A stretch of DNA of 64,000 nt from an uncultured Prevotellaceae bacterium. GTDB taxonomy: Bacteria > Bacteroidota > Bacteroidia > Bacteroidales > Bacteroidaceae. This document shows, one piece after another, positions 1-64,000 of this stretch (the first letter of the stretch is position 1; each line of letters begins with the position of its first letter). The position numbers and the translations under genes were made by a program. The stretch is from positions 62,001 through 126,000 of the forward strand of contig ONCH01000003.1 of assembly GCA_900316265.1 (NCBI GenBank), written 5' to 3'. The notes under the pieces were generated by a model. It had not been told where the DNA came from and did not search any database. It worked only from the letters and a program-made list of their open reading frames with translations.

Positions 1-12
1 CTAACATCTTTC

Positions 13-32
13 GTTCGATACTGCCAGTCAGA
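13..32. repeat. 20-base repeat shared with 12645-12664
   Basis: The 20 bases here are identical to 12645-12664, where they form the right arm of a hairpin. Only the right half lies here because the window starts just upstream. In both places the repeat sits 12 to 30 bases before the start codon of the next gene. It resembles a REP-type intergenic repeat; the family is not identified. Confidence 0.6.
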
Positions 33-44
33 ACAAATAATAAT

Positions 45-344
45 ATGGATAAAATGTTGAAAGCATCATTGGATTGGATAAATTCTATTGCATTTCCAAA
101 TGCAGGCTTTGACCATCCGAATGATGAAAACAAGGTGAAGTGCGCTGCTCGTGCATTGGATAAGATGGGAGTGGTGATTAATAATCAGGAAGTTATTGAT
201 TATTGTCGTACTCTAGGTATGCCACAGGAAGCTATTGATAAAATAGTGGATTGGTATGGCAGACCGAAAAGTCTGCGTTTGAAAGACGCAATGAAGTTCT
301 CTACTAAAGACCTGAAAGATATTTGGTCGAGGAAAGATAGCTAG
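45..344 (+). CDS. Small hypothetical protein (99 aa)
   Basis: A 99-residue soluble protein starting at the ATG at 45, 12 bases after a 20-base repeat. I do not recognise the family. The sequence is mixed charge, with no membrane segment, no cysteine cluster and no obvious enzyme motif. The middle (roughly residues 45-70) reads as two amphipathic helices around a conserved-looking GMPQEAID stretch, which would suit a small helical DNA- or protein-binding domain, but that is only a guess. It is followed after 31 bases by the membrane/GHKL/STAS unit on the same strand and could be its first gene. Confidence 0.6.
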   Translation: MDKMLKASLDWINSIAFPNAGFDHPNDENKVKCAARALDKMGVVINNQEVIDYCRTLGMPQEAIDKIVDWYGRPKSLRLKDAMKFSTKDLKDIWSRKDS

Positions 345-375
345 AATGTGAAACATAAAGGAAAACCTTTAGACT

Positions 376-858
376 ATGGACATAAACATGAATTTTGTTA
401 GTAATGTACTAAAGAGTTTTACGGAGCAAACACAAAATTTGGAGGGACAGCTAAATGCATTGCATAAGTTTTTATGGCTTCTCCTAATAGTTCTTTTGGC
501 AAATATTGCAGTGACAATCATAAAGTATTATCTTGATAGACAGCATGCAAGGCAGGCAGCTCTTCTACAGAGAAGGAAGTTGATTTTTGAACAGTCGATT
601 AATATTGAAAAAGAGATATTCAAAAAAGTGGATGCTCTTTCTGATTATACCAGAGAAGAATGCCCACAGCTAATTCAATCAGTCAATTCTATTCGAGATG
701 AACTCAATGAAAGTAGATTGTTTTTCGATGACAAAGTATATGAATCTATTGATAGTATTTTGAATTATTTTACTGAAATAGCTGGGGATTTCCGTAAAAA
801 GAATATTAGTAAAGAGATAAAGTTAAAAAAGAAATATATAGAAGCATTCCATGGCTAG
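376..858 (+). CDS. Membrane-anchored coiled-coil protein
   Basis: A 160-residue protein with one strong membrane segment near residues 31-52 (WLLLIVLLANIAVTII core) followed by a basic stop-transfer region and a long charged helical part (residues 60-155) likely to be a coiled coil in the cytoplasm. No enzyme motif is visible. Its last 8 bases overlap the start of the GHKL ATPase gene at 851, and that gene in turn overlaps a STAS-like gene, so the three are probably translated together. Inference: a membrane sensor or tether for the ATPase/STAS pair. Confidence 0.75.
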   Translation: MDINMNFVSNVLKSFTEQTQNLEGQLNALHKFLWLLLIVLLANIAVTIIKYYLDRQHARQAALLQRRKLIFEQSINIEKEIFKKVDALSDYTREECPQLIQSVNSIRDELNESRLFFDDKVYESIDSILNYFTEIAGDFRKKNISKEIKLKKKYIEAFHG

Positions 859-1795
859 TAAGTATAAAATGCACCACCTGCCCTCTCGAATGGATAGAAC
901 CAATATACCTGAGGTCCTAGGTAAGCTAAGTCATATCTTCGATTCTGCTGGCCGCAACATAACAGACATATTCTTAAATTTCGATAACGTTAGAAGTATT
1001 GATATTACAGGAGTCCTTGTTCTTTATAAGTTCTTGGAATTTTCGTTGAATCATAATTGTTATAAGAATCCGCGTTTCAATCTTCTACAAAATAAGAATT
1101 TGGAGCAAATGATTGAGAAATTTGGCTTCTCAAATCTGATAACAAAGTTGATGGATAACAAAACCAAGGAGCAGTATTATAAGAATCTGACGACTCAAGT
1201 GACAGAGGATTTCATTTTGGCACCAGTGGCAATGATAAAAGATGAGGATTCCACATCGCAGAAAGAAAATGCCTTAAAGCAGATCGTGAATTATTATGGT
1301 AACAATGACATGTCTACAATGATATTGCAATTGTTTTCTGAAATTTTCCAGAACTTTATATCACATGCCGAAAAAGATGATTTGTCAGTTATAGTTGTTC
1401 ATGGTAACAAGAAAAAAATAGAATTAGCATGTGCAGATAATGGTATTGGTATTGTTAATTCGCTAAGGAAAAATAGTAAGTATTCATCTCTTAAAACAGA
1501 TAAATTGTTTTGTAAGGTCTTAGAACGTGGAGTTACATCTAAGGATTTTGAAGGTAGCAATCATTTGGGATATGGACTGTTTTATGTAAATGAAGTTGTA
1601 TCTAGACTGAATGGACAAATGTCTATATATACAGATAATATGATGCTTCAAAACCAACATGGCAAGTTGAGTATAACTCAAATATCTAGATGGGAAGGCA
1701 CTCTAATTAGTATAAATATCCCACTTTTACAGGCTATTACCATTGATGATATAGAGCCTCAGTATGATAACAACATAAAAATAAATTTTTCATGA
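851..1795 (+). CDS. STAS domain plus GHKL ATPase protein
   Basis: A 314-residue protein with two parts. Residues about 1-110 look like a STAS domain (IFLNFDNVRSIDITGVLVL, the strand-loop-helix that carries the phospho-acceptor serine in anti-anti-sigma factors). Residues about 150-300 carry GHKL ATPase motifs: the N box EIFQNFISHA, the G1 box DNGIGI and the G2 box GYGLFYV. No histidine kinase dimerisation helix is seen, so it resembles an anti-sigma-type (SpoIIAB/RsbW-like) kinase or a solitary GHKL ATPase. It overlaps the upstream membrane protein by 8 bases and the downstream STAS-like gene by 4 (ATGA). The role is unknown; partner switching is the natural hypothesis. Confidence 0.8.
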   Translation: MASKYKMHHLPSRMDRTNIPEVLGKLSHIFDSAGRNITDIFLNFDNVRSIDITGVLVLYKFLEFSLNHNCYKNPRFNLLQNKNLEQMIEKFGFSNLITKLMDNKTKEQYYKNLTTQVTEDFILAPVAMIKDEDSTSQKENALKQIVNYYGNNDMSTMILQLFSEIFQNFISHAEKDDLSVIVVHGNKKKIELACADNGIGIVNSLRKNSKYSSLKTDKLFCKVLERGVTSKDFEGSNHLGYGLFYVNEVVSRLNGQMSIYTDNMMLQNQHGKLSITQISRWEGTLISINIPLLQAITIDDIEPQYDNNIKINFS

Positions 1796-2085
1796 GTAAA
1801 GTAATTAGCCTATCAGGCTATGCACCAAGCATAGGGAGCGAAGAAAAAGCAGCAGAGATATTGCATAATATACAGACTGTTTTGGAATCTGACAACATAG
1901 TCGTAGATTTTGAAAATGTGCAAACAATGGGTACAAATTGTGCAAAACTGATATTTGGTACACTTTACAAGTCCATGGATGCTGAAAAATTTTATGAACG
2001 AATCAATTTCATTCACACAACTCCTAACATAAGGCGCACAATACGTTTGGGCATTGAGTTCGCTCTGGCTAGTGGGAAAGCATAG
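1792..2085 (+). CDS. STAS-like (DUF4325-type) protein
   Basis: A 97-residue protein whose middle (IVVDFENVQTMGTNCAKLIFG) has the pattern of STAS-like DUF4325 proteins: a buried beta strand, an acidic turn, then a small-residue loop before a helix. It starts inside the stop of the GHKL gene (ATGA overlap), which implies translational coupling. Families of this type are often next to GHKL ATPases, and the pair resembles a kinase and its phosphorylatable partner. No DNA-binding or catalytic motif is present. The family call rests on pattern recognition, not a search. Confidence 0.7.
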   Translation: MSKVISLSGYAPSIGSEEKAAEILHNIQTVLESDNIVVDFENVQTMGTNCAKLIFGTLYKSMDAEKFYERINFIHTTPNIRRTIRLGIEFALASGKA

Positions 2086-2199
2086 GGTCTCATGCAAAAA
2101 CTATTGATAAGTATATGATCCAGATTAATCCACGATACGAAACGCCATTCAAGATGAATCACATCTTCCATCATTCATCAAACATCATACATCTTACCG

Positions 2200-2426
2200 A
2201 TGAATGTCGAGGCGGATTTCATCAAGGAGGCACTGGATGCTGGGCTGTATAAGCAAGCTGTTACGCTGAAGGCTGCGATTGAGCGAGTGAAGTGTGAACA
2301 TGTTCAGACACTTCCGAGCGTGAGCAGGCTCGGCCGAAGGTCAGTTTCCAAATGTTGCAATCGATGGTGAAGCACTTTGTGGAGGATGAGCACTATTGCT
2401 ACTTTGATGACATGTATAGTTCTTAA
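2200..2426 (+). pseudogene. Frameshifted remnant of a small conserved protein
   Basis: Reading from the ATG at 2200 gives MNVEADFIKEALDAGLYKQA and continues to about 2320; the sense then jumps two frames and continues as FQMLQSMVKHFVEDEHYCYF to a stop at 2424-2426. The two halves look like one roughly 75-residue protein broken by a short insertion around 2320-2342 containing the string CCGAGCGTGAGCAGGCTCGG. A similar CCGAGCGTGAG string recurs near 3400. The function is unknown. The flanks at 2155-2195 and 2460-2490 hold short direct repeats (CATCAT-type and ATATACGAT-type). Confidence 0.45.
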
Positions 2427-2489
2427 TATACGATGCTGAAAGATGGACAAAAATGATAATGGCGAAATATACAATATACGATATACGAT

Positions 2490-2795
2490 ATGGGAAATTT
2501 GGTGAAGAAGAATGATACAGTTTTGGCAATTAACATCCAAAAGGTAAAAGACAAAATAGCAATCATCCGTAATTTAGAAGTGATTGCCGATGCAGACGTT
2601 GCAGAGTTGTATGGAGTAGAGACCAAGCGTATCAACGAGGCCGTCAAAAACAACCCAGATAAGTTTCCTGCCAGTTATATGTTTGTGCTGAACAAGAGCG
2701 AGGTACTTGAATTGCGGTCGAAAATTTCGACCACAAATGTTTCAGCAATGAACCGCAATCCAACCAAAGTTTTCACCGAGCGTGGCCTGTACTGA
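2490..2795 (+). pseudogene. ORF6N-domain protein, truncated
   Basis: The 101 residues match the start of the ORF6N (KilA-N-related, phage-type DNA-binding) family: a first helix, the stretch IAIIRNLEVIADADVAELYG, and the following KRINEAVKNNPDKFPASYMF. Family members normally continue after the FTERGLYML-type motif for another 60 to 150 residues, but here the frame ends at GLY followed by TGA. The next in-frame residues do not restore the family. It is therefore probably a decayed gene rather than a complete short protein. It lies between two other remnants, in keeping with a degraded island. Confidence 0.65.
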
Positions 2796-2870
2796 GAAAA
2801 TCCGAGAGAAGTTGAAAAGACCGTCCCTTGATCTCTAATCTCCTAAGCAGGGAAATTTTATAATACGATT

Positions 2871-3338
2871 ATGACACAACTATCAGATAAAGAACATAAC
2901 GCCCAGATGGCGGATATGGCGTCGTTTGACGAGCAGATGCCGTGCATCGGAATCTTCTGGTACGACCCTCAGGAGCACAGCTTCTTTGGCGTGCATAAAA
3001 AGGAAATCACGCCAAGGATGGTGGAAGAGGCGGCCGAGAAGGGTGTGCCTTTCATCAACTATCCTAAGCTGCACCGGCAGATATGGGCGCGTGAGTATTT
3101 TAAGGCCCAGGCGAAAGGTGAACGTACAAAGTTCGAGGGCGACTACACCCAGGTGCCTCGTGGTCGTGTAGCCTGGAACGTTAATAAGTTTATTGTGTTG
3201 GTCGGCAAGTGGGCAGAGCCCATCCAGGATGAGCTCACCGAACTGTTGGAGCGGGAGTTCTCTCTGCCTTATTTCGAGTTCGTCTATGACCATCACTGGG
3301 ACCTTGGTCACGGCTGGTCTGGCGACATGCCAAAGTAA
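2871..3338 (+). CDS. Hypothetical protein (155 aa)
   Basis: A 155-residue acidic soluble protein starting at an ATG 31 bases after a short spacer. I do not recognise a named family. It is rich in aromatic residues (FWYDPQEHSFFGV near residues 29-41, and FEFVYDHHWDLGHGW near 137-151), and the histidine-rich C-terminus could bind metal, although nothing proves it. GC content is visibly higher than in the genes on either side (376-2085 and 3662-5623), which suggests a different history from its neighbours. Confidence 0.65.
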   Translation: MTQLSDKEHNAQMADMASFDEQMPCIGIFWYDPQEHSFFGVHKKEITPRMVEEAAEKGVPFINYPKLHRQIWAREYFKAQAKGERTKFEGDYTQVPRGRVAWNVNKFIVLVGKWAEPIQDELTELLEREFSLPYFEFVYDHHWDLGHGWSGDMPK

Positions 3339-3463
3339 ATGCCCCGTCAACCTCGAACTTTGAGAGTAAGCGAGAGGAGAAGGAGCTTGCTCACTATCCC
3401 GAGCGTGAGTGAAGTCAACGAAGTTAACATCCTCATGAACGTTATGGCATAGCAGACTCCATC

Positions 3464-3601
3464 AAAGTTCAGAAGTTTGAAAAGAAAAAGCGAAACGAGA
3501 TAATAGTAAGTTGCCTGGAGATAGGTACAGGATTAAGACAGTTATCCCGCCTTACAGGTGTGACTTATGGAGTAATAAACAAGTTAAACAAGGGCAGATA
3601 A
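3464..3601 (+). pseudogene. Transposase C-terminal remnant (RAYT-like)
   Basis: Translating from 3464 gives a 45-residue tail: a basic segment (KFEKKKRNEII) and then LEIGTGLRQLSRLTGVTYGV and INKLNKGR before a TAA at 3599-3601. This is the helix-turn-helix tail I associate with REP-associated tyrosine (Y1) transposases of Bacteroidetes. There is no in-frame start, and the catalytic HUH domain is missing. The 3340-3463 stretch upstream shows no recognisable coding part. It is a fossil of a RAYT or an IS200/IS605-like element. Confidence 0.5.
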
Positions 3602-3661
3602 GGTGATCAAGAGTCCCCTGATCTGTTTGGTTCAGCAAATAAAAAACTGACACAATAAACA

Positions 3662-4141
3662 ATGCCTCACAACGATTCTATTTGGGCGAAAGCCCTTGAA
3701 GCCCATGCGGACAGCTTACAGAGCAAAGTTGACTTGCTACAAGGAAAACTAGATGCTCTTCAGGGGAAGACAGAATTCCTGTTAAATGTTGTTGAAACTT
3801 CTAATGACGGTGTGAGCAATCAGTTGTCTGCAGCAAATAATCTTCTTGCTTTAGTTGCAGTAATTGTGGCTATTATTGGAATTTGGTTGGGGTTTTATAT
3901 TGCGAAAAAGAAGCAACAAATAGAAATGATGGCTGCCACTGTTGAATCAAAGAAAATGACAGTGGAACAACTTGCAAAAACCGTTGATGAGAAAAAAGAA
4001 AAAGTAGATATTATTGCCAAAGCAACAGAAGATTTAGATAAAAAGATTCATAATGATTTGTCTGGCCTGTATAAAGATCTTCGCAATGAAGAAACAAAAT
4101 GCTCTTTTGGAACGGCTCATTTTAGAACCTCAAGACATTGA
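3662..4141 (+). CDS. Coiled-coil membrane protein, N-terminal part (frame broken)
   Basis: The first 145 residues are coherent: an N-terminal heptad repeat (SLQSKVDLLQGKLDALQGK), one membrane segment near residues 61-80 (LLALVAVIVAIIGIWLGFYI), then a long charged coiled coil. The last 15 residues (CSFGTAHFRTSRH) look like out-of-frame read-through. The sense continues in the +1 frame from about 4100, in the gene given at 4086-4652. Either a single base was gained in the A-rich tract near 4091-4099, or two overlapping genes are meant. The layout is like that of 376-858 (helix, membrane segment, coiled coil). Confidence 0.6.
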   Translation: MPHNDSIWAKALEAHADSLQSKVDLLQGKLDALQGKTEFLLNVVETSNDGVSNQLSAANNLLALVAVIVAIIGIWLGFYIAKKKQQIEMMAATVESKKMTVEQLAKTVDEKKEKVDIIAKATEDLDKKIHNDLSGLYKDLRNEETKCSFGTAHFRTSRH

Positions 4142-4652
4142 TAATCTCTGTACTATATTATGTGCACGAGATATAGACGAAAAAGGATATGAAAAGTTAA
4201 GGGCTGCATATCTCAAAATGAGAAAGATGCTGGGAGAACCGATGCAAGAGAATGTTGTGAATGATTATAGTGAGCATTTTATGGTGTTATTTTATCAACA
4301 CTTTTTTTATAATGCTTTAAAAGATTATGAGATATCGCAAGACTTTGACAATTATTATTATGCAATATTTTCAAGAGCATATAAAAGAGATGTAATTAAA
4401 TCTACTATTGATTTATGTAAGACGTTGTCTGAAGAAACATCTACATTTAATAAAGAACATGTGTTAACCTCCTATTTAAAAGCACTTAACAATTCTCAAT
4501 ATAGTGAATTAACAGAGCTCAAAAATATCTTTGAACAGAATATTGTTCCTCAAACATTATTGCAGGATGCAATAGAGTGTTGCAAAAAAGAAAAAATTAA
4601 ACTAGTTATCTTTGAGGATAATCTATCTGAGAGGGAAGAGTTAAAGAACTGA
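4086..4652 (+). CDS. Helical protein, probable C-terminal part of the 3662 gene
   Basis: From the ATG at 4086 this reads MKKQNALLERLILEPQDIDN and continues for 188 residues, all alpha-helical and charged, without a recognised domain. It overlaps the 3662-4141 frame by 56 bases in the +1 frame. The coiled coil of the upstream frame runs smoothly into this one (DLRNEE then NALLERL), so I favour one ancestral protein of roughly 330 residues split by a one-base indel. A separate overlapping gene cannot be excluded, since an ATG is present at the right place. No promoter or ribosome site favours either reading. Confidence 0.5.
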   Translation: MKKQNALLERLILEPQDIDNLCTILCARDIDEKGYEKLRAAYLKMRKMLGEPMQENVVNDYSEHFMVLFYQHFFYNALKDYEISQDFDNYYYAIFSRAYKRDVIKSTIDLCKTLSEETSTFNKEHVLTSYLKALNNSQYSELTELKNIFEQNIVPQTLLQDAIECCKKEKIKLVIFEDNLSEREELKN

Positions 4653-4859
4653 TATAAACAGCATGTCACCAGTTTGTTTAAAGGCAGGTGCTGACAGCTT
4701 CGATTGTTTAACCGTCCAAACTTTGGGGTTCACTTCAAATTATATCTGAGTCACCTTTCACCTATGGATTGTATTATCCAACAAAAGTCTCGTTCCTTTT
4801 CCATCTTAATGATTGCATAGAGTTTATTATAATTCAATTAAATAAAAAAGTATATAAAC

Positions 4860-5000
4860 ATGTGTATTAACAAAAAATCTCAGCAGCAAATTAAAGAAGC
4901 TGCAAGGCAAGTTGTACATTCTCGTGAATCTGCATGCATGTTTCTGAAGTCGGCAGGTATTATGACCTCAAAAGGAAATCTTTCTCCTAAGTATAAATAA
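4860..5000 (+). CDS. 46-residue small protein, candidate antitoxin
   Basis: A short gene starting at the ATG at 4860 and ending with TAA at 4998-5000, whose last base is the first base of the ATG of the next gene (TAATG overlap). It encodes 46 residues: a basic helix (KKSQQQIKEAARQVVHSRES) and then the motif ACMFLKSAGIMTSKGNLSPK near the C-terminus. The pattern of AxxFLxxAGIxTxxGxLxxxY is one I have seen in small proteins next to toxin-like genes. Tight coupling to the downstream putative ADP-ribosyltransferase suggests an antitoxin or immunity partner. The upstream 4653-4859 spacer contains no recognised gene. Confidence 0.6.
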   Translation: MCINKKSQQQIKEAARQVVHSRESACMFLKSAGIMTSKGNLSPKYK

Positions 5001-5623
5001 TGAAACAATTGTATTCTCACCGATCTCAATTGGTCCTTGGCTTTCATGGTTGTGATGCGGCTCTTGCAGAACAAGTAGTGTTAGGTAAAACCATGCTGAA
5101 AGAAAGTGATCATGACTATGACTGGTTAGGACATGGTATATATTTCTGGGAGAATAATGTAGACAGAGCAGAACAATGGGCCAAAGAGAATTCTAAGTTG
5201 AAAAATTCTTCGATAAAGACTCCTGGAGTGTTAGGAGCTTATCTAGATTTGGGGAATTGTTTAGATTTAACCGACTCTGCTAGTCTTCAGTTATTGAAGA
5301 TCCCCTACAATACATTAAAGGACTCATTTTCGCTCGCAGGATTGGAAATGCCAGTCAATAAAGATCCTTTGACAGTTCATTCAAGAGATAGAATTTTAAG
5401 GAAATTAGATTGTGCCGTAATTAACACACTGCACGAACTAACACGTAAAGCGAATTTACCTGCTTTTGATTCTGTTCGTGGGGTCTTTTGGGAAGGAGGA
5501 GAGTTATACCCAGGAGCAGGGTTTAGAGAAAAAAATCATATCCAGATAGCGATTATTAATCCAAACTGTATTAAGGGATTTTTTCTTCCAAGAGAAGATG
5601 ATTCTAAGTATATTATTCCATAA
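5000..5623 (+). CDS. Putative ADP-ribosyltransferase-fold protein
   Basis: A 207-residue soluble protein. It shows the spacing expected for a PARP-like ADP-ribosyltransferase core: a histidine in LGFHGCD (about residue 15), a tyrosine in GHGIYFWEN (about residue 48) and an acidic residue in GFREKNHIQIAI (about residue 179), i.e. a possible H-Y-E triad. The block DWLGHGIYFWENNVDRAEQW matches the helix after the first catalytic strand in such folds. It overlaps the upstream 46-residue gene by one base. Inference: a toxin-type enzyme in a two-gene module. An unrelated fold remains possible because I cannot run a structure search. Confidence 0.55.
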   Translation: MKQLYSHRSQLVLGFHGCDAALAEQVVLGKTMLKESDHDYDWLGHGIYFWENNVDRAEQWAKENSKLKNSSIKTPGVLGAYLDLGNCLDLTDSASLQLLKIPYNTLKDSFSLAGLEMPVNKDPLTVHSRDRILRKLDCAVINTLHELTRKANLPAFDSVRGVFWEGGELYPGAGFREKNHIQIAIINPNCIKGFFLPREDDSKYIIP

Positions 5624-5644
5624 TGTACTTACACGACGGAACCA

Positions 5645-6019
5645 TTGAAAGAGGAGATACTAAATGATCATGTTCATACGATAGAGGAGATGCGGGCATG
5701 GCTGAAGCCTTTTGGTTATAGCGATGCGATAAAAGATGCAACTATCAATGCTATCCTGTGTGAGTTCGTGATGAGCAAAGTTTCTTGTGATGAAAAGCGC
5801 TATATGGATATGATAGTTGAACTTCTTCGTCCGCAGCTGGAAGTTACAAAGGAGTATAATAACATAATACATCATTCATCCTACTTCAGCCCTCAGACAT
5901 CTTATTATCCGTTCGATTCGTTCCATCCGTGTTCGCTTAAATACTTTCCGTGTTATCCGTTTAATCCGTGTTCAAAAAATATTAATTCTCAAATTCTCCA
6001 ATTCTTGACTCTAAAATAA
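5645..6019 (+). pseudogene. Gene remnant running into repeats
   Basis: An open frame whose first 75 codons look protein-like (EEMRAWLKPFGYSDAIKDAT, then a helical stretch to LRPQLEVTKEYNN) but which has no ATG at its beginning (the first possible start is TTG at 5645). Its last 50 codons are translated repeat DNA rich in Phe, Ser, Pro and Tyr. I read it as the fragment of a broken gene whose 3' end was replaced by the 5908-6144 repeat array. Its function is unknown. Confidence 0.35.
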
Positions 6020-6144
6020 GATTCGTTATATTCGTTCGATTCGTGTTCGTAATATTAAGAAATAATCAAATATAGCGTAAAGATTATTCGTGTCTATTCG
6101 TTCGATTCGTGTTCGTATAAATTATATTTCGTGTTCGCTTAATT
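5908..6144. repeat. Array of TTCGTTCGATTCGTGTTC-type repeats
   Basis: At least five imperfect copies of a unit related to ATCCGTTTAATCCGTGTTC occur here. Two 21-base stretches, 6030-6050 and 6096-6116, are identical. The same unit closes the repeats around the GxxExxY gene (ATCCGTGTTC at 41645-41654), so this array probably belongs to that repeat family. Spacing is irregular, so it is not a CRISPR array. Confidence 0.6.
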
Positions 6145-6241
6145 ATCTCTCCGAGGCATAATATTTGGTGTCTATACATGGTGTTTTACACTTTATTTCT
6201 AGAATACGTGTATAAATTGTTCATAATTGAAAAATACTTCG

Positions 6242-6249
6242 TATCTTTG
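6242..6249 (+). promoter_or_regulatory. Bacteroidetes-type -7 box upstream of gmd
   Basis: TATCTTTG fits the TAnnTTTG -7 element. A TTG at 6217-6219 is a weak -33 candidate, with a spacing slightly longer than usual. Transcription from here would give a leader of about 265 bases before the gmd ATG at 6520 and would drive the polysaccharide locus. The leader contains a tRNA-like segment (6295-6382) and an 8-base inverted repeat (ATGACAAG 6403-6410 with CTTGTCAT 6456-6463), so regulation in the leader is possible. Confidence 0.55.
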
Positions 6250-6294
6250 CAAAAGATTATGGTTGTAACAGGATTCTTCCCGAGCAGCTTGGTA

Positions 6295-6382
6295 GGTGCG
6301 TTGCACAAACCGAGTGGCTCTGCCGTATCTAACCGCAATCTTCTGGATAATAATCTACGGTGGTTCGAATCCGCCAGGCACC
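6295..6382 (+). other. tRNA-like segment (class II size), probably degenerate
   Basis: Several tRNA parts are present in order over 88 bases. GGTGCGT at 6295-6301 can pair with AGGCACC at 6376-6382 except for one G-G clash. A variable-arm-like hairpin TGGAT-AATA-ATCTA follows, then a perfect T arm, GGTGG TTCGAAT CCGCC. The D and anticodon arms do not fold convincingly and no CCA is encoded. It could be a decayed tRNA-Leu/Ser-type gene, a tRNA 3'-end copy left by an integrative element, or chance. It lies inside the gmd leader. Confidence 0.3.
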
Positions 6383-6519
6383 TCATAAACAATGTTTTGC
6401 CTATGACAAGTATCCATATGACACGTATTGAAGTGAACCCAGAAAGAACCTGTCTCTTGTCATGAGTTTAGCAAGGTGGAACCACATACAAATGAAGAAA
6501 TAAAATAGAAATTAGAATA

Positions 6520-7623
6520 ATGAAAACAGCATTAATTACTGGAATTACTGGCCAAGACGGATCATACTTGGCTGAGTTCTTATTAGAAAAAGGATACGAT
6601 GTGCATGGAACTATTCGTCGTAGTTCTGTGGACTTTCGTGAGCGTATAGCACATTTGGAGGGCAAGCCCCATTTCCATCTGCACTATGCAGACTTGGGCG
6701 ACTCTATGAGTGTGCTGGGCGTGATTGGTAAGGTGCGCCCAGACGAGATATATAACCTGGCAGCACAGAGTCATGTGCAGGTGAGCTTTGACTCTCCTGA
6801 GTTCACCGCTGATGTTGATGCAGTGGGTGTGCTCCGTATTTTGGAGGCAGTTCGCCAGCTTGGTATGACTGAGACCTGCCGTATCTATCAGGCATCTACC
6901 TCAGAGCTTTATGGCAAGGTTGAAGAGGTCCCTCAGAACGAGAATACACCTTTCCATCCCTATAGCCCGTATGCAGTTGCCAAGCAGTATGGTTTCTGGA
7001 TTGTCAAGGAATATCGTGAGGCATACAATATGTATTGCTGTTCTGGTATCCTGTTCAACCATGAGTCTGAACGTCGTGGTGAAACCTTCGTTACCCGTAA
7101 GATTACGCTGGCAGCAGCTCGTATCAGCCAAGGCTTGCAGGATTGCCTGTACTTAGGCAATATGGATAGCCTGCGCGACTGGGGCTATGCCAAGGACTAC
7201 GTAGAGTGCATGTGGCTTATCCTCCAGCAGGATAAGCCTGAGGACTTTGTCATCGCTACTGGTGTGCAGCACTCAGTGCGCGAGTTCACCGACTTAGCTT
7301 TCAAGCACGCAGGCATCTCCCTCAAATTCGAAGGTGAGGGTATCAATGAGAAGGGCATCTGCGTAGCAGGTCCTGAGAACCTCATTGGAAAGACCTTGGT
7401 CGCTGTCAGCGAGGACTTCTATCGTCCCACCGATGTCGTCAACCTTTGGGGCGACCCCACTAAAGCAAAGGCCAAATTGAAGTGGAATCCGAATAAAACG
7501 AGTTTCGAAGATCTGGTTAAACTCATGGTCGAACACGACATCGCTAAAGTAGCTGCCGAAGGCGCCGCTGCTAAGGTTCGCACCAATCTCGCTGAATACC
7601 TCGAAAAGGGAATTGTTAAATAA
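6520..7623 (+). CDS. gmd: GDP-mannose 4,6-dehydratase
   Basis: Converts GDP-D-mannose to GDP-4-keto-6-deoxymannose, the first step to GDP-L-fucose. The 367 residues match the family length. The N-terminal NADP-binding loop is [14 protein letters not shown], the SDR catalytic pair is in [13 protein letters not shown] (YxxxK), and the characteristic [16 protein letters not shown] follows. It is the first gene of the polysaccharide locus, downstream of the promoter at 6242 and a long leader. The next pathway gene, fcl, lies 729 bases downstream, separated by a four-helix-bundle cassette that seems to have been inserted between the two. Confidence 0.95.
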
Positions 7624-7625
7624 AA

Positions 7626-7800
7626 AGTTGAGAGTCGATAGTTGAGAGTTTAGAGACAGACTATAAAGTTTAGAGTTGAAAGTTGATGGTTGAGAGACAG
7701 TGTGTGGTCAGGCCGCAGTAGTTGATAGTGGAAAGTAGACTAGGTAAACTCTACACTTCAAAAACTGACTCTAAACACTACACTCAAAACTTTAAACTAA
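7626..7800. repeat. Left 175-base repeat of four-helix-bundle cassette A
   Basis: Begins two bases after the gmd stop and ends nine bases before the next ATG. Its beginning (AGTTGAGAGTCGATAGTTGA) and its end (CTGACTCTAAACACTACACT onward to TTTAAACTAA) match the unit at 8170-8344, which has the same length by my boundaries. Within the unit, GTTGAGAGTTTAGAG-type words on the left are complementary to CTCTAAAC and CTCAAAAC words on the right, so a single strand could fold on itself. Confidence 0.7.
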
Positions 7801-7809
7801 AAGAAAGAT

Positions 7810-8175
7810 ATGGAAGTATTTGGTTATCGTAAGTTGATAGGTTATCAGAAGGCAAAAGAGGTGGTAAAACACACATACAAACTTCTGAAAAAGTTTCCAG
7901 CAGAAGAACGCTATGCTATGAGTGATCAACTCAGAAGGGCATCTGTCTCGATAACATCTAATATTGCTGAGGGAATAAATCGCTACTCAGTGAAAGATAA
8001 GTCTCATTTTATTGAGATGTCTTATGGTTCACTGATGGAGGTTTCTTCTCAGTTCGAAATAGCAGAAGAACTAGGATACATCACAGCTGAAGAAAGACTC
8101 AGTATGGATCAGTTGATTGAAGAAGTGGCCCGTCTCTTATCTGGTCTTCAAAAGACCTATAAGGGCGAAAGTTGA
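7810..8175 (+). CDS. Four-helix-bundle protein (S23/IVP-like), copy A
   Basis: A 121-residue protein of the family found inside 23S rRNA intervening sequences (TIGR02436-type). Hallmarks are the opening YRKLIGYQKAKEVVKHTYKL, the segment LRRASVSITSNIAEGINRYS and the following HFIEMSYGSLMEVSSQFEIA. The predicted structure is four amphipathic helices forming a basic pentamer-like bundle, by analogy with bIVP and Avd. Biochemical function in this context is unknown; nucleic-acid binding is likely. It lies between gmd and fcl and its stop codon is inside the right flanking repeat. Copies B (9693) and C (21808) share the same core but differ clearly in sequence, so they are not recent duplicates. 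Confidence 0.85.
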   Translation: MEVFGYRKLIGYQKAKEVVKHTYKLLKKFPAEERYAMSDQLRRASVSITSNIAEGINRYSVKDKSHFIEMSYGSLMEVSSQFEIAEELGYITAEERLSMDQLIEEVARLLSGLQKTYKGES

Positions 8176-8344
8176 TAGTCGATAGTTGAGAGACAGCAGG
8201 CGCAGTGCGCCAGTTGATAGTGGGAAAGTAAACAGATTAACCTTTAAACTTACGAACTGACTCTAAGCTCTCAACTTTACACTCTACACTATTGAGCAAA
8301 GCTCACAACTGACTCTAAACTTTAAACACTCAACTTTAAACTAA
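8170..8344. repeat. Right 175-base repeat of cassette A
   Basis: Starts in the last codons of the four-helix-bundle gene (AGTTGATAGTCGATAGTTGA) and ends nine bases before the fcl ATG with ACTTTAAACTAA. It repeats the plan of 7626-7800 and carries an extra perfect hairpin GGCGC-AGT-GCGCC near 8200-8212. Confidence 0.7.
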
Positions 8345-8352
8345 TTGAATTT

Positions 8353-9561
8353 ATGTTAGATAAGAATTCAAAGATATACGTTGCAGGCCACAACGGCCTT
8401 GTTGGCTCTGCTATATGGAACAATTTAAAGAGTAGGGGGTATAACAACCTTATAGGTCGTTCTCACAAAGAGTTGGACCTGACAGATCAAGTAGCTGTCA
8501 AGAAGTTCTTCGATGAAGAACAGCCTGACGCTGTGGTTCTGGCTGCTGCCTTTGTTGGCGGCATCATGGCCAACATGCTCTATCGTGCCGACTTCATTAT
8601 GATGAACATGAAGATTCAGTGTAATGTCATTAGCGAAGCATACGCCCATGGTGTAAAAAAACTCCTCTTTTTAGGTAGCACCTGTATATATCCCAAGAAT
8701 GCGCCTCAGCCTATGAAGGAGGATTGTCTATTGACCAGTCCGCTGGAGTACACCAACGAGGAGTACGCCATCGCTAAGATTGCAGGTCTGAAGATGTGCG
8801 AGAGCTATAATTTGCAGTATGGTACGAACTATATTGCAGTGATGCCCACCAACCTTTATGGCCCCAATGATAACTTCCATCTGGAGAACAGTCATGTGAT
8901 GCCTGCTATGATGCGCAAGATTTACTTGGCCAAGCTGCTGCACGAGGGTGACTGGCAGAAGATCCGTCGAGACCTCACTATCCGTCCCGTGGGTGCGAAT
9001 ATCAAGGAGAACGGTGAGCAGGTGCGCTATGTGATTGACGGCAACAGCGATGAGGCACTCATCCGTAAGATTCTTGCTTGGTATGGCATAGAAGACAATA
9101 AGGTGACTCTTTGGGGTACAGGAACACCGCTCAGGGAATTCCTCTGGAGTGAGGATATGGCTGATGCTTCGGTCCATGTACTTTTGAATGTGGACTTCAG
9201 TGATATCATCGGCATAGAGAAATACTCCAGCGTGCACTATGGTGTGGCTGCTGACGGAGTGGTTGATCGCAACCACAGTACCGGTCGTGGCGGCTATATC
9301 CCCAGCCTGGGCGAGATTCGCAACTGCCACATCAATGTGGGCACTGGCAAGGAACTGACCATCCGTGAGCTCTCCCAGCTTGTTGTCAAGGCCGTAGGCT
9401 TTGAGGGCGAAGTAGCCTTCGATGCCTCCAAGCCCGATGGCACCATGCGTAAGCTGATAGACGTGAGCAAACTGCATTCACTTGGTTGGACGCATAAAGT
9501 AGAAATTGACGAGGGCGTTCAGAAACTTTTTGAATGGTATAAACAGAGTTTGGAAGGTTAA
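8353..9561 (+). CDS. fcl: GDP-L-fucose synthase
   Basis: Epimerises and reduces the gmd product to GDP-L-fucose with NADPH. Visible motifs are the Rossmann loop VAGHNGLVGSAIWNNL, the GSTCIYP strand and the catalytic YAIAKIAG (YxxxK), followed by MPTNLYGPNDNFH. At 402 residues it is longer than the 310-320 of the enterobacterial enzyme; the extra sequence lies at about residues 200-240 and 280-320 and looks like two surface insertions in the C-terminal substrate domain. It follows cassette A and precedes a hairpin-rich spacer. Confidence 0.93.
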   Translation: MLDKNSKIYVAGHNGLVGSAIWNNLKSRGYNNLIGRSHKELDLTDQVAVKKFFDEEQPDAVVLAAAFVGGIMANMLYRADFIMMNMKIQCNVISEAYAHGVKKLLFLGSTCIYPKNAPQPMKEDCLLTSPLEYTNEEYAIAKIAGLKMCESYNLQYGTNYIAVMPTNLYGPNDNFHLENSHVMPAMMRKIYLAKLLHEGDWQKIRRDLTIRPVGANIKENGEQVRYVIDGNSDEALIRKILAWYGIEDNKVTLWGTGTPLREFLWSEDMADASVHVLLNVDFSDIIGIEKYSSVHYGVAADGVVDRNHSTGRGGYIPSLGEIRNCHINVGTGKELTIRELSQLVVKAVGFEGEVAFDASKPDGTMRKLIDVSKLHSLGWTHKVEIDEGVQKLFEWYKQSLEG

Positions 9562-9583
9562 TAGCCCTGTTTGATATAAAGAA

Positions 9584-9599
9584 ACTGCCGTGAGGCAGT
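9584..9599 (+). terminator. Hairpin after fcl (no clear T tract)
   Basis: ACTGCC-GTGA-GGCAGT is a perfect 6-base-pair stem with a 4-base loop, 22 bases after the fcl stop. No run of T follows, so it may be part of the repeat around the next cassette rather than a true terminator. Confidence 0.35.
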
Positions 9600-9692
9600 G
9601 GGCGGGCTCTGCTCAGTATGTCCTACAAGTGCTGTTCATCCTGCCCCCTTATTTAGATAAGGGGTAAAGTTTAACGGTTAAAGGTTAAAGAG

Positions 9693-10052
9693 ATGTTTTC
9701 TTTCGAAAACCTAAAGGTTTATCAGTTGGCGCGGGAACTAGTAAAGGATGTGTATCTATTACAGAATACTTTTCCGAAAGAGGAGCGTTATGCTTTAGGC
9801 GATCAGGTACGTCGTGCTGCAACGTCGATAACAGCAAATATTGCTGAAGGTAGTGGGCGAGAGTCCATCAAGGAGAAGATACATTTTATTGAAATAGCTT
9901 TTGGGTCAATGGCCGAAGTTTTTTGTGAATTACAGACAGCCTGTGATCTCAATTATATAAAATTAGAAAAGTTGGATGCTTTACGTCCGCAATTTACAGA
10001 GGTAGCAAAGATGCTCTCAGGTCTAAGGAATACGTCGCAGAAGCAGCTTTAA
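9693..10052 (+). CDS. Four-helix-bundle protein (S23/IVP-like), copy B
   Basis: A 119-residue relative of copy A, with the family core FENLKVYQLARELVKDVYLL, VRRAATSITANIAEGSGRES and HFIEIAFGSMAEVFCELQTA. It probably forms a basic four-helix bundle that binds nucleic acid; its role outside rRNA intervening sequences is not known. The ATG at 9693 follows immediately on the left repeat arm and the TAA at 10050-10052 is formed by the first CTTTAACC word of the right repeat, so the reading frame exactly fills the cassette. It sits between fcl and the small gene preceding glmS. Confidence 0.85.
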   Translation: MFSFENLKVYQLARELVKDVYLLQNTFPKEERYALGDQVRRAATSITANIAEGSGRESIKEKIHFIEIAFGSMAEVFCELQTACDLNYIKLEKLDALRPQFTEVAKMLSGLRNTSQKQL

Positions 10053-10122
10053 CCTTTACCCTTTAACCTTTACCCTTTAATCTGTACCCTTTAACCTGTA
10101 CCCTTTAACCTTTAACCTTTAC
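10047..10122. repeat. Tandem 15-base repeat
   Basis: Five imperfect copies of CTTTAACCTTTACCC in a row (variants include CTTTAATCTGTACCC and CTTTAACCTGTACCC). They form the right side of cassette B and are complementary to the arm at 9665-9690. Confidence 0.8.
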
Positions 10123-10131
10123 AAGGACATT

Positions 10132-10416
10132 ATGTTCGACAAAGATAGATTTCATAACCAGTTGGCTCTTAACTTAGGTTATCAGCGCATAGTCAACGAC
10201 AAACGCATCAATATCTGTATTGATGATGAACAGTATTCTGATGACGTTATGATATCCATAAAAATTGATGGCTTTTCTTCTCCAATATGTTATAAGGTAT
10301 CAGAAGGCCTGAGTCAGAATGGTTTGGATTGCCTTGATGAAAATGGTTATGATGATATAAAGATAATTATTGATGCGGTGCATCAAGCATATATCCAAGC
10401 AAATAAGGCATTTTGA
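10132..10416 (+). CDS. Small hypothetical protein before glmS
   Basis: A 94-residue acidic protein (many Asp residues, e.g. INICIDDEQYSDDVMISIKI) that I do not recognise. It begins 10 bases after the cassette B repeat and ends 3 bases before the glmS ATG, so the two are likely co-transcribed and perhaps translationally coupled. The alternating hydrophobic pattern suggests a small alpha/beta fold without membrane segments or cysteines. A second small unknown protein lies on the other side of glmS (12308-12595). Confidence 0.65.
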   Translation: MFDKDRFHNQLALNLGYQRIVNDKRINICIDDEQYSDDVMISIKIDGFSSPICYKVSEGLSQNGLDCLDENGYDDIKIIIDAVHQAYIQANKAF

Positions 10417-10419
10417 TTT

Positions 10420-12306
10420 ATGTGTGGAATAGTAGGATATGTAGGAACGCGTGAAGCGTATCCCATACTGATTTCAGGCCTTCACAGACTTGAATATCGT
10501 GGATATGATTCTGCTGGTGTTGCTCTGTTGGGCGAATGCCAGCAGCAGATATCCGTATATAAGGCCAAAGGCAAGGTGTCTGCTTTGGAAGAGGTGGCAA
10601 AGGATAAAAATTGCAGTGGCTCTATTGGTATTGCTCATACTCGATGGGCTACACATGGAGAACCTTCAGTCATCAATGCGCACCCCCATCTTTCCGAGAG
10701 TGGCAACTTTGCTTTGGTGCACAATGGTATTATCGAGAACTTCTCTATTCTTCGCGACCAGCTCAATACCAAAGGCTATACTTTCAAAAGCGCCACAGAC
10801 ACAGAAGTGCTGGTGCAGCTTATTGAATACTATGAGCACAAGCATCATTGTGATGTAATATCGGCAGTGCGTTATGCGCTCAACAAGGTCATTGGTGCAT
10901 ATGCTATTGTGCTCATTGACAGACGCCAGCCTGACACGCTGATTGCAGCTCGTAAGAGCAGCCCATTGGTCGTGGGTATTGGCGAAGACAATCAAGAGTT
11001 CTTTGTTGCCTCAGATGCAACGCCTATTGCAGAATACACCAGTCATGTGGTGTATATCGACGATGAGCAGATTGTGAAGATAGAGCGAGGTAAGGAGATG
11101 GAAATTTCCAACCTTCAGGCAGAACATGTTGATGTCGATGTCACAGAGATTGATGTCGATTTGAATATGCTCGACAAGGGAGGCTTCCCTCACTTCATGC
11201 TCAAGGAGATCTTCGACCAGCCCAAGTGTCTTGAAGACTGTATGCGAGGTCGCTTGGAGGCTATGGACAAGCGCCTAAAGATTGAGCCGGAGAATATCCA
11301 GTATGGCATAAACCTATCAGCTGTCAATCTCTATGGCGATAGGCTGCTGAAAGCCCATAGGTTTATTATTGTGGCCTGTGGCACCAGTTGGCATGCAGGC
11401 TTGATAGGCAAGCAAATCTTTGAAACCTTCTGCCAGATGCCAGTGCAGGTTGAGTATGCTTCAGAGTTCCGATATAGGAATCCTGTTATCAACCCTGATG
11501 ATGTGGTCTTTGCCATCTCGCAGAGTGGTGAAACGGCAGATACGCTTGCTGCTATTGAGTTGGCGCGTAGCAAAGGAGCCTTTGTCTTTGGCATTGTCAA
11601 TGCCGTAGGCAGCAGTATTGCCCGCAATACCGATACTGGCACCTATATCCATGTAGGCCCAGAAATTGGTGTGGCCTCCACTAAGGCATTCACTGGTCAG
11701 TTGACGGTTCTCACCATGCTGGCACTCACTCTGGGACATAAGAAAGGATTTTTGTCTGACAAAGATTTCTCTCATTATACAGAGGAACTCTCTAAGATAC
11801 CATCCATGATTGAACAGGTGCTGAAGCAGAACGATCATATTGCTGAGATAGCCAAAACCTTTACATACGCCCATAACTTTATGTATCTTGGACGTGGTTG
11901 GAATTTCCCTGTTGCATTGGAGGGTGCCCTAAAGCTGAAGGAAATCAGTTATATTCATGCCGAGGGCTATCCTGCTGCAGAAATGAAACATGGCCCAATT
12001 GCTCTGATTGATGCAGATATGCCAGTGCTGTTTGTGGCCACCCACCACCAGCAGTATCAGAAGATTGTCTCTAATATGGAGGAAGTCAAGGCTCGTGGAG
12101 GCCGTATCATAGCAGTGGTAACAGAAGACGATGAGCAGGTTCGTGCCATTGCCGATTGGATTATTAAGGTGCCACAGACGTTAAACTTCCTGGCACCATT
12201 GCTTAGTGTCATCCCTCTCCAGATGCTGGCCTATCATGTGGCAGTACGCAAGGGATTGAATGTGGATATGCCAAGAAATTTGGCAAAATCAGTAACTGTA
12301 GAATAA
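10420..12306 (+). CDS. glmS: Glutamine-fructose-6-phosphate aminotransferase
   Basis: Makes glucosamine-6-phosphate from fructose-6-phosphate and glutamine, feeding UDP-GlcNAc. The catalytic cysteine is residue 2 (MCGIVGYVG) after Met removal. The glutaminase domain covers about residues 1-230 (motifs HTRWATHGEPS and HNGIIENF), and two SIS sugar-isomerase domains follow (ACGTSWHAGL with SQSGETADTLAA; then LGRGWNFPVALEGALKLKEI). The end DMPRNLAKSVTVE is the conserved C-terminal tail. At 628 residues it is slightly longer than average (600-615). Its place next to wecB suggests a dedicated supply for the polysaccharide. Confidence 0.95.
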   Translation: MCGIVGYVGTREAYPILISGLHRLEYRGYDSAGVALLGECQQQISVYKAKGKVSALEEVAKDKNCSGSIGIAHTRWATHGEPSVINAHPHLSESGNFALVHNGIIENFSILRDQLNTKGYTFKSATDTEVLVQLIEYYEHKHHCDVISAVRYALNKVIGAYAIVLIDRRQPDTLIAARKSSPLVVGIGEDNQEFFVASDATPIAEYTSHVVYIDDEQIVKIERGKEMEISNLQAEHVDVDVTEIDVDLNMLDKGGFPHFMLKEIFDQPKCLEDCMRGRLEAMDKRLKIEPENIQYGINLSAVNLYGDRLLKAHRFIIVACGTSWHAGLIGKQIFETFCQMPVQVEYASEFRYRNPVINPDDVVFAISQSGETADTLAAIELARSKGAFVFGIVNAVGSSIARNTDTGTYIHVGPEIGVASTKAFTGQLTVLTMLALTLGHKKGFLSDKDFSHYTEELSKIPSMIEQVLKQNDHIAEIAKTFTYAHNFMYLGRGWNFPVALEGALKLKEISYIHAEGYPAAEMKHGPIALIDADMPVLFVATHHQQYQKIVSNMEEVKARGGRIIAVVTEDDEQVRAIADWIIKVPQTLNFLAPLLSVIPLQMLAYHVAVRKGLNVDMPRNLAKSVTVE

Positions 12307-12307
12307 G

Positions 12308-12595
12308 ATGAGTGAAGCTAATATTGAAATTAAAGGTGTGGCTGATAGTGAGGACTTGCAAAGATGGGAAGACCATATGCTTATAAAAGCTAAGTGTTGG
12401 AATCAATTTTGCGATGGTCTTTATAATGATAATGAGATTCATGCAGTTCATGTGGTAAAAGAAGAGAATGCTGACACAACTTATCTTACGACTCTATGTG
12501 AAGACTGCATTAAATATACAAGGAGTTATGGCGTTCTAGTAAAAGAAAAGTATTTAATGGTGGATACTCAACAAAAGAAAGATACCTCACTTTAA
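12308..12595 (+). CDS. Small cysteine-containing hypothetical protein
   Basis: A 95-residue protein starting one base after the glmS stop. It has two cysteine pairs, KCWNQFC (about residues 29-34) and LCEDC (about residues 60-64), which could hold one zinc ion in a ribbon-like arrangement. No family is recognised. Tight spacing suggests co-transcription with glmS. Function cannot be inferred beyond possible metal binding. Confidence 0.65.
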   Translation: MSEANIEIKGVADSEDLQRWEDHMLIKAKCWNQFCDGLYNDNEIHAVHVVKEENADTTYLTTLCEDCIKYTRSYGVLVKEKYLMVDTQQKKDTSL

Positions 12596-12611
12596 TAACT
12601 GAATAACGGAT

Positions 12612-12664
12612 TCTGACTGCACAGATTGGTCGCACAGCGATGCAGTTCGATACTGCCAGTCAGA
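12612..12664. repeat. Hairpin repeat related to the window's first bases
   Basis: TCTGACTG (12612-12619) pairs with CAGTCAGA (12657-12664), with a small inner hairpin CGC-ACA-GCG (12631-12639). The right-hand 20 bases are identical to 13-32. The size and shape fit a REP-like element. It lies 27 bases before wecB. Confidence 0.55.
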
Positions 12665-12691
12665 GCATAATGTAATTTAACAACAAATTCA

Positions 12692-13885
12692 ATGAAAAAA
12701 GTAATGCTGGTCTTTGGCACGAGACCCGAAGCTATTAAGATGTGCCCACTGGTCAAGGAGTTCCAGAAACACCCCGATGAGTTCGAAACCATAGTATGCG
12801 TTACGGGACAGCATCGCGAGATGCTGGATCAAGTACTCACTATATTCGATGTCAAGCCCGATTACGACTTGAATATTATGAAGCAGGGGCAGGACCTGTA
12901 CGATGTGACAGCCCGTGTACTTACTGGTATGCGAGATGTATTCAAGGAGTGCAAACCTGACGTAGTACTGGTACATGGTGATACCACCACCTCAACGGCT
13001 GCTGCTTTAGCCGCTTTCTACCAGCAGATTCCTGTAGGACATGTAGAAGCAGGTCTGCGCACCCACAATATTTACAGTCCCTGGCCCGAGGAGATGAACC
13101 GTCAAATCACAGGCCGTATTGCTACCTATAACTTCTCTCCAACACCACTCAGCGAGAGTAACCTGAAGGAAGAAAAGGCTCATGGCCAGATTTTCGTAAC
13201 AGGCAATACCGTTATTGACGCGCTTCACATGGTTGTTGATAAGCTCAAGACTGACCAGAAACTTGCTGACGAGCAAATCAATGTACTGAAGAACGCAGGC
13301 TATGATGTGACTCGCCTTGATGGAGGTAAGAAGTTAGTTTTGATTACCGGTCACCGCAGAGAGAACTTTGGTGACGGTTTCATCAGCATGGTTACTGCTA
13401 TGAAAGACCTCAGCGAAAAGTACCCTGAGGTTGATTTCGTGTACCCTATGCACCTAAATCCCAATGTGCGTAAGCCTATTCACGAGGTGTTTGGTGAAGA
13501 CTTGACACGCCCCAATTTTTTCTTTATAGAACCCCTCCAGTATCTGGAGTTTGTTTACTTGATGGAGAAAAGCACGGTTGTGCTCACCGACTCTGGTGGT
13601 ATTCAGGAAGAAGCCCCTGGCTTGGGTAAGCCAGTCCTTGTGATGCGTGACACCACTGAACGCCCTGAGGCTCTGAAGAGCGGCACAGTCCATTTGGTTG
13701 GTACCAACCACGACCTCATCGTCAGCGAAGTCTCAACTCTTCTTGACGATGCAGTTGCATACGAGAAAATGAGCAAAGCCGTGAATCCTTACGGTGACGG
13801 TATGGCATGCAACCGTATTGTACGTGCTCTCAATGGCGAGGCCGTAGATAGGTACGAAGTGCTCGAGCAATCACAAAATTATTAG
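12692..13885 (+). CDS. wecB: UDP-GlcNAc 2-epimerase (non-hydrolysing)
   Basis: Interconverts UDP-GlcNAc and UDP-ManNAc, giving ManNAc-type sugars for the polysaccharide. The 397-residue length is typical. Motifs are GTRPEAIKMCPLV at the N-terminus, the central VHGDTTTSTAAALAAFY and VGHVEAGLRT, the HRRENFG loop, and the C-terminal nucleotide site TDSGGIQEEAPGLGKPVLVM. It follows a REP-like hairpin and is separated by 335 bases of non-coding sequence from the flippase. Confidence 0.95.
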   Translation: MKKVMLVFGTRPEAIKMCPLVKEFQKHPDEFETIVCVTGQHREMLDQVLTIFDVKPDYDLNIMKQGQDLYDVTARVLTGMRDVFKECKPDVVLVHGDTTTSTAAALAAFYQQIPVGHVEAGLRTHNIYSPWPEEMNRQITGRIATYNFSPTPLSESNLKEEKAHGQIFVTGNTVIDALHMVVDKLKTDQKLADEQINVLKNAGYDVTRLDGGKKLVLITGHRRENFGDGFISMVTAMKDLSEKYPEVDFVYPMHLNPNVRKPIHEVFGEDLTRPNFFFIEPLQYLEFVYLMEKSTVVLTDSGGIQEEAPGLGKPVLVMRDTTERPEALKSGTVHLVGTNHDLIVSEVSTLLDDAVAYEKMSKAVNPYGDGMACNRIVRALNGEAVDRYEVLEQSQNY

Positions 13886-14220
13886 CTGCGCGTTGAGTTT
13901 TAATAGTTACTATTAATATAGTTCAAGAAAGAAATATTGATAGATCTTTACAGGCCGAATTTCCAAAGGTAGAACGGCTGTTTTGTTTTATGGATAAATG
14001 CTTTCAGTACTGGAAGATAATATGAATACAACTACATTAGTACATTTATTATATTCAAAAACTTGAACCAACATACGAAGAAGAGATAATTGATTTGAAA
14101 CAGGGTTTAGAAAAGACTAACATTCCTTTTAAAACAAAAGAGGATTCTTTTCAAGAACATGATCAAGTGGGTAATTCTTTCCTTCATATGTCATAAGTTG
14201 TATTTTGCAACTTACAGAAA
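13886..14220 (+). other. Intergenic stretch with a gene remnant
   Basis: No intact gene. A frame from about 14045 to 14196 reads as a helical acidic peptide (LEPTYEEEIIDLKQGLEKTN, then IPFKTKEDSFQEHDQVGNSF) with no start codon; an in-frame TAG lies just upstream. It looks like the decayed end of a small protein. A small AT-rich inverted repeat, AATAGT-T-ACTATT, is near 13902. No clear promoter box is seen before the flippase. Confidence 0.4.
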
Positions 14221-15531
14221 ATGAATAGAAAGTTATCAAACATAATTACAAAAATACAGAATTCCGATATAGGTAGGAGAATGGCTTCTGGAGCATTTTG
14301 GTCATTCTCGGGCAATGCCGTAGCTAAAGTAATTGTATTAGTTGCAGGAATAATCTGTGCTCACATTCTTTCTCAGAAAGAATATGGTGAGTTCGGAATG
14401 GTGAGGTCAACCATAAATATGTTTATTATCTTTGGAACAGCAGGTCTGGGGATGACTGCAACCAAGTATATAGCGGAATTTAAGAATACACAGAAATACA
14501 GGGTAGGGAGTATATATTGTCTTACCAATGGGTTCGCTGTTATTACAGGTCTTATTACTACAATACTAATTCTTGCCCTTTCCAATTATCTGGCGAGTGT
14601 TACATTAAATGCCCCTCATCTTGTTAATTCAGTCAGAATTGGAGCCTTGCTGCTCTTTGTGACAGTTATGAATGGGGCACAAAACGGTGTCCTTTTAGGT
14701 TTCGAAAATTTTAAAGCGAGAGCTGTTAATACATTACTGGGGAGTATTGCTGAGGCACTTTTTATGCTATTGGGAGCGTATTTTTATGGAGTGTTCGGTG
14801 CGGTATTAGGATATGGGTTAGGTTATATCGTTCTTTATTTGTGTAATTTATTTGCTATTAGAAGGGACTTGACACGTTTTGGAATATCTAAAGAATTACT
14901 TCATATTAGAAAGACAGATCTTCCTCTTTTATATAAGTTTAGCATTCCTGCGGCTCTTTCATCTGTTCTTGTAGGCCCTGCATATTGGGTATCACGAACA
15001 CTTTTAGTCCGTTCTGATGGTTTTTCTGAACTTGCCATTTATGAAGCGGCAAACTATTGGAATACAATTATTCTTTTCTTACCAGCTGCTGTTTCACAAA
15101 TTATTCTTCCAATATTATCTAGCATATCTAAAGATGATAAAAACAAGTTTTGGAAAGTGCTAAATTTAAATTTATATCTTAATACAGGTATAACATCTAT
15201 TCTTGTATTAGGAGTTGCTATATTAAGTCCTTTTCTAATGGCCTCTTACGGTGATGGTTACAGAGATAGCTATTTTGTGTTGATAATTCTAGTTAGTTCT
15301 ACAATCTTTAGCGTAGCCTCAAATGTAGTAGGTAATGCTATTGTAAGCAAAGGAAAGATGTGGATGGGATTGCTTTTTAATTCCATTTGGGCGTTGATGT
15401 TTATATTCTTCTCTTGGTTGTTTATCAATAGAGGCATGGGGTCAATAGGCATATCTTGCGCCTTGCTTCTATCTTATTTTATACATACTGTATATCAGTT
15501 TATTTATCTGAAATTAGAGAAACAAAAGTAA
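14221..15531 (+). CDS. Polysaccharide flippase (Wzx-like, MOP family)
   Basis: A 436-residue inner-membrane protein with about 12 to 14 hydrophobic segments spread over its whole length. The start (RRMASGAFWSFSGNAVAKVI) and the following EYGEFGMVRSTINMF are typical of lipid-linked oligosaccharide flippases of the MOP superfamily. It would move the undecaprenyl-linked repeat unit to the periplasm. It is followed after one base by a glycosyltransferase and then by the polymerase-like gene, so flippase and polymerase are in the same operon. Confidence 0.9.
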   Translation: MNRKLSNIITKIQNSDIGRRMASGAFWSFSGNAVAKVIVLVAGIICAHILSQKEYGEFGMVRSTINMFIIFGTAGLGMTATKYIAEFKNTQKYRVGSIYCLTNGFAVITGLITTILILALSNYLASVTLNAPHLVNSVRIGALLLFVTVMNGAQNGVLLGFENFKARAVNTLLGSIAEALFMLLGAYFYGVFGAVLGYGLGYIVLYLCNLFAIRRDLTRFGISKELLHIRKTDLPLLYKFSIPAALSSVLVGPAYWVSRTLLVRSDGFSELAIYEAANYWNTIILFLPAAVSQIILPILSSISKDDKNKFWKVLNLNLYLNTGITSILVLGVAILSPFLMASYGDGYRDSYFVLIILVSSTIFSVASNVVGNAIVSKGKMWMGLLFNSIWALMFIFFSWLFINRGMGSIGISCALLLSYFIHTVYQFIYLKLEKQK

Positions 15532-15532
15532 T

Positions 15533-16738
15533 ATGAAGAAGGTTTTAATGATTTCTCCAAGTAGCTATCCAGTTATTGGAGCTGAGGCAATAGTGAATAT
15601 AAAACTGTTGAAAACATTATCTGACTCACAACAGTTTAGTATAGATCTTATTTCAAGGAGATGGAAGTGGGCAAAATATCCCTCAGATACTTTGGAGAGT
15701 TTTGGGATAAGACTGGATAGTCTTGAAATAGTTGAGGTTGATAATGTTATCAATATTAAAACTATTTTACAAAACCTTTTTACCTATTTAAAGTTTGGGA
15801 TATTGTATAGGGGTTATCACTGGGCATATCCGGCATGGAAGATTGTTCATAAGAAGATAAAAAAGAACCACTATGATTATGTTTTGACAAAAGACGTCCC
15901 TTCTTTACTGTTAGGTTACTACTTGAAAAAACGTTTTGGAATTAAGTGGGTTGCGACATGGAACGACCCATGTCCTTGGATTATGTACCCCAAACCTTAT
16001 GGCAAAGGACTTGATGCTAAATTATCAAAAATGCATAAAAAGATAATTGCAAAAATGCAGGAGGCGGATGTTCATATCTTCCCCAATCCGCGTATTCGAG
16101 ATTACATGAATAAATACCTTCATGTGGACGAGAGTAAATGTGTGGTAATACCTCATGTTATTATCCCACCAACTGAGGGTGGTGTTAAACATATCTATGG
16201 TGATAGCCTCAGACTAATCCATTCTGGTAATTTGGAAAATCCAAGGAATCCAAATACTTTTTTACGAGCCTTTAGACGTTTTATTGACAAGAAGCCTGAT
16301 GCAAGAATCTCGTTCACAATTATGGGGCATTGCGATGCATCAGTAAACAATTTAATATCAGAATTGAAATTAGAACAATATGTATATTATGTGTCACCTG
16401 TCGAATACAAGGAGAGTTTGCAGAAGCTTTCTGCTTACGATATAGCTGTTATTATTGAGGCTGATTGTGAGGAGGGTATTTTCTTACCCACCAAAGTATC
16501 TGATTTCTTGCAAATGTCTATCCCGATTTTTGCTGTGTCACCACAAGTCGGAATATTAAATGATCTCTATAAAGAAAAGCAAGTATCATATTTCGCAGCA
16601 GTTAATGACGTCGATTCTATTTATGATGAAATAAATAGACTCTATGCTGACTATGAGAACAAAGAGATACACAAAGTTGAGTGTTATTTGAAGTCTATGA
16701 CAATGGATTACGTAGTGGAAAAGTATTTAAGTATTTAG
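15533..16738 (+). CDS. Glycosyltransferase (GT4-like)
   Basis: A 401-residue GT-B-type enzyme. The N-terminal half has a Rossmann-like start (KKVLMISPSSYPVIGAEAIV) and the donor-site half has LRLIHSGNLENPRNPNTFLR followed by EADCEEGIFLPTKVSDFLQM, in which the E-x7-E-like acidic region of GT4 enzymes can be placed. It would add a sugar to the lipid-linked intermediate on the cytoplasmic face. The donor and linkage cannot be read from sequence. It is sandwiched between wzx-like and wzy-like genes. Confidence 0.85.
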   Translation: MKKVLMISPSSYPVIGAEAIVNIKLLKTLSDSQQFSIDLISRRWKWAKYPSDTLESFGIRLDSLEIVEVDNVINIKTILQNLFTYLKFGILYRGYHWAYPAWKIVHKKIKKNHYDYVLTKDVPSLLLGYYLKKRFGIKWVATWNDPCPWIMYPKPYGKGLDAKLSKMHKKIIAKMQEADVHIFPNPRIRDYMNKYLHVDESKCVVIPHVIIPPTEGGVKHIYGDSLRLIHSGNLENPRNPNTFLRAFRRFIDKKPDARISFTIMGHCDASVNNLISELKLEQYVYYVSPVEYKESLQKLSAYDIAVIIEADCEEGIFLPTKVSDFLQMSIPIFAVSPQVGILNDLYKEKQVSYFAAVNDVDSIYDEINRLYADYENKEIHKVECYLKSMTMDYVVEKYLSI

Positions 16739-16756
16739 AGTGCATTTCTAATTTAC

Positions 16757-18037
16757 TTGAAAGACAATACAATGAGACAAAGAAAGATTACTTCTTTTAT
16801 ACATCCCAATCTATTGGTTTTACCCATTATTTTACGATGGTTGCTTCCTGTTTCAATTGAAAACAGGTTGTATATGTGTATATGGGGAATATATATGTTT
16901 TTACCGGATTTACTGTATTTTGTATATATTTTAAGTTACAAAGGTAAAAGTAGTATATTTAATAATAGGAAGATGGCTATGGCTTTCTTAGGATTTACTT
17001 ATGCCTATGTATTATTCCATATGCTATTCGCAGATGGAGATTCTACATATAAATCAAACTTAATTTTAAGTAGTTTCAGTTTTATCTATATCCCGTTCAT
17101 ATACATAAATTGGCCATTAAGAAAAGATGGTTTCGATAAAATCAAAATTTCACTCATAATATCGTTGTTGATATTATGCGGGGAGGTCCTTTTGTACAGT
17201 TTAGGTATTTTAGCATACACAACTGCTGAAGGAGATGATTTGACGGATGGACTATATGAGACAGGTGGTATTATGAGAATTTCTACAACAGTAGGAGCTG
17301 CTACTGGTTCCGCTATTGTCATACTTATGTTGGGTTGTATCATTACTGCTTATTATAAAATGGGCAAAATAAAACTATACGCCTTGTTTCTCTTAATAAC
17401 AGTAACCTTGTTGTTTACTGTTAGTCGTGGTTCTTTGCTCATTTGGCTGATGTATATAGGAATACATATTGTTAAAAAGCTGAAATCCCTATCTTTTTCA
17501 AAGAAAGTAGGTTTCATAATAGTTGTTATAGCATCGTTGCTTGTTTTAAATCAGCAAGGAGTGTTTGAACCATTGAAGGACCGAATGGAAAAAAATCAAT
17601 CTGATGTTACGACTGGTAGAGATGATTTAAATAACGAAGCTGTCCGTCTGATTATGAATTCTGACTATTTCGGAGTCGGTATTGGTAACGTATTCCCAGA
17701 GAAGATAATTCAGTATAAGTTGAATGTGCCATACTATATAGGTATGCACAATACTTATCTCACTTATCTTGCTGAAATAGGAGTGATAGGGTTAATGTTT
17801 TTACTATTGTTCTATTTATCGGTGATAAGTCATTTGAGATTCTTAAAACTACCTTTGTCTTTTGTTGCACTCTGTGTTTTATTGGTAAGTTTCAATACGG
17901 AAGCCGTGTTCGTTGACCAAGAGTATATAGCATTATTTTTCTTGTTGATAACAGCATCTTTGAATCTTCAAGCAGAAAGAAATGCTTCCAATAGCCATAA
18001 TAATTCCCTCGTACAAGCTGGGAACGTATCTGTGTAA
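16757..18037 (+). CDS. O-antigen polymerase/ligase-like membrane protein (Wzy-like)
   Basis: A 426-residue protein with about 11 membrane segments and a large outside loop (residues about 270-330: DRMEKNQSDVTTGRDDLNNE, then GVGIGNVFPEKI and GMHNTYLTYLAEIG). The HNTYL motif after the loop is the mark of Wzy/WaaL-type O-antigen polymerases and ligases. It would polymerise the flipped repeat units in the periplasm. An internal methionine at 16772 is an alternative start. Its location next to the flippase supports Wzy rather than ligase. Confidence 0.85.
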   Translation: MKDNTMRQRKITSFIHPNLLVLPIILRWLLPVSIENRLYMCIWGIYMFLPDLLYFVYILSYKGKSSIFNNRKMAMAFLGFTYAYVLFHMLFADGDSTYKSNLILSSFSFIYIPFIYINWPLRKDGFDKIKISLIISLLILCGEVLLYSLGILAYTTAEGDDLTDGLYETGGIMRISTTVGAATGSAIVILMLGCIITAYYKMGKIKLYALFLLITVTLLFTVSRGSLLIWLMYIGIHIVKKLKSLSFSKKVGFIIVVIASLLVLNQQGVFEPLKDRMEKNQSDVTTGRDDLNNEAVRLIMNSDYFGVGIGNVFPEKIIQYKLNVPYYIGMHNTYLTYLAEIGVIGLMFLLLFYLSVISHLRFLKLPLSFVALCVLLVSFNTEAVFVDQEYIALFFLLITASLNLQAERNASNSHNNSLVQAGNVSV

Positions 18038-18366
18038 GTGTCATGATGCTGTCTTGTATTGAGACCCTTCTTAAAGTTTCAAATGAGAACACAGTTAGCT
18101 TTAACATCAAACTGCGTTACTATGAAGATGATGATTTTACCCAAATGAAGAGTCTTATCGCACCGGCCAAGTACAGTTTTAGTTTCCTGATGATCTGTAT
18201 TATGAGATGCTTTCACTCAATATCAAATGCTATAAAATCAGTAATTATAATGCTAAAAATACTACCCCATCCATGTAGTTGGATACAAGTATGTTTTCGA
18301 GAGGTGTATGTAGTCTCTCCAGTGTGGAAACTTAGGGCAGCAATGTCTTTATAACTATTGTAGCTT
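18038..18366 (+). other. 329-base gap with degenerate coding traces
   Basis: An open frame from 18043 to 18354 exists, but its composition (runs of Ser, Cys, Ile, Met) is not protein-like after residue 45. In a second frame, 18180-18275 reads FPDDLYYEMLSLNIKCYKIS before a stop, which looks more like a real protein. The stretch is probably a gene broken by several frameshifts. I cannot name its family. Confidence 0.4.
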
Positions 18367-19428
18367 ATGAAAATCGCATTAGTGCTGCCTGGTTCCATTT
18401 GGTACGCTCCTTACGTGAGAATATATACCAAGATATTAGATGAGCTCCACACTGATTATGCAATCATATCGTGGAATAGGGAAGGGGATGATAAGCCCGA
18501 AGGATTCCAGTATAACGTGCCTTGTGCAAAGGGGCATGGCTCTGCCGGGTGGAAGGCATATAAGGGGTATATCAAGTTTATAAAGAAAACTATAAAAGAG
18601 CAAGGTTTTGAACGTATCATCGTGTTTGGGCCGCAGATGACATGTATGCTCAGTGCCTATCTTCTTCTGCATTTCCGAGGGCGGTATATGATTGATTATC
18701 GCGACTTGTCCATTGAGCAGAAAGCAGGATTCAAACAGCTCTTTGCTGTGATGTTGAAGTTCAGCAAGGCCAATGTTATTTCGTCACCAGGCTTTAAGCG
18801 TTGTCTACCCAAGAGGGACTACTACCTGTCTCATAATTTCGACATCAATGCTGTGAAGGCAGCTTTTGAAGAAAAGGTAGTGGGCTCTTTTGAGACGGGG
18901 AAAGAAATAGAGGTTCTCACTATCGGAGCCATACGTGATTATAGTTCCAACATCGAGGTGGTGAAGGCTTTGGGTAATAAAGAGGGTATCACGGTCAGCT
19001 TTGTGGGGAAAGGAAGTGCCGCAGAAAGAATTGCGGAATACTGTAAGAAAGAGGGTATAGAGAATGTGAAGTTTACAGGGTTCTACCAGAAGCATGAAGA
19101 GGCTGGTTATGTGAAGAGCGCAACTTTCATGAATATCTTCTATCCTCGCATTATCACCCACGACACAGCCTTGTCGAACCGGTTCTACAATTCATTGATA
19201 TACCGCAAACCGATGATTGTTACTAAGGACACCACGCAAGGCGACTATGCAGAACGTTATGGAGTGGGGCTCGCATTGGAGACCACAGAGGGACTTGCTG
19301 GCAAATTGAAAGATTTCTTGAAGCAGGACTATGCGGCATATTGTGAACGCTGTAATTCCCTTCTCAGTGACTTCATAAATGACTATAATGAGTTTTACGG
19401 GGCTGTTAAACAATTCGTAAGTGCTTAG
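18367..19428 (+). CDS. Glycosyltransferase (GT-B fold)
   Basis: A 353-residue probable GT-B enzyme. It begins MKIALVLPGSIWYAPYVRIY, has YMIDYRDLSIEQKAGFKQLF in the acceptor half, and EVLTIGAIRDYSSNIEVVKA with VSFVGKGSAAERI in the donor half, the pattern of family 4-like transferases. The usual C-terminal acidic motif is weak. Its codon use and GC content are higher than those of the three AT-rich genes before it, suggesting a mosaic origin of the locus. The stop at 19426-19428 overlaps the GTG start of the next gene. Confidence 0.8.
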   Translation: MKIALVLPGSIWYAPYVRIYTKILDELHTDYAIISWNREGDDKPEGFQYNVPCAKGHGSAGWKAYKGYIKFIKKTIKEQGFERIIVFGPQMTCMLSAYLLLHFRGRYMIDYRDLSIEQKAGFKQLFAVMLKFSKANVISSPGFKRCLPKRDYYLSHNFDINAVKAAFEEKVVGSFETGKEIEVLTIGAIRDYSSNIEVVKALGNKEGITVSFVGKGSAAERIAEYCKKEGIENVKFTGFYQKHEEAGYVKSATFMNIFYPRIITHDTALSNRFYNSLIYRKPMIVTKDTTQGDYAERYGVGLALETTEGLAGKLKDFLKQDYAAYCERCNSLLSDFINDYNEFYGAVKQFVSA

Positions 19429-21154
19429 ATTAAAAAACATTTTGCTTTTGATGGTGACGTTGTGCCTGACGTGGAATGTACAGGCAGGTGTTATCACTAT
19501 CGTGGACCAGCATGACTTCGACTTGCTGCAAAGCAAGATAGAAAAAGCCATCAAAGCAGGGGATAAGGATATTGTCGTAACGTTTGGCCGCGGCCCGTAT
19601 TATTACAAAGATGACCATGTACTGCTTCGTGATGTTTATGGCAAGGATGTGACGCTACAGTTCAAAGGCAACAAGACAAAGATTATTTCAGCTGGGCGGC
19701 AATATCGCAAGGGAGACCTCTACGAAGGCGGTTTTTCCACCAAATATGTTTGGTTAGACTCTAAATTGAACGACCTCTTCATCTGGGGGCAGATGTACCA
19801 GGCAGACAGGATGGTGGACATTGTGGACGAAGGGGCGAAGTTGTGCCGTGTCCATTCTTCTGAGTTCAATCTGGATGCAGAGAAAGTGGTTCCTAATGCT
19901 TGGCTTCAGCTTACAGAATGGTACATGAGCGGTACTTACAAAATTGAGAGGGTTGAGGGGCAATATGTGTATTTCACTGCGAGTGACTTGAAACCAGGAT
20001 TGGCTGCATACGGTAACTATAATGTGAACTATGATTATACGGTGGTGAAAAAGTATCCCCGTTTCAGGGTTTGTAATATGAGTGACGCTACAGCCGCATT
20101 AAACATCGAAGAAGGGACGCCTGTCGCTAGGGATTTCTATGAATGTCAGAGCTCAACATTCCTGCAAATCTATGGTACGGACTTCAAAAAGATAGACATT
20201 TCCGGCATCCGTTTCTACGGGAATGCGGGAAAGAGCATGCTGTTGCGACTGTTGGGTGCCCGTGTGAGTGAGGGTATCAATATCCACCACTGCGAGTTTC
20301 ATGGTATCAAGTCTGTGGCAGTATATATGATGCAGACCAATAACACCACTATCACCAATTGCCGCTTTGAGGATTGCTACGATCATGTGCTTCTGGCCAT
20401 CTCTAAGGTTAAGAACACGCGTATAAAGGACAACTACTTTCTTAATACAGGCAAAGGACTGAAGAGCACGTTCTCCATTCACTGCCAGTGCAAGGACTTT
20501 TATGTGGCCAACAATACGCTAGTTAATTTCGGACAAGGTGGAATTGCAGTTGGCACGGGTGTTACGGATGAAGACGAAGGGAACGGCATTGTGGAAGACA
20601 ATGTGCTGTATTTCACCGACGAGTATGCTGAAACTGCTAAGAAAAGTTCGTTAATAGATGGCGGAGCTATCTATCTCTATACGAAAAACGATGGAACAGT
20701 AGTACGTTACAACCGTGTCCATAATTACACAGGAGCACACTCTAACCGTGGTATCTATTGTGATGACGGTGCGTATGGCTTTACTCTTTATGGCAACATT
20801 ATTACTGGAGATTTAAATAGCAACTTCATCGACTCCCGTTTGGTACCTTCAGCAGACCTGCCCACAAACACCAACAACGTAATAGAGTACAATATTGTTG
20901 AAGGACGGTATAAGTTTGAGGGTAGTAATAAGTCAGGCAATGGCTGTGTTAAAGGTAAGAACATTGTACTTAATAAAGCAAATAGTACCCCCCATAAAAT
21001 AGTATTGGGCAAATTTGATAAGGCAGAAGAGGATGTGAATCTTGAATACAAATGGAATAAAGATCTTTCGATAGTTGTACCGCGCAGTACCCGCAGCGAA
21101 CTTAAGAAGCTGCCGTTCTATAGCAGAATCAAGAAATATATAAAAATAAGATAA
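19421..21154 (+). CDS. Secreted right-handed beta-helix protein 1
   Basis: A 577-residue exported protein. It starts at GTG 19421, which gives a full signal peptide (MLRLKNILLLMVTLCLTWNV, cleavage after VQA); the ATG at 19451 would remove most of it. The rest shows repeating rungs with NxxxNN patterns (INIHHCEFHGI, TTITNCRFEDC, FYVANNTLVNF, GIVEDNVLYF) typical of pectate-lyase-like parallel beta helices. Such proteins in polysaccharide loci act as lyases, epimerases or hydrolases on the polymer, but no catalytic residues can be assigned. The gene overlaps the upstream glycosyltransferase by 8 bases. Confidence 0.8.
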   Translation: MLRLKNILLLMVTLCLTWNVQAGVITIVDQHDFDLLQSKIEKAIKAGDKDIVVTFGRGPYYYKDDHVLLRDVYGKDVTLQFKGNKTKIISAGRQYRKGDLYEGGFSTKYVWLDSKLNDLFIWGQMYQADRMVDIVDEGAKLCRVHSSEFNLDAEKVVPNAWLQLTEWYMSGTYKIERVEGQYVYFTASDLKPGLAAYGNYNVNYDYTVVKKYPRFRVCNMSDATAALNIEEGTPVARDFYECQSSTFLQIYGTDFKKIDISGIRFYGNAGKSMLLRLLGARVSEGINIHHCEFHGIKSVAVYMMQTNNTTITNCRFEDCYDHVLLAISKVKNTRIKDNYFLNTGKGLKSTFSIHCQCKDFYVANNTLVNFGQGGIAVGTGVTDEDEGNGIVEDNVLYFTDEYAETAKKSSLIDGGAIYLYTKNDGTVVRYNRVHNYTGAHSNRGIYCDDGAYGFTLYGNIITGDLNSNFIDSRLVPSADLPTNTNNVIEYNIVEGRYKFEGSNKSGNGCVKGKNIVLNKANSTPHKIVLGKFDKAEEDVNLEYKWNKDLSIVVPRSTRSELKKLPFYSRIKKYIKIR

Positions 21155-21166
21155 AAAAGAATAACT

Positions 21167-21781
21167 ATGTATAAGCATTTTTTCAAACGAGTCATTGACA
21201 TTATTGGAGCAATAATTCTGCTGCCCTTTGTGCTGTTGGAGATAATTATCCTAGCTCCGTTTATCTGGTTCACAGACAAAGGACCAGTGTTTTATAATGC
21301 AAATAGAGCAGGGAAGGATTATAAACCGTTCAAAATGTTCAAGCTCCGCTCGATGTATGTGAATAGCCCTGACTTAAAGAACGCAGATGGATCTACATTC
21401 AACAGTGACAACGACCCGCGTGTGACTCCGATAGGAAAGATTATGCGCAAAACCAGTTTGGATGAAGTACCTCAGTTCCTTAATATTTTGCTTGGTGATA
21501 TGAGTTTTATAGGACCAAGACCGAAGCTGTATAATCCTGAAAGAAAACTTGAAGACATGACGGACACCTATCGCAAAAGTTATTCCGTGAAACCTGGTAT
21601 TACAGGTTATGCCCAAGCATATTACCGCAATAGTATCACACAGGACGAGAAATTCTATTGGGATGCCTATTATGCTGACCATATCAGTTTTTGGATGGAT
21701 GTCAAAATCGTTTGGCAAACCGTAATTTCTGTGATTGCACGCAAGAATATCAATACAGAGCAGAGCTACAAGCAACGATAA
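21167..21781 (+). CDS. Initiating sugar-phosphate transferase (WcaJ/PglC type)
   Basis: Transfers the first sugar phosphate from a nucleotide sugar to undecaprenyl phosphate. At 204 residues it is the small monotopic form: one re-entrant membrane helix (VIDIIGAIILLPFVLLEIII) followed by the catalytic domain with KMFKLRSM, TSLDEVPQFLNILLGDMSFI and GPRPKL. The Asp-Glu pair in SLDEVPQ is the expected catalytic dyad. It is near the middle of the locus rather than at its start. Its stop lies next to the left arm of four-helix-bundle cassette C. Confidence 0.92.
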   Translation: MYKHFFKRVIDIIGAIILLPFVLLEIIILAPFIWFTDKGPVFYNANRAGKDYKPFKMFKLRSMYVNSPDLKNADGSTFNSDNDPRVTPIGKIMRKTSLDEVPQFLNILLGDMSFIGPRPKLYNPERKLEDMTDTYRKSYSVKPGITGYAQAYYRNSITQDEKFYWDAYYADHISFWMDVKIVWQTVISVIARKNINTEQSYKQR

Positions 21782-21789
21782 CGATAACG

Positions 21790-22185
21790 TTAACCTTAAC
21801 CTTAACTATGGCTGGCGCTCGAAATTTCAGGGATTATTCGGTATGGAAGGAGGCTGTTGAGTTGGCAACTCTTGTATATAATATTACAGAAAAGATGCCG
21901 TGGTTCGAAAAGAAGGGACTTTGTGATCAACTACAGCGAGCAGTGGTTTCTATTGGCTCAAATATTGCTGAAGGCGCTGCTAGAAATTCTGATTCGGACT
22001 TCGCTCATTTCCTAGATTTCGCATTGGGCTCAGCATTCGAAGTGGAAACTCAATTGCTTATTTCAAAAAATGTAGGTTATTTGGATGATGAACGTTATCA
22101 AGAGCTTATCTTTAAACTGTCTTCTATTGAACGTCAGTTAAATGGTTTAATTTCAAAAATCCGAGACCGTCAAGGTTAAGGTTAA
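21790..22185. mobile_element. Candidate cassette C: inverted repeats around four-helix-bundle gene
   Basis: TTAACCTTAACCTT (21790-21803) and AAGGTTAAGGTTAA (22172-22185) are a perfect 14-base inverted repeat bracketing the gene. GATAAC tandem words precede the left arm and AAGGTTGAA follows the right one. The gene starts 4 bases after the left arm and its TAA (22177-22179) is part of the right arm. Confidence 0.5.
21808..22179 (+). CDS. Four-helix-bundle protein (S23/IVP-like), copy C
   Basis: A 123-residue family member starting at ATG 21808 (an upstream frame into the preceding gene is not credible). The core is RDYSVWKEAVELATLVYNIT, LQRAVVSIGSNIAEGAARNS and HFLDFALGSAFEVETQLLIS. It is the most divergent of the three copies in this window. 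Its start lies directly after the left inverted repeat and its stop within the right one. It separates the initiating transferase from the first ATP-grasp gene. The biochemical role is unknown. Confidence 0.85.
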   Translation: MAGARNFRDYSVWKEAVELATLVYNITEKMPWFEKKGLCDQLQRAVVSIGSNIAEGAARNSDSDFAHFLDFALGSAFEVETQLLISKNVGYLDDERYQELIFKLSSIERQLNGLISKIRDRQG

Positions 22186-22200
22186 TGTCAAGGTTGAATT

Positions 22201-23382
22201 ATGAAGAAACTAATGATAGTGGGCGCATCAGTGCTCCAACTTCCTGCCATCCTGAAAGCGAAGGAGATGGGTTTGCGTGTGGCGGTTGTAGATTTCAATC
22301 CACAAGCCATAGGAATTCCCTACGCTGATGAGTATTATAATGCATCAACAATGGATGAGGATGCAGTACTTGCTGCTGCAGAGGACTATCATCCGGACGG
22401 TATCATGACGCTGGCCACGGATATGCCTATGAGGGGTGTGGCTAAGACTTCCGACAAACTCCATCTGCATAGTATTAACTACGAGACGGCAGTAAAAGCT
22501 ACCGACAAGTACGATATGATTAAGGCCTTCAAGGAACACGATGTTCCTTCGCCTTGGTACTTCGTGGTGGATACTTTAGAAGAATTGAAAGCTCACGAGA
22601 CTGATGTGACTTTCCCGTGTATTATAAAACCCACGGACAATGCCGGAAGTCATGGCGTGGCAAAAGTGTATTCTTTTCAAGAATTGATTGAAAATTACGA
22701 CTACGCCCACTCTTGTAGCCGTCACGGGAAGGTGATAGTGGAGGAGTTCTTAGATGGTCCAGAAGTCTCTGTTGAGGTGATGGTAGTGAATGGAAAAGTG
22801 AATATCCTTCAGATAACCGACAAGATTACTACAGAAGCACCTCACTTTGTGGAGATGGGGCATACACAGCCGTCTCGACTACCTGTTCCAACACAGGATG
22901 CCATTCGTCAAGTGGCTACTGCTGCATGTCTTTCCATAGGCATCGACAAAGGCCCTGCACATGTGGAAATGAAGGTAACGAAGCGAGGACCGGTAATGAT
23001 CGAATTGGGTGCGCGAATGGGAGGTGACAATATAACCACACATCTTGTGCCTTTATCCACAGGCATTGATATGGTTGGCAGCACTATCAAGGTCGCTCTC
23101 GGTGAAGAACCTGACATTACTCCAACGCTCCATTGTGGTTCTGCTATTCGTTACTTTGATGTGCCTTTTGGAACCATTAAGGCTATTGAGAATGTGGAAA
23201 TTGCCAAGCAAATCCCAGGTGTAAAGCAGATTACTTTCACAAAGGAAGTTGGTGAAGAGTCCACACCTATCCAGTGTAGTAATGACCGTATAGGTTTTGT
23301 GATTGCGCAAGGCACAACGCCAGAAGATGCCGTAGCGGCTTGTGAGAAAGCAATGAAAACGATAAAGATTACGATAGAATAA
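22201..23382 (+). CDS. ATP-grasp ligase 1
   Basis: A 393-residue ATP-grasp enzyme resembling the carbamoyl-phosphate-synthase/biotin-carboxylase branch. The N-terminal pre-ATP-grasp domain starts KKLMIVGASVLQLPAILKAK, the ATP site includes FPCIIKPTDNAGSHGVAKVY and IVEEFLDGPEVSVEVMVVNG, and the metal ligands are in VMIELGARMGGDNITTH. Such enzymes activate a carboxylate as acyl phosphate and join it to an amine, thiol or hydroxyl. It is the first gene of a nine-gene block of small-acid enzymes; a second ATP-grasp gene closes that block. The substrate is unknown. Confidence 0.85.
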   Translation: MKKLMIVGASVLQLPAILKAKEMGLRVAVVDFNPQAIGIPYADEYYNASTMDEDAVLAAAEDYHPDGIMTLATDMPMRGVAKTSDKLHLHSINYETAVKATDKYDMIKAFKEHDVPSPWYFVVDTLEELKAHETDVTFPCIIKPTDNAGSHGVAKVYSFQELIENYDYAHSCSRHGKVIVEEFLDGPEVSVEVMVVNGKVNILQITDKITTEAPHFVEMGHTQPSRLPVPTQDAIRQVATAACLSIGIDKGPAHVEMKVTKRGPVMIELGARMGGDNITTHLVPLSTGIDMVGSTIKVALGEEPDITPTLHCGSAIRYFDVPFGTIKAIENVEIAKQIPGVKQITFTKEVGEESTPIQCSNDRIGFVIAQGTTPEDAVAACEKAMKTIKITIE

Positions 23383-23399
23383 TTTAAATCCGATAGTTT

Positions 23400-24296
23400 A
23401 TGAAGTATTACACAATGAAAGATACCCGTGACTTTTTAGAGAGCATAGGTATGCCGGGTGGTGATCTTTACGACCTGCCCACTTCTGAGAAACGTTTCCC
23501 TGATGGCGGTCAATACCGCTTTGAGGTGCCAGGCATCCAAGGACCTGGCCCTATGAAAGCTTTGTTGGAGGCTTTAGATGAATTTGGTGTGAAGATTCAC
23601 CGAGTGACCCAGACCAAGGGTATTATGTTCCTGACTGATGATGAGATCAAACAGATGGTGGAATATGCAAAGAAATGGGATGTACAGTTGATTTTGGCTT
23701 GTGGACCAAGAGCAACGACAGATACTTCAGCATCTGTAAAGACAGAGGAAGGTCAGCGTATGGGTTACCGCCTTCGTGGTGAGGAGCAGATTGCTCGTGG
23801 TATAGAGGAAATCAAGCGTGGTGCCCGTTTGGGTGTGCGTGGTTTCCTAATCTATGATGAAGGTCTGCTTTGGGCTTTGGGTGAAGCCAGAAAGAAAGGT
23901 TACATTCCCGCAGACTGCCACTTCAAGGTAAGTGCTCATAGCGGTCATGGCAATCCCTGCTCTGCCCACGTGTTGGAGGCGTTGGGAGCAGACAGTATCA
24001 ATCCTGTGCGTGACATCCAGGTTCAGATGCTGGCCTCAATGCGTGCTGCTATTGATGTGCCTATTGATTTGCACACTGAGAACCCTAAGTCTTCTGGTGG
24101 TTTTATTCGCCATTACGAGGTGCCCGACTTTATCCGTGTGGCTGCACCAGTGTATCTGAAGACAGGAGGTAGTGTGGCAGCAAACCATAGTTATGATACA
24201 ACAGAGAAGGAAGCAAGACAGCGTGCTAAGCAGGTGATGCTGGTGAAAAGGGTAATTGATGAGTATTATCCAGATGCTGTTGTTTCGCCAAAATAA
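23400..24296 (+). CDS. TIM-barrel protein of unknown function
   Basis: A 298-residue soluble protein whose strand-helix repeats fit a TIM barrel: GVKIHRVTQTKGIMFL, WDVQLILACGPRA, VRGFLIYDEGLLWALGEA, CHFKVSAHSGHGNP, VPIDLHTENPKSSGGFI. Conserved-looking charged residues at strand ends (DEG, SAHSGHGN, DLHTEN) suggest a metal or carboxylate substrate site. I recall similar proteins being labelled U32-peptidase-like, but the U32 signature is not evident. It lies 17 bases after ATP-grasp 1 and 39 before the citrate-lyase-like gene. An internal ATG at 23415 could also be the start. Confidence 0.7.
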   Translation: MKYYTMKDTRDFLESIGMPGGDLYDLPTSEKRFPDGGQYRFEVPGIQGPGPMKALLEALDEFGVKIHRVTQTKGIMFLTDDEIKQMVEYAKKWDVQLILACGPRATTDTSASVKTEEGQRMGYRLRGEEQIARGIEEIKRGARLGVRGFLIYDEGLLWALGEARKKGYIPADCHFKVSAHSGHGNPCSAHVLEALGADSINPVRDIQVQMLASMRAAIDVPIDLHTENPKSSGGFIRHYEVPDFIRVAAPVYLKTGGSVAANHSYDTTEKEARQRAKQVMLVKRVIDEYYPDAVVSPK

Positions 24297-24335
24297 TAAT
24301 TTTAAATTATCAATTATCATTTTTCAATTGGATAA

Positions 24336-25481
24336 ATGAGACACCATATGTATAATTCGGGCTTTAACTTTGTGAAGGCCCCGATGGAGTTTAACAAGAG
24401 TACAGAACGTGACACCTTGCAGTATTGCCTTGGTGCTACGCTATATATGCCTGGTACGAAAGACATACGTGAGAAGGTTATTAACCATGAGTTGCCCGTC
24501 ACATCATTTGTGATGTGCTGTGAGGATGCTATCAAGGAAGAGGATTTGCCCGCAGCAGAGCAAAATATCCTTGATACGATGGATTACTTTGCCGACCAGA
24601 TTGAAGCGGGAAGAATAACACAGGATGATATCCCCTTGATTTTTATGCGCGTGCGCAATCCGGAGCAGTTCAAGAGTTTTGCTGCCCGCATGACCAAGCG
24701 TCAGGGTGATATTTTGACGGGTTTTAATTTCCCGAAATTTAACAGCAAGAATGCTTTAGGGGTTTTGCGTACACTTGTTGAGACGAACGCACGTTTAGGC
24801 GTGACTCTTTATGGCATGCCTATCTTGGAAGGTGAAGAAATAGCTTTCCGCGAGAGCCGCAATCAGGAACTGTTGTTATTAAGAAATATTCTGGAACCTT
24901 ACAAAGAACTGATTCTGAATATTCGTGTGGGTGGTACAGATATGTCATCACTATTTGGCGTGCGTCGTGGTATTAATTCAACAGTATATGATATTATGCC
25001 TGTACGCGATGCACTGTCTGATGTGCTGAACGCTTTCAATCGTTTCAATGACTATTGTGTATCAGCTGCTGTATGGGAGTATTTCCGTGCCTACAAGGAT
25101 GATGATATCGACGATGTGATTAAGCGTAATTTCCACAATGCACTCATTAAGGGACAGGATATTGTAAATCCTGCTATTGATGGCTTGCTGAAGGAGGTGC
25201 TGCTCGACCGTGCCAATGGTTTTGTTGGAAAGACGATTATCCATCCTACTCATGCGAAGTTCGTGAATGCTATGTTCACGGTGGTAGAGGAAGAGTATAA
25301 CGATGCCATCCAGATACTGAACACCAGTGGCGGTGTTATCAAGAGCGAGGGTGGTGGCAAGATGAATGAGATAGGACCGCATCATCGTTGGGCTGAGAAG
25401 ATTGTTCGTCGTGCCAATGTATATGGTGTTGTGAAGAATGAGGACTCGGTACTGAACCTTGTCCTTGGCAAAAACGAATAA
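24336..25481 (+). CDS. HpcH/HpaI aldolase / citrate lyase beta-like protein
   Basis: A 381-residue TIM-barrel C-C bond lyase or aldolase of the CitE/HpcH superfamily. Visible motifs are LYMPGTKDIREKVINHE (the PAN-like N-terminal strand), SFVMCCEDAIKEEDLPAAEQ, the arginine strand IFMRVRNPEQF, the acidic pair near ILEGEEIAF, LNIRVGGTDMSSLFG, and GKTIIHPTHAKFVNAMF near the end, which is diagnostic. It is longer than CitE (about 290), as in the C-C_Bond_Lyase group. These enzymes cleave or form hydroxy acids with pyruvate or acyl-CoA as partner. The natural substrate here is unknown. Confidence 0.82.
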   Translation: MRHHMYNSGFNFVKAPMEFNKSTERDTLQYCLGATLYMPGTKDIREKVINHELPVTSFVMCCEDAIKEEDLPAAEQNILDTMDYFADQIEAGRITQDDIPLIFMRVRNPEQFKSFAARMTKRQGDILTGFNFPKFNSKNALGVLRTLVETNARLGVTLYGMPILEGEEIAFRESRNQELLLLRNILEPYKELILNIRVGGTDMSSLFGVRRGINSTVYDIMPVRDALSDVLNAFNRFNDYCVSAAVWEYFRAYKDDDIDDVIKRNFHNALIKGQDIVNPAIDGLLKEVLLDRANGFVGKTIIHPTHAKFVNAMFTVVEEEYNDAIQILNTSGGVIKSEGGGKMNEIGPHHRWAEKIVRRANVYGVVKNEDSVLNLVLGKNE

Positions 25482-25483
25482 GT

Positions 25484-26419
25484 ATGAAAATCGTATTAGG
25501 CACTATGAACTTCGGTCCGCAGTTGGACATGGAAGCCAGCCGCGTGATGACCCAAAGTTTTCTGAATACTGGTTTTAACGAACTGGATACGGCCTACGTT
25601 TATAATGGTGGCGACACAGAGAGGTATTTGGGAGATATACTCCCGAATCTCTCTGGCTACTATTTGGCCACAAAGGTTCATCCCAGAATCACAGGAAAGC
25701 TTGATAGAGAAACTATCCTAATGGAGTTTAATGAGTCTTTGAAGCGAATGAACCGTGACAAAGTGGACTTGCTTTACTTCCATTTCCCTGACGGTAAAAC
25801 GCCCATTGATGAGGCTTTGGAAACCGTTGCAGAACTCTATGAACAGGGTAAAGTGAAGGAACTGGGGCTTAGCAACTATCCTGCTTGGCAGGTGGTTGAC
25901 ATCTGGCATAAGTGTGAGAAGCATGGTTGCCCAAAACCAAGTGTTTACCAAGGTATGTATAATGCGCTCTGTCGCAACGTAGAGCCGGAACTGTTTCCTG
26001 CTATTCGTGCTTTGGGTATGCGCTTTTATGCTTTCAATCCACTGGCAGGTGGTATGCTTACCGGCAAGCATCAGCATTTTGAGGATGCGCCCGAACCTGG
26101 ACGTTTTGCCCGTTTGAAGAGCTATCGTGACCGCTATTGGAAGCAAAGCTACTTTGATGCTGTGGATGAAATCCGAAAGGCTTGTGAGGCTGAGGACATT
26201 CCGATGGTGGAAGCTGCCTATCGTTGGCTGAGTAACCATTCTATGATGAATGCCAGCAAGGGTGACGGTATTTTGCTTGGTGCCTCTAAGATAACCCAAA
26301 TGGAACAGAATATGGAAGCTGCCAAGAAAGGTGAACTACCACAATCTATTCTGGATGCGATGGATGACGCATGGGAGATAGCAAAGCCTGATAGCCCCGC
26401 TTATTTCAAGTTTATATAA
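25484..26419 (+). CDS. Aldo/keto reductase
   Basis: A 311-residue NADP-dependent (alpha/beta)8 oxidoreductase. The tetrad is visible: Asp and Tyr in NELDTAYVYNGGDTE, Lys in LATKVHP and His in LLYFHFPD. NADP-binding residues fall in ILLGASKITQMEQNMEA near the C-terminus. It is similar in length and layout to aflatoxin-aldehyde-reductase-type AKRs, which reduce aldehydes such as succinic semialdehyde. It begins two bases after the aldolase-like gene, so it probably reduces an aldehyde made in the same pathway, possibly the product of the ThDP decarboxylase two genes downstream. Confidence 0.9.
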   Translation: MKIVLGTMNFGPQLDMEASRVMTQSFLNTGFNELDTAYVYNGGDTERYLGDILPNLSGYYLATKVHPRITGKLDRETILMEFNESLKRMNRDKVDLLYFHFPDGKTPIDEALETVAELYEQGKVKELGLSNYPAWQVVDIWHKCEKHGCPKPSVYQGMYNALCRNVEPELFPAIRALGMRFYAFNPLAGGMLTGKHQHFEDAPEPGRFARLKSYRDRYWKQSYFDAVDEIRKACEAEDIPMVEAAYRWLSNHSMMNASKGDGILLGASKITQMEQNMEAAKKGELPQSILDAMDDAWEIAKPDSPAYFKFI

Positions 26420-26450
26420 TGTCACACAGATTTCACGGATTACACAGATG
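26420..26450. repeat. CACAGATTTCACGGATTACA-type repeat
   Basis: The whole 28-base spacer between the aldo/keto reductase and the MmgE/PrpD gene is a repeat word (CACAGATTTCACGGATTACA and then CACAGATG), whose last ATG is the start codon of the next gene. It belongs to the same family as the ends of the repeats at 41453 and 42047. Confidence 0.65.
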
Positions 26451-27791
26451 AATGTATCGGAAGCCTATTTTGCTGAGATTGACAAGATTGCACATCTTGA
26501 TATTCCAGCTGAGGTGATGGCAAGGGCGAGACGTTCTTTGCTGGACTATATGGCCGTAACTTGTGCTGGAGCTGAGTTTCAGAAAGAAAAGTTGAAAGGT
26601 TACTTTGATTTCTCACAACCCGAGGCAGGCGCATTTAAGGCGATTGGTACAGGTAAGAAGCTTGCTTTAAAAGAATCTGTCTTCTTGAATGGCTTAAATG
26701 GTCATGCATTGGACTTTGATGACGGAACGAACTCTGGCATTATTCACCTTGGCTCTCCAATTTTTTCATTGTTGATACCGTTAGCTCAACGCTATCATAT
26801 TAGTGTTGAGGATATGCTTCGTGCGGCTGTAATAGGTTATGAGGCATCTTATACGATGGCGGTATCTGTACAACCTAAACATAAAGCATTAGGTTTTCAT
26901 GCAACTGGAACTTGCGGAATGCTTGGTGCAACGTTAGCTTCTTCTTATATGCTGGGATTCTCTGATGAAGAGAGATTTGAGGCTTTCGCGACTGCGAGTG
27001 TAGCAGCATCGGGAATGTTGAAGGTATTAGATGATGGTTCTGAACTAAAACCTTATAATGTGGCCAAAACTGCATTGTTGTCTCTGACGAGTTTACAACT
27101 GGCAAAGTCTGGTTTCAAAGGTCATCCAGACCCATTGGGCGGTTATCGTGGTTTTCTGAAAATGATGACAGGTGACGAGAACACAGAATTGAAACCTACG
27201 CTTTTGAATGGAACGTATGCCATTATGAAAAGCTATACCAAACCGTATGCTTCGTGCCGTTATACACATCCTCCTGTGGAGGCAGCTATCCATCTTCGCA
27301 ATCAACATGGCATTACACCCGATATGGTTGATAATATAAAAGTGGAAACTTATAACTTGGCAGTATCTGGTCACGACCATACGGATATACAAGGAGCCTA
27401 TTCTGCAAAGATGAGTACACCGTATAGTACAGCGGTTGCCTTGATTTATGGCAAGGCTGGATTGCAGGAGTTTAGTGAGGATGTGTTAGAGAATGACACT
27501 GTTAAAGCTTTGACTAAAAAAGTGGAGGTTGTGGCAGATGAGAAGTTAAGTAGTATCTTCCCTGATAAACAGTCTGCGGTATTGACTATAGAGTCAAATG
27601 GTAAGACATATTCTGAGCGTGTAGACTTCCCGAAAGGTGAACCAGAGAATCCGTTAAACGAAGAAGAATTTAAAACTCGTTACGATGCTTTGATGGCCTA
27701 CTGCTGCGTGAAGAAAGAGGTGTCTGATGCCATTTATACGAAAGTAAATGAGCAGGATGCAAGAGTAGAGGAACTAATAGAAAAACTATAA
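26448..27791 (+). CDS. MmgE/PrpD family protein
   Basis: A 447-residue protein of the family that includes 2-methylcitrate dehydratase and cis-aconitate decarboxylase. Typical features are the N-terminal helical domain with ARARRSLLDYMAVTCAGAEF and the segment LNGHALDFDDGTNSGIIHLG, followed later by YTKPYASCRYTHPPVEAAIH and SAKMSTPYSTAVALIYG of the second domain. It probably eliminates water from, or decarboxylates, a di- or tricarboxylate. It is codirectional with the ThDP enzyme 3 bases downstream. The start codon comes from a repeat word. Confidence 0.88.
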   Translation: MNVSEAYFAEIDKIAHLDIPAEVMARARRSLLDYMAVTCAGAEFQKEKLKGYFDFSQPEAGAFKAIGTGKKLALKESVFLNGLNGHALDFDDGTNSGIIHLGSPIFSLLIPLAQRYHISVEDMLRAAVIGYEASYTMAVSVQPKHKALGFHATGTCGMLGATLASSYMLGFSDEERFEAFATASVAASGMLKVLDDGSELKPYNVAKTALLSLTSLQLAKSGFKGHPDPLGGYRGFLKMMTGDENTELKPTLLNGTYAIMKSYTKPYASCRYTHPPVEAAIHLRNQHGITPDMVDNIKVETYNLAVSGHDHTDIQGAYSAKMSTPYSTAVALIYGKAGLQEFSEDVLENDTVKALTKKVEVVADEKLSSIFPDKQSAVLTIESNGKTYSERVDFPKGEPENPLNEEEFKTRYDALMAYCCVKKEVSDAIYTKVNEQDARVEELIEKL

Positions 27792-27794
27792 TAT

Positions 27795-28922
27795 ATGGTT
27801 AATCAGAAAGAATTGTTTGAGGCATTGGAAGCAATGGGTGTGGACTTCTTCACTGGAGTGCCCGATTCCTTATTGAATGATTTCTGCCTCTATATGTCCA
27901 ATAATATGACGGCAGAGCAACATATAATGGCGGCAAATGAAGGTAATGCCATTGCTATTGCGGCTGGTCATTATATGGCAACAGGCAAACTGCCTTTAGT
28001 GTATATGCAGAACTCTGGTATTGGTAATGCTACCAACCCACTGCTGTCATTGACACACGACTGTGTGTATGGTATTCCCATGCTGCTGGTGATCGGCTGG
28101 CGTGGAGATCCTGCCATCAACGACCATGCGCAGCATAAGAAACAAGGTGAACTGACTCCCGTATTGATGAAGGATATGGATATTCCTTATGAGATACTGG
28201 ATGATGAGAATACCGTAATTGAGAAGTTCCAGTGGGCAGCTGACAAAGCACGTGAGATATCTTCCCCTGTAGCCTTGATTGCCAAGAAAGCCATTCTTAC
28301 ACAGAAGGAAAAGAAACAAGTGTATGCAGATAGTCCGTTGATGAACCGTGAAGAATCGGTTGCTGCTGTGGTAGATATACTTGGTGATGATGCAATTTAT
28401 CTGGGTACTACAGGCCGTGCAACACGTGAAGTTCATGAGCAATTGAAACTACATAACATAGATGCTGGTCATGAGTGGCAGAATGTGGGTTCTATGGGAC
28501 ATGTTTCATCTGTAGGTCTTGGATTAGCTATTGCTTGTCCTGAAAAGAAGATTGTGGTATTTGATGGTGATGCGGCCGCTGTGATGCACATGGGAGCCTT
28601 GGCGACAAATTGCCGCTATAAGGCAGGTAACATGATTCATATCGTATTGAATAACGGCGTGAATGAATCAGTTGGCGGACAGCCTTCTGCTGGTTATGTA
28701 GTGAACTTAACTGGTGTGGCTGAGGCTTGTGGTTATCGCACATCAGGACATGCCGTCGAGACTAAGGAAGAACTGCAAAGCATTATACGTGAGTATCAGA
28801 AAGGCGAGATGCCTCTATTTATTGATGTGCATGTGCGCCAAGGTATTCGTACCGATATGCCTAAGTTGGGTATCGACCACAAGGCAGTGAAGAAAGATTT
28901 GATGGAAACATTAAAAAAATAG
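27795..28922 (+). CDS. Phosphonopyruvate decarboxylase-like ThDP enzyme
   Basis: A 375-residue thiamine diphosphate enzyme closely resembling AepY/Ppd, which turns phosphonopyruvate into phosphonoacetaldehyde. The start GVDFFTGVPDSLLNDFCLYM is the substrate-binding signature of that family, NEGNAIAIAAGHYMATG holds the catalytic glutamate, and VVFDGDAAAVMHMGALATNC with LNNGVNES is the GDG...NN ThDP-Mg site. No PEP mutase, the usual partner, is encoded in the window, and there is no 2-aminoethylphosphonate transaminase next to it. The substrate may therefore be another 3-substituted pyruvate, such as sulfopyruvate or a carboxy analogue. Confidence 0.88.
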   Translation: MVNQKELFEALEAMGVDFFTGVPDSLLNDFCLYMSNNMTAEQHIMAANEGNAIAIAAGHYMATGKLPLVYMQNSGIGNATNPLLSLTHDCVYGIPMLLVIGWRGDPAINDHAQHKKQGELTPVLMKDMDIPYEILDDENTVIEKFQWAADKAREISSPVALIAKKAILTQKEKKQVYADSPLMNREESVAAVVDILGDDAIYLGTTGRATREVHEQLKLHNIDAGHEWQNVGSMGHVSSVGLGLAIACPEKKIVVFDGDAAAVMHMGALATNCRYKAGNMIHIVLNNGVNESVGGQPSAGYVVNLTGVAEACGYRTSGHAVETKEELQSIIREYQKGEMPLFIDVHVRQGIRTDMPKLGIDHKAVKKDLMETLKK

Positions 28923-28924
28923 CT

Positions 28925-29434
28925 ATGATTGAATTAACAACACCCTTTAGTGAGGAAGCGATCTCCCAGTTGAAAGTGGGTGATGTGGTTTCTATTTCAG
29001 GGGATATTTTTTGTGGCCGTGATGCTGTATTGCCTCGAATCTGCAAGGAGTTAGAGGCTGGCTCTTGGGCAAAACGAGGAATTGATTTGCAGGGAGGAGT
29101 GATTTTTCATACTGCTGTTAGCCCTGCAGGAGTAGGGCCAACGTCGAGTAACAAACTGGAAATAGAAGGCAGTTTTGAGGTGCTTTCAAAGTTGGGTGGT
29201 ATCAAGATGCATTTGGGTAAGGGAGCTATCAAGCCAGAAACCGTGAAGATGCTGGCAGATAATAATGCTGTATTTGCTATTATACCGCCAGTGACAGCAC
29301 TCTTAGAAAGCCAGACCCTGGAACGTGAATGTGTAGCATGGCCCGAGCTTGGCATGGAAGCATTATACAGAATCAAAGTAAAGAACTATCAGGCAATCAT
29401 TGCCGCAGCGAAAGGAGAGAGTATCTATGAGTAA
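28925..29434 (+). CDS. Class I fumarase/tartrate dehydratase-type, beta subunit
   Basis: A 169-residue swivelling subunit of a two-subunit iron-sulfur hydro-lyase. Motifs are VVSISGDIFCGRDAVLPRIC and AVSPAGVGPTSSNKLEI (substrate and domain contact), the KGAIKPETVKML loop, and ECVAWPELGMEALYRIKVKN near the end. It adds or removes water across a double bond of a four-carbon-type dicarboxylate. It begins two bases after the decarboxylase-like gene and overlaps the alpha subunit gene by 8 bases. It differs from the fused fumarase usual in this phylum, so it is probably an accessory enzyme. Confidence 0.88.
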   Translation: MIELTTPFSEEAISQLKVGDVVSISGDIFCGRDAVLPRICKELEAGSWAKRGIDLQGGVIFHTAVSPAGVGPTSSNKLEIEGSFEVLSKLGGIKMHLGKGAIKPETVKMLADNNAVFAIIPPVTALLESQTLERECVAWPELGMEALYRIKVKNYQAIIAAAKGESIYE

Positions 29435-30272
29435 CATTATTGATAAAGTAGCAGATTGCCTAGTAAGAGCAGGCTCCACCTTTCGTGAAGACCAGAAGGA
29501 GGCATATCGCAAAGCAATAGCTGACGAGAAGATGGAAAGTTCTTGCTGGGTGATGAAGCAGGTGCTGGATAATGCACTTGTGGCTGAAGAACGTCGTAGC
29601 CCCTTATGTGATGATACGGGTATTCCTCATCTGTTCCTTGAAGTAGGAAAAAATCGTGCCGTGACAGGAGAACTGCTTGAAGAGATTAAGGAAGGTGTTC
29701 GTCAAGGTTTGAGACAGCTTCCTGGTCGTCCTATGGCTATTAAGGGTGACGACTATGCACGCATTGATCAGAGTGGAGGATTGAATGAAGATAGTGGTGC
29801 ATTGGATGCTTCGCCTATTTTAATAAAGTCTGTAGATGAAGATGTGATACGTCTCACCGTACTGATGCTTGGTGGAGGTCCTGCCATTCGTGGGATAACT
29901 CAACGGGTATTTCATAAGCATAGCGTTGATGTGGTGGTAGAGGAAATTGTGAACCGAGCGATACCTGCTGTTAGTCAGCTGGGCTGTTCACCTTGTACAT
30001 TGGCCATTGGTATTGGGCGTAGTCAGTTCGAGGCTACCAGTCTGATGATGGAAGCGATGACAAAAGGAGATTTTGGAGTACAAAGCGATTTTGAGAAACG
30101 TATCACTGATAAGGTGAATGATGCAAATGTTGGTCCTCTTGGCCTGGGTGGCAAACATGGCGTTTTAGCCACGTTCGCCAAGATTGGCCCACAGCGAGCC
30201 AGCGGTGTGCGAATTGTAGCATTAAGACCGTGTTGTTGTTTTGAACCTCGCAGGGCAAGTGTTGAATTATAA
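29427..30272 (+). CDS. Class I fumarase/tartrate dehydratase-type, alpha subunit
   Basis: The [4Fe-4S] catalytic subunit, 281 residues from ATG 29427. That start is preceded by AAAGGAGAGA at 29411-29420, a rare good ribosome site; an earlier in-frame ATG at 29400 lies deep in the beta gene and is not favoured. Cluster cysteines are likely those in SPLCDDTGIPHLF, QLGCSPCTLAIGIG and the C-terminal RPCCCFEPRRASVEL; GGLNEDSGALD also fits. Order beta-alpha is reversed relative to ttdA-ttdB. Together with the beta subunit it would hydrate an unsaturated dicarboxylate or dehydrate a hydroxy acid. Confidence 0.87.
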   Translation: MSNIIDKVADCLVRAGSTFREDQKEAYRKAIADEKMESSCWVMKQVLDNALVAEERRSPLCDDTGIPHLFLEVGKNRAVTGELLEEIKEGVRQGLRQLPGRPMAIKGDDYARIDQSGGLNEDSGALDASPILIKSVDEDVIRLTVLMLGGGPAIRGITQRVFHKHSVDVVVEEIVNRAIPAVSQLGCSPCTLAIGIGRSQFEATSLMMEAMTKGDFGVQSDFEKRITDKVNDANVGPLGLGGKHGVLATFAKIGPQRASGVRIVALRPCCCFEPRRASVEL

Positions 30273-30287
30273 ACCATTTGATTATCT

Positions 30288-31571
30288 ATGAAAAGTCTTA
30301 AAGGAAAGAAAATACTTATACTTGGTGGTACAGCACCATGCGTACATGTGACCCGTTTTGCAAAGGAAATGGGGGCATACGTATATGTGGCTGACGAGAA
30401 GACAGAGAAAGGTCCGGCCAAACAGGTTGCAGACGAAGCAGTTGTCATCAGTACCAATGATCATGAAGCACTGTTGGCTTTTGTTAGGGAGCATCATATT
30501 GATGGGATTTTAACTGGTCCAGGTGAGTTCAATATTGTCAATGCCATGACAGTGAGCAAAATGGCAGGACTACCGTTCTACTGCAACAAAGAACAATGGG
30601 ATATTTGTCAGGATAAACGACATTTTAAGGATTTCTGCAAGCAGTATGGACTTCCGGGTGTTCCGGAATACTCTGTGGATGACGTGCTTACAGACAAGGA
30701 TTTTCCCGTAATTGTGAAGCCAGTTGACGGCTGCTCATCCCGTGGTATCAATATTTGCCATAATCAAGAGGAGTATGCTGCAGCCCAAAAAGCAGCATTA
30801 GCAGCTTCCAAGGCTGGAAAAATATTGGTAGAAAAATACATCAATAATGGTGGTATTACCATTGATGCCAAATATGTTGTGGTGGATGGACGTTTCCATT
30901 TGGAGGCCATTGGTGACCGCCATGTGCTGAATGGTGGCTTGATTACAGCCATCAGTTTCTATCCTTCAAAGTACCGAGGGGCTTTCATGGAACAGGTTGA
31001 CCCATATGTAGCCAAGGCTTTCAAGGCTATTGGCTTGATGAATGGTGCTTTCTTCTTCCAAGCCATACCTGATGGTGACAAGATTTATATTTATGAGATG
31101 GGGCTTCGTGTGAGTGGCGGCATGATATACAACATGACCGAAGCCACAAGTGGCAACAACACACTGAAGATGCTTATCCACTATGGAGCAACAGGCACTA
31201 TGTGCGAAGAAGAAGATGAGAAGATGATTGATGCTGCCTTTAATGGAAAAGTGGCTTCTACGATGGCATTCCCGCTCAGAATAGGAAAGATTGCTAAGGT
31301 GACGGGGTTTGACGAAGTTAGCCAATATCCTGGAGTTATTGATTTGACTCGCTATTATAGTGAAGGAGATGAGATATTACCTAAACACGTTAATACACTT
31401 GATCAGCTGTTTGCCCGTATTATGGTATCATCTTTAAATATGGATGATTTGATGAATATATTGAAGCGTATTAGAGAGAAGGTTTCTGTTAAGAATATAA
31501 ATGGTGAAGAAATGATCATCTGGGATACCTTTGATGAGATATATGATGGTTTTGTAACGAATAGAAAATAG
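30288..31571 (+). CDS. ATP-grasp ligase 2
   Basis: A 427-residue ATP-grasp enzyme. The N-terminal domain begins SLKGKKILILGGTAPCVHVT, the ATP site contains FPVIVKPVDGCSSRGINICH and VEKYINNGGITIDAKYVVVD, and the metal ligands lie in IYEMGLRVSGGMIYNMTEAT. It is only distantly like ATP-grasp 1, so the two probably catalyse different joinings. It starts 15 bases after the fumarase alpha gene and its stop directly abuts the start of a glycosyltransferase, which ties the acid block to polysaccharide assembly. It may attach the acid to an amino sugar or amino acid. Confidence 0.85.
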   Translation: MKSLKGKKILILGGTAPCVHVTRFAKEMGAYVYVADEKTEKGPAKQVADEAVVISTNDHEALLAFVREHHIDGILTGPGEFNIVNAMTVSKMAGLPFYCNKEQWDICQDKRHFKDFCKQYGLPGVPEYSVDDVLTDKDFPVIVKPVDGCSSRGINICHNQEEYAAAQKAALAASKAGKILVEKYINNGGITIDAKYVVVDGRFHLEAIGDRHVLNGGLITAISFYPSKYRGAFMEQVDPYVAKAFKAIGLMNGAFFFQAIPDGDKIYIYEMGLRVSGGMIYNMTEATSGNNTLKMLIHYGATGTMCEEEDEKMIDAAFNGKVASTMAFPLRIGKIAKVTGFDEVSQYPGVIDLTRYYSEGDEILPKHVNTLDQLFARIMVSSLNMDDLMNILKRIREKVSVKNINGEEMIIWDTFDEIYDGFVTNRK

Positions 31572-32810
31572 ATGAAGATTCTCTTTTTGCCTGCTTATTT
31601 TTATCCCGAGCAAGCTGCAAGTTCATATCTTGGAGTCAACCGCTTTGAAGCGTACCAACGAGAAGGGTTTGACATGGTGGTATATGCACCAACCCCTACA
31701 AGAGGGGTGTCAGAAACAGTACGTCAGGAGTATTCTGCGAAGAAGGTGGAACAGATGTATGGTGGCAAAATGACTGTTCATCGTTTTGGCCTGTTCAAAG
31801 AGGGAAAGAATCCTATTATGCGAGCATTCCGATATTCACTACAATTAGTTAAGCATTTTAATAGGGCTGTTTTTTGTAGCGATGCCAGGAGTGCTGATTT
31901 GGTGTTTCTGTCGAGTACACCTCCTATTCAGGGCATATTAGGTTCTCTGGTAAAGGCATTCAGCCATAAAAAGTTTATATATTGCCTTCAAGATATTTTC
32001 CCCGATTCTCTTGCGGGAACCGGCCTCGCTAAAAAAGGCGGTCTGTTGTGGAAAATTGGCCGAGTGATAGAAAACTTCACTTACCGCAATGCGGATAAGA
32101 TTATCGTTATCAGTGAAGACTTCAAAAAGAACATTATGGCCAAAGGGGTGCCCGAAGAGAAGATTGTTGTTATCTATAACTGGGTAGACGAAGAGGCTGT
32201 GGTGGATATACCAAGGGAAAAGAATGTTCTCTTTGACCGTTATGGGTTGGACAGGAATAAGTTCTATATTACTTATAATGGTAACATTGGTCTTACTCAA
32301 AATATGGATATGCTGATGGAGGTGGCGAAAGCATTAGAACCCAACGAGGACATCCAGTTTGTTTTGGTTGGCAATGGCGCTTATTTGGAACAAGTTAAAC
32401 AGATAATAAAAGATAGGCACCTTGTTAACGTCACCCTCCTGCCATTCCAACCATACGAAGAAATATCTCATGTATTCTCTTTAGGTGATGTAAGTCTTGT
32501 GATATCAAAGCCTGGTGTAGGAGCTAATTCCGTTCCCTCAAAGACATGGAGCATTATGTCAGCGTCAAGGCCAGTGCTTGCTAACTTTGATGAGAATGAA
32601 CTGAAGAGCATTGTTGAAGATAACAATTGCGGCATTTTTACCAAGGCAGGTGATAAAGTCGCTTTCACAGATGCAATACTGAAGTTGTATAACAATAAAG
32701 ATCTATGCAAAGAGTATGGCCGTAATGGACGCAAGTTTATCATGGAGAACTTGACCAAGAGTGTGGGTACTCAAAAGTATGTCAACGTAATCAAGTCATT
32801 TGAAAAATAG
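31572..32810 (+). CDS. Glycosyltransferase (GT4, WbuB-like)
   Basis: A 412-residue GT4 enzyme resembling the fucosamine transferase WbuB group. The start KILFLPAYFYPEQAASSYLG, the linker NADKIIVISEDFKKNIMAKG, the donor-site DIQFVLVGNGAYLEQVKQII and LGDVSLVISKPGVGANSVPS are typical, the last carrying the phosphate-binding loop. It uses a nucleotide-activated deoxy- or aminosugar, identity unknown. It abuts the upstream ATP-grasp stop with no gap and the downstream lipoprotein gene also begins with no gap, so the operon is very compact here. Confidence 0.9.
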   Translation: MKILFLPAYFYPEQAASSYLGVNRFEAYQREGFDMVVYAPTPTRGVSETVRQEYSAKKVEQMYGGKMTVHRFGLFKEGKNPIMRAFRYSLQLVKHFNRAVFCSDARSADLVFLSSTPPIQGILGSLVKAFSHKKFIYCLQDIFPDSLAGTGLAKKGGLLWKIGRVIENFTYRNADKIIVISEDFKKNIMAKGVPEEKIVVIYNWVDEEAVVDIPREKNVLFDRYGLDRNKFYITYNGNIGLTQNMDMLMEVAKALEPNEDIQFVLVGNGAYLEQVKQIIKDRHLVNVTLLPFQPYEEISHVFSLGDVSLVISKPGVGANSVPSKTWSIMSASRPVLANFDENELKSIVEDNNCGIFTKAGDKVAFTDAILKLYNNKDLCKEYGRNGRKFIMENLTKSVGTQKYVNVIKSFEK

Positions 32811-34082
32811 ATGGTAAAGGAAAAGGGTTTATACATCTTGTTGACGCTTCTTGCATTGGCCTTTTTTACGAGATGTTCACCGTTGGAGGTAGAAATTGAA
32901 TCCATTGAATCGTTTGATTATGCTGAATCTAAAGGGGTGGAAAATGTGTTGAAGAGGGCAGCCCAGTTGGCCAAGATACAATGGACACCTATCAGCGATA
33001 TCCCCAATAATGTAGATGTTTTTCAAGCAGGAAAAACAGTAGTAGGCATCCCTTATTCATCCACCAAACAAATTAATAAGTATATAGGATTAGATGTGTC
33101 GTTCCATACATTTATGACGGCTGTCCATAATCCTTATAGTGTACTATACTCAGAAAACCTATCTAAAGCCCCTTATTATGGGAAAAACTGTTCCACTTAT
33201 TATGGTGGTGTTTGCAGCACATGTGTTGAATATGCCTTGGGTATTACTATCCCTTACACTGCTGACCAGTTGGTAAAACTCCCTGATTTTGAACTCTTAG
33301 AAGACCAAAGCATCAGTAATCTCAAACCGGGTGATATACTGCATAATCCCGGACATGTTCTCATGGTATATAAGATGGAATATAATAAGGAGGGCAATAT
33401 ATCAGCCATCTACTTGTTTGAGTCGTCTGGAAAACTTTGTAAGATTTATCGCCAGACCCAAAAAGGATTGGAAAACCGCAGAGGGAAGGACGGGCTGAAA
33501 TTTTACCGCTATAAAAAAATCAACGAGGTGAGCGAGTATGTCCCCAGCGAGTATGTCTCTGTAGGAAATGAACTTCTTGCCACTCCTGAATACAACAATG
33601 CGCTTTGTCCTGACAGGGGTGATAAATCTGTCTATAGAACGAACGAAGAAGTCGTGATTAATGTTTTTGATTTGACCTTCGACTCTTTGATTATTGAAGA
33701 TTCGGAAGGTAAGCAAATAAAATATGATACAAATTCTATCGTTAATTTAGGCACTCTTGCGGCAGGTGAGTATAAAGCTTTTTTGACAAACAGAAGGGTT
33801 ACTTCCAATCCTGTGTCGTTTGTAGTTGCAAAGCCCATTGTTACCGTTAAAAACCAGGGTGCTCACATCATCTTTTTTTCTTGTGATATGGGAAAAGCAA
33901 AGTATTGTGTATTATGTGGCAAGGATGGCTCGCCTTACCTCTTCCATCCCTTTACGGAGGCAGATATTGTAAGTGGAAGGGTGGAATTGGAGCCATTGAC
34001 AAATTATAATCAGTATTTTTGTAAGGTTGTTTTTGAGACCCCGTATGGAACGGTCATTAATCAACCGTTAGCGGTAAAATAG
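32811..34082 (+). CDS. Lipoprotein with papain-like (NlpC/P60-type) amidase domain
   Basis: A 423-residue envelope protein. Residues 1-22 form a lipoprotein-type signal (LLTLLALAFFTRC). The middle looks like a cysteine-peptidase fold of the NlpC/P60/CHAP type: a cysteine in NCSTYYGGVCSTCVEYALG (about residues 124-142) and the later LKPGDILHNPGHVLMVYKME, in which the histidine aligns with the catalytic His. The C-terminal 150 residues are beta-rich and could be an Ig-like domain. Likely role: a cell-wall or polysaccharide-linked amidase on the outer face. Which of the three cysteines is catalytic is not certain. Confidence 0.7.
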   Translation: MVKEKGLYILLTLLALAFFTRCSPLEVEIESIESFDYAESKGVENVLKRAAQLAKIQWTPISDIPNNVDVFQAGKTVVGIPYSSTKQINKYIGLDVSFHTFMTAVHNPYSVLYSENLSKAPYYGKNCSTYYGGVCSTCVEYALGITIPYTADQLVKLPDFELLEDQSISNLKPGDILHNPGHVLMVYKMEYNKEGNISAIYLFESSGKLCKIYRQTQKGLENRRGKDGLKFYRYKKINEVSEYVPSEYVSVGNELLATPEYNNALCPDRGDKSVYRTNEEVVINVFDLTFDSLIIEDSEGKQIKYDTNSIVNLGTLAAGEYKAFLTNRRVTSNPVSFVVAKPIVTVKNQGAHIIFFSCDMGKAKYCVLCGKDGSPYLFHPFTEADIVSGRVELEPLTNYNQYFCKVVFETPYGTVINQPLAVK

Positions 34083-34124
34083 TAATAGCCTTATAATCTA
34101 AGACGCTTGAGTGTAATGCCTGTG

Positions 34125-36038
34125 ATGCGCAAAATTGTTCTATGCCTTTTATTTATGGGCGTAGTTGTTACTCTGAATGCAACTAAGAAATATAATTTAA
34201 AACCATCTGAAGATTTATCAGCTTTTATTGATGGTCTGAAAAATAATACTGAAGATGATATTGTTGTCAATCTATCCCAAGGTATCTATTATCTCAACAA
34301 ACCTTTACGTTTTAATGCGGAACATCGTGTACCTATCAAAATAATTGGAAAAGGAAAAGTAATCGTATCGGGTGACCGATCTCTGAACGACTGGGAAGTC
34401 CTGCCCAATGGATTCTGGCGTACAAAAATAGCTATAGATGACAGAATATATCAGTTGAACATTGACGGGTGTATTATGCAGAGGGCCAAATCGCCTAATA
34501 ACGGTGTTTATTACCTGCAAGATGGTGATTTGATAGTAAGAGACGGAAGTAATGTGACCTATAAAGCAGTTATGCCGGAAGGTCTTGAAGATGAGTTGAA
34601 ATCAATACAAGAGCATGAAAAGCCTGTAATAAATCTATTTAGGCTTTTTACACACTCAAAGTCATATATCCAGAGTTATAACATTGAGGATCGTTCACTT
34701 ACCTACACAGAGCTATACACCTATTCTTTTTTCAAACCCAGTAATAATACAGGATTCATATTAGAGAATTATTTCGCAGCACTTGATTCGCCTGGGGAAT
34801 GGTATCAGGACAAAGATGGATATGTCTATTATATGCCACGAGAAGGAGAGAGTGTGAATGATTTAAAGATAAGTTATCCAAAACTTTACAACCTTGTAAC
34901 AATCTTAGGCTCATCCAGTTCCGTTGCTGGAAATGTGACTTTTCAAAATATCATTTTTGAAGGTTGCGGGGTCAAAGAGAATGAAACGGGTATAGCACCC
35001 TATCAATCAGCATATACTCTTGATGGTGCAGTTCGGTCAAAATATGCGAATAACGTTAATATTGTGAATTGCGAGTTCAGAGGTATTGGCGGCTATGCAG
35101 TATGGATAATGGAAAAGTGTGAGGGTTGTCAAATCAGTGGCAATTATATCCATGACATTGCTGGAGGGGGGATAAAAATTGGTGGTCTGAATATTAAAGA
35201 GAAATACGCTTGTCGTGACATAAACGCAAGCAATAATATCATTCGCAGAATAGGAAGAGATTATCCGGGTGTTGCTGGTGTAATACTTACGTATGCACAT
35301 CATTGTGATATTTCACATAATGATATTTCCGATGGTTATTATACCGGAATCTCTGTGGGATTCAGTTGGGGATACGGTGAAAGTCCTACACATGACAACA
35401 AGATTTCATACAATAGAATTTCAAATTTAGGTCAAGGTATGCTGAATGATTTTGCTGGAATATATACACTTGGTATTTCTCCCGGCACAATTATTAACAA
35501 CAACTTGATATATGACATCAAACCAAGAGGCGGTGGTGCTATGGGAATTTATACGGATGAAGGGTCATCTGATATATTAATTGAGAATAATGTGGCTTAT
35601 AATTGTAAAGGGGGAGGCTTTCATCAGCATTATGGGTCGAATAATATTGTGAGAAATAACATCTTTGCTTATGGTGAAAAGTATAATTTGGAGATTTCTG
35701 CTGTAAAGAAGCCCGAAGATGTGCAGCTAATATTAGAAAATAATGTTTTTTTGATTTCAAAAGGTGATGCCATATCGGGGAGAGTTGTTAATAGTGGAAA
35801 ATTTATCTTTAAGGACAATTGTTTTTATGCTGTAAATGGTCAGGCTCTTACTGTTAATGGTGAATCATTTGAGAATTGGATGGATAGAAGGGGCTTCACA
35901 TATACTAATAATGACCCACGTTTAAGGAATCCCGAAAAAGGAGATTTTAGATTTAAATCAAAGCGTTTGGCAAGAAAAATGGGTTTCAAGCCAATCGACG
36001 TTACAAAAGCAGGTGCGAATTGGCATCCAAGTAATTGA
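34125..36038 (+). CDS. Secreted beta-helix glycosidase/lyase-like protein 2 (GH141-like)
   Basis: A protein of about 637 residues with a signal peptide (MRKIVLCLLFMGVVVTLNA). ATGs at 34116 and 34125 are both possible and a TTG at 34107 is less likely; I use 34125. The body is a right-handed parallel beta-helix. The stretch from about residue 430 (GIYTLGISPGTIINNNLIYD, GIYTDEGSSDILIENNVAYN, GGFHQHYGSNNIVRNNIFAY) strongly resembles GH141-type enzymes such as those acting on fucose-containing pectins. With gmd/fcl in the same locus, action on a fucose-containing polymer is plausible. A polysaccharide-modifying epimerase or lyase is an alternative. Confidence 0.75.
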   Translation: MRKIVLCLLFMGVVVTLNATKKYNLKPSEDLSAFIDGLKNNTEDDIVVNLSQGIYYLNKPLRFNAEHRVPIKIIGKGKVIVSGDRSLNDWEVLPNGFWRTKIAIDDRIYQLNIDGCIMQRAKSPNNGVYYLQDGDLIVRDGSNVTYKAVMPEGLEDELKSIQEHEKPVINLFRLFTHSKSYIQSYNIEDRSLTYTELYTYSFFKPSNNTGFILENYFAALDSPGEWYQDKDGYVYYMPREGESVNDLKISYPKLYNLVTILGSSSSVAGNVTFQNIIFEGCGVKENETGIAPYQSAYTLDGAVRSKYANNVNIVNCEFRGIGGYAVWIMEKCEGCQISGNYIHDIAGGGIKIGGLNIKEKYACRDINASNNIIRRIGRDYPGVAGVILTYAHHCDISHNDISDGYYTGISVGFSWGYGESPTHDNKISYNRISNLGQGMLNDFAGIYTLGISPGTIINNNLIYDIKPRGGGAMGIYTDEGSSDILIENNVAYNCKGGGFHQHYGSNNIVRNNIFAYGEKYNLEISAVKKPEDVQLILENNVFLISKGDAISGRVVNSGKFIFKDNCFYAVNGQALTVNGESFENWMDRRGFTYTNNDPRLRNPEKGDFRFKSKRLARKMGFKPIDVTKAGANWHPSN

Positions 36039-36059
36039 ATTACAATCCAATATTAAAAT

Positions 36060-37334
36060 ATGAACATGAAACTTAGGAATATTCCTTTCTCTCCGCCGGA
36101 TATGACGGAGGCAGAAGCAAAAGAAGTTAGGGAGGCTATACTTTCAGGCTGGATCACTACTGGCCCCCGTACAAAGAACTTGGAGCAGCAGATATCTGAG
36201 TTTGTGCATACGGAGAAGTCCGTGTGCTTAAACTCCGCTACGGCTGCTATGGAGATGGTGCTTCACCTTCTGGATTTGAAGCCAGAGGATGAGGTCATAG
36301 TTCCTGCATATACCTATACCGCAACAGCCTCTGTTACGCAACATGTGGGTTGCAAGCTGGTGATGGTGGATAGCCAGAAGGTTTGTGTTGAGATGGATTA
36401 TGACCAGCTGGAGAAAGCTATCACTGAGAAGACCAAGGTAATTGTGCCCGTGGATATTGCAGGTGTAGTGGCTGACTATGAAAAGGTATTTGAAATAGTT
36501 GAACGCAAAAAGGCGCTGTTCCATCCCAACAACGCTTTGCAAGCAAAGATTGGACGTATCGTTGTTTCTGCTGACTGTGCCCATTCCTTTGGTGCAAACC
36601 ATAAGGGAAAAATGGCCGGTGAGATTGCTGATTTCTCGTCATTCAGTTTCCATGCCGTGAAGAATTTTACTACGGCTGAAGGTGGCGCTATGACATGGAA
36701 GCTGCCGTTTGGAAACGAAGTGGTTCCTACAGATGTGGACTATATGCCAACAGTGCCTAAAAAAGAGGGCGAGACTTGGAATGAAATGCTGTATCGCATT
36801 TCTCAGTTATTCTCTCTTCACGGCCAGAACAAGGACGCATTGGCTAAGACTAAGCTTGGAGCTTGGGAGTATGACATCATAGGTCCTTGGTATAAGTGCA
36901 ATATGACAGATATAATGGCAGCACTTGGACTGGTGCAGATGGAGCGCTATGAAGGCTTGTTGAAACGTCGTCAGGAGATTGTGGCTAAATACAATGAGGC
37001 GTTGAAGGATCTGCCTGTGGCAGTTCTGAATCATAAGGATGCAGATCATTGTTCGTCACACCACCTTTACATTGTGCGTCTGCTGGGCAAGACTCGAGAG
37101 GATGCCAACAAGGTGATTGAGCAGATGGCAGAGCGTGGCATTGCCTGCAACGTGCACTACAAACCACTGCCTATGATGACGGCATATAAGGCTCTTGGGT
37201 TTGACATCAAGGATTATCCGAATGCTTATCATCTGTTTGAGAATGAGGTGACATTGCCTTTGCATACACGATTGACAGATGAGGACGTGGAGTATGTAAT
37301 TTCCAATTATGTGGATATAATCAAGAACATCTAA
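36060..37334 (+). CDS. DegT/DnrJ/EryC1/StrS aminotransferase
   Basis: A 424-residue PLP enzyme that aminates a keto sugar nucleotide. The Schiff-base lysine is in SFSFHAVKNFTTAEGGAM (about residue 203), the PLP contacts in VCLNSATAAMEMVLHLL and SADCAHSFGA, and the C-terminal NVHYKPLP is typical. It is slightly longer than most (370-390) because of an insertion around residues 220-270. It supplies an amino sugar, which one of the ATP-grasp ligases or an unlisted acyltransferase could then acylate. It lies in the same operon, 21 bases after the beta-helix gene. Confidence 0.92.
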   Translation: MNMKLRNIPFSPPDMTEAEAKEVREAILSGWITTGPRTKNLEQQISEFVHTEKSVCLNSATAAMEMVLHLLDLKPEDEVIVPAYTYTATASVTQHVGCKLVMVDSQKVCVEMDYDQLEKAITEKTKVIVPVDIAGVVADYEKVFEIVERKKALFHPNNALQAKIGRIVVSADCAHSFGANHKGKMAGEIADFSSFSFHAVKNFTTAEGGAMTWKLPFGNEVVPTDVDYMPTVPKKEGETWNEMLYRISQLFSLHGQNKDALAKTKLGAWEYDIIGPWYKCNMTDIMAALGLVQMERYEGLLKRRQEIVAKYNEALKDLPVAVLNHKDADHCSSHHLYIVRLLGKTREDANKVIEQMAERGIACNVHYKPLPMMTAYKALGFDIKDYPNAYHLFENEVTLPLHTRLTDEDVEYVISNYVDIIKNI

Positions 37335-37358
37335 ACACTCAATAGAGGCGAATATAAA

Positions 37359-38453
37359 TTGAAACAGGATATTAAGAACGCGTTTCTGACGCTGGTAAGG
37401 CTGGGAATTGGAAATGATGATGCTTCGCGTATAGTTCGGTACCATCAATGGCCTGAATCGTTAGAATGGGATGACATAAGAGCACTTGCAGATAAGCAGG
37501 GACTTGGTGCTGTTTTGCTGGATGGGATAGAAAACTTACCTGATGAATTGCGCCCACCCAAGGCATTGCTATTGCAATGGATAGGGGATACACTGCAAGG
37601 GTATGAGTATAGGTATGAGCTATATAAACGTGCTCATGCAGAGATGGCTGCATTCTATCGGGAACATGGCATTAAAATGATGCTTCTCAAAGGCTATGCC
37701 TGTTGCTTGGATTGGCCAACGCCTGCACATCGCCCTGTAGGGGACATTGATATCTGGCTGTTTGGCAAACAGACAGAAGCGGACACGTTGTTGAAAAATG
37801 AGAAGGGAATAAAGATTGACAACTCGCATCATCATCACTCTGTCTTTTACTGGCGGGATTTTATGGTGGAGAACCACTATGATTTTATCAATGTACACCA
37901 CCATAAGAGCAATTTGGAGTTGGAAGCAGTTTTCAAGGAGTTAGGACAGGATGATACACACAGTGTAGAAGTCTATGGTGAAACTGTATATCTGCCAAGT
38001 CCGAACCTTCACGCATTGTTCCTGTTGCGGCATACTATGAATCACTTTGCCACAACCAAGATGACTTTGCGTCAGTTGTTAGACTGGGCGTTCTTTGTGA
38101 AGAATCGTCACAAGGAATTGGATTGGCAGTGGTTGGAAGAGAAACTGGAAGACTTTGGCATGATGCCACTGTATGATATTTTGAATGCTATCTGTGTGGA
38201 AGAGTTGGGCTTTAGTTCGCAATTGTTCCCCCGTATTCAATTCAGTCCTTATCTAAAGGATAGGGTAAAGAATGAAATATTAGAGCCTGAAACTTCAGGT
38301 AAAACACCATCATTGCTCTTGCCACGAGTAGTATTCAAATACCGACGTTGGAAGGCGAATTCATGGAAGCACAAGTTGTGTTATAAAGAAAGTATGCGTA
38401 GTGCGCTTTGGAGTGGAATAAAGAATCATTTGCTGAAACCAAGTTCTATATGA
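37359..38453 (+). CDS. Nucleotidyltransferase-fold protein (NTP_transf_5 type)
   Basis: A 364-residue protein with the minimal nucleotidyltransferase motif: HRPVGDIDIWLF (G-D-x-D) near residue 130, preceded by MLLKGYACCLDW. This pattern is that of the uncharacterised nucleotidyltransferase family often found in polysaccharide or RiPP loci. It starts at TTG 37359 with a GAGG ribosome site at 37344-37347; no ATG is available nearby. It is the last gene of the locus, after which 530 bases without an intact gene follow. Its substrate is not known. Confidence 0.75.
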   Translation: MKQDIKNAFLTLVRLGIGNDDASRIVRYHQWPESLEWDDIRALADKQGLGAVLLDGIENLPDELRPPKALLLQWIGDTLQGYEYRYELYKRAHAEMAAFYREHGIKMMLLKGYACCLDWPTPAHRPVGDIDIWLFGKQTEADTLLKNEKGIKIDNSHHHHSVFYWRDFMVENHYDFINVHHHKSNLELEAVFKELGQDDTHSVEVYGETVYLPSPNLHALFLLRHTMNHFATTKMTLRQLLDWAFFVKNRHKELDWQWLEEKLEDFGMMPLYDILNAICVEELGFSSQLFPRIQFSPYLKDRVKNEILEPETSGKTPSLLLPRVVFKYRRWKANSWKHKLCYKESMRSALWSGIKNHLLKPSSI

Positions 38454-38989
38454 TTAATTTGGATTTAGTAGAGCGCGAAAGAGATTCATAGAGAATGAAA
38501 CTTAGTCTTGTTCTATGGACTTTGGGTGTGTAACCCCTCTTTATGTCTATAGGATGTTGGGAGGCGCAGTTAGTTTAGAGAAGATAGAGCAAGTGATGTC
38601 TAATGTTAATATGTATGATGTAAAGTAGCGAACCAATGTTCGTATAAGCTACTGATAAGTCGGTCATGGAACTATTGGTTTGAGAGAATTCGAGCTCTGC
38701 TCGCTTCGCTAGTCGAAGAACATCCAATAGTGATATGACCGTTTGTCGGTTTTAAGAAATGGCATAAGGATTAAAAGGACGGGGGCAGATACTTGTTTCA
38801 CAGAAAAACTAAGTCAGTAATAATCAATAGTTGAGCAATGCCAAGACTGGAAATAGATGGTTCACCATTCAAGGTACAATTTTGATGTTATCAGAGATTG
38901 AATCAGGTGGTAAGGAACACTTACGGACTGATGGATACGACAAAAATGGATGTTACAGATTGTGATACCCTATTGAAAGAGAATACGAT
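38454..38989. other. Gene-poor spacer with a structured inverted repeat
   Basis: No intact gene is visible over 536 bases. The main object is the inverted repeat 38661-38741 (listed separately). The remainder has many stops in all frames and looks like decayed coding DNA. Confidence 0.5.
38661..38741. repeat. Long imperfect inverted repeat
   Basis: The arms CGGTCATGGAACTATTGG (38661-38678) and CCAATAGTGATATGACCG (38724-38741) pair at 15 of 18 positions, the three mismatches forming a symmetrical internal loop. An inner stem TTCGA/TCGAA lies in the 45-base loop. It could be the end of a lost element, a structured RNA or an operator. It is 200 bases downstream of the polysaccharide locus. Confidence 0.6.
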
Positions 38990-39486
38990 ATGACTATAAA
39001 GAAGATACAGAAATCGACGGAGTTTCAGACTCTAATAGCCGAATGTACGGTATACGACTATAAGGAAGCTCTGGAGGAGAAGAAACCAAAGTCGTATAAG
39101 GAGGAGAAGAAGCCTGTGTTTAAGTCGTCTATGGCGCAGTTTATGACTGTGATTTACTCTGTAGATTATATAGATACAGGTAAAGATACAGGTAAAGATA
39201 CAGGTAATGTCACTAAGTAGGGAGCAAGCTGTCACTAAGTAGTCACCAAGTAGTCACTAAGTATCCCCACGATAGGAGACTTGCTAAAAAAATGGTTGAA
39301 CCTATGTCTGCAAAGGAGATGCGTGATTTCTGTGGACAGAAGGATGCTACATATTTTAAGACGACTATAATAGATACCCTCATAGAAGGTGGGTTGGTAG
39401 CTATGACACAACCAGACTCGCCCAAGAGTCCGACGCAGAAGTATTACCTGACGGAGATGGGGAAGGCTTTGCTGAATAATAAATAA
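38990..39486 (+). pseudogene. C-terminal remnant of an AlbA/HATPase-type ATP-binding protein
   Basis: Two consecutive frames (38990-39220 and 39292-39486) together read like the tail of the large Bacteroidetes ATP-binding proteins with an AlbA_2 DNA-binding domain. A region ending FMTVIYSVDY is followed by a repetitive TGKDTGKDTG linker and then by a winged helix, MSAKEMRDFCGQKDATYFKT, with TQPDSPKSPTQKYYLTE. The linker is interrupted by several stop codons of the form GTCACTAAGTAG, as if CAG (Gln) had turned to TAG. The N-terminal 300 or more residues are missing. Not functional as it stands. Confidence 0.6.
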
Positions 39487-39576
39487 TCTTCTGTCAAATG
39501 GTCAATTAAATGGTCAATTAAGTGGCACTTTTGGGAGCCGGATTCATAAAATACTATAAATAAATGGCGAATAGTA

Positions 39577-39605
39577 TTGTGGCGTCATATTAATTCCTAT
39601 CTTTG
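39577..39605 (+). promoter_or_regulatory. Promoter of sodB (-33 TTG, -7 TATCTTTG)
   Basis: TTG at 39577-39579, 18 bases, then TATCTTTG at 39598-39605 match the Bacteroidetes promoter TTTG-N19-TAnnTTTG. The sodB start codon follows at 39637. Confidence 0.75.
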
Positions 39606-39636
39606 CACCGTAAAGAATAACTAAAATAGATGTAGT

Positions 39637-40257
39637 ATGGGAGAGTTTGAATTGATGGCATTGCCGTATGCACCGGAGGCATTGGAACCGGTGATTAGTA
39701 AAGAGACAATTGGTTTCCATCATGGGAAACATCTGCAGGCGTATGTGGATAATCTCAACAAATTAGCCTCACCCCCAGACCCCTCTCCTATAGGCGAGGG
39801 GAGCTTGGGAGAAATAGAGACGCTGGAGGAGATTGTGCGAAAGGCTCCGGCTGGGGCGGTATTCAATAATGCGGGACAGATACTGAACCACGAGTTGTAT
39901 TTCTTGCAGTTTAAACCTGTCGGAGAGGCCGCTCAAGGTCCTAAGGGGGCACTCGCTGCACAGATAGAGAAGCAGTGGGGTAGTGTGGAGGCTTTCAAGG
40001 CTGAGTTCGAAGCAAAAGGTGTTGGACTGTTTGGCTCTGGCTGGGTTTGGCTGTCGGCTGATGCTGATGGCAACTTGGTAATCACGCAGGAGCAAGGGGC
40101 ATCCAATCCGGTGGTGAAGGGTCTGAAGCCACTGCTGACCTTCGATGTCTGGGAGCATGCCTATTATCTGGACTATCAGAACCGCCGAGCTGCTCATCTC
40201 TCAGCCCTCTGGCAGATTATCGACTGGGAGGTTATTGAGAAACGCTATAATTTTTAG
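39637..40257 (+). CDS. sodB: Superoxide dismutase (Fe/Mn) with an in-frame repeat insertion
   Basis: Converts superoxide to hydrogen peroxide in the cytoplasm. The metal ligands are all visible: His in IGFHHGKHLQAYVDNLNKL, His in ILNHELYFLQF, and Asp and His in LLTFDVWEHAYYLDY. The 206 residues exceed the usual 190-195 because of residues about 45-59 (SPPDPSPIGEGSLGE), which are encoded by a palindromic repeat (CCCCTCTCCTATAGGCGAGG and following). The insertion lies between helices 1 and 2, a tolerant loop. The first five residues (MGEFE) are also extra; the ATG at 39655 (MALPYAPE) is an alternative start. Confidence 0.93.
   Translation: MGEFELMALPYAPEALEPVISKETIGFHHGKHLQAYVDNLNKLASPPDPSPIGEGSLGEIETLEEIVRKAPAGAVFNNAGQILNHELYFLQFKPVGEAAQGPKGALAAQIEKQWGSVEAFKAEFEAKGVGLFGSGWVWLSADADGNLVITQEQGASNPVVKGLKPLLTFDVWEHAYYLDYQNRRAAHLSALWQIIDWEVIEKRYNF
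39767..39811. repeat. GC-rich palindromic repeat inside sodB
   Basis: CCCCTC, a T/C mismatch, CC-TATA-GG and GAGGGG form a hairpin in the middle of sodB. The surrounding CCTCACCCCCAGACCCCTCT is the sort of sequence found as scattered intergenic palindromes in many bacteria. It reads through in frame with no stop. Confidence 0.7.
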
Positions 40258-40287
40258 GATAGAGAACTGTAAGTCTTTGTGGACACG

Positions 40288-41451
40288 ATGAAAGAATACC
40301 AATATAATATTTTTAGCCCATATCGTGTTTGCCCATTAGGAGCACACGTTGACCACCAACATGGTCTGGTGACGGGATTTGCGATTGACAAAGGTGTTGA
40401 CCTTTACTTCGATGTAAGAAGTAAGATGGCTGATGGCAGATGTGATCCTCATGTGCACCTGGAGTCGAGGACATTTGAAGGAACGGTGGATTTTGATATT
40501 GATGCACCTTCTCAAGTTCGCGAGCATCACTGGGGAGACTATGCTCGTGGTGCGAAGTATGCATTGCGCAAGCGCTTTGAACTCCGGAGAGGTATCACGG
40601 GTGTGATACAGGGCTCGTTGCCAGTGGGTGGACTGTCGTCATCGGCAGCTGTTCTGATTGCATATGTGATGGCGTTTGCTAAGGCGAACGATATCACTCT
40701 TCAACCGTTTGAGGTGGTGAAAATTGCATCTGAGGCAGAACGGGAGTACATTGGACTGAATAATGGTCTTCTTGACCAGGCTTGTATTGCATTGGGCAAG
40801 AAAGATGGTCTATTGTTCCTCGACTGTGACTCGAATGATTGGCGCATCATCAAGCGTAATCCTGAGATGCCTGAGTTTGAAATTGGTATTTTCTTTTCGG
40901 GCCTGACTCGTTCGCTTGTGAACTCAGACTATAACCTTCGTGTGTATGAATGTAAGACGGCTGCATGGAATATGTTGGCTTATACTGACCAACCACTGAA
41001 GACGTTTGATAAGACGTTCCTGAGGGATATTCCCAAGGCTACATTTGAAAAGACGCGTATAGCCATGCCTGCAAGATTCGCTCGTCGTGCAGAGCACTTC
41101 TATAGTGAATACCGCCGTGTGCGTCAAGGAGTGACTGCTTGGGAAACGGGAAATATGAAACTGTTTGGTAAGCTGTCGTTCGACTCGTGTGAGAGCAGTA
41201 TCCACAACTACGAGTGTGGCTCACCTGAGCTCATAGCTATCTATGAGATAATGCGCCAGTTACCTGGAGTGTATGGTGGTCGCTTCTCTGGAGCAGGTTT
41301 CAAAGGTGCTTGTATCGCACTCGTGGATCCTGCTTATAAGGAGGAGATCCAGAAGGTACTCACAGAGAAATATTTGGAGCAGTTCCCTGAATACGAAAAA
41401 ACATTCCAAGTATTCTGGGTAAAACCTGATGACGGAGCTCGTTTTGTTTAA
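40288..41451 (+). CDS. GHMP sugar kinase, galacturonokinase/galactokinase-like
   Basis: A 387-residue GHMP kinase from ATG 40288 (a GTG at 40279 is less likely). The sugar-binding start reads FSPYRVCPLGAHVDHQHG, which is the form I recall for plant galacturonokinase (CPLGAHIDHQGG), rather than the RVNLIGEHTDYN of galactokinases. The ATP loop is LPVGGLSSSAAVLIAYV and the third GHMP motif is YGGRFSGAGFKGACIALV. It would make a sugar-1-phosphate, possibly galacturonic acid 1-phosphate. A sugar nucleotidyltransferase lies downstream (42257), separated by the GxxExxY cassette, so the two could form a salvage pathway. Confidence 0.8.
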   Translation: MKEYQYNIFSPYRVCPLGAHVDHQHGLVTGFAIDKGVDLYFDVRSKMADGRCDPHVHLESRTFEGTVDFDIDAPSQVREHHWGDYARGAKYALRKRFELRRGITGVIQGSLPVGGLSSSAAVLIAYVMAFAKANDITLQPFEVVKIASEAEREYIGLNNGLLDQACIALGKKDGLLFLDCDSNDWRIIKRNPEMPEFEIGIFFSGLTRSLVNSDYNLRVYECKTAAWNMLAYTDQPLKTFDKTFLRDIPKATFEKTRIAMPARFARRAEHFYSEYRRVRQGVTAWETGNMKLFGKLSFDSCESSIHNYECGSPELIAIYEIMRQLPGVYGGRFSGAGFKGACIALVDPAYKEEIQKVLTEKYLEQFPEYEKTFQVFWVKPDDGARFV

Positions 41452-41452
41452 C

Positions 41453-41654
41453 GAACACGGATCTCCCAGATTTACACAGATATGAAATAGGTATTTTATA
41501 TTGATGATAAGTTGAGATTATTTTGAGGTACTTCTGAAAGTGAACTTTCAAAATACCTCCAAACAATATCAACCTTTGTTCATAACAAAGCAATCTTTCC
41601 CAAGATTGTCATCAATATAAAAGATCATCCGTTCAATCCGAGTCATCCGTGTTC
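41453..41654. repeat. Structured repeat unit 1 (cloverleaf-like)
   Basis: Ends in the inverted words GAACACGGAT (41453-41462) and ATCCGTGTTC (41645-41654). Inside, TTTTATATTGATGA (41494-41507) pairs perfectly with TCATCAATATAAAA (41609-41622), enclosing three hairpins: GAGGTA/TACCTC with inner TGAAAG/CTTTCA (41525-41559), CTTTGTT-CAT-AACAAAG (41574-41590) and CAATCTT-TCCC-AAGATTG (41591-41608). Confidence 0.8.
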
Positions 41655-41667
41655 CAATTAAAGAAAT

Positions 41668-42060
41668 ATGTTGCTATACTGTGACCTTACTTATGCAATC
41701 AACGGAGCTGCGTTCCATGTTTACAACAAGCTTGGTCACGGCTTCCTTGAAGCAGTGTATCAGGAAGCACTGGAAATAGAATTCCAGAGACGCAATATTC
41801 CGTATGAGCGAGAGAAAGAACTAAAGATAACTTACGATGGTGTTGAGTTAAAACAAACTTACAAAGCAGATTTTGTCTGCTATGGAAAGATAATCATAGA
41901 ACTGAAGGCGGTAAGCGCATTGGATGACGCTCATCGTTCTCAGGTCTATAATTACCTTCATGCCACAGGCTTTAAGCTTGGTTTACTCTACAACTCAACT
42001 TCGGATGCTCTGATGAATTGGAAAAAGAACGTATTGTTGTTTAATCGAACACAGATCTAA
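41668..42060 (+). CDS. GxxExxY protein (PD-(D/E)XK-like)
   Basis: A 130-residue member of the GxxExxY family: the name motif is present as GHGFLEAVYQEALEIE (about residues 23-38). The later segment YKADFVCYGKIIIELKAV carries D and ExK in the arrangement of a PD-(D/E)XK nuclease core (D at about 67, ExK at about 75-77). A nuclease or nucleic-acid-binding role is expected from the fold but has not been shown in general. The gene starts 13 bases after repeat unit 1 and its last codons (RTQI and stop) are made by the left end of repeat unit 2. Confidence 0.88.
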   Translation: MLLYCDLTYAINGAAFHVYNKLGHGFLEAVYQEALEIEFQRRNIPYEREKELKITYDGVELKQTYKADFVCYGKIIIELKAVSALDDAHRSQVYNYLHATGFKLGLLYNSTSDALMNWKKNVLLFNRTQI

Positions 42061-42239
42061 CGGATATACACAGATGTTTTTATATTGCTGATAAGTTTTA
42101 TTTGGTTGAAGACTTTATGAAAGCTAGCTTTCAATCAATCTTCCAACAAAATTAAACCTTTGTTCATAACAAAGCCATCTTAACCAAGATGGTCATCAAT
42201 ACAAAAAGATAATCCGTTCAATCCGAGTCATCCGTGGTC
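42047..42239. repeat. Structured repeat unit 2 (cloverleaf-like)
   Basis: Begins GAACACAGAT (42047-42056) and ends ATCCGTGGTC (42230-42239). The outer stem is 42077-42091 with 42193-42207 (13 of 15 pairs). The three hairpins are GTTGAAGA/TCTTCCAAC with the palindrome TGAAAGCTAGCTTTCA inside (42105-42147), an unchanged CTTTGTT-CAT-AACAAAG (42158-42174), and CCATCTT-AACC-AAGATGG (42175-42192). The last shows an A-T to C-G double change relative to unit 1. Confidence 0.8.
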
Positions 42240-42256
42240 AAATTAAAAAGATAAAT

Positions 42257-42991
42257 ATGAAATGTGTTGTAATAGCGGCGGGATACGCCACGAGACTTGG
42301 AGAGTTGACGAAGAACTTCCCGAAGCCATTGTTGAAGATAGGTGAAAATACCATCTTAGGAAGAATGTTGGATGATATCGACAGGATTCCTGAGATAGAT
42401 GAACATATCATCATTACAAACCATAAGTTTGCAAGCATCTTCGAAGATTGGAAGAAGGATTTGCATTATAGCAAGCCTATCACCATTGTAGATGATGGTA
42501 CAGAGACGAATGAAACTCGTCTTGGTGCTGTATGTGACTTGTTGTTTGCAATGGATAAGCTCCATATAGATGATGACTTATTGGTTGTGGCAGCGGACAA
42601 TCTGTTGTTCTTCTCGTTCCAAGAGTTTGTGGACTTTGCGAAAGAGAAACAGACGAGTTGCATCATGTGCCACGAGCAGCCTTCGATAGAGAAACTGCAA
42701 AGGACAGGAGTCGTGGAACTGGATGCCAATAATAAGGTACTTGGTATGGAGGAAAAACCTCAGGTGCCGAAGAGCCACTGGGCTGTACCACCGTTCTATA
42801 TCTATCTGAAGAAAGACCTTGACTTGGTACGTCACTCTGTAGAGAATGGCTGTGGTAAGGATGCTCCGGGCAACTTGGCACATTATATGGTGGAGCATAC
42901 CACGATGCATGCTTGGCCAATGAGTGCAGGACGATTTGATATTGGAAGTCTTGATACTTATTACGAGGCGGTTGAGAAATACGGAAAATAA
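42257..42991 (+). CDS. Sugar-1-phosphate nucleotidyltransferase
   Basis: A 244-residue nucleotidyltransferase. The signature KCVVIAAGYATRLGELTKNF-PKPLLKIGE is the GxGTRLxPxTxxxPK motif in its VIAAGYATR variant, and VVAADNLLFFSFQEFVDFAK holds the Mg-binding aspartate. It makes an NDP-sugar from a sugar-1-phosphate and an NTP. Together with the GHMP kinase at 40288 it could activate a salvaged sugar or sugar acid. The start is 17 bases after repeat unit 2. Confidence 0.85.
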   Translation: MKCVVIAAGYATRLGELTKNFPKPLLKIGENTILGRMLDDIDRIPEIDEHIIITNHKFASIFEDWKKDLHYSKPITIVDDGTETNETRLGAVCDLLFAMDKLHIDDDLLVVAADNLLFFSFQEFVDFAKEKQTSCIMCHEQPSIEKLQRTGVVELDANNKVLGMEEKPQVPKSHWAVPPFYIYLKKDLDLVRHSVENGCGKDAPGNLAHYMVEHTTMHAWPMSAGRFDIGSLDTYYEAVEKYGK

Positions 42992-43008
42992 TTAATATTG
43001 AAACTAAC

Positions 43009-43023
43009 AGGCTGCTGCAGCCT
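43009..43023 (+). terminator. GC-rich hairpin after the nucleotidyltransferase
   Basis: AGGCTGC-T-GCAGCCT is a perfect palindrome 17 bases after the stop codon; the last pairs must open to form a loop. No T run follows. From 43037 to 43125 an in-frame remnant (QLTDGQLFKQYTDNSPEWAK, then TLIILKKE and stop) is the tail of a lost gene. Confidence 0.35.
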
Positions 43024-43140
43024 ACTAAACAATGAGTACAACTGACCGATGGTCAACTGTTCAAACAATATACCGATAATAGCCCTGAGTGGGCAAAGAC
43101 GCTGATAATTCTTAAAAAAGAATAAATTATACACTGTTGT

Positions 43141-43172
43141 ATTATACGCTTACGTATAATTTTCTATCTTTG
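43141..43172 (+). promoter_or_regulatory. Promoter with palindromic operator candidate
   Basis: TATCTTTG at 43165-43172 fits the -7 box. A perfect inverted repeat ATTATACG-CTTA-CGTATAAT (43141-43160) ends five bases upstream of it and covers the -33 region, an ideal place for a repressor. The start codon is at 43198. Confidence 0.6.
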
Positions 43173-43197
43173 CATAAAATTTTAAGTTTGTATAAAG

Positions 43198-44331
43198 ATG
43201 GTAGTCCCTTTTCAATACGGCAGACTAGCCGAAGCTGAAAGCTTCATTGATAGATTTGATGACAGACGGGAATTGAAGAATTTCCTGAGTCATGGGATTA
43301 ATACTATATTGGTATCCCCAAGACGATGGGGTAAGTCGTCGTTGGTGAAAGAATCCATGAAAGAACTTGTTGATGAAGAAAAGAATATCAAAGTTTGTTT
43401 CTTGGATGCTTATAAAATACATACTGAGGAAGAGTTTTACAATAAATTTGCATCGGCTATTATCCAAGGAGTGTCATCAACCTTAGAGCAGAAATGGGGT
43501 GATTTCCTGCGGTTCGTGAACCGTCTGACACCTAGCATAACGATTGCGAGTGATCCTATGAACTCTATTGAGGTGGATTTGAAGATAAACCCTGTGAAAG
43601 AAAATCCAGAAACAATTCTTCAGCTTCCAGAGAAAATTGCTATCGAGAAGGGAATCCGTGTCATCGTATGTATTGACGAGTTTCAGCAGTTGGCAAATAT
43701 TCCTCATTGGGAGAGACTTGAATCTATGCTGCGTTCGGAATGGCAGTTGCAGCACCATACGACATATTGTCTGTATGGGAGTAAGATGCACATGATGAAG
43801 AAAATCTTCAATAACTCCAGAAGTCCCTTTTATAAGTTCGGACAGATGATGCAGTTGAAGCGAATATCCAAAGAATATTGGTTGCCATACATTGTCAACA
43901 ACTTCAAAGCTACAGGTAAACATATTACAGAAGAACAAGCAGAGAGGTTGTGCGAAAAGGTGAAATATAATTCATGGTATGTCCAGCAATACTGTTTCTT
44001 TGTTTGGTCCCATACAGACGGAATCGTTTCTAATGAGGATATTGAACGACAGTTGGATATGGTTATCGATACGAATGCGGAAACATTCCAAAATGAACTC
44101 GATGAGCTAGTCCCCTCACAGATTGCTTTATTGAAGGCAATTGCATCGGGGGAAACACATTTTAATGCAAAAGGTGTAGTAGAGAAATATCGTCTTGGCC
44201 AGTCTCAGACCATCACGAGGAACAAAAAAACTCTGGTCGAAAAGGACTTGGTTGAGAAAACCAGAGATACGTTCTCCTTCGTGGATCCGCTGTTTGAGCT
44301 TTGGTTGAAACGCGAATACGGCATAGCTTAA
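43198..44331 (+). CDS. AAA-type ATPase (archaeal-ATPase family)
   Basis: A 377-residue ATPase. Walker A is in SPRRWGKSSLVKESM (about residues 40-54) and Walker B in GIRVIVCIDEFQQLANI (about 155-171). The C-terminal 80 residues form a winged helix (GVVEKYRLGQSQTITRNKKT, SFVDPLFELWLKREYG). These proteins, common in Bacteroidetes and archaea, are of unknown biological role; the wing suggests DNA binding. The gene stands alone, with its own promoter and a palindrome over it, so autoregulation is possible. A TCGATAC hairpin follows the stop. Confidence 0.82.
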   Translation: MVVPFQYGRLAEAESFIDRFDDRRELKNFLSHGINTILVSPRRWGKSSLVKESMKELVDEEKNIKVCFLDAYKIHTEEEFYNKFASAIIQGVSSTLEQKWGDFLRFVNRLTPSITIASDPMNSIEVDLKINPVKENPETILQLPEKIAIEKGIRVIVCIDEFQQLANIPHWERLESMLRSEWQLQHHTTYCLYGSKMHMMKKIFNNSRSPFYKFGQMMQLKRISKEYWLPYIVNNFKATGKHITEEQAERLCEKVKYNSWYVQQYCFFVWSHTDGIVSNEDIERQLDMVIDTNAETFQNELDELVPSQIALLKAIASGETHFNAKGVVEKYRLGQSQTITRNKKTLVEKDLVEKTRDTFSFVDPLFELWLKREYGIA

Positions 44332-44340
44332 TATTACGGT

Positions 44341-44364
44341 TCGATACTTTTTTATTGGTATCGA
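44341..44364 (+). terminator. TCGATAC hairpin after the ATPase
   Basis: TCGATAC (44341-44347) and GTATCGA (44358-44364) form a 7-pair stem with a T-rich 10-base loop, 9 bases after the ATPase stop. The same stem core is found in the strong terminator after rubrerythrin (44953-44992). Confidence 0.5.
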
Positions 44365-44391
44365 GTTATTCATCTAAAACAACTAAGACTT

Positions 44392-44934
44392 ATGAAAGAA
44401 TTGAAAGGAACAAAGACCGAGCAGAACCTCAAGGAGGCGTTTGCTGGTGAGAGTATGGCGAGAAACAAGTACACGTATTTTGCTTCGCGCGCCAAGAAGG
44501 ACGGTTTTGTGCAGATTGCCTCCATCTTTGAGGAGACGGCGGCTAACGAAAAGGAGCACGCCAAGATGTGGTATAAGTACCTGAATGGGGGTAGTGTGAG
44601 TGATACGAAGACAAACCTGGAGGATGCTGCCAATGGCGAGAACTTCGAGTGGACGGACATGTATGCCCGTATGGCCAAGGAGGCTCGCGAGGAGGGCTTT
44701 GACGAGATTGCTGAGAAGTTCGAGCTGGTGGGTGCTATCGAGAAGCATCACGAGGAGCGTTATCGCAAGTTGCTGAAGAATATTGAGGATGCTGTGGTAT
44801 TCTCTCGTGAGGGTGACGTCATCTGGCAGTGTAGCAACTGCGGACATATTGTCATCGGCAAGAAGGCACCGGAGGTATGTCCTACCTGTGACCACCCGCA
44901 AAGTTATTTCCAGATTAAGGCGGAGAATTATTAG
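44392..44934 (+). CDS. rbr: Rubrerythrin
   Basis: Reduces hydrogen peroxide in anaerobes using a diiron centre and a rubredoxin site. The diiron ligands are in [20 protein letters not shown] (E), [13 protein letters not shown] (ExxH) and [16 protein letters not shown] (E, ExxH). The C-terminal rubredoxin domain has two CxxC pairs: WQCSNCGHI and EVCPTCDHP. The 180-residue length is normal for the 179-195 class. It is a single-gene unit bounded by hairpins on both sides. With sodB nearby it forms an oxygen-defence group. Confidence 0.97.
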
Positions 44935-44952
44935 TTTACGGGGCAGAATAAT

Positions 44953-44992
44953 ATTATGGCTCGATACCGATAGAAAAGTATCGAGCCATAAT
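44953..44992. terminator. Bidirectional terminator
   Basis: ATTATGGCTCGATAC (44953-44967) and GTATCGAGCCATAAT (44978-44992) form a perfect 15-pair stem with a 10-base loop. It lies between rubrerythrin (+) and the converging lipoprotein gene (-), with short T or A runs on the outer sides. Confidence 0.85.
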
Positions 44993-45024
44993 TGTGTTTG
45001 TAAGTATTTGATTTACTATGAGTG

Positions 45025-46128
45025 CTAATCCAACTGCTGCTCGATGAACTTCTTGAGTTCCTCACCACGCAGGCCGCGACGCAAGATCTTGCCTTGCTGG
45101 TCGACGACGATGGTGTGGGGGATGGAGTTGATGTTAAACAACTTGGCAGCGGCATTGTCCCAGTATTTCAGGTCGCTCATCTGTGGCCAGGGGAGTTTCA
45201 AAGTATTGATGGCGGCTATCCAGGCATCTTTGTCTTTGTCGAGAGAGACACCCACGATGCCTAAGCCACGGTCCTTGAAACTTTCATAGAGCGCCAGCAT
45301 GAACGGCATCTCCTGACGACAGGGACCACACCAGGAAGCCCAGAAGTCGATGACAGTTACCTTGTGCTTGCTGACCTCCGTCATGATACTCAATTCGTCA
45401 CCCTCAGGGGTAGCCTGTGCGAAGTTGGGGATAGTGGCACCCTCGGCCGTCTTTGCCGACTGACGGATGCTCCCCTCTATCTGCTTGATGGCATCACGCT
45501 GGCGACGCTCGTCAGACAACTTCTCGATGAGTCGCAGACGGTTGTCATTGTCGATAAGATCCTCAGGATAGTAGGTCAACAGGAAGTAGCCGAACTCATT
45601 GTCGATATTCTTCTCGGTGGTCTCAACGACAACCTTGGCAAAGCGCTGGTTAAGCTTGTCTATCTGCTCCATGCCCTGCTGCTGTTGCTCTTGTGTGACG
45701 TTGTCACCATAGATATTCTCGGCAATGCGGTTGATCTCCTTGCCAATAACCATGACGGAGTCGTTCAGCCGTTGCCACTCGTCGTTGCACGGCGTACCGC
45801 TGACACGCGAGGCACCAGGGGTAGCAGACAGCTTGATGCTGATTTCTCCAGGTTCACGGATGAAGGCTGCGTTAATTTCGTTCCTCTTGGCGCTGTAGAG
45901 CATGCAGAGCACCGCTTCCTTGTCGGCCTCACCCTTGAACGAGAACGCACCTTTCTCTATTATAATGGTGTCGCTGGGCGTGCCATTAATCATGTCGTCG
46001 GTCAGGAACAGCGTGTCACCGTCCTCCAGTCCCTCGGCAGTTCCCTGCAGCTTGTAGGTGTTCGACTGACAGCCAACCAAGAGGAGGGCGAGGAGACTAA
46101 ACGATATACTGGTCAGAAATGCTTTCAT
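45025..46128 (-). CDS. TlpA-like thioredoxin-fold lipoprotein (DUF4369 type)
   Basis: A 367-residue periplasmic-side lipoprotein. The signal and lipobox read ISFSLLALLLVGC; the N-terminal domain (about 25-130) has the DUF4369 pattern YKLQGTAEGLEDGDTLFLTD. The C-terminal thioredoxin domain contains VTVIDFWASWCGPCRQEMPF (CxxC) and ends with the SIPHTIVVDQQGKIL cis-proline strand. It is likely a disulfide reductase of the envelope. The gene overlaps the end of prs by 32 bases in the same direction, so both are probably in one transcript. Confidence 0.92.
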   Translation of the reverse strand: MKAFLTSISFSLLALLLVGCQSNTYKLQGTAEGLEDGDTLFLTDDMINGTPSDTIIIEKGAFSFKGEADKEAVLCMLYSAKRNEINAAFIREPGEISIKLSATPGASRVSGTPCNDEWQRLNDSVMVIGKEINRIAENIYGDNVTQEQQQQGMEQIDKLNQRFAKVVVETTEKNIDNEFGYFLLTYYPEDLIDNDNRLRLIEKLSDERRQRDAIKQIEGSIRQSAKTAEGATIPNFAQATPEGDELSIMTEVSKHKVTVIDFWASWCGPCRQEMPFMLALYESFKDRGLGIVGVSLDKDKDAWIAAINTLKLPWPQMSDLKYWDNAAAKLFNINSIPHTIVVDQQGKILRRGLRGEELKKFIEQQLD

Positions 46129-47035
46129 TGTTGACTACTCTACGGATGGTTTCAGCAAACATGTCGGCCACGCTGAGCTGCTTGACCTTTGCGCAACGCT
46201 GTGAATAGGGGATGGAGTCGGTGAAGACAATCTCTTCGAGCGCTGAGTTCTGGACACGCTCGCTAGCAGGACCACTCATCACACAGTGTGAGGCACAGGC
46301 GCGAACGGTCTTGGCACCAGCCTCCTTCATGATGTCGGCAGCCTTGGTGATGGTACCAGCGGTATCGACCATATCGTCGATGATGACCACATTCTTACCC
46401 TCGACCTCACCGATAATCTGCATGGAGGCTACCACATTAGCACGGGCACGCGTCTTGTTGCAGAGCACCAGCGGACAACCCAGGTACTTGGCATAGGTGT
46501 TGGCACGCTTGGAACCGCCAACGTCGGGAGAGGCGATGACGAGGTCTTCCAGGTGCAGGCTCTGCAGGTAGGGCAGGATGACGCCAGAAGCATAGAGATG
46601 ATCCACGGGAACATCGAAGAAGCCCTGAATCTGGTCGGCGTGCAGGTCCATTGTGATGACACGGTCTACACCAGCTACACTCAGCAGGTCGGCTACCAGC
46701 TTGGCACCGATGCTGACACGCGGCTTGTCCTTGCGGTCCTGACGTGCCCAACCGAAGTAGGGGATGACGGCGTTGATGGTGCGTGCCGAAGCGCGCTTGG
46801 CAGCGTCAATCATCAGGAGCAGTTCCATGAGATTGTCAGAATTGGGGAATGTGCTCTGTACCAGGAAGATATCGCGTCCGCGAATACTCTCCTCGTAAGA
46901 AACGGCAAACTCGCCATCAGAGAACTTCGTAATCTGAAGCTTTCCCAATGGACATCCTAGACTTTGACAGATTTTCTCAGCCAGATACTTGGTAGCAGTA
47001 CCTGAGAACACCATGTAATTTTTGTTAACGCTCAT
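46097..47035 (-). CDS. prs: Ribose-phosphate pyrophosphokinase
   Basis: Makes PRPP from ribose-5-phosphate and ATP for nucleotide, His and Trp synthesis. The 312 residues match the class I enzyme. The ATP loop is in YFGWARQDRKDKPR, the metal site in ITMDLHADQIQGFFDVPVDH, and the PRPP loop in NVVIIDDMVDTAGTITKAA. The gene is followed closely (overlap) by a thioredoxin-like lipoprotein gene. In the 48 bases between prs and the thiE-like gene lie short repeats of TATTTTACTATTTGACG type. Confidence 0.97.
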   Translation of the reverse strand: MSVNKNYMVFSGTATKYLAEKICQSLGCPLGKLQITKFSDGEFAVSYEESIRGRDIFLVQSTFPNSDNLMELLLMIDAAKRASARTINAVIPYFGWARQDRKDKPRVSIGAKLVADLLSVAGVDRVITMDLHADQIQGFFDVPVDHLYASGVILPYLQSLHLEDLVIASPDVGGSKRANTYAKYLGCPLVLCNKTRARANVVASMQIIGEVEGKNVVIIDDMVDTAGTITKAADIMKEAGAKTVRACASHCVMSGPASERVQNSALEEIVFTDSIPYSQRCAKVKQLSVADMFAETIRRVVNNESISDQYIV

Positions 47036-47082
47036 CTTGGAATTTGACTATTTTACTATTTGACGATTTACTATTTGAGGAT

Positions 47083-47697
47083 TTAAGAACCTATGGCCTT
47101 GCGAATCTTGCAGAAGTGGTCTATCAGCGCCTGATACTCCAGCTCCTGATGGATATTGAAACGGTTCCAGAGGTCGCCGCTGATGACGATGCCTCCGAAG
47201 CCCAGGTCACGTACGGCCTTGATGGTGTCGAGATTCATGCCGCCCAACGCATAGACGTGGCGGTCGATGAGTCCACGGCGCGAAGCCTCCTGTAACTGTT
47301 CCAGTGTGAAGGTGGCTTTGCGATCAGGCTCCGTCTGACTGTCGAAGATGTACTTCAGCAGCACGTAGTCGGCATGCTTCTTGGTTTCTTTCAGCAGGTC
47401 CAGATGGCTGCACGAACGACTGATATGTCCCTTGTAGCCGTTGGGTGCTGGTGTCGTCTCGTCGTCGATGTGGATGCCGCGCAACTTGAACTCCTCCTTC
47501 AGGTAGTAGTTGTCGTGCACGGTGATGCGCTTTCTGTAGTCGTCGGGCAAAAGCGTCAGCAGTCGCTCGGAATACATGGGCGACGAGCCTGGCTTGAACA
47601 GGTGCAAGTCGTCAAGTCCCGCCTCGAAGAGCGACGAGAGGATTTTGTCTTCTTCCACGAAAAACGTGGGTTGGGTCATCAATACGAGTTTCATCAA
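47083..47697 (-). CDS. Thiamine-phosphate synthase-like protein
   Basis: A 204-residue TIM-barrel protein of the ThiE/TenI group. Motifs are YRKRITVHDNYYLKEEFKLR-GIHI (substrate pyrophosphate strand, here GIHIDDE), SRSCSHLDLLKETKKHADYV and GGMNLDTIKAVRDLGFGGIV, the phosphate-binding C-terminal GG. Typical ThiE enzymes have GxHLGQxD at the second position; GIHIDDE here departs from it, so a TenI-like or altered role is possible. No other thiamine gene is near. The gene overlaps pheS by 4 bases. Confidence 0.75.
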   Translation of the reverse strand: MMKLVLMTQPTFFVEEDKILSSLFEAGLDDLHLFKPGSSPMYSERLLTLLPDDYRKRITVHDNYYLKEEFKLRGIHIDDETTPAPNGYKGHISRSCSHLDLLKETKKHADYVLLKYIFDSQTEPDRKATFTLEQLQEASRRGLIDRHVYALGGMNLDTIKAVRDLGFGGIVISGDLWNRFNIHQELEYQALIDHFCKIRKAIGS

Positions 47698-48752
47698 TTG
47701 GCTGCTTCAAATTCTTTCAGGAAGCGCACGTCATTCTCTGAGAACATGCGCAGGTCGCTCACCTGATATTTCAGGTTGGTGATACGCTCTACGCCCATAC
47801 CAAAGGCATAGCCGCTATAGATGGTGGAGTCGATGCCACATTGCTCGAGCACGTTGGGGTCAACCATACCGCATCCCAGAATCTCTACCCAGCCGGTGTG
47901 CTTGCAGAAGCCGCAGCCCTCGCCGCCACAGATGAAGCACGAGATGTCCATCTCGGCACTGGGTTCTGTGAAGGGGAAGTAGCTGGGACGCAGGCGAATC
48001 TTTGTGTCGGCACCGAACATCTCACGGGCAAACGACAGCAGTACCTGCTTCAGGTCGGTGAACGAGACGTTCTTGTCGATATACAGTCCTTCTACCTGGT
48101 GGAAGAAACAGTGAGCACGGGCGGTGATGGCCTCGTTGCGATATACACGTCCCGGACAGATAACGCGGATGGGAGCGGTGAGCTTGCCATCCTCGGTGTG
48201 CATCTGCTCCATGACGCGAGCCTGAACACTACTGGTATGTGAGCGCAACAGGATGTTCTTGGTAACATCGTTAGGATGCTGCGAAACAAAGAATGTATCT
48301 TGCATGTCGCGGGCAGGATGGTCGGCGGCAAAGTTCATGCGGGTAAACACGTGCAGGTCGTCCTCTACCTCAGGACCGTCAGCCAAGACAAAGCCCATGC
48401 GTGAGAAGATGTCGATAATCTCGTTGGTGACAATGGTCAACGGATGACGCGTACCTAACTGAGCGGGGTAGGGCGTGCGGGTGAGGTCGATGGCTTCGTC
48501 GCCACTCTCCTGGGTAGCACACTCCTCGCGCAACTGGTTGATGCGCTCGGTAGCCAGGGTCTTCAACTCATTAATCTTCATACCTACCGTCTTCTTCTGA
48601 TCTGCCGCAACTTCGCGGAAATCGTTCATCAGAGCGGTAATCTCACCTTTTTTACTGAGGTACTTCAGACGTAGCTGCTCTACTTCCTCAGCATTCTTTG
48701 CACTTAGTGTCTGTACTTCTTTCAGAAGTTCGTCTATCTTATCAAGTATCAT
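47694..48752 (-). CDS. pheS: Phenylalanine-tRNA ligase alpha subunit
   Basis: Charges tRNA-Phe together with PheT, which is not in this window. The coding region starts best at the Met at 48752 (MILDKIDELLKEV), giving 352 residues; an upstream in-frame Met at 48788 would add 12 unlikely residues and would overlap the promoter box. Class II motifs are MGFVLADGPEVEDDLHVFTR, VYRNEAITARAHCFFHQVEG (motif 2), PSYFPFTEPSAEMDI and GMGVERITNLKYQ (motif 3). A four-cysteine patch, CFICGGEGCGFCKHTG, is inserted in the active-site domain, as in many anaerobes. Confidence 0.97.
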   Translation of the reverse strand: MILDKIDELLKEVQTLSAKNAEEVEQLRLKYLSKKGEITALMNDFREVAADQKKTVGMKINELKTLATERINQLREECATQESGDEAIDLTRTPYPAQLGTRHPLTIVTNEIIDIFSRMGFVLADGPEVEDDLHVFTRMNFAADHPARDMQDTFFVSQHPNDVTKNILLRSHTSSVQARVMEQMHTEDGKLTAPIRVICPGRVYRNEAITARAHCFFHQVEGLYIDKNVSFTDLKQVLLSFAREMFGADTKIRLRPSYFPFTEPSAEMDISCFICGGEGCGFCKHTGWVEILGCGMVDPNVLEQCGIDSTIYSGYAFGMGVERITNLKYQVSDLRMFSENDVRFLKEFEAAN

Positions 48753-48785
48753 AGTCTTTTTTGATGTATTTCTCAAATTTTGATG

Positions 48786-48793
48786 CAAAGGTA
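48786..48793 (-). promoter_or_regulatory. -7 box of pheS
   Basis: On the minus strand the sequence is TACCTTTG, a good -7 element 34 bases before the pheS start at 48752. A divergent box (TAACTTTG, 48837-48844) serves the opposite gene; direct GTTAAGAATT-type repeats lie between the two. Confidence 0.65.
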
Positions 48794-48836
48794 CAAAAAA
48801 GTTAAGAATTAAGAGTTAAGAATTAAAGATTATTTG

Positions 48837-48844
48837 TAACTTTG
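48837..48844 (+). promoter_or_regulatory. -7 box of the DUF4348 lipoprotein gene
   Basis: TAACTTTG, with the start codon at 48873 downstream. The -33 region falls in the short repeats GTTAAGAATTAAGAGTTAAG (48811-48830). Confidence 0.65.
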
Positions 48845-48872
48845 CAGCAAATTTTTGAGAGAAGATAGAAAA

Positions 48873-49715
48873 ATGAGTTCACTCATGAGACTAAATCTTA
48901 TTGTTTCGGTTGTGTTGTTGGCCGTTCTGACATCATGTGGCGGCAACAAAAGTGGACAGGCAACAGAGGAAGTACCTGCCGACTCTGCACTGAATGACTC
49001 CCTCCGTAATGACTCGCTGATGGCTGAGGACTATCCGATGCCCAAAGCAGCTGACGAGTTGTTTGATGACTTCGTCTATAACTTCGTTGTCAACCACAAG
49101 TTACAGATGGAGCGCATCCATTTCCCCCTGCCTTGTCAGAAAGACGGCAAAACGCAGAAACTGTCCCAGAAGGACTGGAAGTCGGAGCATTTCTTCATGC
49201 GCCAGGGCTATTATACGTTGCTCTTCGACAACGAGAAGCACATGGAGATTGTGAAGGATACATCGGTGAACCATGCGGTGGTGGAGAAAATCCATTTCGA
49301 CACCCAGTCGATAGAGCAGTTTGTCTTTGACCGCAAGCATGGCGCTTGGATGCTGACGCTGTTGCGTACCATCCCTATCACACGCGATATCAATGCCTCG
49401 TTCCTGACGTTCTATCATCAGTTCGCTAGCGATAAGGCGTTCCAGGAGAAGAGTCTGGCTAGTACTGTCCAGTTTGTGGGACCTGATCCTGATGACGACT
49501 TCAACATGATGGAGGGCATCATCACACCCGATACGTGGGAGGCCTTTGCACCGCAGTTGCCATCTAAGATGATATACAATATTATTTATGGTAAGCCTGA
49601 GCGTGAGGGGGATTCTAAGGTTTTCGTGATGCGTGGCATAGCCAATGGTCTGGAACTGGAAATGACCTTCAAGCGCAAGAATGGTGATTGGAAACTGACG
49701 AAACTGACTACATAA
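48873..49715 (+). CDS. DUF4348-type lipoprotein
   Basis: A 280-residue lipoprotein from ATG 48873 (an upstream TTG at 48855 is less likely). Residues 1-22 are a signal ending in VLLAVLTSCGG, with the lipid-modified cysteine. An acidic low-complexity stretch follows (about residues 30-60), then a domain with LFDDFVYNFVVNHKLQMERI and HFPLPCQKDGKTQKLSQKDW, which I associate with the DUF4348 family of Bacteroidales. The function is unknown. It precedes murB by 20 bases and probably forms an operon with it. Confidence 0.85.
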   Translation: MSSLMRLNLIVSVVLLAVLTSCGGNKSGQATEEVPADSALNDSLRNDSLMAEDYPMPKAADELFDDFVYNFVVNHKLQMERIHFPLPCQKDGKTQKLSQKDWKSEHFFMRQGYYTLLFDNEKHMEIVKDTSVNHAVVEKIHFDTQSIEQFVFDRKHGAWMLTLLRTIPITRDINASFLTFYHQFASDKAFQEKSLASTVQFVGPDPDDDFNMMEGIITPDTWEAFAPQLPSKMIYNIIYGKPEREGDSKVFVMRGIANGLELEMTFKRKNGDWKLTKLTT

Positions 49716-49735
49716 CGGTTAATGGTTATTGGTTA

Positions 49736-50734
49736 ATGGTTAACGAAGTTAATTATAGCTTGCTTCATCACAACACGTTTGGCATCGACGCTAAGTGTCG
49801 TCGGTTCTTGGAATATGTGTCTGTGGAAGAGGCACAGGAGATAGCCCGACAACTGCAGGAACCTTATCTGCTGATAGGTGCTGGCAGCAACCTGTTACTG
49901 ACGGGTGACTTTGATGGAACGGTGGTTCACTCTGCTGTAAAAGGAATTGAAAACCAGTCTGATAGCCGTATTCGTTGCGGCAGTGGTGAAACATGGGATG
50001 AGGTCGTGGCATGGTGTGTAGGCCACGGTCTATATGGTGCTGAGAATCTGTCGCTGATACCCGGTGAGGTAGGTGCCAGTGCTGTTCAGAATATCGGTGC
50101 CTATGGTGCTGAGGTGAAGGACTTGATAGCGTCTGTCGAGGCTGTGGAGATTGGTACAGGTCGCCTGTGCATCTTCTCTCGTGAGGAGTGTCAGTATGGC
50201 TATCGCGACAGTCGTTTCAAGCATGAGTGGAAGAATAAATATCTCATTACGCATGTTGTCTATCGACTGAAGACGGATGATGCCCAGCCATCGACGGAGT
50301 ATGGTAATATCCGTGCAGAACTGGACCGTAGGGGTATTCAGACACCTACGGCGGCAGAGCTCCGTGAGGTGGTCATTGCCATCCGCGAGGCGAAGTTGCC
50401 AGACCCGAAAGTAACGGGTAATGCAGGTAGTTTCTTTATGAACCCCGTGGTGAGTCGTGAGAAGTTTGAAGCGTTGCTGGCACAGTATCCGCAGATTCCA
50501 CATTATTATATAGATGAGCAGCACGAGAAGATTCCTGCCGGTTGGATGATTGACCAGTGTGGTTGGAAGGGAAAGTCGTTAGGCAGAGCCGGTGTACACG
50601 ATAAGCAGGCTCTGGTACTCGTCAACCGTGGCGGTGCTACGGGGCAGGAGATTGTCGACCTCTGCGAGGCTATCCGCAACGACGTTCGTGAGCGCTTCGG
50701 TATTGATATCCATCCAGAAGTGAACATTATATGA
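49736..50734 (+). CDS. murB: UDP-N-acetylenolpyruvoylglucosamine reductase
   Basis: Second committed step of peptidoglycan precursor synthesis. Start chosen at ATG 49736 (MVNEVNYSLLHHNTFGIDAK), because the frame upstream passes through intergenic repeats. FAD-binding and substrate motifs are YLLIGAGSNLLLTGDFDG, ENLSLIPGEVGASAVQNIGA and VTGNAGSFFMNPVVS (catalytic Ser), and the final Glu is in IHPEVNII. This is the type I form with about 332 residues. It overlaps the following metallo-hydrolase gene by 4 bases. Confidence 0.96.
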   Translation: MVNEVNYSLLHHNTFGIDAKCRRFLEYVSVEEAQEIARQLQEPYLLIGAGSNLLLTGDFDGTVVHSAVKGIENQSDSRIRCGSGETWDEVVAWCVGHGLYGAENLSLIPGEVGASAVQNIGAYGAEVKDLIASVEAVEIGTGRLCIFSREECQYGYRDSRFKHEWKNKYLITHVVYRLKTDDAQPSTEYGNIRAELDRRGIQTPTAAELREVVIAIREAKLPDPKVTGNAGSFFMNPVVSREKFEALLAQYPQIPHYYIDEQHEKIPAGWMIDQCGWKGKSLGRAGVHDKQALVLVNRGGATGQEIVDLCEAIRNDVRERFGIDIHPEVNII

Positions 50735-51489
50735 AGCTGACATTCTTAGGAACGGGAACATCGTGTGGCGTGCCGACTATCGGCTGTCAGTGTTATACGT
50801 GTAGCAGCACGGATGCGCACGACAAGCGCCTGCGCTGTTCGGCACTGATAGAAACGGAGTCCACGCGCATCCTGATAGACTGTGGTCCAGATTTCCGTCA
50901 GCAGATTATGTCCCAGCCGTTCCGCAAGATTGACGGCATCCTCATCACCCACGCCCACTACGACCACATGGGTGGCATGGACGATATCCGTCCATATTGC
51001 CAGTTTGGTGAAATTAATGTCTATGCCGACCCGATAGCTCGACAGGGAATGTTACAGATGCTGCCATACTGCTTTGCGGAGCACCGCTATCCGGGTGTGC
51101 CTGCCATCCAGTTGCACGAGATTCATAAGCACGAGGCCTTCCGCATTGGCGACCTCGACATCGTTCCCTTCGAAGTGATGCACCACGACCTGCCTATCCT
51201 CGGTTATCGCATCGGTCCACTGGCTTACATTACAGACATGAAGACCATCGACGAAAGCGAGATCCCCTATATCTTAGGTTGCAACACCCTCGTTGTCAAT
51301 GCCCTACGTCAGAAGCCCCACCACTCACACCAGACACTCGACGATGCTGTTGCCTTTGCCCGTAGGATAGGGGCCCGTCAGACGTGGCTCATTCATTCCA
51401 GTCACGACATCGGTCGTCATGCAGAGGTCAACGCCTCCTTGCCATCTGATATCCAGATGGCGTACGACGGACAAGTGATAGAAATCTGA
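50731..51489 (+). CDS. MBL-fold metallo-hydrolase (PhnP/RNase Z-like)
   Basis: A 252-residue metallo-beta-lactamase-fold enzyme. The metal motif is ILITHAHYDHMGGMDDIRPY (HxHxDH); further ligands are in VMHHDLPILGYRIG, AYITDMKTI and WLIHSSHDIGRH. The start MKLTFLGTGTSCGVPTIGCQ-CYTC with the CxC pair fits PhnP-like cyclic-phosphate phosphodiesterases, which have a structural zinc there. It is translated from the murB stop (ATGA overlap). A strong terminator follows. Confidence 0.9.
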   Translation: MKLTFLGTGTSCGVPTIGCQCYTCSSTDAHDKRLRCSALIETESTRILIDCGPDFRQQIMSQPFRKIDGILITHAHYDHMGGMDDIRPYCQFGEINVYADPIARQGMLQMLPYCFAEHRYPGVPAIQLHEIHKHEAFRIGDLDIVPFEVMHHDLPILGYRIGPLAYITDMKTIDESEIPYILGCNTLVVNALRQKPHHSHQTLDDAVAFARRIGARQTWLIHSSHDIGRHAEVNASLPSDIQMAYDGQVIEI

Positions 51490-51501
51490 TAAATTGTCAA
51501 T

Positions 51502-51529
51502 GAAGTAACCGACAGGGTTACTTCTTTTT
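51502..51529. terminator. Terminator after the metallo-hydrolase gene
   Basis: GAAGTAACC (51502-51510), loop GACAG, GGTTACTTC (51516-51524), then TTTTT. The converging gene's stop codon (51518-51520 on the minus strand) lies inside the right arm, so the hairpin also encodes the end of that gene. Confidence 0.85.
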
Positions 51530-51787
51530 CTTGCGGCGGCCAAATAGCCAGCCATAGGTGTTCATCAGTTTGCGTACCAATAGGAACGCATCAACAGCGG
51601 TGATGGCATTGCCGATGAGGTTGGCAATCAGTTCTCCTTTGGAGTTGGCTTTCTGGGGAACGAACAAGTCGCGCCATAGCGTTCCGATCTTCTCGGAATT
51701 ATCGCTCAACTGGGCCTTCAGCTCATCTTTGCGCAATGCAATATCTTCAAGGGTGTTGTATTGATTATTTTGCATGGCGATTGTCAA
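51518..51787 (-). CDS. Small hypothetical protein of the YtxH/holin operon
   Basis: An 89-residue protein, third gene of an operon with a holin-family-like and a YtxH-like gene. Its C-terminus (TYGWLFGRRKKKK) is basic; the middle (LVPQKANSKGELIANLIGNA) has a weak amphipathic helix with GNAITAVDAFLLVRKLM that might touch the membrane. No named family is recognised with certainty. Its start is at 51787 directly after the stop of the holin-like gene. Confidence 0.8.
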   Translation of the reverse strand: MTIAMQNNQYNTLEDIALRKDELKAQLSDNSEKIGTLWRDLFVPQKANSKGELIANLIGNAITAVDAFLLVRKLMNTYGWLFGRRKKKK

Positions 51788-52135
51788 TTAATTTAATAAG
51801 GTGTTAGCCAGAAAGCGTACCAGAGGTTGCTCAATCCACTGTTTGCGGAAGACGCAAACAAGAACGAGCAAGCAAAGGAAAACCAATGCTACCAGGAAGA
51901 AGGCCAGGCCATGCCCCGTGAGTGGAGCAAGCCAATAGACCAGCGCGAAGGTGAGGTAGAAGAGTACGGCAACGCCCAGGATGACGAAGACAATGGCCAC
52001 CGTCAGGGCAGTTACTAACTTGACAATCTTCTCAATAACGTTGAGCTCCAGATATTCCTTCTGGAGTCCAACGTATTGTTTCAGCGCTTCGACGAGCTCT
52101 GCGATAGACGCTACATTTTTGTCGCTAGACAACAT
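51788..52135 (-). CDS. Phage-holin-family-like membrane protein (DUF1469 type)
   Basis: A 115-residue protein with two strong membrane segments, at about residues 45-67 (TALTVAIVFVILGVAVLFYL) and 75-98 (LTGHGLAFFLVALVFLCLLVL), and an N-terminal cytoplasmic amphipathic helix. This is the layout of the putative Actinobacterial holin-X/phage holin family, which is chromosomal and usually associated with YtxH genes in Bacteroidetes. It is probably an envelope stress protein rather than a lysis protein. Confidence 0.85.
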   Translation of the reverse strand: MLSSDKNVASIAELVEALKQYVGLQKEYLELNVIEKIVKLVTALTVAIVFVILGVAVLFYLTFALVYWLAPLTGHGLAFFLVALVFLCLLVLVCVFRKQWIEQPLVRFLANTLLN

Positions 52136-52150
52136 TGTAGTAGGGAATTG

Positions 52151-52363
52151 TTATGCTTCAGGAGCTACGTCCTCAATATCGTCAACGAAGTTGTTTACTT
52201 CCTTGCGACTCAACTTAATGTTGTGCTTCTTGAGGAAGTCTTCTACAGTGTCAGAAATTTTCTCACGAGTGTCTGAACCCTTTTCAGGGGCAACCAGCAA
52301 ACCAATAACGGCACCAGCAAGAGCTCCGCCCAAGAATGCGCCTAAAAAACCTAAACTTCTCAT
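52151..52363 (-). CDS. YtxH domain protein
   Basis: A 70-residue protein. The N-terminal glycine-rich membrane helix FLGAFLGGALAGAVIGLLVA is followed by PEKGSDTREKISDTVEDFLK, the KGxxTRxxI pattern of YtxH/general-stress proteins. It is the first gene of a three-gene unit with a strong promoter directly upstream (52404-52435). Its function in stress is inferred from family knowledge. Confidence 0.92.
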   Translation of the reverse strand: MRSLGFLGAFLGGALAGAVIGLLVAPEKGSDTREKISDTVEDFLKKHNIKLSRKEVNNFVDDIEDVAPEA

Positions 52364-52403
52364 AATACTTCGTTTTAATTATTAAAAAATGTCTTTCTGC
52401 TGG

Positions 52404-52435
52404 CAAATATACGTAAAGTTTTTGAAATTAACAAA
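52404..52435 (-). promoter_or_regulatory. Promoter of the YtxH operon
   Basis: On the minus strand: TTTG (52432-52435), 20 bases, TATATTTG (52404-52411). This is the best match to the Bacteroidetes consensus in the window. Confidence 0.85.
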
Positions 52436-52475
52436 CTTTATGCAGGATTTTTAGTCAATTTTGCGCGATATTTTG

Positions 52476-52483
52476 TAATTTCG
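52476..52483 (+). promoter_or_regulatory. -7 box of the SPOR protein gene
   Basis: TAATTTCG, one mismatch from TAnnTTTG, 56 bases before the start codon at 52539. The -33 region is weak. Confidence 0.5.
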
Positions 52484-52538
52484 CAAAAAATTATTCAGAA
52501 TAATCAAGTTTAATACAAGTAATACAACTCAAGAAAGT

Positions 52539-53060
52539 ATGAAAAAGTACACATTGTTATGTGCAGCGCTGTGCGCAGCTATGTTATTTACAGGATGTAA
52601 GTCAAGTGAGAGCGCCTACAAGCAGGCTTATCTGAAAGCTAAGCAGCAGGAGGAACTTCAGCAGAAGCAGGAAGCAGAGGCTCAGGCTGCAGCAGCTAAG
52701 CAAGAAGCAGAGAATAACGTTGTTGTTCCCATGGAAGAGAAACCCGTTACCCAGACCCAGGTGGTTGACAATGCTGACAACGTTCCTGTTCGTCAGGAGA
52801 CCGTTTCTGTTGTTGCCGGTGCTGGTCTGAAGAACTTCAGCGTTGTTGTTGGTTCTTTCTCTCTGAAGGCTAACGCCGAGGGCTTGCAGCAGACACTGAA
52901 ATCACAGGGCTATAACGCACAGGTTGTTGTCAACAACCAAGTGAGTCCCGCTATGTATCGTGTGGTAGCTACCACCTTCGATACCAAGGGTGAGGCTGCT
53001 GCCAGCCGTAATGCTCTGCAGGAGAAATACCCTGGTGCTTGGCTGCTTTACGCAAAATAA
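52539..53060 (+). CDS. SPOR-domain lipoprotein
   Basis: A 173-residue envelope lipoprotein. The signal ends in LCAAMLFTGCKSSES (lipobox TGC). Residues about 30-65 are an Ala/Glu/Gln-rich helical linker (QQEELQQKQEAEAQAAAAKQ). Residues about 100-173 form a SPOR domain (NFSVVVGSFSLKANAEGLQQ, YRVVATTFDTKGEAAASRNA), which binds denuded septal peptidoglycan. It may assist division. Same strand as ruvX, which begins at the next base. Confidence 0.92.
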   Translation: MKKYTLLCAALCAAMLFTGCKSSESAYKQAYLKAKQQEELQQKQEAEAQAAAAKQEAENNVVVPMEEKPVTQTQVVDNADNVPVRQETVSVVAGAGLKNFSVVVGSFSLKANAEGLQQTLKSQGYNAQVVVNNQVSPAMYRVVATTFDTKGEAAASRNALQEKYPGAWLLYAK

Positions 53061-53483
53061 TTGATAGTGGCCCGAATCTTATCAATAGACTACGGAAAGA
53101 AACGTACGGGATTAGCAGTTACTGACCCACTGCAAATTATTGCCAGTGGGTTAGCTACTGTTTCCACGTCAGAGCTGTTTGACTATCTGAAGCAGTATAT
53201 TGACAAGGAACCCGTTGAGCGCATTGTGATTGGTGAACCGCGCCAGCCCAATGGTCAGCCCAGTGAGAATCTGGCACGTGTACAGCAGTTTGTCAACCGT
53301 TGGCGTAAGGCGATGCCACAGATTCCCATTGAATACTATGATGAACGCTTCACATCTGTGTTGGCTCATCAGGCAATGATCGATGGAGGCTTGCGCAAGA
53401 AAGTCCGTCAGGACAAGGCACTGGTCGATGAAATCAGTGCGACGATTATTCTGGAGGACTATATGCGTTCCCGTAAATTGTAA
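53061..53483 (+). CDS. ruvX: Holliday junction resolvase-like / pre-16S rRNA nuclease
   Basis: YqgF-type RNase H-fold nuclease, 140 residues. Motifs are RILSIDYGKKRTGLAVTDPL (first Asp), VERIVIGEPRQPNGQPSE, YYDERFTSVLAHQAM (DERxTS) and KALVDEISATIILEDYM (last Asp). It matures 16S rRNA in E. coli. The start is non-ATG: TTG 53061 or GTG 53067, directly after the SPOR gene stop. It is followed after 23 bases of AAATTGTAAATTG repeats by def. Confidence 0.95.
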   Translation: MIVARILSIDYGKKRTGLAVTDPLQIIASGLATVSTSELFDYLKQYIDKEPVERIVIGEPRQPNGQPSENLARVQQFVNRWRKAMPQIPIEYYDERFTSVLAHQAMIDGGLRKKVRQDKALVDEISATIILEDYMRSRKL

Positions 53484-53506
53484 AATTGTAAATTGTCAAA
53501 TAGTAA

Positions 53507-54070
53507 ATGATTTTACCTATTTATATATTAGGACAACCTGTATTGAGAAAAGTGGCTGAAGATATTCCTGCCGACTATCCCAATCTGGATGAGTTTCTGA
53601 AAGACATGTGGGACACACTGGCAGAGAGCGAAGGTATTGGTCTTGCTGCTCCTCAGGTGGGTAAGTCTATCCGTGTGGTTGTCATCGACCTCGACGTGTT
53701 GAGCGATGATATGCCGGAATACAAGGACTTCCGTCATGTGTATATTAACCCACATATTGTTGAATACGACGATAGCGAGACAGACTCTTTAGAAGAAGGT
53801 TGTCTGTCGTTGCCTGCTATTCATGAGAAGGTGACGCGTCCCAAGCGCATCCATGTGCAGTGGCTCGACGAGAAGATGCAGCCTCATGATGAGTGGGTAG
53901 AGGGTTATCTGGCCCGTGTCATGCAGCATGAGTTCGACCACTTGGAGGGTAAGGTATTTACAGACCGTGTCTCTCCACTGCGCAAGCAGTTGATCAAGAA
54001 CAAGCTGAAGGCACTGCTTCAGGGTCGTTACCGTTGTGGCTACAAGACTAAAGCTGCTCCCCACAAATAA
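53507..54070 (+). CDS. def: Peptide deformylase
   Basis: Removes the formyl group from nascent proteins. All three motifs are present: GIGLAAPQVGKS, EEGCLSLPAIHEKV (metal Cys) and RVMQHEFDHLEGKVFTD (HExxH). The 187-residue length is normal, and the basic tail (RCGYKTKAAPHK) is typical of the phylum. It is part of a likely operon with ruvX and the TPR protein gene. Confidence 0.97.
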   Translation: MILPIYILGQPVLRKVAEDIPADYPNLDEFLKDMWDTLAESEGIGLAAPQVGKSIRVVVIDLDVLSDDMPEYKDFRHVYINPHIVEYDDSETDSLEEGCLSLPAIHEKVTRPKRIHVQWLDEKMQPHDEWVEGYLARVMQHEFDHLEGKVFTDRVSPLRKQLIKNKLKALLQGRYRCGYKTKAAPHK

Positions 54071-54094
54071 GGCGAAACAGAGAATGATTACTTG

Positions 54095-56044
54095 ATGGTT
54101 AGAAAGATTGTTTTCATTTTGTTGTTTTCCCCCCTGTCGTTATGGGCTCAGTACAATACCGACAGACTGGTGATGATAGGGCGCTCGGCACTCTATTATG
54201 AAGACTATGTGCTTTCTATCCAGTACTTCAATCAAGCTATCTCTGCAAAGCCCTATCTCTTTGAACCTTGGTACTACCGAGCCATTGCCAAGTATTACCT
54301 CGACGACTATGCTGGGGCTGAGAACGACTGTTCGGAGGCCATTCGCCGTAATCCTTATGTAGTGGGTATCTATGAGTTGCGTGGACTCTGCCGTATTCAG
54401 CAGAAGAACTATGAGGATGCCATCAAAGACTATAACCAGGCACTACGCTACGAACCGGAGGGTATGAACCTCTGGCATAACCGTGCACTCTGCCGTATCC
54501 AGCAGAAGGACTACGACAAGGCACTGGCAGAAATTGATACAATGGCTCAGCGCTGGAGTACCAATGCGCGTGTCTATGCCATGCAGTCGGAGGCTTATCT
54601 CCTACAGAAAGACACCACCAAGGCCATTGCCTCGTTAGAGAAGAGTCTGGAGTTGGATGCGTATAATGGTAATACGTGGGCTATGCGCTCGATGATTAGT
54701 CTTGCCCGCGAGGAATGGAAAGAGAGTGAGGGCTATCTCGACAAAGCCATCCACCTGCTGCCTAAGCAAGGTGGCCTGTATATCAACCGCGCCTTGGCAC
54801 GTGTGAATCAGAATAACCTGCGTGGTGCGATGGCCGACTATGATATGGCTCTTGACTTCGAACCCAACAACTTTCTGGGACACTATAACCGTGGACTGCT
54901 CCGTGCACAGGTGGGTGACGACAACCGTGCCATCACTGACTTCGACTTTGTATTGAAGATGGAACCCGACAACCTGATGGCACTCTACAACCGTGCTTTA
55001 CTGTTGGAGAAAACGGGTGACCCCAGAGGGGCAATCCGTGACTATAGCAAGGTCATTGACGAATATCCGAATTTCTGGACTGGTCTGCACCAGCGTGCCC
55101 AATGCTATCGCAGTCTGGGTATGACCAAGCAGGCTGAACAGGATGAGTTCCGTATCCTAAAGGCACAAATCAACAAGCGCTTCGGTAAACAGCCTAGACT
55201 TTCGAAGAACCACATGCGTAAGCGTAGCGACGAGGATATCGAGAAGTATAACCAGCTGGCTGTTGCTGACGAGCAGGAGATGGAACACGAATACCAGAGC
55301 GACTATCGTGGACGTGTGCAGAACCGCAAGGTGGGGATGGACTATCTGCCGATGTATGCACTGTCAACAGAGAAATATCAGCATGCCGTCAAATATTATG
55401 TGCCTTACAACCGTCAGGTTGAAAAGCTCAATGCCCAACTGCCTGTAGGCAGTCAGATTAATATCATCTGCAACCAGAGTACGCTGAGCGAGGCTTCCAT
55501 GCGTCGATACTTCAACCGTATCGATAGTCTGACGCAACAGATTGGTCGACAGTCTAATGAGCAGCAGGTGCTGATTATTCTTTTGCAGCGTGCCATAGCC
55601 TATAGTGTTATCCAGAACTACGATGCGGCCATTGATGATCTCACGACGTACATTCTTAGCGATTCCCTCTCGGCTGTTGCCTATTGGCAGCGAGCTGTCT
55701 GTCAGTCGCGTCTGAATGCGTTCAATGCCTCACAAGGTACTGATGTCAAACTGCAGACAGCCCGTGTGTTAGCTGACCTCTGTCAGGCTATCCGTCTGGA
55801 TGAGTCAGCTTATCTCTATTACAATCGTGGCAATGTACATGCCCAGCGTGCCGACTATGTCCATGCTATAGATGACTATACCAAAGCCATAGCCTTAGAC
55901 CAGAATCTGGCTGAGGCATACTATAATCGTGGCTTGGCACATCTGGCTCTGAAACACCAACAGGAGAGTGTTGCCGACCTCTCAAAGGCTGGCGAACTGG
56001 GACTCTATCAAGCTTACAGTATTATCAAACAGTCGCGCAAATAA
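54095..56044 (+). CDS. Tetratricopeptide-repeat protein (secreted)
   Basis: A 649-residue protein with a signal peptide (MVRKIVFILLFSPLSLWAQ, cleavage after WAQ) and about 10 to 12 TPR motifs, in two blocks (about residues 25-320 and 490-640). Typical units are DYAGAENDCSEAIRRNPYVV and NLWHNRALCRIQQKDYDKAL. A charged non-TPR linker (KNHMRKRSDEDIEKYNQLAV) separates the blocks. It is probably a periplasmic or surface scaffold; partners are unknown. ATG 54095 is preferred over TTG 54092. It is the last gene before a strand switch. Confidence 0.92.
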   Translation: MVRKIVFILLFSPLSLWAQYNTDRLVMIGRSALYYEDYVLSIQYFNQAISAKPYLFEPWYYRAIAKYYLDDYAGAENDCSEAIRRNPYVVGIYELRGLCRIQQKNYEDAIKDYNQALRYEPEGMNLWHNRALCRIQQKDYDKALAEIDTMAQRWSTNARVYAMQSEAYLLQKDTTKAIASLEKSLELDAYNGNTWAMRSMISLAREEWKESEGYLDKAIHLLPKQGGLYINRALARVNQNNLRGAMADYDMALDFEPNNFLGHYNRGLLRAQVGDDNRAITDFDFVLKMEPDNLMALYNRALLLEKTGDPRGAIRDYSKVIDEYPNFWTGLHQRAQCYRSLGMTKQAEQDEFRILKAQINKRFGKQPRLSKNHMRKRSDEDIEKYNQLAVADEQEMEHEYQSDYRGRVQNRKVGMDYLPMYALSTEKYQHAVKYYVPYNRQVEKLNAQLPVGSQINIICNQSTLSEASMRRYFNRIDSLTQQIGRQSNEQQVLIILLQRAIAYSVIQNYDAAIDDLTTYILSDSLSAVAYWQRAVCQSRLNAFNASQGTDVKLQTARVLADLCQAIRLDESAYLYYNRGNVHAQRADYVHAIDDYTKAIALDQNLAEAYYNRGLAHLALKHQQESVADLSKAGELGLYQAYSIIKQSRK

Positions 56045-56059
56045 TTGCTGGGTGCCTGT

Positions 56060-56881
56060 TTACACTTTCAATCGCACGTAACTACGGTCATCGAATGAGT
56101 TGAAGTCGGGATGAAAGCCTTTTGTGGCCTGGAAAGTTCCGATGTTCAACGGGTCTTCCTCACGTTGCTTCTGGAGTTGCTGTTCACTTTCTGCAAGGGT
56201 GGAACAGAGCACAGGGTAGCCATCGCTGGCCAGCACTATTTCCCAAGGACGGAAATCAAGGGAGATGATGCGAACGTGGTGTCTATCAATGGGGAAACCA
56301 TCGATGACACTATAGGTGATGTTCTGCTGGCGCATGGTTTCCAGCATGTGGGGAATGATGACGGGACGGGCAATATCATTGCGTAGCAGTTCATCGACAG
56401 TCATTCCTTCAGCAAACAGACGCTGAACCTCCTTGGCACGCATAGCTGCCAGTTCTGCCTCCGCAGGTTTGGGGTTGTCAAAGAGTTCTCCGTTAATCAG
56501 ACACTGACAATCGCCAATCATCCATACCTCCCTATTCAGCCGACTGAAGATGACTGCCGAACAGGTCAGACGGTCTTCCGGATGCTCTGCCAGTCGCTGG
56601 AGCATTGACTTTTTATAATGCTTACGAATATATGCCGTCACGCCACGCATGAACTCCTCACTGCTTGTCGTCTTCGGCATGCGACGAATATAGCGCGACA
56701 CCAGCATCATGGCATGGCGCCCATTGCTGTGTAACCAACTGTGACGGTAGTCGCTCTTTGACGTGCTGCCATCAATGACAGCCACGAAATCATCGGTGAC
56801 GACGATGCCGTCCTCGCTTTTCTTCTTGGGGTTCTTGGCGACGACGCTCTTTTCTATAATCTGCATGTGGACAAAGTTCAT
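56060..56881 (-). CDS. PP2C-like phosphatase-fold protein
   Basis: A 273-residue protein with a reduced set of PPM phosphatase motifs: DDFVAVIDGSTSKSDYRHSW (metal Asp-Gly), WMIGDCQCLINGEL (Gly-Asp), IVLASDGYPVLC (Asp-Gly) and NSFDDRSYVRLKV (Asp-Asp at the end). It may dephosphorylate Ser/Thr or be a pseudophosphatase. Its 5' part overlaps the 3' end of the YgiQ gene by up to 92 bases (start at 56881; Met at 56866 gives an overlap of 77). Confidence 0.7.
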   Translation of the reverse strand: MNFVHMQIIEKSVVAKNPKKKSEDGIVVTDDFVAVIDGSTSKSDYRHSWLHSNGRHAMMLVSRYIRRMPKTTSSEEFMRGVTAYIRKHYKKSMLQRLAEHPEDRLTCSAVIFSRLNREVWMIGDCQCLINGELFDNPKPAEAELAAMRAKEVQRLFAEGMTVDELLRNDIARPVIIPHMLETMRQQNITYSVIDGFPIDRHHVRIISLDFRPWEIVLASDGYPVLCSTLAESEQQLQKQREEDPLNIGTFQATKGFHPDFNSFDDRSYVRLKV

Positions 56882-58703
56882 TAATCAGGTCCGGACGTCC
56901 TATGCGACGCAGGCTCTGTTCGATGTTACGACGTTCCTCGGGCTTGTACCAGAAGAAATACTGACGCTGGGCCAACTTGTCGCGCTGACTCTTGGCACTC
57001 TGCACTGGTTCCAGCGTATAAGGGTCATAGCCCGTATACCAGGTCTCTGTAGAGACGGTCATGGGGGTAGGTGTGAAGTCCTGCACCTGCTCCAGCTGGA
57101 AATCCAGCCGCTTGGTGGTAATGGCTAACTCCGCCATATCAGCCTCCGTACAACCTGGATGACTGGAGATGAAGTAGGGGATGATTTGCTGGTTGAGATG
57201 CTCCTCACGATTGATGCGGTCGAAGATGCGCTTGAAATCATAGAACTGTGAGAACGATGGTTTGCGCATCAGGTAGAGCACCTTGTCGCTGGTATGCTCT
57301 GGTGCTACCTTCAATCGTCCGCTGACATGACGGGTAATCAGTTCACGCGTATATTCCATCGCTGACTTGTTGGCAGCTTCATCCTTACTCCTATATAATA
57401 ATAGGTCGTAGCGCACACCACTGCCAATAAAACTCTTCTTGACTTCCGGTAGTGCATCGACAGCACGATATACCTCCAGCAGTTTGCTGTGGTTGGTATC
57501 CAGATTCGGACATATCTGAGGATGGATGCACGAAGGACGCTTACACTTCTCGCAGGCCTTGAGGTTGCGACCATGCATGCCATACATGTTGGCACTGGGA
57601 CCACCGAGGTCACTGAGATAGCCCTTGAAACCATCCATCTGTACCACCTGTTTCACCTCGTTCAGGATGCTTTCCTTTGAACGACAGGCAATGAACTTAC
57701 CCTGATGGGCTGAGATGGTGCAGAACGCACAGCCACCAAAGCATCCGCGATGGATATTCACGGAGAACTTAATCATCTCATAGGCAGGAATGCGCTTTCC
57801 TTTATATTTCGGATGAGGTACGCGGGTGTAGGGCAAGTCAAAGGAGGCATCGAGCTCGGCAGTGGTCATTGGAGGGTAGGGAGGATTGACAACGACACAC
57901 ACACCCGACGGAGAACCGTCGGGAGTAGTGGAGGATGTCAGGGGCTGAATAAGTCGCTGCGCATACATCATGTTCGACTGTTCCTCGATATGGCGGAAGT
58001 TCTCAGCTTGTGAGCGTTTGTTCTTCAGGCACTCTTCGTGACTGTGAAGGACGATGTCATCTTCCTTAGGACTGATGTCCTTGGTGAGATAGACCGTCTG
58101 TGGGATGTCGTGGATATCTCCAATAGCAAAACCATCAGACATACGATGAGCTAGTTCTACAATGGGCTTTTCGCCCATGCCGTAGATGATGATGTCGGCA
58201 GGCGCATCACAGAGAATGCAGGGACGTAATTTATCCTGCCAATAGTCGTAATGTGTCAAACGACGCAGCGAGGCCTCAATACCGCCCAAGACAATGGGTA
58301 CATCTGGATACAGCTCACGGAGAATCTTACTATAGACAATGGTGGGATATTCCGGACGAAGGTCATGACGACCATCCGGTGAGTACGCATCCTCAGAACG
58401 CAGCCTGCGGTTAGCAGTATATTTGTTGACCATCGAGTCCATACACCCTGGTGAGATGCCAAAGAAGAGTCGGGGTCTTCCCAGCTTCTTGAAGTCTCGA
58501 TAGTCACCATGCCAGTCGGGTTGGGGCACAATGGCCACACGATAGCCTGCTGCCTCCAGTGTGCGACCAATGACAGCCGCACCAAACGACGGGTGGTCAA
58601 CGTAGGCATCTGCCGAGAAGAGGATGACGTCCACCTCATCCCATCCCCGCAATTCCAACTCTTTTTTTGTTGTCGGTAAGAAATCTGTTAGTCTGTATTC
58701 CAT
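56790..58703 (-). CDS. ygiQ: YgiQ family radical SAM protein (UPF0313)
   Basis: A 637-residue radical SAM enzyme. The N-terminal B12-binding-like region starts MEYRLTDFLPTTKKELELRG; the cluster motif is NIHRGCFGGCAFCTISAHQG (CxxxCxxC). The extra CEKCKRPSCIHPQICPNLDT cysteines and the late YFISSHPGCTEADMAELAIT match the family. Substrate unknown. The C-terminal basic tail (KERRRQEPQEEKRGRHRRHR) overlaps the coding region of the PP2C-like gene. Confidence 0.95.
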   Translation of the reverse strand: MEYRLTDFLPTTKKELELRGWDEVDVILFSADAYVDHPSFGAAVIGRTLEAAGYRVAIVPQPDWHGDYRDFKKLGRPRLFFGISPGCMDSMVNKYTANRRLRSEDAYSPDGRHDLRPEYPTIVYSKILRELYPDVPIVLGGIEASLRRLTHYDYWQDKLRPCILCDAPADIIIYGMGEKPIVELAHRMSDGFAIGDIHDIPQTVYLTKDISPKEDDIVLHSHEECLKNKRSQAENFRHIEEQSNMMYAQRLIQPLTSSTTPDGSPSGVCVVVNPPYPPMTTAELDASFDLPYTRVPHPKYKGKRIPAYEMIKFSVNIHRGCFGGCAFCTISAHQGKFIACRSKESILNEVKQVVQMDGFKGYLSDLGGPSANMYGMHGRNLKACEKCKRPSCIHPQICPNLDTNHSKLLEVYRAVDALPEVKKSFIGSGVRYDLLLYRSKDEAANKSAMEYTRELITRHVSGRLKVAPEHTSDKVLYLMRKPSFSQFYDFKRIFDRINREEHLNQQIIPYFISSHPGCTEADMAELAITTKRLDFQLEQVQDFTPTPMTVSTETWYTGYDPYTLEPVQSAKSQRDKLAQRQYFFWYKPEERRNIEQSLRRIGRPDLINELCPHADYRKERRRQEPQEEKRGRHRRHR

Positions 58704-58734
58704 TCTAATGAGCGTGGGTAAACCACATCCACTA

Positions 58735-59082
58735 TTAATTAAACGGTGTTCCCTGGATAGAACGTTTGGTCATACCCAGATCATCGTTGCTGCGGTTCTT
58801 CCAATTGATGAAGAGCAGGACCAGTTGTTGTAGTCCATACGCTTTCATGTTACTATGATAGATGACGTCGAGGCAGAGGTCCAGCAGTCGTTTGTCCTTT
58901 CCAGCCTCAGATTCCAGCAGTGCACGGATGTTTAGTTTCAACTTGTCAAGCACTTGTTCATCGACGTAGCCATTTGAATCTATCAAATCACGAAAGAACT
59001 GATAGTCGTCGATAGTCTGCAGGTGTTCCTCGCTGATGTCAATACTGCGAGTGCCGCTGGAATTGGTTTGAATCTTGTACAT
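58735..59082 (-). CDS. Hypothetical protein (115 aa)
   Basis: A 115-residue helical, acidic protein between the golvesin-domain gene and ygiQ. It has no signal, no membrane helix and no cysteines. The middle (DKRLLDLCLDVIYHSNMKAY) is amphipathic. I do not recognise the family; its regular placement 31 bases before ygiQ suggests co-transcription. Confidence 0.75.
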   Translation of the reverse strand: MYKIQTNSSGTRSIDISEEHLQTIDDYQFFRDLIDSNGYVDEQVLDKLKLNIRALLESEAGKDKRLLDLCLDVIYHSNMKAYGLQQLVLLFINWKNRSNDDLGMTKRSIQGTPFN

Positions 59083-59100
59083 AATAGATAGGTGTTAGGG

Positions 59101-61986
59101 TTATTTTAATAAGTAGTTTAATATTCCTTTCATGACGCTTGCCTGTTTATGTTCACCCTCTATGCATTCAAAAGGGAATCCCATAACAAACAGACGGCAG
59201 TTGCTTCGATAAGCTATTGCTGCACCATAACCGTCGGCATACTGCATGGCGGTAAAAGCAGGTTTTACGGGTTGTAGGATATCGGCTGACGTGGCAGCAT
59301 AATGCTCTTCATTCAATGCTTTCCAATAGGTCATCTCAGTGCCCAGTCCTTTCACCTTGTTGTCTTTCGTCTGGGAGCGTCCGCCCCACGTACTCTTCAG
59401 TACGTTTTGCAGGAACTGTCGGTCAGCATCCTGTGTCATATCTGTACCCACATAGGCACCACTTACCAATAGGGCGCCACCATGGGTGGTATAACGTTTT
59501 AGAGCGTCCTGCATGTGTGTGGTAAATGTCTTGTATGCCTTAAGGCTGTGTCCGTCGTGGCGTTCCAATCCCAATAGCAGGTCTACAGCATCATAGCCTA
59601 TCAAGTTTACTTTACCCGTTTCTACAGCTTCACTGCTACAACTCACAATGTTGTATTGTTTTGCTGAGGCTATTGCTTTGGCATGTGTCATGACGTAGTT
59701 GAAGTCGTTACCGGCAATGAGCATACCTGTCAGTTCCTCGCCGGAGTTACCCAGTCCACCGTCTTCTACCCCCATCTGCTTGCGGTCGAAGTTGATTTGT
59801 CGGCCAGACCACCCCAGTGTAGGTCCATAAGTCACGCCAGGGTCTTCGTCAAGGTCGAAGCCTTGCTCTGCGGGTGTGTTACGAATAGCTGGTGACGATA
59901 CACGGTGGAAACCATTGACAATCATAACCGTTTTGTTGGCGTTGGGCATTGAACAGGCAGACAATACCTCTGTCGTGAAACTCTCGCCACCACGATTGAC
60001 TGCAGCTACCTTGAAATGGTACAACTGTCCGGGCTCCAGTTCCACCTCGTGTTCTGTCTTTCCTCGCACATATGTTCCATTGTCAAAATCGGCATCCCCA
60101 ATGGCGGTATATACAACATAGCCCGTGGGCTTGGCTGTAGGTTCTTGGAGGTCATTGACGGCATCCCAACTCAGGCAAGCCACACCTTTCTTCAGTTCTA
60201 CGCGGAAGTGGTCTGGTGCCAGAGGAGTTACCACGAATGGTCTGCCATGTTGGTCATTGACATAGCGGAGGATGGTTTTGTAGATAGAACGTGCCAGCGT
60301 GAAGCGGAAGTTAGGATCTTGTCCGTAACGCATATCTGGGAAGTTCTGATGTGACAGCATTTCCAAGATGGCACTGGGCACCTCTGGCAGACGGGTCTCC
60401 GAGTAGTTGCGGTCAAAGAGTTCCCTACGGTTCCACTGTCCGTATTTGTGTTTCAGGTCCAGTGTCTCGTTTGAGAGTAGTGCATCGGCCAGGTCACGTG
60501 ATGCCATACGTGATATTCCTGCATTCAGCTTTCCTTCATGATGATTGGTGGTACAAATCGACAACGAGCCAATCAGTCCCTCACCATCTTTGGCATAACC
60601 TGCATCACTATGAAAAGCCAGCGATAATTCGATGGGCACCTTCAAACCTTCTATGGTGGGCATATAGCATGAACCTCCACCCAGACGATTGGTCGTCAGT
60701 GAGCGTACGTTGATATCATCAGCATAATCGTTTGTTCCCCCTTTACTGCTATAGACGGTATAAGGCATACCAGCCCATTGTGACCAATAACGTGCTCCTT
60801 CTAATGCGCGAGGCAGCTGACTGGTCAGTCCGTCACGTTCAATGTTGCCCATACCTCCACCGAAGCGGATGGCATCAGTAGTAACAATTCCTTTCTCACT
60901 GCTTTGGTTGGAGACCGTAACGCGGTTAAATTCGCTATAGCCAGCGTCAAAGTCGAATGTGCCCAGATAAACCCATGTGCCACCGCCCATTTGTTGGTTT
61001 ACGTGGAATTGTGTACGCTCTCCCTTATGCCATACGGTATACAAGGCGTCTGGAATACTGTTTTCCAGTGTCTGATAGCTCACATAGACCGCATAACGTC
61101 CCGCTTTCTGGAAATATGGTTGATAAGTGGCCAATGAATAACGTGACTTGCTGCTGGTGGTCTTCACCATACGTGCAGAACCAGCTACAAACGGATTCTC
61201 ACCATCGGTATAGGTACCCGTATGGAAAGCGAAACCTGGCTGTTTGCTGGTTTGCCACTTGTCACCTTTGGTTACCTCAATATAATTAGCTTTTGAACCA
61301 TCATTATCCACGATGATTTCTTGCTTCTGCCAGTCGCGCTCACGAGGTGTGAAGACGATAGCTCCCGCTTTCTCCAGCATAGGTATCAGGTAGGGCACGA
61401 CGATGGTTTGTGTGTACAGATCTTCCGTCGTAGCAAAGAGGTTAGGACGTTGCCAGCGCCAGTATCCCCTGGCCTGATCATAGAAGCGTCCATGACTGGC
61501 CCATAGCGATATGTGGCGGTTTTGTAGTCCATGTGTCACCTTCACGGGTGAGGAAATGTTTTTTACCCACGGCTCACCATCGTAGTCGATGTCACCCCAT
61601 AACCTTGACTTGTCGGCATTTTGGGAGAGACGATTGGGGATCAGTTCATCAATGGTCATGCCGTTTGTTATCACCATCAGTTGATAGTCACGATATACCT
61701 TGGGAATCTCACCTTTTATCTTTTTATAGATGTGTTCCGTGATTTCCGGGGTGAACTCCTGACACGCAAAAAACTCGTCAGCAGTGATGACGAGTGTCTT
61801 CTTCTGGTGGTCTAGTTGGTAGCCCACCATACGAGGTGCCTGAGTCAGTCGGGTACCTTTGGGTTTGTATTTAGCAAAATAAGAATTAAGTTTCTCTACT
61901 AGTTTCGCCTCGTCCCTGGCTGTCTGGGCGTTCAGCGAGAGCGTTGCCAGAAACAGCAGGCACAGTGTTATCCTTCTATACATCAC
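59101..61986 (-). CDS. Golvesin-domain, amidase-like secreted protein
   Basis: A 961-residue exported protein (signal ITLCLLFLATLSLNAQ). Residues about 260-380 form a golvesin-type beta domain (SRYSLATYQPYFQKAGRYAV, VTVSNQSSEKGIVTTDAIRF). Residues about 450-560 resemble an N-acetylmuramoyl-L-alanine amidase-3 fold (LSLAFHSDAGYAKDGEGLIG, then LPEVPSAILEMLSHQNFPDM). A fibronectin-III-like domain and a C-terminal helical part with GMLIAGNDFNYVMTHAKAIA follow. Older annotations name such proteins xanthan lyase, but the sequence supports a wall-acting amidase better. Confidence 0.85.
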   Translation of the reverse strand: MMYRRITLCLLFLATLSLNAQTARDEAKLVEKLNSYFAKYKPKGTRLTQAPRMVGYQLDHQKKTLVITADEFFACQEFTPEITEHIYKKIKGEIPKVYRDYQLMVITNGMTIDELIPNRLSQNADKSRLWGDIDYDGEPWVKNISSPVKVTHGLQNRHISLWASHGRFYDQARGYWRWQRPNLFATTEDLYTQTIVVPYLIPMLEKAGAIVFTPRERDWQKQEIIVDNDGSKANYIEVTKGDKWQTSKQPGFAFHTGTYTDGENPFVAGSARMVKTTSSKSRYSLATYQPYFQKAGRYAVYVSYQTLENSIPDALYTVWHKGERTQFHVNQQMGGGTWVYLGTFDFDAGYSEFNRVTVSNQSSEKGIVTTDAIRFGGGMGNIERDGLTSQLPRALEGARYWSQWAGMPYTVYSSKGGTNDYADDINVRSLTTNRLGGGSCYMPTIEGLKVPIELSLAFHSDAGYAKDGEGLIGSLSICTTNHHEGKLNAGISRMASRDLADALLSNETLDLKHKYGQWNRRELFDRNYSETRLPEVPSAILEMLSHQNFPDMRYGQDPNFRFTLARSIYKTILRYVNDQHGRPFVVTPLAPDHFRVELKKGVACLSWDAVNDLQEPTAKPTGYVVYTAIGDADFDNGTYVRGKTEHEVELEPGQLYHFKVAAVNRGGESFTTEVLSACSMPNANKTVMIVNGFHRVSSPAIRNTPAEQGFDLDEDPGVTYGPTLGWSGRQINFDRKQMGVEDGGLGNSGEELTGMLIAGNDFNYVMTHAKAIASAKQYNIVSCSSEAVETGKVNLIGYDAVDLLLGLERHDGHSLKAYKTFTTHMQDALKRYTTHGGALLVSGAYVGTDMTQDADRQFLQNVLKSTWGGRSQTKDNKVKGLGTEMTYWKALNEEHYAATSADILQPVKPAFTAMQYADGYGAAIAYRSNCRLFVMGFPFECIEGEHKQASVMKGILNYLLK

Positions 61987-61987
61987 C

Positions 61988-62542
61988 CTATACCTCTCCT
62001 ATAGTAAACTTCTCCGGGCATTTGCCCTTGAAGTCCTTAAAATACAACTTGATTTCGCGCATCTGACTGTCGATATCGCCATTGGGAATGATCGTCTTGG
62101 TGCACTGGATGTGACGCTTCTCATAGTCCACACCGTAGAGTAGGATAGGGATGTCGGCCTTCTGAGCAATATAATAGAAGCCCTTCTTCCATTCTGGGTT
62201 CAGCGAACGTGTACCTTCTGGTGTGATGCATAGATGGAAGATAGGTTCCTTCTTTGCAGTCTCCGCCAGGTTGTCGGTCATACTGGTGTGTTTGGAGCGC
62301 CATACAGGTATACCGCCTAACTTACGGAATATCGGACCCAATGGCCAGAAGAACCACTCTTTCTTCATCAGAAAGTTGCTTTTCATGCCTTGGCTCTTGC
62401 TGTATAGCTGTCCTATCAAAAAGTCCCAGTTGCTGGTGTGTGGTGCCAGGCAGATAATGTATTTGTCTGGATGGGGCTCTGTGACGTCTGCCGTCCACCC
62501 CATGTGCTTAAACAACAACCAGTTGCAAAATTTCCTCATCAT
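61988..62542 (-). CDS. Acyltransferase (PlsC family)
   Basis: A 184-residue 1-acyl-glycerol-3-phosphate acyltransferase-like enzyme. The catalytic motif is APHTSNWDFLIGQ (HX4D) near residue 33, and the phosphate motif is TPEGTRSLNPEWKKGFYYIA. It lacks a long membrane segment, as is normal for short family members. It adds acyl chains to a lipid precursor; whether phosphatidic acid or a special lipid is unknown. It begins directly after the stop of a small upstream gene region and is read toward the golvesin-domain gene. Confidence 0.9.
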   Translation of the reverse strand: MMRKFCNWLLFKHMGWTADVTEPHPDKYIICLAPHTSNWDFLIGQLYSKSQGMKSNFLMKKEWFFWPLGPIFRKLGGIPVWRSKHTSMTDNLAETAKKEPIFHLCITPEGTRSLNPEWKKGFYYIAQKADIPILLYGVDYEKRHIQCTKTIIPNGDIDSQMREIKLYFKDFKGKCPEKFTIGEV

Positions 62543-62562
62543 AATTCTCGACGGTCAAACGC

Positions 62563-62826
62563 TTAATGATTATTAATCTGATCCACAATCTCGCTGGCCT
62601 GTGCAATGAAGTCTTCTCTCAACTTCTGGTAGTACTTCTTGGCTGGCATACCTGGTTCTGGATGAGAAATACGGCAGATGAAGTCACCCTGCATCTTCAA
62701 AATGCTGTAGATGATAGCTTCACAGTCGTCTCCACGATTACCATAAAGTCTTGCTGCTACACACTCTGCGAAAAGGTCGCCACAAACCAGATTGATACTG
62801 TGTTTCAGTGTTCTTTTGTTTGCCAT
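62563..62826 (-). CDS. Small conserved-type hypothetical protein
   Basis: An 87-residue helical protein (LVCGDLFAECVAARLYGNRG, then KKYYQKLREDFIAQASEIVD). Two or three cysteines are scattered rather than paired. It has a good ribosome site, ggagg 6-10 bases before its ATG at 62826, and a -7 box (TAACTTTG, minus strand 62868-62875). Function unknown; similar small helical proteins are common next to phospholipid genes in the phylum, a weak recollection. Confidence 0.75.
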   Translation of the reverse strand: MANKRTLKHSINLVCGDLFAECVAARLYGNRGDDCEAIIYSILKMQGDFICRISHPEPGMPAKKYYQKLREDFIAQASEIVDQINNH

Positions 62827-62867
62827 GTTTTAATCCTCCTATTTTGATTTGTTCATATTTCAATCGT

Positions 62868-62875
62868 CAAAGTTA
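62868..62875 (-). promoter_or_regulatory. -7 box of the minus-strand unit from 62826
   Basis: TAACTTTG on the minus strand, 42 bases before the start codon. It is divergent from the pfp promoter, with about 85 bases between them. Confidence 0.65.
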
Positions 62876-62960
62876 GCAATAAAAATTGAGATTGCATAAC
62901 TTTTACAACAAAAAAAATATTAAAATGGCTGATTTCTTTCCGTTTCTCACAAAAAATGAC

Positions 62961-62968
62961 TATTTTTG
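62961..62968 (+). promoter_or_regulatory. -7 box of pfp
   Basis: TATTTTTG fits TAnnTTTG; the pfp ATG is at 63014. The -33 region is weak. Confidence 0.65.
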
Positions 62969-63013
62969 CAATTTGAAAATCGACTATTTATTAATATAAA
63001 CATTATTTCAACA

Positions 63014-64000
63014 ATGGAAAAAAGTGCATTGCAGTTGGCGAGAGCCGCTTATCAGCCTAAGTTGCCTAAGGCACTTCAAGGTGCAGTGAAGATTAAGGAA
63101 GGTAAGGCTACCCAGAGTGTTGGCGACCAGGAGGAGATTAAGAAGCTTTTCCCCAACACCTACGGTATGCCTATTGTAGAGTTTGAACCCACTACAGAGG
63201 CTAACACAAAGAAGATGAACGTTGGTATCATCCTTTCTGGTGGTCAGGCTCCTGGCGGTCACAATGTTATTACCGGTCTCTTCGACCAGATTAAGAAGCT
63301 GAACCCTGAGAACCGTCTCTATGGTTTTATTCTGGGTCCTGGCGGTTTGGTAGACCACAACTACATGGAGCTCACCAAGGAGATTATAGACGAATATCGC
63401 AATACTGGTGGTTTCGACATGATTGGTTCTGGTCGTACAAAGCTGGAGAAGGTTGATCAGTTCGAGAAGGGTCTGGAGATTATCCGTGAACTCGACATCA
63501 AGGCTATCGTTATTATCGGTGGTGACGACTCTAACACCAACGCTTGCGTACTGGCTGAATACTATGCTGCCAAGAACTATGGCGTACAGGTAATCGGCTG
63601 TCCTAAGACTATCGACGGTGACTTGAAGAACGAACAGATTGAGACTTCTTTCGGTTTCGATACTGCTTGTAAAACATACTCAGAGTTGATTGGTAACATC
63701 GAGCGCGACTGTAACTCAGCCCGTAAATACTGGCACTTCATCAAGGTGATGGGTCGCTCAGCTTCTCACATCGCTCTAGAGTGCGCTTTGCAGACTCAGC
63801 CCAACATCTGTCTCATTTCTGAGGAGGTAGAGGCAAAGGCTCAGAGCCTCGACGACATTGTTACTTACATCGCTGAAGCTGTAGCTGCTCGTGCTGCTGA
63901 TGGTAACAACTTCGGTACTGTCATCATTCCTGAGGGTGTCATCGAGTTCATCCCCGCTATCAAGAAGCTTATCGCTCAACTCAACGACGTACTCGCTTTG
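63014..64000 (+). CDS. pfp: Pyrophosphate-dependent phosphofructokinase (partial)
   Basis: Phosphorylates fructose-6-phosphate with pyrophosphate. The frame is open to the window end, so only the first 329 of about 550 residues are seen. The beta subunit-like long form is recognised by NVGIILSGGQAPGGHNVITG (the PPi/nucleotide loop), IVIIGGDDSNTNACVLAEYY (GGDDS rather than the GGDGS of ATP-dependent forms), IGCPKTIDGDLKN (catalytic TIDGD) and KVMGRSASHIALECAL (MGR). The stop codon lies beyond 64000. Confidence 0.95.
   Translation, partial: MEKSALQLARAAYQPKLPKALQGAVKIKEGKATQSVGDQEEIKKLFPNTYGMPIVEFEPTTEANTKKMNVGIILSGGQAPGGHNVITGLFDQIKKLNPENRLYGFILGPGGLVDHNYMELTKEIIDEYRNTGGFDMIGSGRTKLEKVDQFEKGLEIIRELDIKAIVIIGGDDSNTNACVLAEYYAAKNYGVQVIGCPKTIDGDLKNEQIETSFGFDTACKTYSELIGNIERDCNSARKYWHFIKVMGRSASHIALECALQTQPNICLISEEVEAKAQSLDDIVTYIAEAVAARAADGNNFGTVIIPEGVIEFIPAIKKLIAQLNDVLAL

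Follow-up and report, generated by a model that had tools for sequence, protein, structure and literature searches.

The presence of a small GxxExxY gene between two direct copies of a structured repeat in the genome of an uncultured Prevotellaceae bacterium raises the question as to whether gene and repeat form a single element, whether such an element is mobile, and which of its parts are kept in related loci. In order to address this we analysed the gene and its flanks within a stretch of 64,000 nucleotides (the window), which belongs to a 2.85 Mb draft genome of 93 contigs, and compared them with loci of the same and of other gene families.

The GxxExxY gene and its two flanking units

The features of the window that bear on this question are as follows.

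41453..41654, + strand: unit 1, with the 5' arm words GAACACGGAT, CAGAT and CACAGAT, a cloverleaf core and the 3' arm ATCCGTTCA ATCCGAGTC ATCCGTGTTC
41494..41622, + strand: cloverleaf core of unit 1 (DNA fold z -10.4; covariation over 14 cores)
41668..42060, + strand: GxxExxY gene, 130 aa, PD-(D/E)XK nuclease-like (TIGR04256, PF13366)
42047..42239, + strand: unit 2, a direct copy of unit 1 (repeat search and alignment)
42078..42206, + strand: cloverleaf core of unit 2 (DNA fold z -5.4)
26425..26449, + strand: solo 5' word array CACAGAT TT CACGGAT TA CACAGAT, which takes up the roughly 30 nt separating two reading frames
5907..6112, + strand: three clustered 3'-type word arrays, starting at 5907, 6021 and 6086 (pattern search)

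As the original prediction had it, the gene is enclosed by two units of about 200 bases (202 and 193 nt) in the same orientation, and a global alignment of the two counts 164 identities and 21 mismatches, with 25 gap positions; blastn puts their identity at 77% over 222 nt. Each unit is built as a 5' arm, a core and a 3' arm; unit 1 starts with GAACACGGAT and ends with ATCCGTGTTC, unit 2 starts with GAACACAGAT and ends with ATCCGTGGTC. As had been noticed earlier, the GxxExxY reading frame runs into unit 2 and ends with the opening word of that unit, read in frame (...LFNRTQI*). Pfam and NCBIfam profiles identify the genes on either side as galactokinase-like and nucleotidyl-transferase genes. 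A second GxxExxY copy lies just outside the window, 43 kb away (G000:C91:60538-60870), and shows the same unit-gene-unit plan and the same kind of core with other outer words, the two proteins being 47% identical.

The window also holds word arrays away from the gene. No GxxExxY gene was found by tblastn within 1.5 kb of the solo array at 26425-26449, and no matching 5'-type array was found in the cluster at 5907-6112, whose arrays look decayed or nested. A 207 aa ORF at 5000-5623 matches no Pfam family at E 0.001. At 7810-8175, 9693-10052 and 21808-22179 lie three four-helix-bundle (23S IVP) genes with word flanks of their own, of the AGTTGAGAGT, GGTTAAAGG and TTAACC types.

The GxxExxY protein is a member of TIGR04256 (135.5 bits, cut-off 35) and matches PF13366 PDDEXK_3 (130.4 bits, cut-off 22), with no Pfam or NCBIfam match beyond these two at E 0.001. 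The PD-(D/E)XK core proposed from the sequence is borne out by its residues E28, D68, E78-x-K80 and Q92xxxY96, the first four of which (E28, D68, E78 and K80) are invariant in 144 of 144 distinct GxxExxY proteins. A predicted model (pLDDT 88) matches restriction-nuclease-like structures, with the Cas4-type SSO0001 as the closest fold by Foldseek, while a sequence search of solved structures gave a single, not meaningful match at E 0.83. By predicted fold and conserved core residues the protein is a putative Cas4-like PD-(D/E)XK nuclease, differing from Cas4/RecB-like nucleases in its size (about 125 aa in the family) and in its weak Cas4 profile matches. Two further identities were considered and rejected: a defence system, as PADLOC gave Cas4 profile matches only weakly (E 0.0038 and above), and phage cargo, as tblastn gave 0 matches in a set of 50,697 phage records and matches in only 8 plasmid records. 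Rpn proteins are PD-(D/E)XK members as well. They fall in a different Pfam family (PF04754) from GxxExxY, and available portions of PMC5350276 describe the Rpn (YhgA-like) family as studied for DNA mobilisation. GxxExxY matches occur in 74 of 148 sampled Bacteroidota genomes, 73 of them scoring over the cut-off, with up to 12 gene matches per genome.

That the units fold as cloverleaves was confirmed for both cores, which consist of a closing stem and three hairpins. As single-stranded DNA the core at 41494-41622 folds at -31.7 kcal/mol (z -10.4) and that at 42078-42206 at -23.2 kcal/mol (z -5.4; 200 dinucleotide shuffles each). Folding energies of the opposite DNA strand are slightly lower (-33.4 and -26.0 kcal/mol for cores 1 and 2), and the whole units folded as RNA give z -7.6 (unit 1) and -4.6 (unit 2). 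Across 14 aligned cores 17 of 36 pairs carry double changes, with 62 compensatory cells observed against 18.3 ± 4.0 after shuffling and 4-8 with slid partners.

The cloverleaf was rejected as a universal unit, since the core model R1 matched few relatives (at least 5 of 119) in a search that scored up to 27 candidates per listed genome, so that misses are possible. R1 found at least 11 units; 8 of these 11 are no more than about 100 nt from a GxxExxY gene and 3 lie away from one, one of the three at a contig end. In one genome (L294, G050:C14:139260-139405) the cloverleaf unit is opposite in strand to the neighbouring GxxExxY gene.

Word arms as the part that generalises

The three-word arms, rather than the cloverleaf, are the generalising part of the element, so that the claim of a unit general to the family stood for the arms and fell for the core. 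At GxxExxY loci each arm consists of about three nine-nt words, set before the start codon and repeated in inverted form after the stop, and inspection by eye places the gene of many relatives directly between the 5' and the 3' arm with no core at all. The words differ between elements (CGGAT, CGAAT, CAGAT, CAGAG and CAAAG types) and are the same within one element. Our comparison used 147 loci, which amount to 146 distinct ones because L042 and L077, drawn from two collections, are the same locus; counting again on distinct loci altered no result materially. Those taken from genome searches are the best-scoring per search and not a random sample.

The best stem between the two flanks of a locus scored at least 16 in 82 of 147 loci, against 10 of 147 when the flanks of two loci were mixed. 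At least three inverted 7-mers common to both sides of the gene were found at 67 of 78 GxxExxY loci and for 57 of 233 control ORFs from the same loci (the measure covered 78 of the 80 GxxExxY contig loci, with no duplicates among them); such sharing is absent in 11 of the 78, which counts against reading the loci as mobile elements. Stems with z of at least 3 were obtained in Bacteroidota samples for 22 of 30 GxxExxY loci, 19 of 27 four-helix-bundle loci (27 of 29 entering the test), 8 of 16 short DUF559 loci (16 short-ORF loci kept of 30, 14 dropped) and 0 of 30 ParE loci. Over all distinct GxxExxY loci the count is 93 of 145, with z below 3 in the other 52, including 4 of 6 plasmid loci.

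The spacing of the words also differs by family. GxxExxY flanks have a single period of 9 nt (292 flanks, 146 distinct loci), four-helix-bundle (23S IVP) flanks have periods of 7 and 14 (56 flanks), and the ParE control flanks have no period peak above 0.03 (60 flanks). The exact pattern CACAGAG was too narrow. The theme CACRRAK occurs twice within 400 nt of the gene at 70 of 146 distinct GxxExxY loci, at 0 of 29 four-helix, 0 of 16 DUF559 and 1 of 30 ParE loci. The doubled word is also present more than 600 nt from the gene in 27 of 146 GxxExxY loci, as would be expected of solo copies and equally of a repeat independent of the gene. In a Mantel test on 132 loci, likeness of the arm words rises with protein identity beyond what control flanks show (r 0.307, 0 of 500 permutations); the test is uncorrected for ancestry, and part of the correlation may come from loci shared by descent.

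Outside Bacteroidota we viewed seven GxxExxY loci by eye for word arms or repeats. These were seen in Acidobacteria (L136), in Treponema (L129) and weakly in a second Treponema locus (L167); Gemmatirosa (L168) has words downstream only, Sphingomonas (L171) upstream only, Fusobacterium (L170) has a direct repeat, and no word arms were seen by eye at the Planctomycete (Pirellulaceae) locus L121.

Selection on a sense RNA is expected to favour G.U pairs, whereas selection on DNA is not. For the 93 distinct loci whose stem score is at least 14, arm mismatches comprise 205 G.U and 233 A.C, and in the 14 cores one-sided changes are rare (6 G.U and 9 A.C cells). As there is no G.U excess among the mismatches the pairing looks DNA-level, and pairing in a sense RNA finds no support in the mismatch types of either arms or cores. 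GxxExxY genes between co-directional neighbours are oriented 94 sense to 5 antisense, a bias that is weaker for four-helix (18:5) and ParE (12:3) genes. We read it as a need for co-transcription, and an RNA-level or expression rule also fits.

These data bear on an explanation at the RNA level, in which the arms would pair in the polycistronic transcript and a cut by RNase III would free the small ORF as in 23S rRNA IVSs, insertion being tolerated at the RNA level and spread taking another route. In the Coxiella 23S rRNA IVS, going by excerpts of PMC4990558, heptamer repeats stand just before the S23p start and the terminal stem is cut by RNase III. The arm-ORF-arm plan is alike, in that the loop of a terminal stem bearing tandem words carries a small ORF; a profile check places the four-helix genes of the window in the 23S IVP family, and both the sense bias and the good RNA folds of the units agree with such a reading. 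We nevertheless regard it as unlikely, given that neither arms nor cores prefer G.U, that the opposite DNA strand folds slightly better, that the G050 unit lies on the strand opposite its gene and that the predicted protein fold is closest to a Cas4-type nuclease. Set against 23S rRNA IVSs with S23p/IVP, the GxxExxY element has an unrelated gene and 9-nt words, lies between protein genes and lacks a G.U bias; the window element is not inside a 23S rRNA gene, the number of Rfam matches in the window at gathering thresholds being 0.

Gene-free arrays and shared junctions

In order to look for copies of the words without the gene we searched 148 Bacteroidota genomes for the three-word array, with the reversed pattern as a control. 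The exact array gave 23 matches; the 12 genomes (of 148) with such a match all belong to the 74 gene-positive ones (p 1.5e-4), and the reversed exact pattern gave 0 matches in the 148 genomes. With one mismatch allowed there were 79 matches in 35 genomes, namely 31 of the 73 genomes with a GxxExxY gene over the cut-off and 4 of the 75 others (p 5.5e-8, uncorrected for ancestry), and the reversed pattern gave 3 matches (in G140, G152 and G196). By tblastn, 2 of the 23 exact arrays have a gene in the 3-kb locus. Some gene-free arrays are full palindromes of about 100 nt and many are one arm only.

Units occurring as often without the gene had been named as the finding that would speak against a link. 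In cis this is what we observed, since few of the 79 relaxed arrays (at least 6, going by the genes listed) lie near a GxxExxY gene and many therefore look like solo, MITE-like copies; yet the arrays are concentrated in gene-positive genomes, which is the pattern of non-autonomous copies or remnants and not of independence. The scattered arrays, mostly away from the listed genes, could be decayed remnants.

A different explanation is that the words exist independently as repeats of the host, be they regulatory, terminator-like or prone to slippage, or are what is left of dead elements, with the small genes as passengers. It would account for the fact that most arrays are away from GxxExxY genes among those listed. 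In one genome (G165) nine arrays were examined: L348-L350 share 151 nt at 97-99%, L353 and L355 share 235 nt at 94%, and L352 and L354 are similar beyond the arms by eye, so that five to seven of the nine copies are part of longer repeats, which may account for their spread. Excerpts of PMC4679880 report heptamer arrays (TAACTGA repeats) a short way upstream of start codons in Beggiatoaceae, in Cyanobacteria and in some Bacteroidetes, and read those of Beggiatoaceae as possible translational regulators. What such independence leaves unaccounted for is that arrays track gene presence over the 148 genomes (uncorrected for relatedness) and that word period and theme differ by gene family and follow protein relatedness, and we hold it to be improbable. 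The palindromes at G165 L348-L350 and L352 lie inside another inverted-repeat element with GAGACCTCTGAAAAAT-type ends.

The junction between galK and the NTP-transferase gene, at which the window element lies, could be compared among relatives. Two relatives of the same genus (L182 and L186) have nothing between the two genes, which overlap by ATGA. In G001 the junction holds a GxxExxY element whose words are different. In three relatives it holds genes of other families, DUF559 in two and 23S IVP in one, all with words of their own (L193 in G037, L194 in G007 and L196 in G067), and in two relatives there are word palindromes without a gene. The junction is a common hot spot for unrelated gene families. 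Taken with the stem counts above, this agrees with the proposal in the original prediction of a class of repeat-bound single-gene elements, all three families being found at the one junction. Among 57 distinct loci with a syntenic partner 16 have a partner without the gene, several of these 16 being at the one galK/NTP junction; at two other junctions what the partner (L072, L087) has is a palindrome without the gene. Comparison by eye of empty and filled galK/NTP sites gave no clear target-site duplication. Inverted repeats around a gene and gene-free derivatives, the marks of a transposon that is parent to MITEs, were both found, and the sequence comparisons gave no instance of transposition or excision.

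Repeated occupation of identical junctions in related genomes is also what would result from homing-type spread, in which the nuclease would cut the element-free allele at the junction and repair would copy the element, the words being incidental or recognition sites. The homing nuclease I-Bth0305I has a domain among the Foldseek matches of the GxxExxY model, albeit a weak one (E 0.13). Homing by itself would leave unexplained both the gene-free arrays at many unrelated loci and the finding that a single junction hosts unrelated gene families whose words differ, and in our judgement is not a probable explanation.

A candidate minimal mobile element and related systems

The reading we favour, with a confidence that is about even, is that of a REPIN/RAYT-like minimal mobile element with a PD-(D/E)XK nuclease as its enzyme and with non-autonomous palindromes. 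Such an element would consist of one GxxExxY nuclease gene inside terminal inverted arms of about three nine-nt words, and the gene-free copies, in which two arms enclose a short loop or a cloverleaf, would be its MITE- or REPIN-like non-autonomous partners. The nuclease may recognise the words of its own element, either as duplex or as an extruded or lagging-strand hairpin, and by cutting at them would copy or move its own gene and the solo palindromes; movement of the units by the nuclease is what we infer from sequence comparison. Gaps between co-directional genes would be the targets of insertion, and insertion in sense would keep the element co-transcribed and harmless. As two cloverleaf units flank the window gene, this copy could move as unit-gene-unit or each unit could move alone.

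In REPIN/RAYT systems, as set out in the available sections of PMC3116915, an enzyme gene lies near palindromic repeats and gene-free palindromes are scattered between genes, the flavours of the repeat varying with the enzyme and the hairpins forming in ssDNA or mRNA. The GxxExxY system is similar in having an enzyme gene together with scattered gene-free palindromes tied to gene-positive genomes. It differs in that a PD-(D/E)XK nuclease replaces the Y1 transposase (TnpA_REP), that the arms are made up of about three nine-nt words and that one genome can have as many as 12 gene matches, and with no Y1 transposase the GxxExxY element is not a member of REPIN/RAYT.

A wider generalisation, which we put forward more tentatively, is that of a multi-phylum class of minimal mobile elements in which a short tandem word serves as address in place of a fixed sequence at the ends. 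Each family would have its own word grammar (9-nt for GxxExxY, 7-nt for 23S IVP and a GC-rich hairpin for DUF559), words would change in concert, gene-free copies would be moved in trans and gene slots would be interchangeable at the same operon junctions. Its scattered members would include 23S rRNA IVSs as well as the heptamer arrays known from Cyanobacteria and Bacteroidetes. Tandem heptamer arrays are STRRs. The TAACTGA arrays differ from the GxxExxY element in that the portions of PMC4679880 at hand do not connect them with any family of small genes enclosed by inverted arms. If the mobile element proposed here is real, a widespread family that takes its name from a motif alone would gain both a substrate and a role, and word repeats between bacterial genes would be accounted for and linked to 23S rRNA IVSs, the origin of which is called unclear in the accessible part of PMC4990558. 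No link between GxxExxY and repeats was found in the open-access literature searched, in the available text of which the family is named in passing only.

The Coxiella heptamers before S23p, as given in excerpts of PMC4990558, agree with the 7-nt grammar seen in the four-helix cassettes.
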